Below, piece by piece: positions 1-41,132 of a stretch of DNA of 41,132 nt (the stretch's first letter is position 1; each line of letters starts with the position of its first letter). The notes beneath the pieces were generated by a model. That model was not told where the DNA came from and searched no databases. It was given only the letters and a program-made list of their open reading frames with translations. The DNA is taken from positions 1 through 41,132 of the forward strand of contig JAAYZX010000033.1 in assembly GCA_012514635.1 (NCBI GenBank). Reading direction: 5' to 3'. The translations under genes and the position numbers were made by a program. The DNA is from Actinomycetota bacterium (lineage in GTDB: Bacteria; Actinomycetota; Thermoleophilia; RBG-16-64-13).

Positions 1-45
1 ACGATCAAGTAGGGTGGTACCGCGGGTACATAATCCCGTCCCTAC
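1..45 (+). promoter_or_regulatory. T-box riboswitch, 3' end (ileS leader, partial)
   Basis: The T-box consensus AGGGTGGTACCGCGG lies at 11-25. Its UGGU (15-18) can pair with an ACCA tRNA 3' end, which fits tRNA-Ile with discriminator A. TAGGG (10-14) is complementary to CCCTA (40-44) and CGGG (23-26) to CCCG (35-38), giving the competing helix. Stem I and the specifier loop lie before the window. No U-run follows this helix, so the switch may act on translation, as described for actinobacterial ileS leaders; this is inferred. Confidence 0.85.
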
Positions 46-124
46 GGCGAAGAGAACACGTTATTTCGCGTGTGGGCCGCGCCGGCTGGAGACCGGCGAT
101 TCCGCGCGCAAGGAGGACGAGGTC

Positions 125-3100
125 ATGACCCAACCCTACCGCCCAGTTGATACCTCTCAGTCGTTCCCCGCCCTGGAAGAGCGCATCCTCAAATGGTGGC
201 AGGAGAACGACATTTTTCACAAAAGCCTCGAGTGGCGACGAGGCGCTCCTGAGTGGGTCTTCTACGAGGGTCCTCCCACCGCCAACGGTCGCCCCGGCGT
301 CCACCACGTGTTGGCCCGAGTGTTCAAAGACATCTATCCGCGCTTTCGTACCATGCGTGGCAATTACGTCCTTAGAAAGGCCGGTTGGGACTGCCACGGA
401 TTGCCTGTGGAGTTGGAGGTGGAGCGCCAACTCGGTCTCTCCAGCAAAGAAGAGATCGAGGAATACGGTGTGGCCGCCTTCAACGAGTTGTGCAAGGCCT
501 CAGTGAGTCGATACGTAAACGAATGGCAACGCATGACCGAACGTATCGGCTTCTGGATCGACCTGGACCAAGCCTACTGGACCATGCACAACGATTACAT
601 CGAGTCCGTATGGTGGATCCTCGCCCAGTTGTGGAAAGAAGGACTACTGGTTCAGGACTACAAGGTGGTACCGTACTGCCCGCGTTGCGGAACGGCCCTT
701 TCCAGCCACGAATTGGCCTTGGGATATCAGGACGTCGTAGATCCGTCCGTGTTTGTACGCTTCCCCCTTCTGGACGATCGAGGAGCTCCGGAAAAGCATG
801 AGGGACGACCCGTCAGCCTCCTCGTCTGGACTACAACACCCTGGACACTCATTTCCAACGTAGCCGCGGCAATAGGACCTACCATCCCTTACGCCCGCGC
901 CCGCCTAGGTGATGAATATCTGGTTATGGCGGAAGACCTCGTCTACACGGTGCTCGGCCCCGAAGCTGTGATCGAAGAGAGCTTCCCTGGATCCCACCTG
1001 CTGGGGCGCAACTATCAGCCTCCCTTCTCGTTCGTGGAACCGGATAAGCGGGCCTGGTTTGTCATAGGCGGCGATTTCGTCAGTACCACAGAAGGAACCG
1101 GCATCGTTCACATCGCACCGGCATTCGGTGCGGAAGACATGGAAGTAGGGCGCGCCAACGACCTGCCGCTCGTTATGCCGGTTGACAAGGAGTGCCGCTT
1201 CACTCCGGATGTCACTCCCTATGCCGGCATCTTCGTCAAGGACGCCGACGAGCAGATCATGAATGATCTGGAGACCGCCGGGATCCTCTTCGACCGCCTA
1301 CCGTACGAGCACAGCTACCCGTTTTGCTGGCGGTGCGATACCCCCCTCATCTACTACGCTCAGTCCGCCTGGTACATCAAAACGACGGCCCGCAAAGATC
1401 ATCTCCTTCAAGCCAACGAGGAGGTCACCTGGCACCCCGAACATCTCAAGTACGGCCGTTTCGGGAAATGGTTGGAGAACAACGTCGACTGGTCACTCTC
1501 ACGCGAGCGCTACTGGGGAACTCCTCTTCCCGTATGGCGCTGCGCCGAAGGCCACGACCGCTGCGTGGGATCGCGCAAAGAGCTTGCCGACCTGGTAGGG
1601 AGCGATCTCTCAGACCTGGAACTGCACCGCCCCTACGTAGACGACGTCACCTTCGCCTGCCCGGAATGCGGGGGCGAGGCACGTCGCGTACCCGAGGTCA
1701 TCGATGCGTGGTTCGATTCCGGTTCCATGCCCTTTGCCCAATGGCATTACCCACTCGAGAATACAGAGGCGTGGGAACAACTCTTCCCGGCGGACTACAT
1801 CTGCGAAGCAATCGACCAGACACGGGGCTGGTTCTACAGCCTTCTCGCCATCAGCGCCCTCATGACCAAAGGGCACACCTGCTACAAAGACGTGGTCTGT
1901 CTGGGCCACATCCTAGACGGCGACGGCCGCAAGATGTCTAAGCATATCGGCAATGTGGTCGACCCCTGGACCGTCTTGAACTCACAGGGAGCCGACGCGT
2001 TGCGTTGGTATTTCTTCACCGTGAGTTCGCCGTGGTTTGCGCGCCGCTTCAGTCAGGAGCACATCGACGAGGTTATCCGCAAGTTCATGCTCACCTTGTG
2101 GAACACATATGCCTTCTACACCCTATACGCCAATATCGACGGCTTTGATCCCCGGGCTCACGAAATACCCGTGGAACAACGTTCGCTCATGGACCGCTGG
2201 ATCCTGAGTCAACTCAACTTGTTAGTCAAAGCAGTCACGGACGGCCTCGAACAGTATGATGCCTTCGGCAGTGGCCGCCGCATCAGCGACTTCATCGACG
2301 AGTTGTCCAACTGGTACGTCCGCCGCTCACGCAGACGGTTCTGGAAAAGCGAAGAGGACAGCGACAAGATAGCCGCGTATCTTACGCTGTACGAATGCCT
2401 CGTGACACTGAGCAAGCTACTGGCTCCATTCACGCCGTTCATCGCTGAGGAGATCTACCGCAATCTCGTAGCCGAGCGGTACCAGGACGCTCCCGAATCC
2501 GTTCATCTCTGCGACTGGTCGGAGGTTGACACAACCCTCGTGGATGCCGATCTGTCGTTCCGTATGGGTATCGCGCTCAAAGTGGTCAACATGGGCCGTG
2601 CCGCCCGCATGGCGTCACAGCTCAAAGTGCGTCAGCCGCTCGAAGTAGTGATGGTCGCCGTAGACCCAGAGCGACAGACTGCGCTGGCCGGTTTGGCCGA
2701 TGTTGTCCTTGAGGAACTCAATGTCAAGCGTCTCGAGTTCGCCGACTCTGCCGACGATCTCGTCACCTACTCCGTTAAGCCCAACTACCGCACGCTTGGA
2801 CCGCGCTTTGGAAAGGCCATGCCCGACGTGGCCAAAGCCATCACATCCCTGGACCCTCTCAAGGTCGCCAAGCGACTGGAGGCGGACCTACCCATCGAAA
2901 TCAGATTGACGGATGCCTCGCTGGAGCTGGCAAAAGATGATCTGCTGGTGGAAACCGTCCAGAGAGAAGGGTTCGCAGTAGAAAAGGAGTCTGATCTGGT
3001 GATAGGCCTTTCAACAACGCTCACCCCCGAACTCGAAAGAGAAGGCCTCGCCCGCGAGCTGGTCCACCTCATCCAAAACACCCGCAAAGCCGCCGGCTTC

Positions 3101-3319
3101 CAGATCGAAGATCGCATCCATCTCTGGGTGGAGGGCCCACAGGAGATCGCGGAGATGCTTGCAGAACATGCTGTGTACGTACAGAAGGAGACATTGGCGA
3201 TCAACTTGACATGGGACCGCACAACCGTGGCTGATGACCGGGCATACCGGGAAGAACTGAAAGTGAATGGGCTGCCCGTAGCAGTGGCTGTTGCACAGGC
3301 GGCTGATGTCGTTATCTGA
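125..3319 (+). CDS. ileS: Isoleucyl-tRNA synthetase
   Basis: Cytoplasmic class I synthetase that charges tRNA-Ile, about 1064 residues. The HIGH-type signature appears as VHHV near residues 59-62 after the GPPTANGRPG stretch, and the KMSKS loop reads KMSKH at 603-607, followed by IGNVVDPW. The CP1 editing region with TTTPWT and the anticodon-binding half are present. The length and motif style fit the long 'eukaryote-like' IleRS2 branch. The ATG at 125 is preceded by AAGGAGG at 110-116; the open frame extends upstream to 14, but that part overlaps the leader and has no family similarity. The T-box upstream implies induction by uncharged tRNA-Ile. Confidence 0.97.
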   Translation: MTQPYRPVDTSQSFPALEERILKWWQENDIFHKSLEWRRGAPEWVFYEGPPTANGRPGVHHVLARVFKDIYPRFRTMRGNYVLRKAGWDCHGLPVELEVERQLGLSSKEEIEEYGVAAFNELCKASVSRYVNEWQRMTERIGFWIDLDQAYWTMHNDYIESVWWILAQLWKEGLLVQDYKVVPYCPRCGTALSSHELALGYQDVVDPSVFVRFPLLDDRGAPEKHEGRPVSLLVWTTTPWTLISNVAAAIGPTIPYARARLGDEYLVMAEDLVYTVLGPEAVIEESFPGSHLLGRNYQPPFSFVEPDKRAWFVIGGDFVSTTEGTGIVHIAPAFGAEDMEVGRANDLPLVMPVDKECRFTPDVTPYAGIFVKDADEQIMNDLETAGILFDRLPYEHSYPFCWRCDTPLIYYAQSAWYIKTTARKDHLLQANEEVTWHPEHLKYGRFGKWLENNVDWSLSRERYWGTPLPVWRCAEGHDRCVGSRKELADLVGSDLSDLELHRPYVDDVTFACPECGGEARRVPEVIDAWFDSGSMPFAQWHYPLENTEAWEQLFPADYICEAIDQTRGWFYSLLAISALMTKGHTCYKDVVCLGHILDGDGRKMSKHIGNVVDPWTVLNSQGADALRWYFFTVSSPWFARRFSQEHIDEVIRKFMLTLWNTYAFYTLYANIDGFDPRAHEIPVEQRSLMDRWILSQLNLLVKAVTDGLEQYDAFGSGRRISDFIDELSNWYVRRSRRRFWKSEEDSDKIAAYLTLYECLVTLSKLLAPFTPFIAEEIYRNLVAERYQDAPESVHLCDWSEVDTTLVDADLSFRMGIALKVVNMGRAARMASQLKVRQPLEVVMVAVDPERQTALAGLADVVLEELNVKRLEFADSADDLVTYSVKPNYRTLGPRFGKAMPDVAKAITSLDPLKVAKRLEADLPIEIRLTDASLELAKDDLLVETVQREGFAVEKESDLVIGLSTTLTPELEREGLARELVHLIQNTRKAAGFQIEDRIHLWVEGPQEIAEMLAEHAVYVQKETLAINLTWDRTTVADDRAYREELKVNGLPVAVAVAQAADVVI

Positions 3320-3370
3320 GAACAACCAGAACTAAGGCGCCGGCAGCGCAGGCGACCAGGAGGATGCCGT

Positions 3371-4072
3371 ATGGAGCAGCAGCCGCTGGACCAGGTTCTC
3401 GCTCTGGCAGGCGTGCTTCCCGGAGAGCGCGTGCTCGATCTCAGTAGCCACACGGGCGAACCGTCTCTGTGCGTAGCAACCGTTGCGTCGTCCGTGGAGG
3501 TGGTACAGCCGGATGAAGACCTCGCCCACGAGGGGCGACGACTTGCCTCCACTCTGGCCCTGGACAACGTCTACTTCCATGCAGGGCGCCTTCAGGAACT
3601 ACCATTCGATACCGGACAGTTCTCGCTGGTGATGTGGTGTCGAGGCCTTTCCTTGGAGCTACAGCCTCTTGCGGTGTTTGCAGAGATATGCCGCGTACTT
3701 TCGCCGGCCGGACGAGTAGTGCTCCAAGAGATCACGGCCTTCGGTCGGCCGGATCTGGATCTGCGTCTCTGGGAGCTGGAAAGACTGCGACAGCCGCAAC
3801 ATCTGCTCTTCTACACCCGGGAACAGATGAGTACACTCGTCTCTTTGGGTGGACTCGCAACCGCACGAGAGGAGCAATGTACTCTGACTCAGGATTTTGA
3901 CTATTGGGCGGGCGGCAGCCTCCTCACGGAGTCCAACGTAGCCACAATGAAAAAGGTGCTATTTACATTGTCGCCCGCCCACCAAGACCTCATCGACCTG
4001 TCATTCTCGGACTCGCGAATTTCCTTCGGCTACCCACTGACCACCTTGCTCCTCCGCCCAAGAATCACCTGA
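3371..4072 (+). CDS. Class I SAM-dependent methyltransferase-like protein
   Basis: A 233-residue protein with the layout of UbiE/COQ5-like methyltransferases. A motif I-like segment, VLDLSSHTGEPS (about 21-32), is followed by an acidic position after strand 2. Then come FDTGQFSLVMWCRGL (motif II region) and EICRVLSPAGRVVLQE (motif III). Motif I lacks the usual GxGxG pattern, so SAM binding may be altered. The substrate is unknown. The ATG has an AGGAGG Shine-Dalgarno just upstream (about 3357-3363). It starts 51 bases after ileS and is probably cotranscribed with it. Confidence 0.7.
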   Translation: MEQQPLDQVLALAGVLPGERVLDLSSHTGEPSLCVATVASSVEVVQPDEDLAHEGRRLASTLALDNVYFHAGRLQELPFDTGQFSLVMWCRGLSLELQPLAVFAEICRVLSPAGRVVLQEITAFGRPDLDLRLWELERLRQPQHLLFYTREQMSTLVSLGGLATAREEQCTLTQDFDYWAGGSLLTESNVATMKKVLFTLSPAHQDLIDLSFSDSRISFGYPLTTLLLRPRIT

Positions 4073-4108
4073 TTCCTGGTCCAGACAAACCCCAGATTAA
4101 GACATATC

Positions 4109-4792
4109 CTAAGTTGAGGTGGTGGTAGCCGATCCCCCTTGGATGATGCTTAACGCCCGCTCCAGAACCGGCCGCGATTCCGGTGACACCTTGTCCAGCC
4201 CCTCCTCGAGTACCGCAACGGCCTCCCCATCGCGATGCATACGCCACAACATCTCGCTGAAATTCATGTACGGGTCGGAAGATTCTGGATTCTGGTTCAG
4301 TGCCCGCCGATATTGAGCTTCTGCCGCCGCCAGATCTCCCAAGTCTCGCAGCACGTTCCCCAATCGATTGCGGAGCACGGCATCTTCTTTGTCCGCCAAC
4401 ATGGTCTCGTAGATCTTGCGGGCGTCCTGCAGACGACCAACGTTGTAGTAGGCCAGCGCGAGTTGCCGATTTGCCGCAGCATCATCCGGCCCGGTCTTTG
4501 TGGCCTCTTCCAATATGGGCACCGCCGCCTCCCATTCGGCCAGCGACGGGCTCTCGGGCACCGGCGCAGGAACGGTGGTATTGCTCGCCCGAGATTCACG
4601 CCATCGGTCGTCTCCGGTGGCAAGCACACGCCCCGGTGGTGTTGATGTCGACCCTCCCAGCGTAAGTGAGAGCACCACAGCGACCACTACCGTGACCATA
4701 AGCGCACCGGCATAGACTACCGCGGAGCGACTCAAGCCGGGCCGCCGCTTCGTTGCGTGCCGCCCGGCTAGGGGAGATGGCCCGTGTTTCAC
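4109..4792 (-). CDS. Membrane-anchored TPR protein
   Basis: A 227-residue protein with a basic N-terminus, one membrane segment at about residues 23-45 and then a low-complexity linker. The C-terminal part has tetratricopeptide repeats (roughly 85-205; for example LALAYYNVGRLQDARKIYE and LGNVLRDLGDLAAAEAQYR). TPR arrays usually act as protein-binding scaffolds; the partner is unknown. The GTG start overlaps the stop of the upstream TPR lipoprotein gene in TAGTG, so the two are translationally coupled. The two proteins share a repeat layout and probably arose by duplication. Confidence 0.8.
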   Translation of the reverse strand: MKHGPSPLAGRHATKRRPGLSRSAVVYAGALMVTVVVAVVLSLTLGGSTSTPPGRVLATGDDRWRESRASNTTVPAPVPESPSLAEWEAAVPILEEATKTGPDDAAANRQLALAYYNVGRLQDARKIYETMLADKEDAVLRNRLGNVLRDLGDLAAAEAQYRRALNQNPESSDPYMNFSEMLWRMHRDGEAVAVLEEGLDKVSPESRPVLERALSIIQGGSATTTST

Positions 4793-5469
4793 TATTCGGC
4801 TTTGCTTAACTGGTCTTTGTAGCCCTGCAGCCGTTCTTTGTCCTCACCTTCCGTCCGACCGATCCCTTCTTCGAGAACCTGGATAGCGCCGGCCTTATCA
4901 TCCGCATGTGCCAGGATGGTCGCCAGGTTGATATAGGCCACCGCCAGCTTGGGGTCTGCGTCGATAGCCTTCTGATACTCGGCTCTTGCCTCGTCCGTCT
5001 TGCCCCAGTCGCGTAGCACATTGGCGAGGTTGTTGTGCAAAACCGGCTGGTCCTCAATTGTAATCATCTTCTGGTAGGTCTGCGCCGCAGCCTCATATTC
5101 GCCGCCGTTGTATTGGGCTATGGCCAACTCCTGCAGCAGAGTCAGATCCTCGGGGGATTCCTGCAACTTCTCTTCCAACGCGGGAATGGCCTGCTGGTAC
5201 TCTTCCTTGGATTTGCCCCCATAGACTACGGTGGAAGTGAGATCTTGGGTAACCGCTACCGTATTGTCCGCGCCATCGGCCACAGGAGTCTGTGTCTGGT
5301 CGGCCTGTGTGGCGTTTGATTGGTCGTCTCTTTGTGTGGACTCAGCTTCTCCCGCAGACGAACCGCCACAACCGGCCAGTATGAGGCCGAGCACCACCAC
5401 CAGCATTCCTACAAACGCCGAGACCATTCCTCGATAACCGACCCTGCGGGCGTTGAACTTCAGTCCCAT
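4792..5469 (-). CDS. TPR-repeat lipoprotein
   Basis: A 225-residue protein with a type II signal peptide: a hydrophobic segment at about 15-33 ends in the lipobox LAGC with Cys34, followed by a Gly/Ser-rich linker. Tetratricopeptide repeats occupy about 85-215 (for example LAIAQYNGGEYEAAAQTYQ and LANVLRDWGKTDEARAEYQ). It is predicted to be anchored on the outer face of the membrane. An AGGAGG lies 13 bases before the ATG, which is rather far. It is last but one in the minus-strand run from mtaB, 174 bases after the PHP gene, so it may have its own promoter. Confidence 0.85.
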   Translation of the reverse strand: MGLKFNARRVGYRGMVSAFVGMLVVVLGLILAGCGGSSAGEAESTQRDDQSNATQADQTQTPVADGADNTVAVTQDLTSTVVYGGKSKEEYQQAIPALEEKLQESPEDLTLLQELAIAQYNGGEYEAAAQTYQKMITIEDQPVLHNNLANVLRDWGKTDEARAEYQKAIDADPKLAVAYINLATILAHADDKAGAIQVLEEGIGRTEGEDKERLQGYKDQLSKAE

Positions 5470-5643
5470 GGTGAGCTCGAAACCTCCTGATAGATGGACG
5501 GCGCCACGCCGCCAAAGACACTTCTTCCAAAACTACAAAATCTGGGACGATCCGGATGCTGTGGTTGTTCCCTCGACGTGCGGCGAATCTTCCCCAGAAA
5601 AAGACCTGCAGTACACATACGTGACCATCGTCGAGGCGAACTT

Positions 5644-6462
5644 TCAGATACGTCGGTATTCTACCTGCATCCGACCGCCGGGTTGTGGGATCAGCTCCGC
5701 CCTCGCCCGGAATCCCGCCCTCCTGGCAAGCTGTGCCGCGACAGCAAACCCCCACCCCACATCCTGCGGTGCATGCGCATCCGAGCCGAAGGTGATGGGA
5801 ATACCGTGTGCGTGAACTTCCGCAAGTATAGCCGGACTCGGATAGACTTCAGCCACCGGCGCTCTCAAGCCAGCTGTGTTGATCTCCACGATCACGCCGG
5901 CTCGAGCCAGGCGCCGCAGCAGTGTATCCAGCACCTGAGCCATATTACTTGTGGGACGATATCCGAACTTCTTGACTAGATCCAGATGACCTATGATCGT
6001 GTAGAGACCGGTCGCGGCCGCGTCACCCAGCAACTCGAAGTATCGCGCGTACACTGCGTTGATATCCCGCTCCGCGTATCCTGCCAGATTCTCAGGGTTA
6101 TCGAACCCCCAGCCATCCAGGTAGTGCACCGACCCAATTACGTAATCGAAGGGTTGCGATTCCAATACTGCGCGGACATCGCCCGCGCGGTCGGGAAAGT
6201 AGTCGGCCTCTATACCCAGCAACACGAAACCGGGATGCTTCCGCTTGACCTCCAACACCTCCGCAACGTAGTCGGGTAGATCCGCCGGAGTCATCGACAA
6301 AGCGGGGTCGGGGTGTCCCGCCAACGGCATGTGATCGGAGATACCGATGCCGGACAGACCTCCGTCCAGCGCCGCCGCCACATAATCCTCAGGACGACCC
6401 ACTGCATGACCGCAGCGAGACGTATGGGTGTGGTAGTCCGGCATCTCCGCGCGGATATTCAT
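5644..6462 (-). CDS. PHP-family histidinol-phosphatase-like hydrolase
   Basis: A 272-residue PHP-domain metal-dependent phosphoesterase. Metal-binding motifs are visible: HTH at 11-13, a conserved SDHMP segment, the GIEADYFP glutamate, [19 protein letters not shown] and the C-terminal GSDAHAP. Length and motif order match HisK-type histidinol-phosphate phosphatase, which performs the penultimate step of histidine synthesis. No his genes are nearby, so another phosphoester substrate is possible. Its ATG overlaps the dtd stop in ATGA (6459-6462), indicating translational coupling. Confidence 0.85.
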
Positions 6463-6908
6463 GCGCCGTCTTCATCATCGAGATAGATGGTAAACGGCCC
6501 GTCATTAACAAGCCGAACTTTCATATGTGCGGCAAACACACCAGACGCCGTGGACACACCATTGTCCGCCAATGCCGTCCGGAACTCCTCCACCAAGGAT
6601 GCGGCGGCCTCTGGGGGGCCGGCGTCCGTAAACGACGGACGCCGGCCCTTCCTGCAATCCGCGTACAGTGTGAACTGGCTCACCACCAAGACTTCACCCT
6701 TGACGTCCAGCAGGGACAGATTCATCTTTCCGGCATCGTCATCGAATATGCGCAGGTTTGCTACTTTGTCCGCCATCCTTCGAGCCGAGACCGCTTCGTC
6801 CGCCTTACCTACCCCCACAAACGCCAACAGGCCGCGGCCGATGGACCCTACCACTTCTCCCTCTACTTCCACGGCAGCTTCTATGACTCTTTGCAGCAAT
6901 ACCCGCAC
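6459..6908 (-). CDS. dtd: D-aminoacyl-tRNA deacylase
   Basis: A homologue of D-Tyr-tRNA(Tyr) deacylase, which hydrolyses D-amino acids (and Gly from tRNA-Ala) off mischarged tRNA. Visible signatures are the N-terminal [22 protein letters not shown] and the C-terminal NDGPFT. The GTG at 6908 gives the typical N-terminus (149 residues). A second GTG at 6917 overlaps the mtaB stop as GTGA and would add three residues. A GGAGGAAGG sequence precedes both, so the start is not settled. A perfect 14-bp inverted repeat lies inside the gene over the RRPSF codons. Confidence 0.93.
6615..6649. repeat. Perfect inverted repeat inside dtd
   Basis: GGGCCGGCGTCCGT (6616-6629) and its exact reverse complement (6635-6648) form a 14-bp stem with loop AAACG. 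It covers the codons of the conserved Dtd segment [12 protein letters not shown]. It could form a strong hairpin in the polycistronic mRNA. Confidence 0.8.
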
Positions 6909-6913
6909 TCGCG

Positions 6914-8299
6914 TCACCTTCCTCCATATGATCCTGACGAGATTTCCGCCGCCCGGGGTGACATAACACGACCGTGCCATATATCATCGCCGTCCAGTCG
7001 CTCGAGCAACACCTCCACGTGAGTGTTCATCAGCGCGTCCGACCCCTCAAACAACACCTGCATATAATTGCCCGTCAAGCCCTCTAACCGACCGGCGGTA
7101 TCTCTCCTCGCCAACACCAGAGCCTCCATGTACCGACCCGCGAACCGGTTCATGAACCTGCGTCTTTTTTCGGATCCTGCCGCCCTGAGTATCTTGCTGC
7201 GCTCGGCAATGGTCTCGGGAGGCACTTTATCCGGCAAAGCCGAAGCAACGGTGCCGGGCCTATCGCTGTACGCAAACACGTGCACATAAGTGAGTGGTCC
7301 GGTCTGTACAACGTACAGAGATTCTTCAAAGTCTGAGTCGGTCTCTCCGGGGAAGCCTACGATCACATCGGCACCTATAGCCGCTTCGGGAAACGCTTCG
7401 CGTATAGATTCCACTTGTTTCACATACGCCTCGGCCGTGTATAAGCGGTTCATGCGCCTGAGCACCGCGTTAGATCCACTCTGCAACGGCACGTGGAAAT
7501 GAGGGGATACCCTTGTGCCCGCCGCCTTCATGACCGCAAGCACCCGCTCATCTATCTCCATGGGCTCGGTGGAGCTCACGCGAATACGGGGACCGTCCGG
7601 AAGCGCCGTCAAGGCGGCCAGCAGATCCGCCAACGTGCCCTCCCCCGTATCCCGCCCCCACATGCCGAGGTGTATACCGGTCAACACCACCTCTCTGTAG
7701 CCGGCATCTTTGAGGATCCGCACCTGTTCCACTGCTTCTTCCAAGCGCATGCTACAGGAGGGGCCCCGCGTCTTCGGAATGATGCAATAGCTGCAGTGCG
7801 CATCGCAGCCGGTCTGCACTTCGAGGAAGGCCCGCGTATAACCACCAAAATGGTGAATCGGTAGCGCAGGAAAGATACGCGTCTTGGGGTAAGGAGTGAC
7901 AATGATCGGCGGTTCGCCGACTGCGGTTGCTCTCACCGGCTTCTCGACAAATGCCCGGCTGAGATACATACCTAAATTGAGCTTATCAGGGTTACCGAGT
8001 ACAAGATCCACGCCCTCTACTGCGGCGGCGGCCTCAGGCGAGGCCTGAGCATAGCAGCCGACCATCATCAGGAAGCTTTGTGGATCATTTCGCTTGGCAC
8101 GGCGCGCTTCGTGGCGGCACTCCCGGTCCGTCTTTGCCGTCACCGTGCAAGAATTCAGCACCCGTACGTCTGCATGCCCGTGCCAGGAGACAGACATGAA
8201 TCCCGCATCGCGGGCCAATTTCTCCATCTGAGCGGTTTCGCACTGATTCAGTTTGCAGCCAAGCGTGCGAAACGCAATGGTATGTTTTTTTTGGGGCAT
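6914..8299 (-). CDS. mtaB: tRNA t6A37 methylthiotransferase (MtaB family)
   Basis: Radical-SAM methylthiotransferase of about 461 residues that converts t6A37 to ms2t6A in ANN-decoding tRNAs. The N-terminal UPF0004 domain has its three cluster cysteines ([22 protein letters not shown]). The radical-SAM core has the CxxxCxxC motif in [10 protein letters not shown], and a TRAM-like C-terminus follows. The LGCKLNQ start is typical of MtaB rather than MiaB. Start candidates are GTG 8305 and ATG 8299, with no clear Shine-Dalgarno, so a leaderless or very short leader is possible. It heads the minus-strand run with dtd and the PHP gene. Confidence 0.93.
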
Positions 8300-8353
8300 G
8301 TCCACAACAAGAAAGTCTAAGGGGTCGTGATAGCATACGGTAGTTTACCTGCC

Positions 8354-8899
8354 ATGACGCAGATAGTGAGCATACAAGTGGAACAGGACGTCGACCCGGA
8401 AACGGTTGGCTCCGCATCAACGGCCGACAGGGGGTCTCAAATCACCGTCGGGCGTCGGAGCCTGCCCTTACCACGCTTCCTGCGCCGAGAGCGAATTCTC
8501 GGCCAGGTGGTCCGTTTCGGCTTGGTGGGCGGCCTCAATACGCTCGTTGACTACGGGCTGTTCAATCTACTTGTGGTAGTTTTTCACATGAACCCGGTGG
8601 CGGCTAACCCTATCTCTGTATCAGCCGGGATCGTCAACAGCTTTCTATGGAACAAGCATTGGACCTTCGCCGGCGGCGGATGGCATCGCTGGTACCGGCA
8701 GGCCGTCCTTTTCGTGGTGGTGAGCGTGATCGGACTCCTCATAAATACCGGAGGACTCTGGCTCCTCAACCATCTCACCGGCGCCGATTCCGTCCTGGCC
8801 CTCAATCTTCAGAAGCTGGGGGCATCCATTGTCTCTCTAACTTGGAACTTTGTCGGCTACCGGTTTTTTGTCTTCTCCCGAAAGCGTGAGACCGGATGA
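8354..8899 (+). CDS. GtrA-family membrane protein
   Basis: A 181-residue protein with a charged N-terminal tail (about 50 residues) followed by four hydrophobic segments typical of the GtrA/DPMS-3 family. The hallmark RFGLVGGLNTLVDYG opens the first helix, and NFVGYRFFVF closes the last. GtrA proteins are thought to flip or present lipid-linked sugars made by a partner GT2 enzyme. The ATG at 8354 is chosen; an in-frame GTG at 8327 is possible. Its stop overlaps the start of the GT2 gene in ATGA (8896-8899), supporting a functional pair. Confidence 0.88.
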   Translation: MTQIVSIQVEQDVDPETVGSASTADRGSQITVGRRSLPLPRFLRRERILGQVVRFGLVGGLNTLVDYGLFNLLVVVFHMNPVAANPISVSAGIVNSFLWNKHWTFAGGGWHRWYRQAVLFVVVSVIGLLINTGGLWLLNHLTGADSVLALNLQKLGASIVSLTWNFVGYRFFVFSRKRETG

Positions 8900-9621
8900 G
8901 GGCCGGTGCCTCAGACGTGACCAAGAACCCAGCGGCTACCATAGCCTCCCCGGAGTTGACAATTGTCCTGCCCGCGCTCAACGAGGAGCGATTCGTCGCA
9001 CAAATCCTGGCCACCGTAACCAAGGCTTTTCCTGCCTCAGAGGTAATCCTGGTAAGCGACGGGTCCACGGATCGCACGTCCGAGATCGCAGCGGGTTTTG
9101 GAGATCCGGTCAAATGCATTCACTATCACCCTAACCGCGGCAAGGGCTACGCGGTTCGTCAAGGTATGCTGGCTGCATCCGGCAAATTGGTCGTGTTCAC
9201 GGATACGGATTTGCCGTTTGGAGTGGAGGGTCTCAGAAATGTGGTGGACCGCCTGCGCTCGGATTCTGCCATTGACATTGCCATTGCCTCCAAGACGGGG
9301 ATCCACCGCGGCCTTACGTATCGAGTGGCCCGCCACATGGCGCGCGCCGGAATCGCGTTGCTCACCGGCCTCCGTTACCCTGACACGCAGGCCGGACTCA
9401 AAGGATTTCGTGCGCCCATCGCTAAGACTATTTATTCACGCACGCGGATCGATGGCTTCGCGTCCGACATAGAAGTCCTGTATCTGGCCAAACGGAAGGG
9501 GCTGCGTGTAGCGGTGCTCCCCATGCCTGTGGCGGGTGGTGTTGCCCGGCCGAGCACATTCGGTATCAGCCACGGGTGGCGACTACTGAAAGACGTCGGG
9601 AGGATACGACTTGGAAGATAG
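8896..9621 (+). CDS. Family 2 glycosyltransferase (dolichyl/undecaprenyl-phosphate sugar synthase type)
   Basis: A 241-residue GT-A-fold glycosyltransferase. It has the N-terminal IVLPALNEE segment, the nucleotide-binding SDGSTDRT, the metal-binding TDTD at the DxD position, and YPDTQAGLKGFR, typical of DPM1/GtrB/ALG5-like enzymes that load a sugar onto polyprenyl phosphate. No C-terminal membrane helices are evident, so it is probably peripheral. It overlaps gtrA by 4 bases and the next gene by 11. Donor sugar unknown. Confidence 0.9.
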   Translation: MRAGASDVTKNPAATIASPELTIVLPALNEERFVAQILATVTKAFPASEVILVSDGSTDRTSEIAAGFGDPVKCIHYHPNRGKGYAVRQGMLAASGKLVVFTDTDLPFGVEGLRNVVDRLRSDSAIDIAIASKTGIHRGLTYRVARHMARAGIALLTGLRYPDTQAGLKGFRAPIAKTIYSRTRIDGFASDIEVLYLAKRKGLRVAVLPMPVAGGVARPSTFGISHGWRLLKDVGRIRLGR

Positions 9622-11884
9622 ACAGCCGGAAACCTCGCGCCTGACAAACTCCGCAGCAGACCTCCCCCCGGAACCCCCCTCCGAAATAGACGTTGCAGAC
9701 GAAACGTTCGCAGAGAAGCCTCAAGCCAGTAAACCGCACAACGTGCGGACATGGCTGCGCGCTCACGGAGCCACCGCGCTGGTTTTTGCAGTAATCTACG
9801 TGGTGCTGATCATTGTGTACCAGCCGCACCTGCTCTTCGCCCAGACCACAACCTCCGGCGGCGACATGGGCGCCCATCATTACCCCGCCAAGTACCTCAT
9901 CGAGTACTTGCTGCCTCATCTCAAGGTCACGGGGTGGACGCCTCAATGGTATGCGGGCATGCCCATGCTGACCTTCTACATGCCCCTGCCCTTCCTTATC
10001 ATCGCGTTCTTGAGCTACGTCATCCCTTACAGCGTCGCTTTCAAGCTCACGACCGTACTGGGCGTCTTCCTTCTTCCGCTTGCGGCATATGCCTTCGGCC
10101 GTCTCTTCCGTATTCGACCGCCCTTCCCGCTACTGGCAGCAGGCTTCGCACTCGCGTTCCTCTTCATGAACAGCTACTCCATCTACGGTGCCAATATCCT
10201 GAGCACGCTGGCCGGAGAGTTCGGCTATTCCATTAGTTTCGCTTTGGTATTTATCTTCCTGGGCACTCTGCATCGCGGCCTCGAACGCGGACGCTACGAT
10301 TGGCTTTTCGCCGTAAATGGGCTCATTCTCATGTGCCTGGTACTCTCCCACATCGTTACCACCATCGCGCTGTGCATCATTGCTCCCAGCCTTCTCCTAC
10401 TTCACCGGCGATGGCGGGCCGTGGGTTATATGGCAGCGGTCTTCGTTCTTGGGTTCTGTCTGACGGCTTTCTGGGGGCTGCCGTTTGTCGACAAGATCCA
10501 GTGGGTGGCAAATGTGGACTGGATCCCGCTCAAGCTTTTCAAGGACCTTGTTCCTCCGGAAATACGATTCATCTCCGCGGTGGGTGTTTTGGGAATGGCG
10601 TTCGCCGTCGCGCGCAAGGAGTGGAAGCTCTTTCCGCTCATGTGGACCACAGTAGCTATGATCATCCTGTTCTTCGTGCTTCCCAAGGGAATGCTGTGGA
10701 ACGGCCGCCTGCTCCCTTTTCTGTACTTCTCCCTGCACCTTTGGGCGGCATATGGTGCCACGTGGCTACTCAGACCATTTGCGGTGATAATGCGCGACCT
10801 CCTCTTTTTGAGAGGTAGTACCGCTCGGCGCGTCTACCCTGTGGCAATTGCTATCGGTCTGGGAATCGCCGTGGCGTTTGGCAGCGCCACGGCAGTCGGT
10901 TGGATCAACTGGAACTACTCTGGTTATGAGCGCAAGGCGCCATGGCCGGAGTACCGGGCCACACTGGACTTTCTGCAATCCCTGCCCGCCAACAGCAGGA
11001 TCATGTGGGAGCACTCCTCCACGTTGGACAAGTTTGGGACTCCGCGCATCTTGGAGTTAATACCATATTGGACCGACCAACCTACCATGGAAGGAACCCT
11101 GATGGAGAGTTCCTTCACCGCTCCATATCACTTCATCAACCAAGCCGAGTTGTCACTGCAGCCCAGCCACGCCATCGGTGGGGTCGATTATCCACCTCAA
11201 AACACCACGGACGGGGTCACCCATCTCCAATTCATGAATATCCCATACATGGTCGCCGTGTCACCTGAGGTCACTGATTCCTTGAAATCCGATCCTCGAG
11301 TCGATTTCCTGGCTGAATTCGATGTTATGAGCGTCTTTCGCATTTCCGGGACCAGGGGATACGTGGAGGTCATGCGAAACGAGCCGGTCCGCGTCAAGAC
11401 CAACAACTGGCGCGATACCATTGTTCCTTGGTACAAAGACGTTTCAGCCTTGGACGTGGGCGTGATCTGGGATCGCGGTCAATCCCAGATCCGCAAGTAC
11501 ACGGAGATCTACCCCGACCAAGTCACCGACCTTCCCGTCCAGCCTATCGAGGGCACCGGTCAGGTACTCTACGAGTCGGTAGAAAATGAACGAATCACTT
11601 TCCAGACCACAGCCATCGGTCAACCGCATTGGATCAAGATGTCCTACTTCCCCAACTGGAAGGTAAAGGGCGCCGAAGGGCCATTTATTGTCTCGCCGTC
11701 ATTCATGATGGTCATCCCCACCCAAAACGAAGTCACCCTGTATTACGGTAGCACCGCCTCCGACATCGTAGGGCGGGTGCTGGTCATCGTAGGCTGGTTC
11801 GTGGTTATAGGTGTTCTGTTCCTGGACGGCATCCGACGGACACGGCGGCGGCACTCAAAGACCGGGGCAAATCCCTTGGTCTAG
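9611..11884 (+). CDS. Large polytopic membrane protein, GT-C-like (PTPS-related membrane family)
   Basis: A 757-residue protein. A short cytoplasmic N-terminus is followed by about ten or more hydrophobic segments up to residue about 430, an extracytoplasmic C-terminal domain (about 440-720) and a final helix near 725-745. The first loop has SGGDMGAH and WTPQWYAGMPMLTFYMPLP, recalling GT-C glycosyltransferases in which an acidic loop residue is catalytic; this resembles the '6-pyruvoyl-tetrahydropterin synthase-related' membrane family. It probably uses the lipid-linked sugar made by the neighbouring GT2/GtrA pair (inference). The start is TTG 9611, with GGGAGGA six bases upstream, inside the end of the GT2 gene. 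Confidence 0.75.
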   Translation: MEDRQPETSRLTNSAADLPPEPPSEIDVADETFAEKPQASKPHNVRTWLRAHGATALVFAVIYVVLIIVYQPHLLFAQTTTSGGDMGAHHYPAKYLIEYLLPHLKVTGWTPQWYAGMPMLTFYMPLPFLIIAFLSYVIPYSVAFKLTTVLGVFLLPLAAYAFGRLFRIRPPFPLLAAGFALAFLFMNSYSIYGANILSTLAGEFGYSISFALVFIFLGTLHRGLERGRYDWLFAVNGLILMCLVLSHIVTTIALCIIAPSLLLLHRRWRAVGYMAAVFVLGFCLTAFWGLPFVDKIQWVANVDWIPLKLFKDLVPPEIRFISAVGVLGMAFAVARKEWKLFPLMWTTVAMIILFFVLPKGMLWNGRLLPFLYFSLHLWAAYGATWLLRPFAVIMRDLLFLRGSTARRVYPVAIAIGLGIAVAFGSATAVGWINWNYSGYERKAPWPEYRATLDFLQSLPANSRIMWEHSSTLDKFGTPRILELIPYWTDQPTMEGTLMESSFTAPYHFINQAELSLQPSHAIGGVDYPPQNTTDGVTHLQFMNIPYMVAVSPEVTDSLKSDPRVDFLAEFDVMSVFRISGTRGYVEVMRNEPVRVKTNNWRDTIVPWYKDVSALDVGVIWDRGQSQIRKYTEIYPDQVTDLPVQPIEGTGQVLYESVENERITFQTTAIGQPHWIKMSYFPNWKVKGAEGPFIVSPSFMMVIPTQNEVTLYYGSTASDIVGRVLVIVGWFVVIGVLFLDGIRRTRRRHSKTGANPLV

Positions 11885-12303
11885 GCCCGCATTCCCGACG
11901 GGAGCGCACCGATGAACTCCACCCATACGCGGCGGCGCCGAGGACCATCGAAGTCGGCGAAGAAGATGCTCTGCCACATACCCAACTTCAGATGACCGTC
12001 CACTACGGGAACGGAGAGATCGGCTCCCAGTAAGGCGGCTTTGACATGCGCGTCCGCATTACCTTCACCATGCCGGTAACCGGCGTCACGAGGGACCATG
12101 CGGGCGAGCGCAAAGATGATGTCACGGGCTACATCCGGATCGGCGCCTTCGTTCACCGTTACAGCCGCCGTAGTATGCGGAACGTACACGTGGACCAGCC
12201 CCGAAAACTCGGGGGGGCAGGCCGTCGTCACCGCATTCTGAATCTGGTGGGTGATGTCAACCAAACACTCCCGCGTTGGGCTGTTCACCTGAAACTCAAC
12301 CAT
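11881..12303 (-). CDS. yjbQ: YjbQ/UPF0047 family protein
   Basis: A 140-residue single-domain protein matching the YjbQ/UPF0047 family in full. It has VPHTTAAVTVNEGADPDV, the histidine-bearing YRHGEGNADAHVKAAL and the C-terminal LGMWQSIFFADFDGPRRRRV. Family members show weak thiamine-phosphate synthase activity, but the physiological role is unclear. ATG 12303 has AAGGAG six bases upstream. Its 3' end overlaps the convergent membrane-protein gene by four bases. Confidence 0.92.
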   Translation of the reverse strand: MVEFQVNSPTRECLVDITHQIQNAVTTACPPEFSGLVHVYVPHTTAAVTVNEGADPDVARDIIFALARMVPRDAGYRHGEGNADAHVKAALLGADLSVPVVDGHLKLGMWQSIFFADFDGPRRRRVWVEFIGALPSGMRA

Positions 12304-12374
12304 GGCCGGCTCCTTATGGTGTTATGAGAAGCGCTCTTCCGAAGCGGGCGATGCGGGCATACAGAAGCCAAAAG

Positions 12375-12447
12375 TGGAGGTAAGGGGACTCGAACCCCTG
12401 GCCTTCGCGATGCGAACGCGACGCTCTCCCAGCTGAGCTATACCCCC
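12375..12447 (-). tRNA. tRNA-Ala (anticodon CGC)
   Basis: A 73-nt cloverleaf on the minus strand. The acceptor stem is GGGGGTA/TACCTCC (one G-U pair), the D-arm is GCTC...GAGC, the anticodon stem is TCGCG/CGCGA with loop TTCGCAT (anticodon CGC, reading GCG), and the T-arm is AGGGG-TTCGAGT-CCCCT. Discriminator is A; CCA is not encoded. Confidence 0.96.
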
Positions 12448-12559
12448 ACGCGGTGGGTTGGAGAGTCATTTATAGCCCAGAAACCACCACACTGCAAGCC
12501 ACACCCTACACCTCGAAGCTCCCTTGAAGCCCATCAGACCGCTACGAAACGCCGCCCAT

Positions 12560-13351
12560 TTATTCCGAGTTTTTCGTCACGATACCGGACTCTTGAATCT
12601 GCCTTCCTATCTTCAGGAATGGCTCCAGCAGATCGATGGGAACAGGGAAGATAGTGGTGGAGTTCTTCTCAGCCGCTACCTCCACCAGTGTCTGCAGGTA
12701 GCGCAGCTGGAGCGCAGTTGGCGTGCGACCCAGCACTTCGGCCGCCATGGACAGCTTCTCTGAAGCCTGGAACTCGCCTTCGGCTGCGATAACCTTGGCC
12801 CGCCGCTCCCGTTCAGCCTCGGCCTGACGGGCCATGGCCCGCTGCATGCCCTGTGGGATCTCCACGTCTTTGACCTCGACGATGCTGACTTTTATTCCCC
12901 AGGGGTCGGTCTGCTCATCTATGATCTCCTGTAGTCGTTGGTTGAGCTTGTCGCGCTCTGTGAGCAGGTGGTCCAAGTCGGCCTGACCCAGCACGCTGCG
13001 CAACGTGGTCTGCGCAATCTGGGAGGTGGCGATCATATAATTCTGGACTTGAACGACTGCGGCATTCGGGTCTACCACACGGAAATACACCACGGCGTTC
13101 ACTTTGACGGGCACATTGTCCTTAGTGATCACTTCCTGCGGTGGCACATCGAGCGTGACCGTGCGCAGATCTACGCGCATGATACGGTCGATAATGGGGA
13201 TGACAAAGAATAAACCCGGTCCCTTAGGGCCTCGCAACCGCCCCAACCGGAAGAGAACGGCCCTCTGGTATTCAGGCACAACTTTGATGGCGGCCGAGAA
13301 CACGATGAGCAGAAAAATAACTACTATAAAGATTACGATGGCCTGAATCAT
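12560..13351 (-). CDS. Slipin (stomatin/prohibitin SPFH-domain protein)
   Basis: A 263-residue SPFH protein. An N-terminal membrane segment (about 3-22) is followed by the stomatin signature ([23 protein letters not shown]), the SPFH core ([24 protein letters not shown]) and a charged Ala/Glu-rich coiled coil (about 180-215) for oligomerisation. It lies 12 bases after nfeD. NfeD proteins typically pair with slipins in lipid-raft-like membrane assemblies. ATG 13351 has GGAGG seven bases upstream. Confidence 0.95.
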
Positions 13352-13363
13352 TGTGCCGCCTCC

Positions 13364-14743
13364 CTAGTTGTGCTCCCTCCGTACCCGGAGGTTCAGACCT
13401 TCCAAACCAACCACCACCACTATCTCGCCCACTTCAGCAGGCTCCGGAGAAGAAACGCCCAGACCTTCCGTGGCAACCTCACGTGTATCCATGATGAGCG
13501 TTGCCTTCCACAGCTCTCCGCTCAGTTTCACCACTCCCACCGGCTGCAGCCTACGCACCACAACCGCCCGAGAGCCAACGATCAGTTCTTTTCCTGTCTG
13601 CGGTTGAGCCCTCCGCGCACGCACAACCGCGGTCATGGCGAATAAGAAGAAGGCCAGCGTACAGACTGCCACCGTGCCCAACACCCACCAGCTAACTCTC
13701 AAGAAGTCAGGCACATCGAACAGCAGCAATCCCCCAAATACCAACGCGACAGTGCCCCCTACAGCCAGCAATCCATAACTCTGCACGAACACTTCAGCTA
13801 TGAATAACCCAATCGCCAGCGCCATAAGGGCCAGCCCCAGATAGTTCACCGGGAGGATCTGCAGACTGTAAAGCCCCAGCAACATACAGAGCCCCCCCAA
13901 GACACCACTCACTCCCAGACCCGGCGTCTGCAGCTCGAAGATGATGCCGTAAATCCCAATAGTGAGCAGGATGAACGCTATCTCCGGATTCGCGAGCACA
14001 TGGAGTAGCTGCTCCCACCAGCTCATTCCAACTTCCACTACTTCGGCGCCGGCGGTATCAAGCTCCAAACCTTTGGCTTTGGTAGTAAATCCGTCGAGCT
14101 GCATCAGCAGCGCTGCTCGGTCAGAAGCCACAAAGTCAATCACGTTCTGGGAGAGTGCGTCTTCGGCCGTGAGGGAGACCGATTCTCGGACCGCCTGCTC
14201 CGCCCAATCGGCATTGCGACCGCTCCCCTGTGCGAGTCCGCGAATGTACGCCGCAGCATCATTGACCACTTTCTTTTTCATCTCCTCGTCCATCTCACCG
14301 CTGAGCGAGACAGGCTGAGCAGCTCCCAGGTTTGTCTTGGGCGCCATAGCGGCAACGTCGGCTCCCATCATGATGTACACCCCCGCCGAGGCCGACCTGG
14401 CTCCATCCGGCCACACATAGATGACCACCGGAATTGGAGCCGCCAGTTCTCCCTGGATGATCTGGCGCATGGAACTGTCCAACCCACCGGGTGTATCGAG
14501 CTCGATGATGAGGGCTGCCGCCTCCGCTTCGGCGGCACGGATCATGGTCTTGGTGAGAAAAGTGGCCAGAGGGGGATCAATGACTCCATCCACTCGAGTC
14601 ACCCAAACCTGGGCGGTACGCTCACCTGTCTCCGCAGTGGCCAAAGAGAGATCTATCCACTCACTCCCGCTCCCGGCCATCGCCATCAAAGCCAAAAGGC
14701 CTACTGCCACAAGCAGTGTGATTGTGACATAACGGCGTTTCAT
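13364..14743 (-). CDS. NfeD-family membrane serine protease (long form)
   Basis: About 459 residues: a signal peptide (1-22), a ClpP/SDH-like serine protease domain (about 40-230; candidate catalytic Ser in ARSASAGVYI and Lys in the following MKKKVVND helix), four to five membrane segments (about 245-380), then a C-terminal OB-fold NfeD domain (about 395-459). Long NfeD proteins cleave the C-terminus of partner slipins; the slipin gene follows directly. ATG 14743 lies one base after the stop of the upstream GNAT-like gene (TAACATG), so translation is probably coupled. An upstream in-frame start at 14770 would lose the signal peptide's position and is less likely. Confidence 0.93.
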   Translation of the reverse strand: MKRRYVTITLLVAVGLLALMAMAGSGSEWIDLSLATAETGERTAQVWVTRVDGVIDPPLATFLTKTMIRAAEAEAAALIIELDTPGGLDSSMRQIIQGELAAPIPVVIYVWPDGARSASAGVYIMMGADVAAMAPKTNLGAAQPVSLSGEMDEEMKKKVVNDAAAYIRGLAQGSGRNADWAEQAVRESVSLTAEDALSQNVIDFVASDRAALLMQLDGFTTKAKGLELDTAGAEVVEVGMSWWEQLLHVLANPEIAFILLTIGIYGIIFELQTPGLGVSGVLGGLCMLLGLYSLQILPVNYLGLALMALAIGLFIAEVFVQSYGLLAVGGTVALVFGGLLLFDVPDFLRVSWWVLGTVAVCTLAFFLFAMTAVVRARRAQPQTGKELIVGSRAVVVRRLQPVGVVKLSGELWKATLIMDTREVATEGLGVSSPEPAEVGEIVVVVGLEGLNLRVRREHN

Positions 14744-14744
14744 G

Positions 14745-15344
14745 TTAGACGGGGGTAAGAGTGGGAGCATCGTGGCGCATCCATCTCCAGACCCAGAGCA
14801 GGTCCGATATCATGGGCAGAAGACCGCGCAGATCGCAGCGCAAAACCCTTAACCTTCCCGCCCGGCCGACCGGCTGGAACCCGTTTGCCAGCAGAAATTC
14901 CAGACCAAATACATTGCCGGCTCCATAGGTGCGCGCGGACCCCATCGCACGGGCAAACGCCAACACTTCGGCGGTGCCCCGCTGGTGCAAAGAAGAAAGC
15001 GCCCGGTGGAGCAAGGGTCGGGCTTCTTCGAAGGGACGCCCTTTTTTCAGGCGTAGACAGAACATCAGAGCCGAATCCGGTGATGGAACCTCCGGCAGCA
15101 GATGCAAAGCCCTTGATAAGGATCGCACAGGGGCGAACTGGATCGTGCCGAGGGTGTCACTCCCTTGGACCGCCGCCATTCCACAACTCCCCCACTTCCG
15201 AGACACGCGTTCCAACCAGTCAGACTTCAGTGCTCCGCCCTCCGTGGTCGGCAGGTTGTGCACCCTCTGCCACCAGAGGCATTCCCGACACAGCGGCGGC
15301 AATAGGGACTCCGAAGCCGGCACTATCTCTACGAAGGTAATCAT
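14745..15344 (-). CDS. GNAT-like acetyltransferase domain protein
   Basis: A 199-residue protein opening with a CRECLWWQ motif, seen in a group of actinobacterial GNAT-fold proteins. A central part (about 50-140) is consistent with a degenerate acetyltransferase fold, and VFGLEFLLANGFQPV resembles the late GNAT helix and strand. The acetyl-CoA loop is not clearly recognisable, so activity is uncertain. Its ATG overlaps the metallophosphoesterase stop in ATGA (15341-15344), and its stop lies one base before the nfeD start, so the three are one transcription unit. Confidence 0.5.
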   Translation of the reverse strand: MITFVEIVPASESLLPPLCRECLWWQRVHNLPTTEGGALKSDWLERVSRKWGSCGMAAVQGSDTLGTIQFAPVRSLSRALHLLPEVPSPDSALMFCLRLKKGRPFEEARPLLHRALSSLHQRGTAEVLAFARAMGSARTYGAGNVFGLEFLLANGFQPVGRAGRLRVLRCDLRGLLPMISDLLWVWRWMRHDAPTLTPV

Positions 15345-16198
15345 TGACCACCATCTAAGGCCACCAGACGGAACAGAGCGGCTTCGGGTCTACAACAGAG
15401 CCGAAAGGGAAGAAACGTGCAGCCGACCCCACGGGAGATCACCACCAGACTGTCTCTCATGATGTGCGCACCTTCGGTGTACGGTACGGCGTCGCGATGA
15501 AGGCCCACCAGCCCCCAGGGAGTAGGAAACCGGATCTGTCCTCCATGCGTGTGCCCCGCAAAGACAAGAGGGAACTTCTTGAGCAGCGGATCTCTCTCGC
15601 TGGGGGGGCGATGTGTGATGAGGACAGGGAACCCCCTATTGCCCACAGAAGCGTCGTTGATCAAACCGTACCCTCTGGTGATGTAATCCGCGCCGCACAA
15701 CACAAGGGTGGCGTCTCTATCCGGAACCTCAAGGACCACACATTTATCGCGCAGACAGGTCACACCTGCCGGCGTTCTATCAGGGTAGCGCCGGCGCATG
15801 CAGCTGAAAGGATTCTTGCTCAGCCCATACTCATGGTTGCCGGACACGGCAAACATGCCCAGACGGGGGCGCAGCTGCGAGAGCAGGCGTGCACACACGT
15901 CGAACCCCAGACCACCATCTATGATGTCTCCCGTCAGGAAGACCAGATCCGGTCTCCTGGGACCCGCCCACCGCACCACCTTCCTGAGCGTCCAGAGATT
16001 CAGTCCCGGCTGCGCGGCGTGCACATCGGAGATATGAAGCACAGTCAGGCCGGAAAGCTCCAACGGCAGCCCGGGCACAAGGAGATCCTCCTCGCGCAGG
16101 TCAATCCACTGCGACTCAAAGAGCATGTAGGCCGCCGCGGCGACAACAGCGACGACAGCCGCCTTTGCGCCCCGCTCAATCATGGATGGTGCCGGCAC
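15341..16198 (-). CDS. Membrane-anchored metallophosphoesterase (YkuE/YaeI type)
   Basis: A 285-residue protein with an N-terminal membrane segment (about 10-27) and a calcineurin-like phosphoesterase domain. All dimetal motifs are visible in order: ISDVHA, LTGDIIDGG, SGNHEY, a later histidine in THRPP, and FAGHTHGGQIR. Related YkuE/LpxG-like proteins act on phospholipids or lipid-linked substrates at the membrane. GTG 16198 has AGGAG about nine bases upstream; ATG 16183 is an alternative. It is the first gene of the run leading to nfeD and slipin. Confidence 0.9.
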   Translation of the reverse strand: MPAPSMIERGAKAAVVAVVAAAAYMLFESQWIDLREEDLLVPGLPLELSGLTVLHISDVHAAQPGLNLWTLRKVVRWAGPRRPDLVFLTGDIIDGGLGFDVCARLLSQLRPRLGMFAVSGNHEYGLSKNPFSCMRRRYPDRTPAGVTCLRDKCVVLEVPDRDATLVLCGADYITRGYGLINDASVGNRGFPVLITHRPPSERDPLLKKFPLVFAGHTHGGQIRFPTPWGLVGLHRDAVPYTEGAHIMRDSLVVISRGVGCTFLPFRLCCRPEAALFRLVALDGGQ

Positions 16199-16411
16199 TA
16201 CACATTACTCCTACCCCCACCCGCCCGCGTCACCGCAACCGCACAGATCCCCCCGCACAGTGCGGTCTGTTCGGCTCCATCGAAGGGCAATACGAAACGT
16301 CTCATCACTGTTTAGTATACCGGCGTCCGGCCTCGCTCTGTTCGACAGGGTATCCTTTGATTTGTTATGTCATGCCACTCCCAGAAACCTTTCAGCTCCA
16401 CAGCTCTTATA

Positions 16412-16966
16412 ATGTCCCGGGCTTTTCAGCCCATCCTGGTGTCCACCGCCCTACTCCTGATCGTCTCGCTACTTAGCTCCGGCACCGTCTACTACCGGCT
16501 CTCTTGGTTTGCAGTCACCGCAGTGGTGGCTACCGGATTTCCCCTGCTTTTCATATTGTTGGGCATACGTGTCGGCAAAGCCGAGAGTCTTGATTTACGC
16601 CATCGTCTCCAGCGACCTCTGCCGCTGGTTGTGACGTTGGCCTGCTCAGGAGCGGCGGCACTGCTCGTGCGATTGGCGCACGGTCCCTGGGAGTTGGGAG
16701 TAGCCCTCTTGGCCGGTCTCGTCCCTGGTGTTCTTCTGACCGCAATCACTCTATGGTGGAAGATCAGCTTTCATACGGCCACCATCGCCGGTGCAACTGT
16801 TGTGCTGTGGTGGTTGTTGAGCTGGTGGGCGCTCCCGGGCGTGCTTGTCTGCGCCGCCGTCGGTTTTTCCCGCGTAAAATTGGACCGACATACCCCCGCA
16901 CAGGCGGCAGCCGGAGCATTGGTGGGAGCCGCGGGAAGTCTGCTGGTGGTGCTCTCCGCCTCATAA
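16412..16966 (+). CDS. PAP2-superfamily integral membrane protein
   Basis: About 184 residues, nearly all hydrophobic helices. Two PAP2-like motifs are recognisable: KISFHTA, in the place of PSGH with its histidine, and SRVKLDRHTPAQ, matching SRx5H. The Asp expected three residues after that His is Gln, which from memory is common in one PAP2 subfamily. The K-x-R-P motif may be RLQRP. It probably acts on an isoprenoid or lipid phosphate. The start is uncertain: ATG 16412 has no Shine-Dalgarno, and ATG 16367 would add 15 residues. Confidence 0.65.
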   Translation: MSRAFQPILVSTALLLIVSLLSSGTVYYRLSWFAVTAVVATGFPLLFILLGIRVGKAESLDLRHRLQRPLPLVVTLACSGAAALLVRLAHGPWELGVALLAGLVPGVLLTAITLWWKISFHTATIAGATVVLWWLLSWWALPGVLVCAAVGFSRVKLDRHTPAQAAAGALVGAAGSLLVVLSAS

Positions 16967-17023
16967 GAACAACCGCCGTCCGCCCTGTGATCCGTGTGTA
17001 GTCCGAGCGGTCATTGGGCATAT

Positions 17024-17068
17024 GTTGCGGCAGCATAGGAAACGGCAACCCTCGGGCTCGCCGAAGGG
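17024..17068 (+). promoter_or_regulatory. Possible structured leader of the glutaredoxin-FTR operon
   Basis: Two adjacent stem-loops precede the Shine-Dalgarno: GTTGC (17024-17028) with GCAAC (17045-17049), and CCCTCGG (17049-17055) with CCGAAGGG (17061-17068, one bulge). They share one base, so they may be alternative. No known riboswitch consensus is recognised. Confidence 0.25.
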
Positions 17069-17088
17069 GCCGAAGAAAGGAGTCATCC

Positions 17089-17352
17089 GTGGCCGACGAA
17101 CCCAAGGTCTATCTCTACGCGCTCAGCACATGTGGCCATTGCCGCCATGCCCGCGAGTTTCTCGACAGCAACAATGTGGCCTACGACTACGTATATGTGG
17201 ACCGCGTGTCGCCGGAAGAGCAGGACCAAATCCTGGAAGATACCAAGGAACTCAACCCGCGGCGCGCGTTCCCCTGCCTCGTGATCGATGATGGTGCCAA
17301 GGTCATCGTGGGCTTCAAGGAGGACGAATACAAGGAGGCGCTTGGCTTGTGA
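17089..17352 (+). CDS. Glutaredoxin-like protein
   Basis: An 87-residue thioredoxin-fold protein with the CxxC active site CGHC at residues 15-18, followed by a typical glutaredoxin helix (AREFLDSNNVAYDYVYVD) and a cis-proline-like RAFPCLVID segment. It is predicted to be a cytoplasmic thiol-disulfide carrier. GTG 17089 has AAAGGAG six bases upstream. Its stop overlaps the FTR start in GTGA (17349-17352), so it is probably the direct electron acceptor of that reductase, in the role thioredoxin has in plastids (inference). Confidence 0.88.
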   Translation: MADEPKVYLYALSTCGHCRHAREFLDSNNVAYDYVYVDRVSPEEQDQILEDTKELNPRRAFPCLVIDDGAKVIVGFKEDEYKEALGL

Positions 17353-17690
17353 GTGGACTTACTGTCGAAGAATACTACGAGCGGCTGAAAGCCATCCAAG
17401 AACCCAAGGGTTACTATTTCAATATCGACCAGAAGGTTACTTTTGAACTGTTGGAAGGGCTGCTGGTCAATAGAGAGCGCTATGGCTACATGTGTTGTCC
17501 CTGCCGGCTGGCGTCCGGCGACCGCAACCTCGACAAAGATATCATCTGCCCATGCATCTACCGCGAGGCCGACGTCGCTGAGTACGGCGCCTGCTACTGA
17601 GAGCTGTATGTCTCCCAGGACTGGAACGAAGGCAAAATTCCGCACGTAGTGGTGCCGGAACGGCGCCCATTGGAAAAAATGCCGTATTAG
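17349..17690 (+). CDS. Ferredoxin:thioredoxin reductase catalytic subunit, predicted selenoprotein
   Basis: FTR beta passes electrons from ferredoxin through a [4Fe-4S] cluster to a redox-active pair and on to a thioredoxin-type protein. The cysteine motifs are CPC (50-52), CPC (67-69) and Cys82-Tyr83-X84, where X is an in-frame TGA (17598-17600) in place of the family's last cysteine. The frame continues with 29 codons in family style (ELYVSQDW onward) to TAG at 17688, giving 113 residues, the normal size. In the cyanobacterial enzyme the cysteine equivalent to residue 84 (Cys87) forms the catalytic disulfide with the equivalent of Cys52 (Cys57). Sec would give a selenenylsulfide there. Stopping at TGA would leave a 83-residue protein without the active pair. 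The GTG start is coupled to the glutaredoxin gene. Confidence 0.88.
17598..17624 (+). other. In-frame UGA (Sec) and candidate bacterial SECIS in FTR
   Basis: The UGA at 17598-17600 is followed 14 bases later by CCA (17615-17617), loop GGAC (17618-17621) and UGG (17622-17624). A U-A pair is possible below a mismatch. The apical GG starts 17 bases after UGA, within the range expected for bacterial SECIS loops. The stem is short, so folding is only moderately supported. Confidence 0.6.
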
Positions 17691-17705
17691 TCCCTGGTGA
17701 GAACA

Positions 17706-17766
17706 GGCCGGCGGTGCGCCGGCCGGAAGAGGGATGGTGGCGGGCCCGCACGGGCCCGCCACCATC
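17706..17766 (+). terminator. Double hairpin after the FTR gene
   Basis: Two consecutive stem-loops follow the FTR stop. GGCCGGCG-GTG-CGCCGGCC lies at 17706-17724. A perfect inverted repeat with 16-bp arms lies at 17733-17748 and 17751-17766 around CA. No U-run follows, so these would be U-less G+C-rich terminators, placed before thrC. Confidence 0.65.
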
Positions 17767-17857
17767 GCCACATCCCTAGCTGTCCTTATCACTACCCAAG
17801 AAACCATTGTGGCCTCCTGCCTTCCCACCGCTTCCCGCGACTGATACCATCGCGCCC

Positions 17858-19435
17858 ATGGCTCTATCGGACCACATGAACGGCAGTCGCCCACCGATCG
17901 CTCCCACCCGCTATCTTGACACGCGTGGACAGGACGGCTCCCTGCCCACCTTCACTCGGGTGGTTGTGCAGGGCATCGCGCAGGGAGGCGGCCTGTACGT
18001 GCCGGAACGCCTGCCTCTATTGAGCCTGGACGAGATTGTGGCGCTGAGCGGTCTCCCCTATCATGCGCGCGCCGCCGCCACGCACCGGGCGCTCGGGGTG
18101 GACATCCCCGACGACCGGCTGGATATTCTTATGACCCAGGCGTTTGGCCCCAACTTCGACCACCCGGCTGTGGCTCCGGTGGTGGAGGTCACCCCCGGCA
18201 TGCACGTACTGGAATTGTGGCACGGGCCCACCTCCGCCTTTAAAGACATGGCCCTGCAATGCATGCCGCTGCTGTTCTCGGAGGCCATTGCGCTGCGGCG
18301 GGCGGCGGGCCAGGACCTTGACGACTATCTGGTCTTGGTGGCCACCTCGGGAGACACGGGAAAGGCTGCGCTGGAGGGGTTCGCAGATAGGGACTATACG
18401 CGTATCGCCGTCTTCTATCCGGCGGGCGGAGTGTCCGACATCCAACAGAAGCAGATGGTCACGCAGCGCGGCCGGAACGTCTGTGTTTTCGGCGCACGCG
18501 GCAACTTCGACGACTGCCAGAACGCTGTTAAGGCCGTCTTCAACGACCCTGTCTTCGAGACGGAGCTCCACGAGCACTGGGGGCTGCGCCTGTCGTCGGC
18601 CAACTCCATCAACTGGGGCCGCTTGATCCCTCAAATCGCTTACTACCTGAGTGCATACGCTGAACTGGTGACATCCGGCGCCATCCGCGCCGGAGATGAT
18701 ATCGATGTGTGCGTGCCTACCGGCAATTTCGGCAATATCCTGGCCGCCTGGTACGCACGCAAAATGGGTGCACCCTTCGCCCGCCTGCTCTGCGCCTCTA
18801 ACGAGAACAACGTCCTCACCGACTTCATCAACACCGGCATCTACGACATCAGTAAGCGCCCGTTCGTGACCACGCCGTCACCGTCAATGGATATCCTCAT
18901 ATCCTCCAACCTGGAGCGCCTGCTGTATGAGTTGTGCGGCGACCCCGTCCGCGTGGCCGGCTGGATGGCCGACCTGGTCGCCTACAAGCGTTTTAAAGTA
19001 GATGGGGCCACGTGGGCCGCGATCCGTGACCTCTTTGTCGGCGACTTCGTCACCAACGATGAGAGCCTGTCGGTCATCCGCCGGGTATTCGCCGATACGG
19101 GCTTCCTGTTGGACCCCCACACTGCAGTGGCGTGGGAGGTGGCTCAACGGTTGCGCGGAGGGCGCCCGGTTCTTGTTGTCGCTACGGCCCACTGGGCCAA
19201 GTTTGGCATTGACGTCTACAAGGCCCTGAACGGGATTGCCTACCGCTCCACACTGCCCGAGGAAGCGGCGCAGCTATCGGGGCTCGATCTGCTCGATCGC
19301 GTCTCTGAGCGCACCGGCTGCTCCATACCACGCAACCTCAGCGAGCTCCGCTCGCTTCCCGAACGCTTCACCTTGGAAGTAGACGCCTCCGCCGACGGCG
19401 CGCGCGCCGCACTGCGGAGTTGGTTGGCGGGCTAG
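17858..19435 (+). CDS. thrC: Threonine synthase
   Basis: PLP enzyme converting O-phosphohomoserine to threonine, about 525 residues from ATG 17858. The PLP-binding lysine is Lys129 in TSAFKDMALQ. The phosphate-binding glycine-rich region (VATSGDTGKAALEG) and VCVPTGNFGNILA are conserved. The N-terminal TRYLDTRG and GIAQGGGLYVPE are typical of the longer enterobacterial/yeast-type ThrC. ATG 17876 is an alternative start, and neither has a strong Shine-Dalgarno. The coding sequence ends 11 bases before the convergent serA end. Confidence 0.95.
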   Translation: MALSDHMNGSRPPIAPTRYLDTRGQDGSLPTFTRVVVQGIAQGGGLYVPERLPLLSLDEIVALSGLPYHARAAATHRALGVDIPDDRLDILMTQAFGPNFDHPAVAPVVEVTPGMHVLELWHGPTSAFKDMALQCMPLLFSEAIALRRAAGQDLDDYLVLVATSGDTGKAALEGFADRDYTRIAVFYPAGGVSDIQQKQMVTQRGRNVCVFGARGNFDDCQNAVKAVFNDPVFETELHEHWGLRLSSANSINWGRLIPQIAYYLSAYAELVTSGAIRAGDDIDVCVPTGNFGNILAAWYARKMGAPFARLLCASNENNVLTDFINTGIYDISKRPFVTTPSPSMDILISSNLERLLYELCGDPVRVAGWMADLVAYKRFKVDGATWAAIRDLFVGDFVTNDESLSVIRRVFADTGFLLDPHTAVAWEVAQRLRGGRPVLVVATAHWAKFGIDVYKALNGIAYRSTLPEEAAQLSGLDLLDRVSERTGCSIPRNLSELRSLPERFTLEVDASADGARAALRSWLAG

Positions 19436-19460
19436 AGTTCCACCAACTAGAGTTCCACCA
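19432..19460. repeat. Tandem 14-bp repeat across the stops of thrC and serA
   Basis: CTAGAGTTCCACCA occurs at 19432-19445 and again at 19447-19460, one base apart. The first copy holds the thrC TAG and the second holds the serA stop (CTA on this strand). A small tandem duplication at the 3' junction of convergent genes explains it. Confidence 0.9.
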
Positions 19461-21048
19461 CCTTCATATCGTCGATGTCCTCAAAGGTGAGGCACTTATC
19501 CAGCACCTCTTGGGGTACGCTGTTGTCTACGTTCAGAATCATGATGGAGTTATTGGGCCCTTCACCCACTACCATCTTGGCGATATTCACGTTGTACTCA
19601 GCCATGGCCATGCCCACCTTGCCGATGACGCCCGGCCGGTTCTTGTGCGGAGCATAAATGAGCCTTCCCTGCGGAATGAAGGCCACGGAGTAGTCGCCAA
19701 CCCGGATGATACGAGGTAGCTTCTTCTCCAGAACGGTGCCGGCTATCTCAAACACGCCGGTGCCCTCTTCACTTACCAGAAGACGGATCATATTGCTGTA
19801 GTCACCGGACCCCAGAGCAATGCGCTCACGTACCTCGATACCCCGTTGCTCGGCCAGCAATCCTGCATTCACAAAGTTGACTGCGCCCTCGGTCACACTG
19901 GCCTCGAGCACCCCCTTGAGCGCCACCAACGAGAGTATCTTGGCGTCTTCCGGGTTCTCTATGTCACGACCGGAGAACTCGATCTCCACCTTTTTGACCG
20001 TCTCACGTCGTATCTGACCGTAAAGCCTGCCCATCTTCTCAGCCAACGCAATGAACACCTTGAGCTTGGCGTACGTTTGCTCGGATACGCTGGGGATGTT
20101 GACCGCATTCTTCACGATTTCGCCACGCAGACCGGAGATGACTTCGTTGACCACCTCGCTGCCGACGCGCGCGGCGGCCTCGTATGTGGACGCGCCCAGA
20201 TGTGGCGTACCTACTACATTGTCCAACTCGTAGAGGGGATGGCTTTGCTGCGGCTCGTGCACCCAGACATCGATACCCAGCGACGCAATCTTGCTCGACT
20301 TCAGCCCACGATAGAGGGCATCTTCATTGAACAGACCGCCGCGGGCGCAGTTGACCAGACGCACCCCCGGTTTCATCAGACTAATCTCGTGATCAGAGAT
20401 CATATTCATGGTCTCGTGGGTCCGAGGCGTGTGGATGGTGATGAAGTCGGCTTCCCTGAGAAGACCATCCAAAGCGGTCTTCTTCTCAACGCCAAACGCC
20501 TCGAAGCGCGAATCGGGGATATAGGGATCATAGGCGATGACGTGCATGGCAAACGCCTTTGCCCTTGCCGAGACCAGACCTCCGATGCGCCCCAAACCAA
20601 TGATGCCGAGCGTCTTGCCGTAAAGCTCGGAGCCCTGGAAGCGTTTGCGGTCCCATCGCCCCGAGCGGATGAAATTCCAGGCCCAAGAGGTGTTGCGTGA
20701 GGACGCCAGCATGAGTGACCATGTCTGCTCGCAGGCGGACACAATGTTGCTCTCGGGAGTATTACAGACTATGACGCCTTTCTGCGTAGCATAATCGATA
20801 TCGACATTGTCTAGACCCGAGCCACCGCGACCCACAATTTTGAGGTTGATCGCAGCGTCAAGAAACTCCTTATCCACCACGGTTTCACTGCGGATGATCA
20901 CGGCATGGTAGTCGCGCACCATGGCCAACTGTTCATCGCGAGGGACTTTATACTTCACATCAACCTGGCAGACGTTATCAAGTACGGCAATGGCTTCGTC
21001 GTTGAGGAGCTCCGCCACCCATACTTTCATCTGTTTGAGACTATCCAC
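19447..21048 (-). CDS. serA: D-3-phosphoglycerate dehydrogenase
   Basis: First enzyme of serine synthesis, 533 residues, the long type. The Rossmann motif GIIGLGRIGG, catalytic Arg in NCARGGLFNEDAL, Glu/His in WVHEPQQSHPL and TPHLGAST are present, then an intervening (ASB-like) domain and a C-terminal ACT domain (KNRPGVIGKVGMAMAEYNVN), which usually gives serine feedback control. GTG 21048 has GGAGG five bases upstream; ATG 21030 would be internal. Confidence 0.97.
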   Translation of the reverse strand: MDSLKQMKVWVAELLNDEAIAVLDNVCQVDVKYKVPRDEQLAMVRDYHAVIIRSETVVDKEFLDAAINLKIVGRGGSGLDNVDIDYATQKGVIVCNTPESNIVSACEQTWSLMLASSRNTSWAWNFIRSGRWDRKRFQGSELYGKTLGIIGLGRIGGLVSARAKAFAMHVIAYDPYIPDSRFEAFGVEKKTALDGLLREADFITIHTPRTHETMNMISDHEISLMKPGVRLVNCARGGLFNEDALYRGLKSSKIASLGIDVWVHEPQQSHPLYELDNVVGTPHLGASTYEAAARVGSEVVNEVISGLRGEIVKNAVNIPSVSEQTYAKLKVFIALAEKMGRLYGQIRRETVKKVEIEFSGRDIENPEDAKILSLVALKGVLEASVTEGAVNFVNAGLLAEQRGIEVRERIALGSGDYSNMIRLLVSEEGTGVFEIAGTVLEKKLPRIIRVGDYSVAFIPQGRLIYAPHKNRPGVIGKVGMAMAEYNVNIAKMVVGEGPNNSIMILNVDNSVPQEVLDKCLTFEDIDDMKVVEL

Positions 21049-21345
21049 TGCTGCCTCCGGAGAGAACTAATGGCCTGGAAATATGACGGCTACGTCCGGC
21101 CGTCACAGAAACGCCTTCGAGGGGAACCGCTGAGCGGCTAAATAGATCGATGACCCGGCGGGCGACCTGGAAGGACGAAGGCACACGGGCAACATCGACG
21201 GAAGCTCCACATGAAGCCTCGGAAATACGAGCTATGGCTGCTCAATGGAGGCAGGCACACCTCTACGACGGCTTTCTTTCAGGCTGCTAAGAGTAGCAGA
21301 GGAGAGGGCGCAATGGGAGAACCCTACCTCCGCATCTTTTCCCAC
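21049..21345. other. Intergenic region between nrdJ and serA
   Basis: About 297 bases upstream of serA. No convincing gene is seen. A hairpin is possible between TGACGGC (21084-21090) and GCCGTCA (21099-21105), close to the serA start, and a smaller CCGC-TGA-GCGG stem lies near 21129-21139. It may hold the serA promoter and leader. Confidence 0.4.
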
Positions 21346-24300
21346 CTATGCGCACTTGGAATAACCGCAGGCTCTGCACACCACGCATCCCCCCTCATGC
21401 TCGATAGCGCCGCCGCAATCCGGGCAGGCGCCTTGAGCATAAGCAATGGGCATTTCCAGCTGCTCAACCTCATATTCTTTTGGCTCACCAGGCTCTGCGT
21501 GGAGATACTTATCGGCAAGTGAGTTGGCGATGGCGTCCGGGCAGGAGAGGACCTGGTTCGGCCCCAGGCCGTGCGGCACATGACAGCGGATCCCTTTGAG
21601 CTGTTTCACAATCTTTTCAGGAGGCGCTCCAAAGCGGAAGGCCAAAGAAATGAGACGACCCATGGCTTCTGTGGAGGCTGAGGCACAACCACCGGCTTTG
21701 CCCATGTTGGCGAAGATCTCACGTGGGCCCAGTTCGTCTTCGTTGATAGTCACATACAGACTGCCGCAACCTGTAACCTGCTCTCGAGTCTCGCCCCGCA
21801 GCACGCCGCCGCGGCTGCCGCGCGGCGGCAGCGTCACCGAGCCGCAGACCGGACACACGCCCACACCCCCACCGGCCTCGGCCAGATGCTCTGCCGCCAG
21901 CGCTACACTGTTGCCGTTGCCACCGGCCGGCGCGGTGCCGGCGGCGGTCCGCCGCTTCACCTCGCCAATATTCAGTACCTGATCCTCACGGGAGCCGTCA
22001 CGATAGATGGTGACCCCCTTGCAACCCAGCTCGTAGGCCATGCGGTAGACCTTCTCCACGTCCTCGGGCGTGGCGGAGTGGGGAAAGTTGACCGTCTTGG
22101 ATACGGCATTGTCTGTGCTTTCCTGGAAGGCCGCCTGCATACGAATGTGCCATTCGGGAGAGACATCGTGCGCGGCGACGAATATGCGCTTGAGATCGGC
22201 CGGCAGATCCGCGATGTCACGCAAAGTGCCCTTGGTCGCCACCCGGCGCATCAATTCCTCTGAATACAGACCGCGCTCCCGGAGCACGCGCTCAAAGTAG
22301 GGTTGCGCTTCAGGGAGTTCCGCATTATCGAGGACGTTGCGAACGAAGGCCAGGGCAAAGAGTGGCTCTATGCCGCTGGAAGCTCCTCCAATGATACTGA
22401 TGGTGCCGGTGGGGGCGATAGTGGTGAGGGTGGCGTTGCGAACACGACGCCCGCGGGCTTCCCATGTACTTCCTGCGAAGTTGGGAAATACGCCTCGCTC
22501 CTGCGCCAGTTGCTCGGAGGCCACAATGGCCTCTTCGTCGAGGAAGGCCATCGTCCTCCGCCCCAGCTCCACAGCCTCTTCTGAGTTATAGGGGATGCCC
22601 AGCTCCATGAGCATGTCGGCCCAACCCATGACGCCCAAGCCGATCTTGCGGTTGCCTTTGGTCATCTCCTCGATCTCGGGCAGGGGGTACCGATTCATGT
22701 CGATCACGTTGTCGAGAAAGCGCACCGCCAGACGCGTAACGCGTCGCAGTTCGTCCCAGTCGATATCCCCGTCCTTGAGCATGAGACGTAGGTTAATGGA
22801 GCCCAAGTTGCAAGATTCATACGGCAGAAGCGGTTGCTCGCCGCAGTTGTGAACCACGATTCCGTTGGCTACGAAGGAGTGTGTCACCGGCTCGGTGAGA
22901 TCAAACACCGGCTCTTCCCACTCCTCCACCACCCGTGTAACACGAGCGAAGAACTTCTCCGCGTAGGGTCCCCTGATGAAGCCGGACAGACAGCGCCGCA
23001 GCGACTCCTCTTTGTGACGAACCAGAAACCCGATCTCGCGTTGAAACGTTGCCATGCTTCTACCGCCGATACGCAACTCGTGAACGAGCTGAGTTGCGTG
23101 CTCCTGCGCGGCGCCGCTTACGGTGGACGGAAGATCTGTGGACTGGTTTCGTCTGCGATGGCGATAAATTTGACTGAACATACCGAAGTTGAGCAACAGC
23201 AGCTGAACTTCCCTGAGCAGCGACTCGCTGACCGAAGTCAGATGCACATATCGGTCTCGTTTTAAACGGTTGTTAACGGCGCCGTCCACCGAGAACAACG
23301 CCTGCAGAAAACCGCGCTGCATATCCTCAGAGCCGCAGAAGACCACCTCAGGAACCTCGAGCTTCTGAGTATCGAGGGCGAAGTGCTCCGCGATCTCGCG
23401 CAAACAGGACGACTGCACACGCACCTCGTTGCGCTCCGCTATCTCCACCACACTGGTGAAGTACGGGCGTTCCGACCGAGCTTCCCTGGCCACATTGTCG
23501 ACGGCCCGACGGAAAAGCGAAGCGATCTCGCGTTCCTCTCCCCGGAAAGAAAGCACGGGACGCTCCCGTTTGATGGTGCTTTCACCCACTAACCGGCCGA
23601 GCACTCGGCCCAAATCCAACGACCCATCCTTACCAAAACCGCCTTTGCGATTGAGTACATGAAGACGGTCGCCGGGGGTCAGTTCCTCCACCGCCATCCA
23701 GCCGCGCTCAGTCATGACGCGATGATCGGCGGTGGCCCGCAGCGAGAAGCCTTCCTTGGTCTCCACCCGATACACCATCTTATGCCCGGTGTAGTACAAA
23801 GGTGAGGCGGGATGAGCGTCCTGTGTCGATCGTCGCCCATCCACCACCACTGCCGCGGGTTCCGGATCCGCAAACAAGTTACGCACACTGCGGATACCGG
23901 TGTCTGTATACACGAGGGTATCCAGAGTGACGCAGGGATTTGTGCTCTCGATCTCTCCTACCTGGGGCGTGGGATTGTCGCGATTCAGCCGATCCAAGAA
24001 CACGATACCGGGTTCACCGTTCTTCCAAGCCAACTTAACGATGAGATCGAACACATCCCGAGCACGATAGCGCGCCGACTCCCGGCCGCTGCGCGGGTTG
24101 CGGGTGGCATACTCGCTATCGGTGCGCACGGCGTGCATGAACTCTTCGGTAATTCCCACGGAGATGTTGAAGTTGCTGAGAACTCCCTCTTGCTCCTTGG
24201 CGGTTATGAACTCGAGGATGTCGGGATGGTCCACGCGCAGGATGCCCATGTTGGCACCGCGACGGGTGCCGCCCTGCTTGATGGTCTCGGTGGCGGTGTC

Positions 24301-24786
24301 GAATACACGCATAAACGACACTGGACCGCTGGCTACACCGTTGGTGGATTTCACCAGATCGTTCTTGGGGCGCAACCGACTGAAACTGAAACCGGTGCCG
24401 CCACCCGATTGGTGTACCAGCGCCGCATTCTTGATAGCGGTAAAGATGGAGTCCATGCTGTCCTCCACGGGGAGGACAAAACAGGCCGCAAGCTGCTGTA
24501 GATCCCGCCCGGCGTTCATCAGAGTAGGCGAATTGGGCAGGAATTTGAGTCCGGCCATGATCTCGAAGAAACTGGTGATAACGCCGTCCAGCTCCGCATC
24601 GGGATGGTAGTTGAGCTCCGCCTGCGCGATGTTTTCCGCCACCCGCGCAAACATATCCGCAGCCGTCTCTTGGGGCGCACCCTCCTCATCCCGTCGCAGA
24701 TAGCGCTTCTGGAGCACGGTGACGGCGCTGGGGGTGAGGCTCTTCTCCAGAGCCTTGGACAACGCCCTGATCTGTGCCACGGTCAC
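21346..24786 (-). CDS. nrdJ: Adenosylcobalamin-dependent ribonucleotide reductase with intein
   Basis: Class II ribonucleotide reductase precursor, 1146 residues. Residues 285-647 are an intein, leaving a 783-residue enzyme. Extein landmarks are [40 protein letters not shown] followed after splicing by [16 protein letters not shown], and [16 protein letters not shown]-like domain follows (from about residue 1030), with two CxxC zinc-ribbon segments (VCPVCG and the C-terminal CPDCGG...CRACGY). The Asn-Pro-Cys-Gly-Glu junction carries the thiyl-radical cysteine. Its GTG start overlaps the nrdR stop in GTGA, so the two are coupled. Oxygen-independent chemistry suits an anaerobe. Confidence 0.96.
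22846..23934 (-). mobile_element. Intein with LAGLIDADG-type homing endonuclease remnant in NrdJ
   Basis: A 363-residue in-frame insert. It begins with Cys ([13 protein letters not shown], block A), has the block B TxxH motif in RATADHRV, and ends with [10 protein letters not shown] and [12 protein letters not shown] (blocks F/G). The following extein Cys supplies the +1 nucleophile. In the middle, LGRLVGES and [11 protein letters not shown] resemble the two LAGLIDADG helices. In the first, the usual catalytic Asp position is Glu, so endonuclease activity may be weakened. Confidence 0.95.
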
Positions 24787-25244
24787 CGGTCTCCCCCTTT
24801 GGATAGGCGGGTCAACTCTCGCTCGAATTCTTCCACGCTCTCAAACTGCCGGTACACGGAGGCGAAACGCACGTATGCTACCAAGTCCACAGTCCGCAGT
24901 CTTTCCAAAACCATCTCACCCAACTGTTCCGAGGTCACCTCGTACACCATCTCTTTCCGCAATTCCGTCTGGATGTCGGTGACAATCTGCTCCAGCGCGC
25001 TGAGCGGCACATCCCGCTTGGTGCACGCACGCAGCAACCCACGCAACAACTTCTCCTGCTGAAACTGTTCCACTGCGTCGCTCCGCTTGTGGACCAGGAT
25101 AGGGATCTCTTCTACCCTCTCGTAAGTGGTGAAACGCCGGCCACACCCTACGCACTCCCGCCGACGGCGTACAGCATCCTGTGCTTCGGCCTCCCGTGAA
25201 TCCACCACGCGCGTCTCGTCATGGGCGCAGTAGGGACAGCGCAC
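24783..25244 (-). CDS. nrdR: NrdR transcriptional repressor
   Basis: A 153-residue zinc-finger/ATP-cone repressor of ribonucleotide reductase genes. Zinc cysteines are at 3, 6, 31 and 34 (CPYC and CVGC), followed by RRFTTYERVE and an ATP-cone domain (about 49-139). It senses the dATP/ATP balance. GTG 25244 has GAGG five bases upstream. It is cotranscribed with nrdJ and likely autoregulated through the boxes upstream. Confidence 0.97.
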   Translation of the reverse strand: MRCPYCAHDETRVVDSREAEAQDAVRRRRECVGCGRRFTTYERVEEIPILVHKRSDAVEQFQQEKLLRGLLRACTKRDVPLSALEQIVTDIQTELRKEMVYEVTSEQLGEMVLERLRTVDLVAYVRFASVYRQFESVEEFERELTRLSKGGDR

Positions 25245-25305
25245 AACTACCTCATCCCCTCATGGCGTACACAATCCACAATTATTCCCCCGTGTTTTCC
25301 CCAGG

Positions 25306-25314
25306 TTATCCACA
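25306..25314 (+). promoter_or_regulatory. DnaA box (exact consensus)
   Basis: TTATCCACA matches the consensus DnaA box exactly and overlaps the proximal NrdR-box candidate. DnaA is known to regulate ribonucleotide reductase genes in E. coli. A single 9-mer can occur by chance; its position is the main argument. Confidence 0.45.
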
Positions 25315-25355
25315 ACATATCGTGGCCACCTGTAGGCTAACACACCATATCTGGG
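25310..25355 (-). promoter_or_regulatory. Candidate tandem NrdR boxes upstream of nrdR-nrdJ
   Basis: CCACAACATATCGTGG (25310-25325) matches about 12 of 16 positions of the palindromic NrdR-box consensus (acaCwAtATaTwGtgt). ACACACCATATCTGGG (25340-25355) matches about 10. Their ATAT centres are 30 bp apart, close to three helical turns, as usual for paired NrdR boxes. They lie 66 and 96 bp upstream of the nrdR start and could also affect the divergent GerMN gene. Confidence 0.65.
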
Positions 25356-25450
25356 TGCGCAACAGGAAAACTACCTTATGCGTACAGGACCGTGCAACCC
25401 GGCGCCAATGGAGTATGATAACGCCGACAGCGGACGGAAAGGCGGACACT

Positions 25451-26425
25451 GTGCCAAACCACCCACATACGTCGCGCGCAACACCTATACTGAGCCCGCC
25501 GAGATGGATTCGCTCCGACGGCAGGATTCTTGTGGCTCTAATCATCGTAGCGTTATCGATAATGCTGGCCGGTTGCGGAGAAACCGTCACCACCCTCTCT
25601 GCCACCACCGAAGGCGCTCAACCCGTACCTTCCACCACTGTGGTAACCACAGCGCCTCCCGCAACAACCGGTACTTCAGCCACAACTACTACCACCATCT
25701 GGTCGCCATCCTCCGGTGAAGGAGCGGTCATGATCTACCTGATCCAAGGTGAATCTCTGGCCGTCACGTGGCGCCCCGCCGGCCCCCACGAGGCCGCCGC
25801 CATCATGGAAGGGTTGCTCAGCGGCCCCACCTCTCTCGAAGAAGAAATAGGCTTCAGTACCGCCGTGCCCATCGACACCACCCTGCGTTCGGTTACCGTC
25901 TCCGGCGACACAGCTGTGGTTGACCTCTCGCCCGCTATCGGTGCCGGAGGGGGAAGCCTCTCCATGCTCCTGCGTGTGGCCCAGGTGGTCTACAGCCTCA
26001 CAGAACTGCCCGGCGTGACACGCGTGGAATTCATGATCGACGGCTCACCGGTAGAGGCGCTGGGGGGCGAGGGTGTCATCGTGGAGGGAGGCGTAACGCG
26101 TAGCGATTTCGTAGGCCTCCTACCTCCGGTACTCCTCATCGCGCCCGCGCCGTTTGAAACCATCCAGAGAACGCTGACCGTGCGCGGAAATGCTGCTCAG
26201 GACGTCGAGACGCTGGACATCCTGGTGACGGGACGAGACGGCCTAATCCTGACCGAGACCACGCTCGAACTCCGGGCATCCGTCGACAACCGGAGGCCAT
26301 TCGAGACCGAGATGACCTTCTCTGGTACGGCGGCGCGCGGGGCCATCATTCTGACCTGGATCGATCCCGACGGACGCAAACAGGTATTGGAGGTACCGGT
26401 GGAGGTGGAGCTAACGGAGGTGTGA
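25451..26425 (+). CDS. GerMN/Gmad2-domain lipoprotein
   Basis: About 324 residues. A type II signal peptide with lipobox LAGC (Cys at about 42) is followed by a Thr/Ser-rich linker, a GerMN domain (about 90-210; VMIYLIQGESLAVTWRP, GDTAVVDLSPAI, VEFMIDGSPVE) and an Ig-like Gmad2 domain (about 230-324; IAPAPFETIQRTLTVRGNA). Such proteins occur in spore formers and widely in non-sporulating Actinomycetota as cell-envelope proteins. GTG 25451 is chosen for a loose GGAAAGG; ATG 25415 in frame adds 12 residues. Its end overlaps the convergent LuxR-type gene by 15 bases. Confidence 0.85.
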   Translation: MPNHPHTSRATPILSPPRWIRSDGRILVALIIVALSIMLAGCGETVTTLSATTEGAQPVPSTTVVTTAPPATTGTSATTTTTIWSPSSGEGAVMIYLIQGESLAVTWRPAGPHEAAAIMEGLLSGPTSLEEEIGFSTAVPIDTTLRSVTVSGDTAVVDLSPAIGAGGGSLSMLLRVAQVVYSLTELPGVTRVEFMIDGSPVEALGGEGVIVEGGVTRSDFVGLLPPVLLIAPAPFETIQRTLTVRGNAAQDVETLDILVTGRDGLILTETTLELRASVDNRRPFETEMTFSGTAARGAIILTWIDPDGRKQVLEVPVEVELTEV

Positions 26426-29272
26426 CCGAAAGGACCGCGTCGACTTCTGGTATCGCTGATACGCCTGCAGAGCCAATACCGCCTGCAGACGATTGGTCAC
26501 ACCAAGCTTGCGAAACATACGGTTGGTGTGTGTCTTCACGGTCTTCTCGGCGATGAACAGTTTGGCGGCAATCAGCTTATTCGGCAGCCCCAGGCCCACC
26601 ATCTTGAGTATTTCCATTTCCCGATCGGTGAGCTGCTCTACTCTTTCAGCCACAGCCTGCTCCTCTGCGCCCGACGCACGCTCTTCTGCGCGGTGGACCA
26701 CACGGCCGTGCGCGCCTCCTCTGGCTCCGAGTGGCACATCGAGGGGATAGACCGATCCCTCGCTAAGCTCCGCGTAGCGCTTCTGCAGTCGTAGTGACAA
26801 CTTGGGGATTACCATGTTCTGCAGAAATCCTGTCATCCCATACCGAGCGCACAATCCGTATATGGCCAAAGCCACCGGAGCCTCTTGGACCAGGGCATGA
26901 ACGTGACATCCATCCTGTGCCAGTCGTAAGGCCTCCGCCAGAGACGCGCGGGCCATACGTTCCTGTCCTCCGCAGGCTTGGAGCCACCCATCGTACATAC
27001 GTGCCATGGCCAAGACGGATGTCAAACCGTACTTGCGGGCCGGAGCGATTGCCTGAGCCAGGATCTCAGCAGCCGCCTCGTTCTCATGGTTGGCGGCAAG
27101 ATCCATGGCCAACCCGCAGGTAGAGCGGGCCACTTCATAGCTGGATAGGTTATGAACGTGGCAGAGCTCCAGCGCCCTTTCGTGGTGCACGCGGGCCTTC
27201 TGCGGACTCCGGTTTCTTCTGCAGACGTCCCCGAGAAGATCCTCCGCCCACACTTCTGTCTCCACATCTTGGGCTTTCTGCGCTATATCCTTGGCCCGCT
27301 TGGCGTTCTCTATGCCTTCGCGGTATCTCTCCAGACCCAAGTAGACCCCCGCCGCGCAGAGAGAAACCGGTCCCTCCATGAACGTCCAATGACGAGACTT
27401 CACCAGGGCCATGCTGGCCTCGACCCTGAGCAGGGCCTCATGGTAGCGGCCGAGTTGCTGGAGAAGCGTAGCCGATGCATTGAGCGCCGTGGCGTACAGC
27501 TCGTGACCCACTCCACTAGACTTGCGTACGGCCCGCTCCGCCCATTGTGCGCCTGTCTCGTATAGGCCTCTTAGGAAGAAGAGCCGCGCCCGGTACACAT
27601 CAACCCGAGCTTCGAGAGCCCGGCGGACGATCGGTTGGGATTGGGCCAAGGCCACCTCCAATCGCTCCACCGCATCATCCCACCGACAGAGCGCCAGAAG
27701 AACACCCGCCGTGTTGCACAAGACCTCCGCTCGTTGAGCAGGATTGCTGGTGACCCTCTCTGCCTTACCGAGGGAGCCGAGGCTCTCCTCCCAACGACCA
27801 AGCACATATAGACAGAGGGCTTCACCAAGCAGGCTCTGCAGTCTTCCCGTCATCTCCTTTTGCTGTTCAAACAGGCGCGCCGACGCCCTGTAGAGTAAGC
27901 GAGCCCCTTCATAGTCTCCACGTCCCTGTAGAATGCGTCCCCGCACCAAGAGCAGCCAGGGCTCTGTAGCCACCACCTCTTCGGGCAGAAGCTCCAGCCA
28001 CTCCGCCTCCATTGAAGGTGTGGACGCATTCAGTGCTTCCATGGCCAACGTCCGCAATGGTTTCACCGCTGCGTCCACATCACCGATCCGAAGCAACAGA
28101 GAGGCAGCCTCACGATTGAAGCCCGCCGAGCGAAGGTGCGAAGCCGCCGCCCGGCTCAAAGTGCGTGCCGCCTCCGGCGTGGTGCGGGTCATCTCGCGCT
28201 CCGCGTAGGCCCGAACCAGTGGATGCAGTGAAAAGATGTGATGGCCGGACTTCCTGACTAAAAAACCGCGCTCGGCCAACTCTTCGAGCAGAGACTCACC
28301 ACCTTCCGGCAGAAACTCCTCATCCCGCGGGAAACTCACACGAGGGAAGGGCCAAGCTCTCATGAGAAGCTCTGTCACAGAGGATTCAAGGCTGCTGAAC
28401 ACCTCCCTCTCCAGGTACTCGTTGAGGTCGGTGCCCTTGCGAAGCAAAGCCATGATGCCGACCCGCTCTCCCAATCTGCCCAATCGACGCAGCCTCTCAC
28501 CCATCAGCACCAGGGCTACCGGCCACCCTTCGGTCAATCTCCAAACAGCTCGAGCTTCGGCCAAGTCTAGTTTCAACCCCCAAGCCGCAGCGGCCCAGGC
28601 GCGTACCTCAAGCGGAGTGAGCCGCATGCGCCTTCCTTCGAGGTGCAGTCGCCTGCCCTGGGCCAGAAGTTTGCGCATAGACGACATAACAAGTCCCCGC
28701 CTGGAAGCCAGGAGCACCGTCCACCCAGAAGGAAGTGTCTCTATGAACCGCTCTAGGGCGTGCAGAGCCGGGCCACGCTCCGGCAGGAACTGCATCTCGT
28801 CCAGCGCCAGCGTGATCCGCCCGCCACTACCTGGAATCTCGTTACGAGCCAGGTGTGCCGCCACGGCCGCAATTGCATCCGAGCAATCCCGACTTATGTG
28901 GGAAGACGATCCGAGACGTTCCCGCCCTTCCCGGGCAGCGCTGGGATCGATTTGACCCACTGCAGCCAATAGTCCGCGCACGAAAGTTCCCGGCTCGCGA
29001 TCCTCTTCATCCAGAGCGTAGTAGGCGCAGGGCCCCTCATTGTTCTTGAGGAGATCCACCAACAAGGCCGTCTTCCCATAACCAGGCCCCGCTACCACCG
29101 ACACCAAGCCCCCCAACTGCAGCCGGTTCACCGCTTCATTCAGGCGCGGCCGCTTGAGCAGGTAACCCTGCCACGGAAGCGTCAGCTTGGCAGCAAGTTG
29201 GTCGGTCTGACCCGAAAGCCCCGAGAAGTGGACTTCTTCCGACACGTTGCCACCTATCTCCTTAGACGACAT
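26411..29272 (-). CDS. Large ATP-binding LuxR-family regulator (LAL/MalT type)
   Basis: A 953-residue STAND-type regulator. It has an N-terminal NTPase with Walker A AGPGYGKTA (about 61-70) and a Walker B-like ITLALDEMQFL. A winged-helix/arm region follows, then a long TPR-like helical array (about 380-830), and last a C-terminal LuxR HTH (about 885-945; LTDREMEILKMVGLGLPNK, EKTVKTHTNRMFRKLGV). MalT-like proteins oligomerise on binding an inducer and ATP. The inducer and targets are unknown. ATG 29272 is used; GTG 29245 has a better-placed ribosome-binding sequence. Confidence 0.93.
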   Translation of the reverse strand: MSSKEIGGNVSEEVHFSGLSGQTDQLAAKLTLPWQGYLLKRPRLNEAVNRLQLGGLVSVVAGPGYGKTALLVDLLKNNEGPCAYYALDEEDREPGTFVRGLLAAVGQIDPSAAREGRERLGSSSHISRDCSDAIAAVAAHLARNEIPGSGGRITLALDEMQFLPERGPALHALERFIETLPSGWTVLLASRRGLVMSSMRKLLAQGRRLHLEGRRMRLTPLEVRAWAAAAWGLKLDLAEARAVWRLTEGWPVALVLMGERLRRLGRLGERVGIMALLRKGTDLNEYLEREVFSSLESSVTELLMRAWPFPRVSFPRDEEFLPEGGESLLEELAERGFLVRKSGHHIFSLHPLVRAYAEREMTRTTPEAARTLSRAAASHLRSAGFNREAASLLLRIGDVDAAVKPLRTLAMEALNASTPSMEAEWLELLPEEVVATEPWLLLVRGRILQGRGDYEGARLLYRASARLFEQQKEMTGRLQSLLGEALCLYVLGRWEESLGSLGKAERVTSNPAQRAEVLCNTAGVLLALCRWDDAVERLEVALAQSQPIVRRALEARVDVYRARLFFLRGLYETGAQWAERAVRKSSGVGHELYATALNASATLLQQLGRYHEALLRVEASMALVKSRHWTFMEGPVSLCAAGVYLGLERYREGIENAKRAKDIAQKAQDVETEVWAEDLLGDVCRRNRSPQKARVHHERALELCHVHNLSSYEVARSTCGLAMDLAANHENEAAAEILAQAIAPARKYGLTSVLAMARMYDGWLQACGGQERMARASLAEALRLAQDGCHVHALVQEAPVALAIYGLCARYGMTGFLQNMVIPKLSLRLQKRYAELSEGSVYPLDVPLGARGGAHGRVVHRAEERASGAEEQAVAERVEQLTDREMEILKMVGLGLPNKLIAAKLFIAEKTVKTHTNRMFRKLGVTNRLQAVLALQAYQRYQKSTRSFRSHLR

Positions 29273-29328
29273 CGCAGACCGAGCATCTCCTCAACAACTG
29301 AAACCGCACTCCGCTGGTTCCCGTGCCC

Positions 29329-29358
29329 GGTGGCGGCGGCCGGCCGGCCGCCGCCACC
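29329..29358. terminator. Perfect 30-nt G+C palindrome after ssb
   Basis: A perfect palindrome with 15-bp arms (GGTGGCGGCGGCCGG and its reverse complement) sits between the ssb stop and the LuxR-type gene start. It probably terminates ssb transcription without a U-run; it could also be a binding site. Confidence 0.6.
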
Positions 29359-29365
29359 ACAGATT

Positions 29366-29653
29366 CTATAGATACTCCAGCCGACGCGCCACCACAGATA
29401 CGGCACGCCGTTCCTCTCCGTCCTTCTCGTAGACATCTTGACGTAACGCACCCTCCACGGCCACCCTACGCCCTTTGCCCAGATGCTCGGCCGCAGCATC
29501 TGCCTGAGTATTCCAGGCCTTGATCCGGAAAAAATCTGCCTCCTCCGCCGACCTGTCCACCGCCAAGATGAAGCTGCACACCCTTGATCCTCCGGTAACC
29601 TCCTTCATATCCACATCGGTCGCCATCCGTCCTACCAACTGCACGCAGTTCAC
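29366..29653 (-). CDS. ssb: Short single-stranded DNA-binding protein
   Basis: A 95-residue OB-fold protein of the SSB family. NCVQLVGRM is the N-terminal strand, then FILAVDRS, ADFFRIKAWNTQADAAAEHLGKG and VEGALRQDVYEKDG, matching the family core. It stops at the end of the OB fold and lacks the acidic C-terminal tail used to recruit repair proteins, so it is either a second, specialised SSB or one working without partners. GTG 29653 has GGGAGG about four bases upstream. Confidence 0.9.
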   Translation of the reverse strand: MNCVQLVGRMATDVDMKEVTGGSRVCSFILAVDRSAEEADFFRIKAWNTQADAAAEHLGKGRRVAVEGALRQDVYEKDGEERRAVSVVARRLEYL

Positions 29654-29801
29654 AACCCCTCCCTGTCCCTTTTCACGCTCCTCCCGGCGACAACAGGCCC
29701 CGGTGACGCCAAGCTTACGGCAGGGTCCAGGGAAGGCATATAGGACTTAGGTTGGATTTTGCACATGAGGCCAAAGTCCCATGGGCTGCAGCCGCCGGGG
29801 T

Positions 29802-29828
29802 TTGACACATGGCTTCCCCGGCTATCAT
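29802..29828 (+). promoter_or_regulatory. Candidate sigma-70-type promoter for the OsmC-fragment/flavoprotein unit
   Basis: TTGACA (29802-29807) and TATCAT (29823-29828) are separated by 15 bases, slightly short. Transcription would start near 29835, about 30 bases before the TTG at 29865. The rest of 29654-29864 shows no gene. Confidence 0.4.
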
Positions 29829-29864
29829 GCACTCGTAAGCCCAGCCACACGGGAGCACTCATCC

Positions 29865-30077
29865 TTGGACATTCTAGATCTTCACCTTCCGCCGGGATTC
29901 CCGGAAAAATATCGCAATGCCGTTGTCCGCACCGTCAACCCATGTGCGATGAAGAAGCATCTACTCGCGCCCCCGGAAATATCCGTGGTCACTACGTTGG
30001 CCGGACAACCGGCCGATACAACTCTGCCGGCGCTGGGGCCGGACTCATCCGCCGCCCCCGGCGCCACCTTAGAATAG
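29865..30077 (+). CDS. Small protein resembling the OsmC/Ohr C-terminus
   Basis: About 70 residues from TTG 29865 (GGGAG nine bases upstream). LDLHLPPGFPEKYRNAVVRTVN followed by PCAMKKHLLAPPEISVV resembles the last 45 or so residues of OsmC-family thiol peroxidases, including the second conserved cysteine (CAMKKH). The N-terminal part with the peroxidatic cysteine is absent in every frame upstream, so this is a fragment, a decayed gene or a small derived protein. Its stop lies inside the Shine-Dalgarno of the next gene. Confidence 0.4.
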   Translation: MDILDLHLPPGFPEKYRNAVVRTVNPCAMKKHLLAPPEISVVTTLAGQPADTTLPALGPDSSAAPGATLE

Positions 30078-30085
30078 GAGGGTTC

Positions 30086-31537
30086 GTGACAGCTACTAAA
30101 CTCGTCATCATAGGGGGAGATGCGGCGGGCATGAGCGCCGCCGCTCAGGCCCGCCGTAGTGCCCCGAATATGGAGATCGTCGTCTTCGAGCGGTCGCCGT
30201 ATGTATCGTACGCCGCCTGAGGCATCCCTTTCTACGTCGGCCGTGTCGTCGACGACATCAACAGTCTCGTCCTGCGCTCCGCCGAAGAGCACGGTAAGCA
30301 GGGCATACAGGTCAAACTCCTACACGAGGCCACGAGCATCGACCCGACCGGGCGCCGCGTGGCCTTCCGCAGGCTCAACGATGACGTCGGGCGCACAGAG
30401 GTATCGCCTGCCGCATCTGCCTCCTCAACAGCGGACGCCGTCGAGGAAGGCTGGGAATCATTCGACCATCTACTTCTGGCCATGGGTGGCACTCCTATGC
30501 GGCCGAATCTGCCCGACCTCGACGCCTACGGCGTCTTCGGGGTGGGCACGCTCCAGGAAGCCCAGAGATTGCGCCACTTCGTTGATGAGGAACGTCCGCA
30601 ACACGCCGTAGTGGTGGGCGCGGGGTACGTAGGTCTGGAAATGGCCGAAGCCCTGCTGCGCTGCGGACTGCAAGTGACGCTGGTCGGCCGCTCGCCTGAA
30701 GTCATGCGTACATTGGACCCGGAGATCGGTACGCTGGTAACCCAGGCGGTTCGGAATCTGGGCATCGATACCCGCCTCTCCGAAGAGATGACGGCGCTTG
30801 AGACCATAGCCCTGGACTCTTCAGCAGGCACCGGGTCCGCGTCCGGCTTCACCCGTCGCGTCAAGGCTGTGGTTACCACCGTCGACACCATTCCCGCCGA
30901 CATAGTGGTTCTGGGCCTCGGCACCCGCCCCAACTCCGACCTGGCCCGCGAGGCCGGCCTGGAACTCGGGCAAAGAGGGTCGGTCAAGGTGGACCGCACA
31001 CAGCGCACGAGCGTAGAGGGTATATGGGCGGCCGGCGACTGCGCTGAGACCTTCAATCTGGTCAGCGAGGCCCCCGACTGGGTACCGCTGGCCACAGTAG
31101 CCAACAAAGCGGGCAGAACGGCCGGTCAGAACATCGCGGGCGCAAACATCACTTTTCCCGGCTGCTTGGGCACCGCCATCACCAAGATTGGCGAAGTGGA
31201 GGTCGGACGAACCGGCCTGCAGGTCGCAAACATCGAAAAACTGGGCCTCGATTACGCTGCCATCCAGATCGATGCCATGACCCGCTCCCATTACTGCCCC
31301 GACAAAGCTCCTATCACCATCCGCCTCCTGGGCGAGAAGAGCAGTGGGCGACTGCTGGGTGGACAGATCGTGGGTGGGCCCGGCGCAGGCAAGCGCATCG
31401 ATACCGTAGCCACTGCCCTACACGCACACATGACCGTGGAAGACATGTTGGATTTGGACCTGGCCTATGCGCCACCGTTCGCTCCTGTGTGGGAACCCAT
31501 GTTGATCGCTGTACGTATACTCGCCGGGAAGCTATAG
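30086..31537 (+). CDS. CoA-disulfide reductase/NADH oxidase-like flavoprotein, predicted selenoprotein
   Basis: A 483-residue FAD/NAD(P)-dependent pyridine nucleotide-disulfide oxidoreductase. It shows an FAD motif IIGGDAAGMSAA (8-19), an in-frame TGA at codon 45, an NAD-binding motif VVGAGYVGLEMAE (about 177-189), WAAGDCAE (about 313-320) and a C-terminal dimerisation domain ending in YAPPFAPVWEP. Residues before the TGA read VSYAA and those after it GIPFYVG. Related CoADR/Nox enzymes have SYxxCGLPYYVG here, so TGA sits exactly at the single active-site cysteine. A 439-codon intact frame follows. GTG 30086 has AGGAGGG at 30076-30082. Decay by a nonsense mutation is the alternative but is unlikely given the exact site and the second case in FTR. 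Confidence 0.88.
30218..30245 (+). other. In-frame UGA (Sec) and candidate bacterial SECIS in the flavoprotein gene
   Basis: UGA at 30218-30220 is followed by UACG (30233-30236), loop UCGGC (30237-30241) and CGUG (30242-30245). The loop guanines start 18 bases after UGA, as expected for a bacterial SECIS. A competing stem UGUCG/CGACA lies just downstream (30244-30257). Confidence 0.55.
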
Positions 31538-31684
31538 CAGCGAACGAAGGAGCGCTCGACAGTAGAGGCCTTCGTGCCGCTGCGATCGCTGCGGTGTCAT
31601 TGTGGCCAACATGATGCCGTTGCGGCCGGCGCCGAACGCACACGAGTTCGCAACACGAGTTGCGCAGATCTTGGGATTGAGGAG

Positions 31685-31718
31685 GGCCCCTGGGGAGCTA
31701 AAATGTCCCCCAGGGGCC
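31685..31718. terminator. Bidirectional hairpin between convergent genes
   Basis: GGCCCCTGGGG (31685-31695) and CCCCAGGGGCC (31708-31718) form an 11-bp perfect stem. It overlaps the 3' end of the minus-strand DUF1828-like gene, whose stop is in the loop, and follows the plus-strand flavoprotein gene, so it can terminate both. Confidence 0.7.
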
Positions 31719-32177
31719 GGAGTCACCCTCGCCGTGCCTTTGCGACAGCTGCACCAGCGCGTCCTTGTACTTGGAGTGGCGAAGACCAATGATCTCGATA
31801 ATCGTCTGCACAAATTGCGGCAGAGTTTCCGTCAACTCTTCCACCGACGTCTCCAAATGCACGGCTCCGTTCCCCATTCCCATACCCGCCACCTCACGAA
31901 CCGCGTGGAACACCGTGCGGCTGAGAATGGAGTCGACGGCCAGATCCTGGCCCTGACTCTCTAGGTACTTCACCAGGCTCCCGCCGTCGGTGGCGCGAAC
32001 ACGGTTGCCGTCGGATTTCAGGAACAGCAGCACGGGCCCCTTGCCCGGATACGTGAATACCGTGGGGCCTACAAGGGCACAGGGCTCAGTCAACCTCGCC
32101 GCCGCGTCTTTGTCGCCTGCAACGAGAAGCATGACCTCGGAGATATCGAGCTGCCGGTACTTAGAACTTCCGCCCAT
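31698..32177 (-). CDS. DUF1828-like protein
   Basis: A 159-residue soluble protein. A central segment (LLFLKSDGNRVRATDGGSLVKYLESQG) resembles DUF1828, where a D-G-G turn follows two strands; the rest is helical. No function is assigned to the family, which is often found near mobile or defence genes. The identification rests on pattern memory and is moderate. Its stop is in the loop of the terminator hairpin. Confidence 0.5.
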   Translation of the reverse strand: MGGSSKYRQLDISEVMLLVAGDKDAAARLTEPCALVGPTVFTYPGKGPVLLFLKSDGNRVRATDGGSLVKYLESQGQDLAVDSILSRTVFHAVREVAGMGMGNGAVHLETSVEELTETLPQFVQTIIEIIGLRHSKYKDALVQLSQRHGEGDSGPWGTF

Positions 32178-32531
32178 CTGCCGCCCAAATCCTTAACAAG
32201 ACCTTAACAAGACTTTGTGGGGACCGTTTCAAACATGATCCACTGTATTATAACGATACAGCAGATCGTAAAGTCATGTTGCCGGGAACTGAGGCGTCGG
32301 TCCCCGAAGTCGGCAGGCCACCCCCGCAGAACCGAAGCCGCGGTGGTCGAGGCCATAGGACTCGTCACCGTCCAAGCGTGCGCACGGGCGTGGGGCGAAC
32401 GGGAGATGACTACGTCCTCGAGGTGGAGAGCACACAGGGGCAGGAACCTCGGCACCGACGGGCTCGTCGCACTTGCGCAACCCATGAACAACGTACGCGT
32501 GCGAACTCGTTGCACGGGGAAGAAGGAGGCC
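32178..32531. other. Intergenic region before the SIMPL lipoprotein gene
   Basis: It contains a tandem 11-bp repeat CTTAACAAGAC (32192-32202 and 32203-32213) and an operator-like dyad at 32243-32261. Open frames run through 32260-32530, but none has family similarity. An extended start for the SIMPL protein at 32484 is possible. Confidence 0.4.
32243..32261. promoter_or_regulatory. Operator-like palindrome
   Basis: CTGTAT and ATACAG flank a 7-base spacer (TATAACG) as a perfect dyad. The centre contains -10-like TATTAT/TATAAC sequences, so a bound repressor would block a promoter reading toward the SIMPL gene or back to the DUF1828-like gene. Confidence 0.45.
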
Positions 32532-33344
32532 ATGTACGCTTTCTTGACACGTCTTCGTGATGCTCGGCACTGGGGCCGCCTACCGGCCGTGATCCCAGTG
32601 GCCGTACTGGCCTTGGTGCTTGCGGGTTCGCTGACCGGGTGCACGGCGACGTCCGCCTCCACCCAGAACACCGGTTCCCCGCAGACCTCCTCCGGCACGG
32701 ACGGCTCCCCCACGCTCATCGACACCATCACCGTCAACGGCACCGGCAACGCCTTCGCCGCCCCCGACAGGGCCGAGATCAATGTGGGCATCCAGACGCA
32801 GGCAGCAACCGCCGCTGAGGCGCTCACCACCAACTCGCGTGATGTGGAGGGGCTCATCGCCCGGCTGAAAACAGAAGGAGTGCCCGCGGAAGACATCCGC
32901 ACCAGCAACCTGAATCTCTGGCCAATCCACACGTACGATCCTCAGACCGGGCAACAGTCAGTCCAATTTTATCAGGCCGACAACACGGTGATGATCACGG
33001 TCACCGACGTGGACATCCTGGGCGAGGTGCTCGGGGCTGCGGCGGAAGCAGGGGGCAACTTCATCTCGGGGCTCCAGATGAGCCTGAGTGATGATACCGA
33101 AGCATCGAGCGAAGCCTTGGCCGCCGCCATGGCCAAGGCCAAGACCAAGGCCGAAGCCCTGGCGACCGCGGCGGGCGTGAAGCTGGGGGACGTGATCGCG
33201 GTGCGCGAGTCCACTGTGTCGCCCGTCCCTCTCTACTACGAGGGGAGGGCCAACGATGGGGATCTGGCCGCGAACGTCCCGGTGAGTGCCGGACAGCTAC
33301 AGATCGGCTCTTCCGTGGATGTGACGTTCCGCATCGTTCGCTGA
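32532..33344 (+). CDS. SIMPL-domain lipoprotein
   Basis: A 270-residue secreted lipoprotein. The hydrophobic signal ends at the lipobox SLTGC (Cys37). A SIMPL (DUF541) domain follows: ITVNGTGNAFAAPDRAEINVGIQ, ARLKTEGVPAEDIRTSNLNL, a tyrosine-rich strand and the Ala/Lys-rich helix AAAMAKAKTKAEALATAAGV. Family members are periplasmic or cell-surface proteins of unclear role (oxidative-stress or signalling links are described). ATG 32532 lies only two bases after AAGGAGG, so ATG 32484 in frame remains possible. It is convergent with the MacB-like gene. Confidence 0.85.
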   Translation: MYAFLTRLRDARHWGRLPAVIPVAVLALVLAGSLTGCTATSASTQNTGSPQTSSGTDGSPTLIDTITVNGTGNAFAAPDRAEINVGIQTQAATAAEALTTNSRDVEGLIARLKTEGVPAEDIRTSNLNLWPIHTYDPQTGQQSVQFYQADNTVMITVTDVDILGEVLGAAAEAGGNFISGLQMSLSDDTEASSEALAAAMAKAKTKAEALATAAGVKLGDVIAVRESTVSPVPLYYEGRANDGDLAANVPVSAGQLQIGSSVDVTFRIVR

Positions 33345-33410
33345 CGCGAATCACAAGTGCGAGTCGGACGGCCCAAGAGTCTTCCCACACCTCTTCTTGC
33401 CACCCGCCTC

Positions 33411-35777
33411 CTACTCCGTACGCAGCGCCTCCACCGGGTCCTTCTTGGCCGCCATGCGGGCGGGGATGGCCCCACCAATGAGGGTGAGCACCACGCTCAC
33501 CGCCACCAGCAGAGCGGCATAGAGGACGGGCAGCTTGGCCACACCCGCCAGATCGGTCATATCCTTGATGATGATGTTAGTGGGGATGGTGAGCAGGTAA
33601 CCGATGGCGATGCCCAGCAGTCCGGAGCAGGTACCAATGATGAAGGTCTCGGCCGTGAATACGCGGGTGATGTCCTTCTTCCTCGCGCCCAGGGCGCGCA
33701 GCACCCCGATCTCCTTGGTGCGCTCCAGCACGGAGATGTAGGTCATGATACCGATCATGATGAGCGATACCACCAGGGAGATGGCCGCAAAGGCCACCAG
33801 TACGATGGTGATGCCGTCCATGATGCCTCCGGTCATTTCGGTGACGGTGGAGGCCAGATCGGTATAGACGACGGTGTCCTCCTCGGCCCGGCCCACATTG
33901 TAGGCGCCGAGGTAATCCAGGACGGCATCCTTGCTCTCGAAATCCGCAGGATAGAGAAAGACCATGTAGGGCACCGGGTCGCCGCCCAGGTAGGCCAACG
34001 TGGCCCGCTTGGTCTCTGCGTCCATGGGCTGCATGGTGATGACGTTGTTGTCTGCGCCCCGCTGGGCCTGCACGATGGCCGAATCAGCGGCTTCCTCGCA
34101 TACGCGGTCCACAAGGCGTTCGCTGTAGGCGATGCCCTGTCCCACCAGGCCCACCGTCACTCCAGATTTGAGGCGCAGGATGCCGCTGATGCGCAGAGGG
34201 ATGCTCCTCTCCGATTCGTACATGGCAGCGTAATCGGCACCGGGGACAAAAGTGCCGGCATCAGTGGTGATGTAGAAATCGTCGTTGCTCACCAGCTTGA
34301 GCTCCGTGCCCACGATACCTTCGAAGGGGATGCTTTCGACGCCGTCCACATCGAATCCCAGGTTGGCAAGTACGCCCTGATCGATCCGGTTTTTGTGATC
34401 GATCACCAGCACCAGATCGGTGTCTTCCTGCGGATACGCGCCGGCCAGCAGCTCGTAGTTTTCCGGCAGGTAGGAGGCAGAACTCCCGTCCAAGGCCTCC
34501 GGGTATGAGGTCAGCCCGGCCCCACTCATGCTGGACATGTTCGCCGCGGAACCCGTGTTCTCGGCGGAGGCGGTAGAGCCCACCGCGATGGTGACGGGCA
34601 TGATACCGTTATCCGTGCGCCGCAGCAGGTTGAGCCCCACCATACGTAGGTACCCCAGCCCGTTGCAGATCTCCGGATCGACCGCTTTCACGTAATCCAC
34701 GTACTCCTGGGTAATGACGTTGACGTGAGTGATGGTATGCTCGGCCGGATTGTAGGGAAAGACCGCCGACGCGTCCGAGTACTCCAGTTGGCCGGTCATG
34801 AGAGAGGACATCTCGCCCCGCATCTCCTCCATGCTCTCTGCGTCCACATTCATAGAGCTGGGGGCGATCATGACCGGGAACTCGGCGAGCGCCTCATTTT
34901 GGAAATCGTTAACCTTATCCCGGAAACCGCTGGAGAGGGCGAGAATGAGGGCGATGCCGACGATGCCTATGCTGGCGGCAAACGCCGTGAGCGCCGTTCT
35001 CCACTTCTTGGTGGCGATGTTCCGGCCGGAGAGGTTGAGCGCGGTGAGAAAGCTCATGCCCGTCTTCTTGGGCTGATAACCGGCCTCCCTGCTCTCGGCC
35101 TCCCTCTGATTGGTGTCCGCGATCACGCGGCCGTCCCGGAACCGCACGATACGATCGGCATACCTATCCGCCACCTCGGCGTCATGGGTCACCATGACCA
35201 CCAGCTTATCCCCGGCCACTTCCTTGATGAGATCCAGCACCTGTGTGCCGGTGGCCGAATCCAGGGCGCCGGTAGGCTCATCAGCCAGGATGATGTCCGG
35301 GTCATTGGCCAAGGCGCGCGCGATGGCCACGCGCTGCATCTCCCCACCCGACAGCTGCGTAGGGTTCTTGTGGATCTGATCCTTAAGGCCCACCTTCTCC
35401 AGCACCTCAACGGCCTTGCGGCGTTTGGCACCGGCCGGCACTCCGTTCAGGGTGAGGGCCATCTCCACGTTTTCCACGATGCTCAGGTGGGTGATGAGGT
35501 TGTAGCTCTGAAAGATAAAGCCCACACTGTTATTCCGGTAGGCGTCCCACTCCTTGTCGGCGAAGCCCTTGGTAGATTCACCGTTGATGATGAGATCGCC
35601 GCTGTCGTATGCGTCCAGTCCGCCCACGACGTTGAGGAAAGTAGTCTTGCCCGACCCGCTGGGGCCGAGGATGGCAACAAACTCACCCCGATGGAAGTCC
35701 AGGCTCACATCATCCAGGGCTACCTGCTTGAAATCACCGGTGACGTAGCTCTTGGTGATGTTCCGTATCTGCAGCAT
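33411..35777 (-). CDS. MacB-like ABC transporter, ATPase-permease fusion
   Basis: A 788-residue fusion. An N-terminal LolD/MacB-type ATPase has Walker A GPSGSGKT (38-45), signature LSGGE (142-146) and Walker [10 protein letters not shown] (162-170). A linker is followed by TM1 (about 255-280), a large extracytoplasmic MacB-PCD-like domain (about 285-640) and three further helices of the FtsX type ([19 protein letters not shown]-like coupling segment, then the C-terminal helices). Such mechanotransmission transporters move antimicrobials, peptides or lipoproteins, or signal to envelope enzymes. The SIMPL lipoprotein next door is convergent, so linkage is only suggestive. Confidence 0.93.
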
Positions 35778-36077
35778 ACCAACTACACCTTCCGCACGAA
35801 TTGCGCCTTACAGCCAGGGCGTGTGACACGCACCCCACCCCTGCCTCGTGGCATCCTCATCCCCGTCCCGCAGCCGACACACTTGAAGTATCCGAGCGCC
35901 AGCAACCTTGCTATTGTACGGACTCAGGCAGCCACGCGCACACCCGCGCGTTCCATTTTCCTCGACAGCGTCTCCTGGGGTGAGCCTACGGCTCGATGCT
36001 TCTGATCTCTCGAGGCTTCCGTCCCAGGCGCCCTCTATGGTTGGGGGCAGTAGATCCACCGGCTATTGGGCGGCAGG
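35778..36077. other. Intergenic region, nothing recognised
   Basis: About 300 bases between the MacB-like start and the relE stop. A short open frame on the minus strand (35808-36059) has no family similarity or good start. It may hold the promoter of the transporter gene. Confidence 0.4.
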
Positions 36078-36383
36078 TCACTTGCTTATCAAGCTCCGTA
36101 GAAAGTCCAGGTCGCTCTCGCGAATACGCTGGTAGATATCGGCTCGGTTTCCAGCCTTAAGGACTACGACCACCACCAATCGGTCCTCAACCCCATAGAC
36201 AATCCGATAGCTCCCTACCCTCACTCGGTAGAGGTTGTCGTATCCGCGGAGCTTCTCGCAGCCATGTGGCCTGGGCTCAGATGCCAACGAGTCGATCTTC
36301 TCAGCTATCTGGTAAAGAACACGTCGATCGATTTTCTTCAGTTGCCGTGCTGCCGCCGGGCTGACCTCAATCCGATATGCCAT
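36078..36383 (-). CDS. relE: RelE/ParE-family toxin
   Basis: A 101-residue toxin of the RelE type, which cleaves mRNA in the ribosome. The fold is visible in order: MAYRIEVSPAAARQLKKID, a second helix, RVRVGSYRIVYGVEDRLVVVVVLKAG and a C-terminal helix. The conserved basic residues around RVRVGSYR are intact, so it is probably active. It lies nine bases after the antitoxin stop, and the junction carries GACGTC twice. Confidence 0.93.
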   Translation of the reverse strand: MAYRIEVSPAAARQLKKIDRRVLYQIAEKIDSLASEPRPHGCEKLRGYDNLYRVRVGSYRIVYGVEDRLVVVVVLKAGNRADIYQRIRESDLDFLRSLISK

Positions 36384-36392
36384 GGACGTCAG

Positions 36393-36647
36393 CTAGACGT
36401 CAAGCTCAGCTTTGAGGTCGTCCCAGGAGACAGAACCTTGCTCATGCAGCTCCTTAAGAGCATTAAGGGCGTCAGAGAGATCAAGACGATCTTCAATGAG
36501 GTCAAGGAGTCTCGCCTCTTCGACTGAGACCACGCAGGCAACATCCTTGCCGTGACGAGTCAGGCGAATGCGCTCCTTGCCGTAGGCGACACGATTGACG
36601 ACCTCTGATAGGTCGTCACGCGCAGCGGTAATCGGCATGCTGGTCAT
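36393..36647 (-). CDS. Phd/YefM-family antitoxin
   Basis: An 84-residue antitoxin. The N-terminal DNA-binding Phd fold (ITAARDDLSEVVNRV, IRLTRHGKDVACVVSVEEA) is followed by an acidic C-terminal toxin-binding tail. ATG 36647 has GGGGAG six bases upstream. It neutralises the RelE toxin and probably represses its own operon through the repeats at 36680-36715. Confidence 0.93.
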   Translation of the reverse strand: MTSMPITAARDDLSEVVNRVAYGKERIRLTRHGKDVACVVSVEEARLLDLIEDRLDLSDALNALKELHEQGSVSWDDLKAELDV

Positions 36648-36679
36648 GGATTGCTCCCCACATGTTCAACGATCAGTGA

Positions 36680-36715
36680 CTTACGTACAAACTGTAACTT
36701 ATGTACGTATTGTAG
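36680..36715. promoter_or_regulatory. Operator repeats upstream of the toxin-antitoxin pair
   Basis: Two imperfect 18-bp direct repeats (ACTTACGTACAAACTGTA then ACTTATGTACGTATTGTA, 14 of 18 identical) lie head to tail. They also hold an inverted pair TACGTACA (36682-36689) and TGTACGTA (36702-36709). This is the usual place and form for cooperative Phd-type autoregulation. Confidence 0.65.
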
Positions 36716-36831
36716 TCAACTCCCTCGGGAAGTCGGGGATCCAAATACAAGGCACGCACGCCGTGATGCTGATCATGATCGCCGATAGTTTCCTACCGGG
36801 AACGATCACTAACGGGTGCCCGTGATGCCCA

Positions 36832-37191
36832 CTACATCGCCGGTTCGAGCCTGGGAAAACGGCCGTGCCACACTACTTGATAATCTTCTTCCCAGAGCAC
36901 AACCTGGTCCACCAACGCGCTAAGCGTAAGGGAGCCACCCTCGGGGCAAAGGTGACGCGGGATCCTGAATAGGAGCCAACCGGCCGATGATCGCTTCTCG
37001 ACCGTCTGTCCCTCCAAAGGCGCCCCTCGGCGAAACTGAACCTGAGCGACCACGGGCCCATCTTCGTCGGCCCGCTCCTCGATCTTCACCGGAACATGGA
37101 CCGCGATGAACTCGGCTTCTTCGCGGTCTCCCCGGCAATCGACGTTGGATGACAGACAGACGCTCGGTACTCCGACTTGGCTGATCCTCAT
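36832..37191 (-). CDS. Unrecognised 119-residue protein
   Basis: A soluble protein rich in beta-type segments with no signal peptide. ATG 37191 has GAGG eight bases upstream, which supports a real gene. The sequence (VQFRRGAPLEGQTVEKR, LFRIPRHLCPEGGSLTLSAL) matches no family I know. It lies next to the toxin-antitoxin pair in an accessory stretch. Confidence 0.45.
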   Translation of the reverse strand: MRISQVGVPSVCLSSNVDCRGDREEAEFIAVHVPVKIEERADEDGPVVAQVQFRRGAPLEGQTVEKRSSAGWLLFRIPRHLCPEGGSLTLSALVDQVVLWEEDYQVVWHGRFPRLEPAM

Positions 37192-37797
37192 ACTGATTTC
37201 CTCACCGGATTGCTCTCGGGCCTGCCGCTTGCCTAACAGGAATGGGTCCCGACCCCGGGACCGCCGTGCATGAAGCGTCGGCTGCTTCTACCACGGACTC
37301 AAGGTAAGCGTTGGTCCATCCGCAGAGGCCCTCGTGTTTGAAGAGGTTGCGAACCTCACAGCTCTTGTCAGAGGCAGGGCGTGACCCTCAGGACCCGACC
37401 CTAGAGAGTGGATTCGCGTTTCAAGGAGTAAATAAGCCGACTATTCGAGCGAAACCCCTGCCATCTATCTAGGCACCAAGAGGCGGCTGAGCCGCAGCAA
37501 CCGCAGTCGCCGCGGGCTTCCATTACTAGGATGAATTATAGCATCCTTGGTGACTTCCTCCTTAAGCCGGTCCCTGTACCGGCGCCCTCGACCCTGTCAC
37601 CTGTTGTCAGACGGAGCATTATGTTCCCTTGGGCAGGGCACACTAACTGTTGGTAGTGGGGCCGGACGCGAAAGTCCATAGGCTCCACAGTAGTCGCGCA
37701 GTCCAACCATCACTGTCGCTACTTCGTCGTCGATGCCGGCAGTGCCCACAGCCTGGCTCTTAGAATCGATGGCTCCTCGGTACTGCCTAACCAGACT
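37192..37797. other. Non-coding or decayed region with small hairpins
   Basis: About 600 bases without a convincing gene. Short inverted repeats are visible: GGTCCCG/CGGGACC (37245-37262), AGGATG/CATCCT (37528-37547) and GCCGGT/ACCGGC (37566-37583). Local base use differs from the neighbours (less G+C), suggesting mobile-element debris or regulatory RNA. Confidence 0.4.
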
Positions 37798-37986
37798 TTA
37801 CGTGTCTCGTTTCGGAGAGCCTAGGCGTTGCGTCATAAGGGCGACCAGCAAGAAGTAGTCCGTGATCGAGCCGAAATCGATATTTCGAAGTCCCCAGATG
37901 GGCACATAGCCATCAGGAGAGCCATAGTAGTGGCAAACGATCTGGTTCCGACGCTTGTAAAAGTCCAGAAAGGTCTCGTTGCACAT
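37798..37986 (-). pseudogene. HEPN-like fragment
   Basis: A 62-codon open frame (MCNETFLDFYKRRNQIVCHYY...) contains an R-N-x4-H pattern in RRNQIVCHYYG, like the RNase motif of HEPN domains. Upstream on the same strand another short frame (about 38014-38180, reading ALMRHMRNEGGLSIGGSAE) stops at TAA before it. The two may be pieces of one decayed gene beside hsdR. Identification is weak. Confidence 0.3.
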
Positions 37987-38219
37987 ATGGATGACTTCCA
38001 GCTTTCTCTATTACTTATCCCAATCGCCAGCAGGCGTCAGGTCGAAAAGCCCCTGTAGGGATGAAGTACCCGACCTGTGCCAAGGCCATCTTCTCGGCAC
38101 TCCCGCCAATCGAGAGGCCACCTTCATTTCGCATGTGCCGCATGAGGGCATTCAGGCTCTTGTAGTCCGATATTGGTCGCTGTCACTCCTTGGGTCTATC
38201 CGGCAATCATGCAGCCGCC

Positions 38220-41132
38220 CTACGCCGCCGCCCACTCTTCGCTCAGCGCCTCGGCCTGTTCGAGCACGGTGATGGTCGCCCTCTCCTGCTTGTCGGGTGG
38301 GTAACCGTATTTGCGAAGGATGCGCTTGACGATCACCCGCAGTTGGGCGCGCACATTCTCACGCATGGTCCAGTCGATGGTGATGTTGGCCCGCACGGCT
38401 GCCACCAGTTCGCGGGCGATCTCGCGCAGGGTCTCGTCACCCAACACCTTCACGGCGCTGTCGTTGGTCTCGAGAGCGTCGTAGAAGGCCAGTTCATCGT
38501 CGGTGAGGTCTAGGGCCGCGCCCCTCTCCTCGAGTTCGCGGAGGTCTTTGGCCAGCTTGATCAGCTCCTCGATCACCTGGGCGGCTTCGATGGTGCGGTT
38601 CTGGTAACGCCTCAAGGTCTGCTCCAGCATCTCGGCGAAGGAGCGGGCCACCACCACGTTCTTGCGCGAGCGGGTGCGGAGCTCGCCTTTCAACAGCTTC
38701 TGGAGCACCTCGACCGCCAGGTTGCGTTGGGGCATGCCCCGTACTTCGGCGAGGAATTCGTCGGAGAGGATGGAGATGTCCGGTTTCTTGAGACCGGCGG
38801 CATCGAAGATGTCGACCACTTCATCAGACAGCACCGCTTTGGAGACTATCTGGCGGATGGCCTGGTCAAGCTCTTCGTCGGTGCGTGACTCTCCGGGGGC
38901 GCGTTTGGTGAGCCCGGCCCGCACATCTTGGAAGAAGCCCACGTCGTCGCGGATGCGTTTCGTCTCTTCGTGGGGCACAGAGAGGGCGAAGGCCTGCCGG
39001 AGATCGGCGATGGCCTTGAGGGCACGGTCTTTGCCGTTCTCTTGGGCGAGGATGTGTTCTTGGGCCTCGCGGAGAAGGACGAGACGCTCCGAAGCACTGC
39101 CCGTGGCCCAGGCCGAGCGATCGAAGCCGTGGAAGAGACCCTGGCAGACCTCGTATTTCTCCAGCATGACCGCGACGGCGGTCTCTTGGTCGATGGTCGC
39201 GCTGCCGCGCCCGCCGCTCTCGGTGTAGGTGGCGAGGGCTTCTTTCAGTTCCGTAGCCAACCCCAGGTAGTCGACCACGAAGCCGCCGGGCTTGTCCTTG
39301 AACACCCGGTTCACCCTGGCGATGGCCTGCATGAGGCCGTGGCCGCGCATGGGCTTATCCACATACATGGTGTGAAGACTGGGGGCATCGAAGCCGGTCA
39401 GCCACATATCCCTGACGAGCACCATCTTGAAAGGATCGGCGGGGTCGCGGAAGCGCTGCGCCAGAACCTCCCGGCGGGTTTTGTTGCGCGAGTGGGCCGC
39501 ATAGCGCGGGCCTTCGGAGGCGCTGCCGGTCATGATGACCTTCAGGGCCCCCTTCTCATCGTCTTCGTGGAACCAGTCGGGGCGGAGCTTCACTATCTGG
39601 TCATGAAGATCCAGGCAGATGCGCCTGCTCATACAGACCACCATGGCTTTGCCCTCAAGAGTCTCCTCGCGCTGCTCGAAGTGCTCCACCAGATCACGGG
39701 CGATGAGCTCCAGACGATGCTCGGTGCCCACCATGGCCTCCAGTTGAGCCCAGCGGGTCTTGAGCCTCTCCTTCTTCTCGATCTCTTCGCCTTCGGTCGC
39801 CTCCTCGAAGTCGGGATCGATGTGGGGGAGTTCGGCCTCATCCAGAGCCAGTTTGGCCAGACGGCTTTCGTAGTAGATGGGGACGGTGGCCTTATCCTCT
39901 ACCGCCCGGTGGATGTCGTAGACGCTTATATAGTCGCCGAAGACGGCGCGGGTGTTGGCGTCTTTGAGCTCGATGGGAGTGCCGGTGAAACCCACGAAGG
40001 AGGCGCCGGGAAGAGCGTCACGCATGTGGCGGGCGAAGCCGTCGATGAAGTCGTATTGGCTGCGATGGGCCTCGTCGGCGATGACCACGATGTTGCGGCG
40101 CTCAGATAGGGTCGGGTGGCGATCCCCTTTTTCTTCAGGGAAGAACTTGTGGATGGTGGTGAAAACCACGCCGCCCGCGGCCACAGAGAGCAGTTCGCGC
40201 AGGTGAGGCCTGCTCTCGGCCTGGACCGGAGGCTGCCTGAGGAGCTCACGGCACTGCGAGAAGACGCCGAAAAGCTGGTCGTCGAGGTCGTTGCGGTCGG
40301 TAAGCACCACGATGGTGGGGTTCTGCATGGCCGGCTCGCGGATAATGCGCCCGGCGTAGAAGGCCATGGTGAGGCTCTTGCCGGAGCCCTGGGTATGCCA
40401 GACGACGCCCACGCGGCGGTCGCCCGGGCTGCCGCCTCGCCGGTGCTGGGGGAGGACGTGAAGGTCGCCTAGGCCATCGGTGTCGGGCTCGGTCGCGTCA
40501 TCGTCATCTCGGGAGAGGGCCGCTGAGCGGAGCGTCTCTTCGATCGCCACCTGCACGGCATGGAACTGGTGGTATCCGGCCATCTTCTTGACCACCGTCC
40601 CCTCGTCGTCCTCGAAGACGGTGAAGTCCCTGATTATGGTGAGGAACAGCTCCGGGACAAGGAGCCCCCGCGCAAGCAACTCGAACTGCGGGGTGCGGGC
40701 CTCGACGTCGGGGTCCATCCCCAGGATGCGCCAGGGTTTGAACCACTCCTTGCCTGCGGTGAGGGTGCCTATCCGGGCCTCGAGCCCGTCGGAGACCACC
40801 AGCAATCCGTTGGTCTCGAACAGCGTGGGGATCTCGGCCTTGTAGGTCTGGAGTTGGTTGAAGGCGGACCAGATGGTGGCGGTCTCATCGGCTGCGTTCT
40901 TGAGCTCGATGACCACGAGCGGTAGTCCGTTCACGAAGAGCACCACATCCGGGCGACGGGTGCGCTTGTTCTCAGACACGGTGAACTGGTTGACGGCCAA
41001 GAAGTCGTTCGCCTCCGGCCGGTCGAAGTCGATCACCCGGGCCTGAGCCCCACGGATGCCGCCGTCAGCCGCCCTGTATTCCACGGTCACGCCGTCGATC
41101 ATGAGGCGGTGCAGATAGCGGTTGCGGACGAC
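38220..41132 (-). CDS. hsdR: Type I restriction enzyme, HsdR subunit (5' end beyond window)
   Basis: Motor and nuclease subunit of a type I restriction-modification complex, at least 970 residues; the frame is open at the window edge. The PD-(D/E)xK nuclease is visible near the start ([21 protein letters not shown], with Asp and E-x-K). Then come the SF2 helicase motifs: Walker [15 protein letters not shown] in [18 protein letters not shown], and the late motif [13 protein letters not shown]...[10 protein letters not shown]-terminal helical region (about 700-970) binds the HsdM/HsdS complex. hsdM and hsdS are not in the window and are presumably upstream. Intact reading frame suggests function. 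Confidence 0.96.

Follow-up and report, generated by a model that had tools for sequence, protein, structure and literature searches.

The nrdR-nrdJ locus and its predicted promoter

The window, by which we mean the whole 41,132-nucleotide stretch of DNA analysed here, is contig C11 of a 129-contig, 2.34-Mb genome that is 98% complete. Upstream of a class II ribonucleotide reductase (RNR) gene it carries a cluster of putative binding sites for the repressor NrdR and the replication initiator DnaA. The gene identities proposed by a sequence-only reading of this DNA, nrdR and class II nrdJ, are borne out by matches to TIGR00244 and NF006417 and by domain matches, with Zn-ribbon and ATP-cone domains detected in the nrdR product and Ribonuc_red_lgC, Intein_splicing and LAGLIDADG_3 in that of nrdJ. 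Both genes lie on the minus strand and their frames overlap (24783-25244 and 21346-24786). The features are:

21346-24786, minus strand: nrdJ, B12-dependent class II ribonucleotide reductase with an intein (NF006417, 1168.9 bits)
24783-25244, minus strand: nrdR, transcriptional repressor NrdR, GTG start (TIGR00244, 184 bits; cut-off 124.65)
25272-25280, minus strand: further TGTGGA repeat, TGTGGATTG, at offset 45, two mismatches to TTATCCACA
25295-25303, minus strand: DnaA box 2, weaker, TTTTCCCCA (coding strand TGGGGAAAA), 2 bp from box 1 in direct orientation
25306-25314, minus strand: DnaA box 1, exact TTATCCACA (coding strand TGTGGATAA), in a register common to 9 of 18 family genomes
25310-25325, minus strand: proximal NrdR box, CCACAACATATCGTGG (coding strand CCACGATATGTTGTGG), 12 of 16 consensus positions, over the predicted start
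25334-25339, minus strand: hexamer of a predicted extended -10, TGT-TAGCCT (TGTTAGCCT), from the family alignment
25342-25357, minus strand: distal NrdR box, ACACCATATCTGGGTG (coding strand CACCCAGATATGGTGT), 10 of 16 consensus positions, in the -35/-10 spacer
25357-25362, minus strand: weak -35, TTGCGC, 17 bp from the -10

The genome contains one RNR large-subunit locus, as do 17 of the 18 family genomes, and NrdD was found in none of the 18, so that nrdJ looks like the sole RNR of its genome. By coordinates, an RNR large-subunit locus adjoins nrdR in all 18 genomes, and nrdR itself is the single NrdR match in the window's genome. A second large-subunit match occurs in G003, on another contig (C95:4-2292) of a genome with 5% contamination. 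The nrdJ intein carries a LAGLIDADG domain, and the length of the nrdJ frames in G004, G011 and G015 hints at further inteins. The divergent gene at 25442-26425 encodes Germane and weak Gmad2 domains of the spore germination type, together with a likely signal peptide, judged by eye.

The sequence-only reading had placed two NrdR boxes 30 bp apart upstream of nrdR. The pair is present, and it recurs at 31-33 bp start to start in all 18 family genomes, but the spacing in the window is 32 bp and not 30, which leaves a 16-bp spacer. We scored the boxes position by position against a 16-position consensus and compared them with relatives; a strict 16-mer search of the window for the textbook box returned no site with three or fewer mismatches. 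In the window sequence alone the 30-bp register scores equal to the 32-bp one, and the latter was chosen because it fits the columns that are invariant in nine relatives, clade A below (-29 C, -27 A and GTGT at -20 to -17). NrdRs are described as binding box pairs with 14-17 bp spacers (PMC12051234), and the 16 bp found here satisfy the helical phasing of an NrdR-regulated RNR promoter. As in the canonical NrdR operator, two 16-bp boxes with a 16-bp spacer embrace the promoter; unlike there, the proximal box has a right arm ending in GTGG, which half of the family joins to a DnaA box.

A generic sigma-70 scan gave no promoter, and the extended -10 was recognised through the family alignment, in which every one of the 18 genomes has TGNTANNNT 7-8 bp ahead of the proximal NrdR box. 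Four of the 18 have TTGACA at the place of the -35, 17 bp upstream of the -10. Because of the conserved position of the -10 and the TTGACA in these four, we predict a transcription start near 25327, between the boxes, which would put the distal box between the -35 and the -10 and make the proximal box cover the start. The sequence-only reading had named a start upstream of 25400 as an outcome that would place the boxes elsewhere; the prediction does not point to one.

DnaA boxes in the leader and their conservation

The exact DnaA box claimed for the start of the proximal NrdR box is indeed there, at 25306-25314, and the two sites share 5 bp, CCACA (25310-25314). The claim of a single site was too narrow, since a second box at 25295-25303 had been missed, as had further repeats: box 2 is one mismatch from the degenerate box that we used and three from TTATCCACA, and with the TGTGGA repeat at offset 45 the window shows three such sites. 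Exact box 1 and weaker box 2 form a direct double box, with a gap of 2 bp in the window and of 3 bp in G007, G013, G004, G011, G002 and G012. E. coli DnaA is reported to bind mainly direct box pairs 2-3 bp apart, the site at nrdA included (PMC11317965). We consider it very likely, from their sequence and conservation, that boxes 1 and 2 are DnaA sites.

A single DnaA box in the window alone is not beyond chance: TTATCCACA with at most one mismatch occurs at seven sites against 4.5 expected, and a second exact copy lies at 39355-39363. Genome-wide, TTATCCACA has 19 occurrences, compared with five for the pattern read backwards. What raises the box above chance is the comparison with relatives, in which the NrdR pair is general and a DnaA-like 9-mer stands at exactly +11 from the proximal box start in nine of the 18 genomes, so that the conservation asked for by the sequence-only reading is found for the NrdR pair throughout and for the DnaA site in half of the family. 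These nine make up clade A (G000, which is the window's genome, G007, G013, G004, G011, G002, G012, G014 and G009), with TGTGGATAA in four, TGTGGACAA in three and TGTGGATTA in two, and they group together in the DnaA tree (100/99) as well as in the best NrdR tree (73/100). The other nine have no DnaA box within one mismatch in the leader.

It could still be argued that the TGTGG arm is a feature of the NrdR box only and that the TTATCCACA match arose by chance, as a single 9-mer in one window could, and GTGG-ended proximal boxes without a DnaA tail do exist (G010, G016, L019-L021). This reading is quite improbable, however: the tail and the second box are kept in nine genomes, the NrdR proteins of the eight clade A relatives being 64-74% identical to that of the window, and a double box also stands behind an NrdR box in three further families. 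Beyond the NrdR box, at offsets 16-19, the clade A sequences have a pairwise identity of 0.78 versus 0.20, about random, in the others, and for the core of box 2 the values are 0.72 and 0.27. In addition, clade A shows no variation in the right arm of the proximal box, the arm that also belongs to DnaA box 1, but does vary in the left arm, and clade B conserves the left arm better than the right; such an asymmetry would be predicted if a second protein reads the right arm.

Downstream of box 1 the repeats continue in the clade A leaders, with TGGGGA at offset 22-23 in seven of nine genomes and TGKGGA at offset 45 in six of nine. After the proximal box TGKGGA occurs 30 times in these leaders, always on the coding strand (shuffle control: mean 2.7, maximum 9 in 1000), and clade B leaders contain none. 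Repeat spacings cluster at 11-12, 21-22, 32-34, 43-44 and 54-55, and by alignment G014 and G009 have about 21 extra bp after box 1, that is, two repeat units. The best period is 10.8 bp, which none of 5000 random sets matched (five distinct patterns); 10 of 5000 did so without G009 and 444 of 5000 without G009 and G014. The apparent period leans on these two close relatives, and we treat it as supportive only. An origin-like DnaA array in the clade A leaders is plausible: as in origin arrays, boxes of the same orientation lie 11-12 bp apart, although here they would sit in an mRNA leader, with the strong box first and fused to an NrdR box.

The position of the repeats within the predicted leader, all on the coding strand, would also suit an action in the RNA, as CsrA-type GGA sites, a riboswitch or another RNA element. 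CsrA was found in 0 of 18 family genomes, so that a CsrA-controlled leader was rejected; a riboswitch, for example for cobalamin, was rejected for want of an Rfam match, the window's only one being a tRNA at 12375-12447; and a structured RNA was rejected since there is no conserved fold downstream of the boxes and the window leader has a z-score of -0.6. The only base pairs predicted are those between the two NrdR boxes, themselves DNA sites built as inverted repeats. Given moreover that the first repeat lies inside a DNA operator and that the variants match those at oriC, we regard an RNA element as very improbable.

Related sites at oriC and in other families

The genome-wide searches used patterns that were composed after seeing the sequences and that measure uniqueness rather than the odds of discovery. 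The strict pair TGTGGAYWAN{1,4}TGGGGAW occurs in seven of the 18 family genomes, once each and always at nrdR (control 0). A looser pair, TGTGGAN{5,6}TGKGGAW, gave 26 sites in the 18 genomes (about 50.5 Mb) against six for the backwards control, and by coordinates nine of these lie upstream of dnaA in the oriC-like region, seven at nrdR and ten elsewhere. The window's genome has three, in the oriC-like region, at nrdR and on C105; the last, a third phased TGTGGA pair (G000:C105:2721-2739), could be chance.

The oriC-like regions of 17 genomes (all but G005) use TTATCCACA, TTTTCCACA and TTGTCCACA near dnaA, and the box variants at nrdR are the variation seen there. A direct 12-bp box pair occurs in nine of the 17 regions and an 11-bp pair in two. 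The helix-turn-helix motif RDHTTV is present in 16 of 18 DnaA fragments; the dnaA of the window's genome is cut by a contig edge, with its DNA-binding domain outside the sequence. That another, unknown DNA-binding protein uses the TGTGGAYAA/TGGGGA repeats is in our view improbable. The TGGGGA repeats are weak DnaA boxes, and sequence leaves room for such a protein; box 1, however, matches the oriC boxes of the same genomes, and nine loci of family f25 have both boxes as exact TTATCCACA, 3 bp apart.

Two further observations concern the same regions. In L145 and L158-L173 the oriC-like region of the family is found at some distance upstream of dnaA and has a recurring layout, in which the direct 12-bp pair of nine regions is accompanied, in several, by an exact box about 120 bp away. 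The palindrome GTMCGCYNNNRGCGKAC (at most two mismatches) is present near the divergent promoter in every one of the 18 family genomes; it lies 177-379 bp upstream of nrdR across the family loci and at 25419-25435 in the window. Twelve of the 17 oriC-like regions contain similar sites (background 11 in 86,850 bp). It was first suspected to be part of the TGKGGA repeats and proved to be a separate element.

Beyond the family, the composite pattern ATNTTGTGGAYAAN{2,3}TGKGGA has 22 sites in 20 of 396 phylum genomes (control 0). Thirteen of them immediately precede nrdR and span four families (f25 has nine, f56 two and f13 one, and the last is that of the window); in the nine f25 leaders the two exact boxes stand behind NrdR boxes placed around a TATACT -10. 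Five more, all in f13 (three on one G157 contig, one in G373 and one in G196), combine NrdR-like pairs with a double box in stretches where no NrdR, NrdJ or DnaA match was found, and none of eight ORFs near the sites of G157 and G196 was identified as an nrd gene by a Pfam search. Of the remaining sites, two belong to DnaA-box clusters next to dnaA, one falls within a coding region and one is unassigned.

Among 80 named nrdR loci from many phyla, exact TTDTCCACA occurs within 350 bp upstream in three. Two of these are family members already counted (L048 = G004 and L049 = G011, 100% identical); the third (L114) has its box placed elsewhere and reversed, and an overlap of NrdR and DnaA sites was seen in 0 of the 78 other named loci. 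All 28 other class genomes with NrdR lack an exact DnaA box within 400 bp. In a tree of 55 rows chosen from the 154 NrdR sequences found in loci, composite-site carriers fall in two places and three changes are needed, of which the starred branches force at least two.

A proposed composite operator

Taken together, these comparisons favour, with a probability of roughly 0.65, the reading that DnaA and NrdR both control the sole RNR from sites that would be impossible to occupy together, and the fused site, kept in relatives, probably reflects a genuine regulatory connection. A composite operator would be made up of the roughly 60 bp that precede the nrdR-nrdJ leader, and on it DnaA would bind the double box, starting inside the proximal NrdR box and running into the leader, and in some relatives would probably extend over the weaker sites about 11 bp apart. 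As the right arm of the proximal NrdR box is also part of DnaA box 1, joint occupancy is most likely impossible; that the two proteins exclude each other at this arm is, on the layout of the sites, a reading to which we incline by a small margin. Against the overall reading stand the half of the family and the 28 class genomes that are without the DnaA box, the mismatches of box 2 in the window, and the five f13 composite sites with no recognised nrd gene close by.

NrdR with dATP and ATP is described as repressing RNR promoters, and in E. coli both NrdR and DnaA act on nrdAB (PMC12176259), which DnaA controls and, at high DnaA-ATP, represses (PMC8203912). By analogy DnaA-ATP on the leader would also repress, although a repressor role for DnaA at nrdR-nrdJ is offered tentatively, at somewhat under even odds. 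RNR output would then rise as DnaA-ATP falls after initiation, with NrdR setting a dATP ceiling, and since nrdJ is the only RNR found, the whole dNTP supply would be tied to replication initiation. The main rival is anti-repression, in which DnaA displaces NrdR from the proximal box and rising DnaA-ATP opens the promoter around initiation. The 5-bp overlap at the shared arm suits displacement, and E. coli nrdAB is also reported to be activatable at low DnaA-ATP (PMC8203912). DnaA bound at the double box, downstream of the predicted start, would however presumably stand in the way of RNA polymerase, and we consider anti-repression unlikely, though sequence cannot separate it from repression.

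That both proteins act on one RNR promoter is already established for E. coli; apparently new are the sharing of bases between the two kinds of site, a class II enzyme as the target and the repeated occurrence of the arrangement in Actinomycetota. Like the nrdAB promoter, the operator combines NrdR boxes with a direct double DnaA box 2-3 bp apart (PMC11317965, PMC12176259). It differs in its target, class II nrdRJ as the only RNR, and in the placing of DnaA box 1, which overlaps the proximal NrdR box by 5 bp and is located downstream of the predicted start. A layout more compact than that of nrdAB, as the sequence-only reading had it, is plausible. The literature on NrdR, DnaA boxes and RNR, in mostly open-access coverage that is weak evidence of absence, gave no account of NrdR and DnaA boxes fused to one another.

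Most of what is understood about how DnaA controls RNR comes from E. coli. Bacteria carrying the fused operator would be expected to lack Hda. A 2025 review asks how dNTP synthesis and initiation are coordinated in species without Hda (PMC11853086), and a conserved promoter with shared DnaA/NrdR bases before the only RNR offers a small, concrete target for this question, open to in vitro tests that need two proteins and a DNA fragment of about 80 bp.

On a broader view, the fused NrdR-DnaA operator is possibly a recurrent Actinomycetota control unit in which the initiator and a dATP sensor contest one promoter arm and the sole RNR is timed by initiation, and which arose at least twice or was kept and lost by lineage; the stand-alone f13 copies may be titration sites. 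These lie in L225 (G157) at about 2293, 8396 and 17033, in L219 (G373) and in L220 (G196), those of G157 falling within 15 kb on a single contig; alternatively, all five are perhaps dispersed copies.
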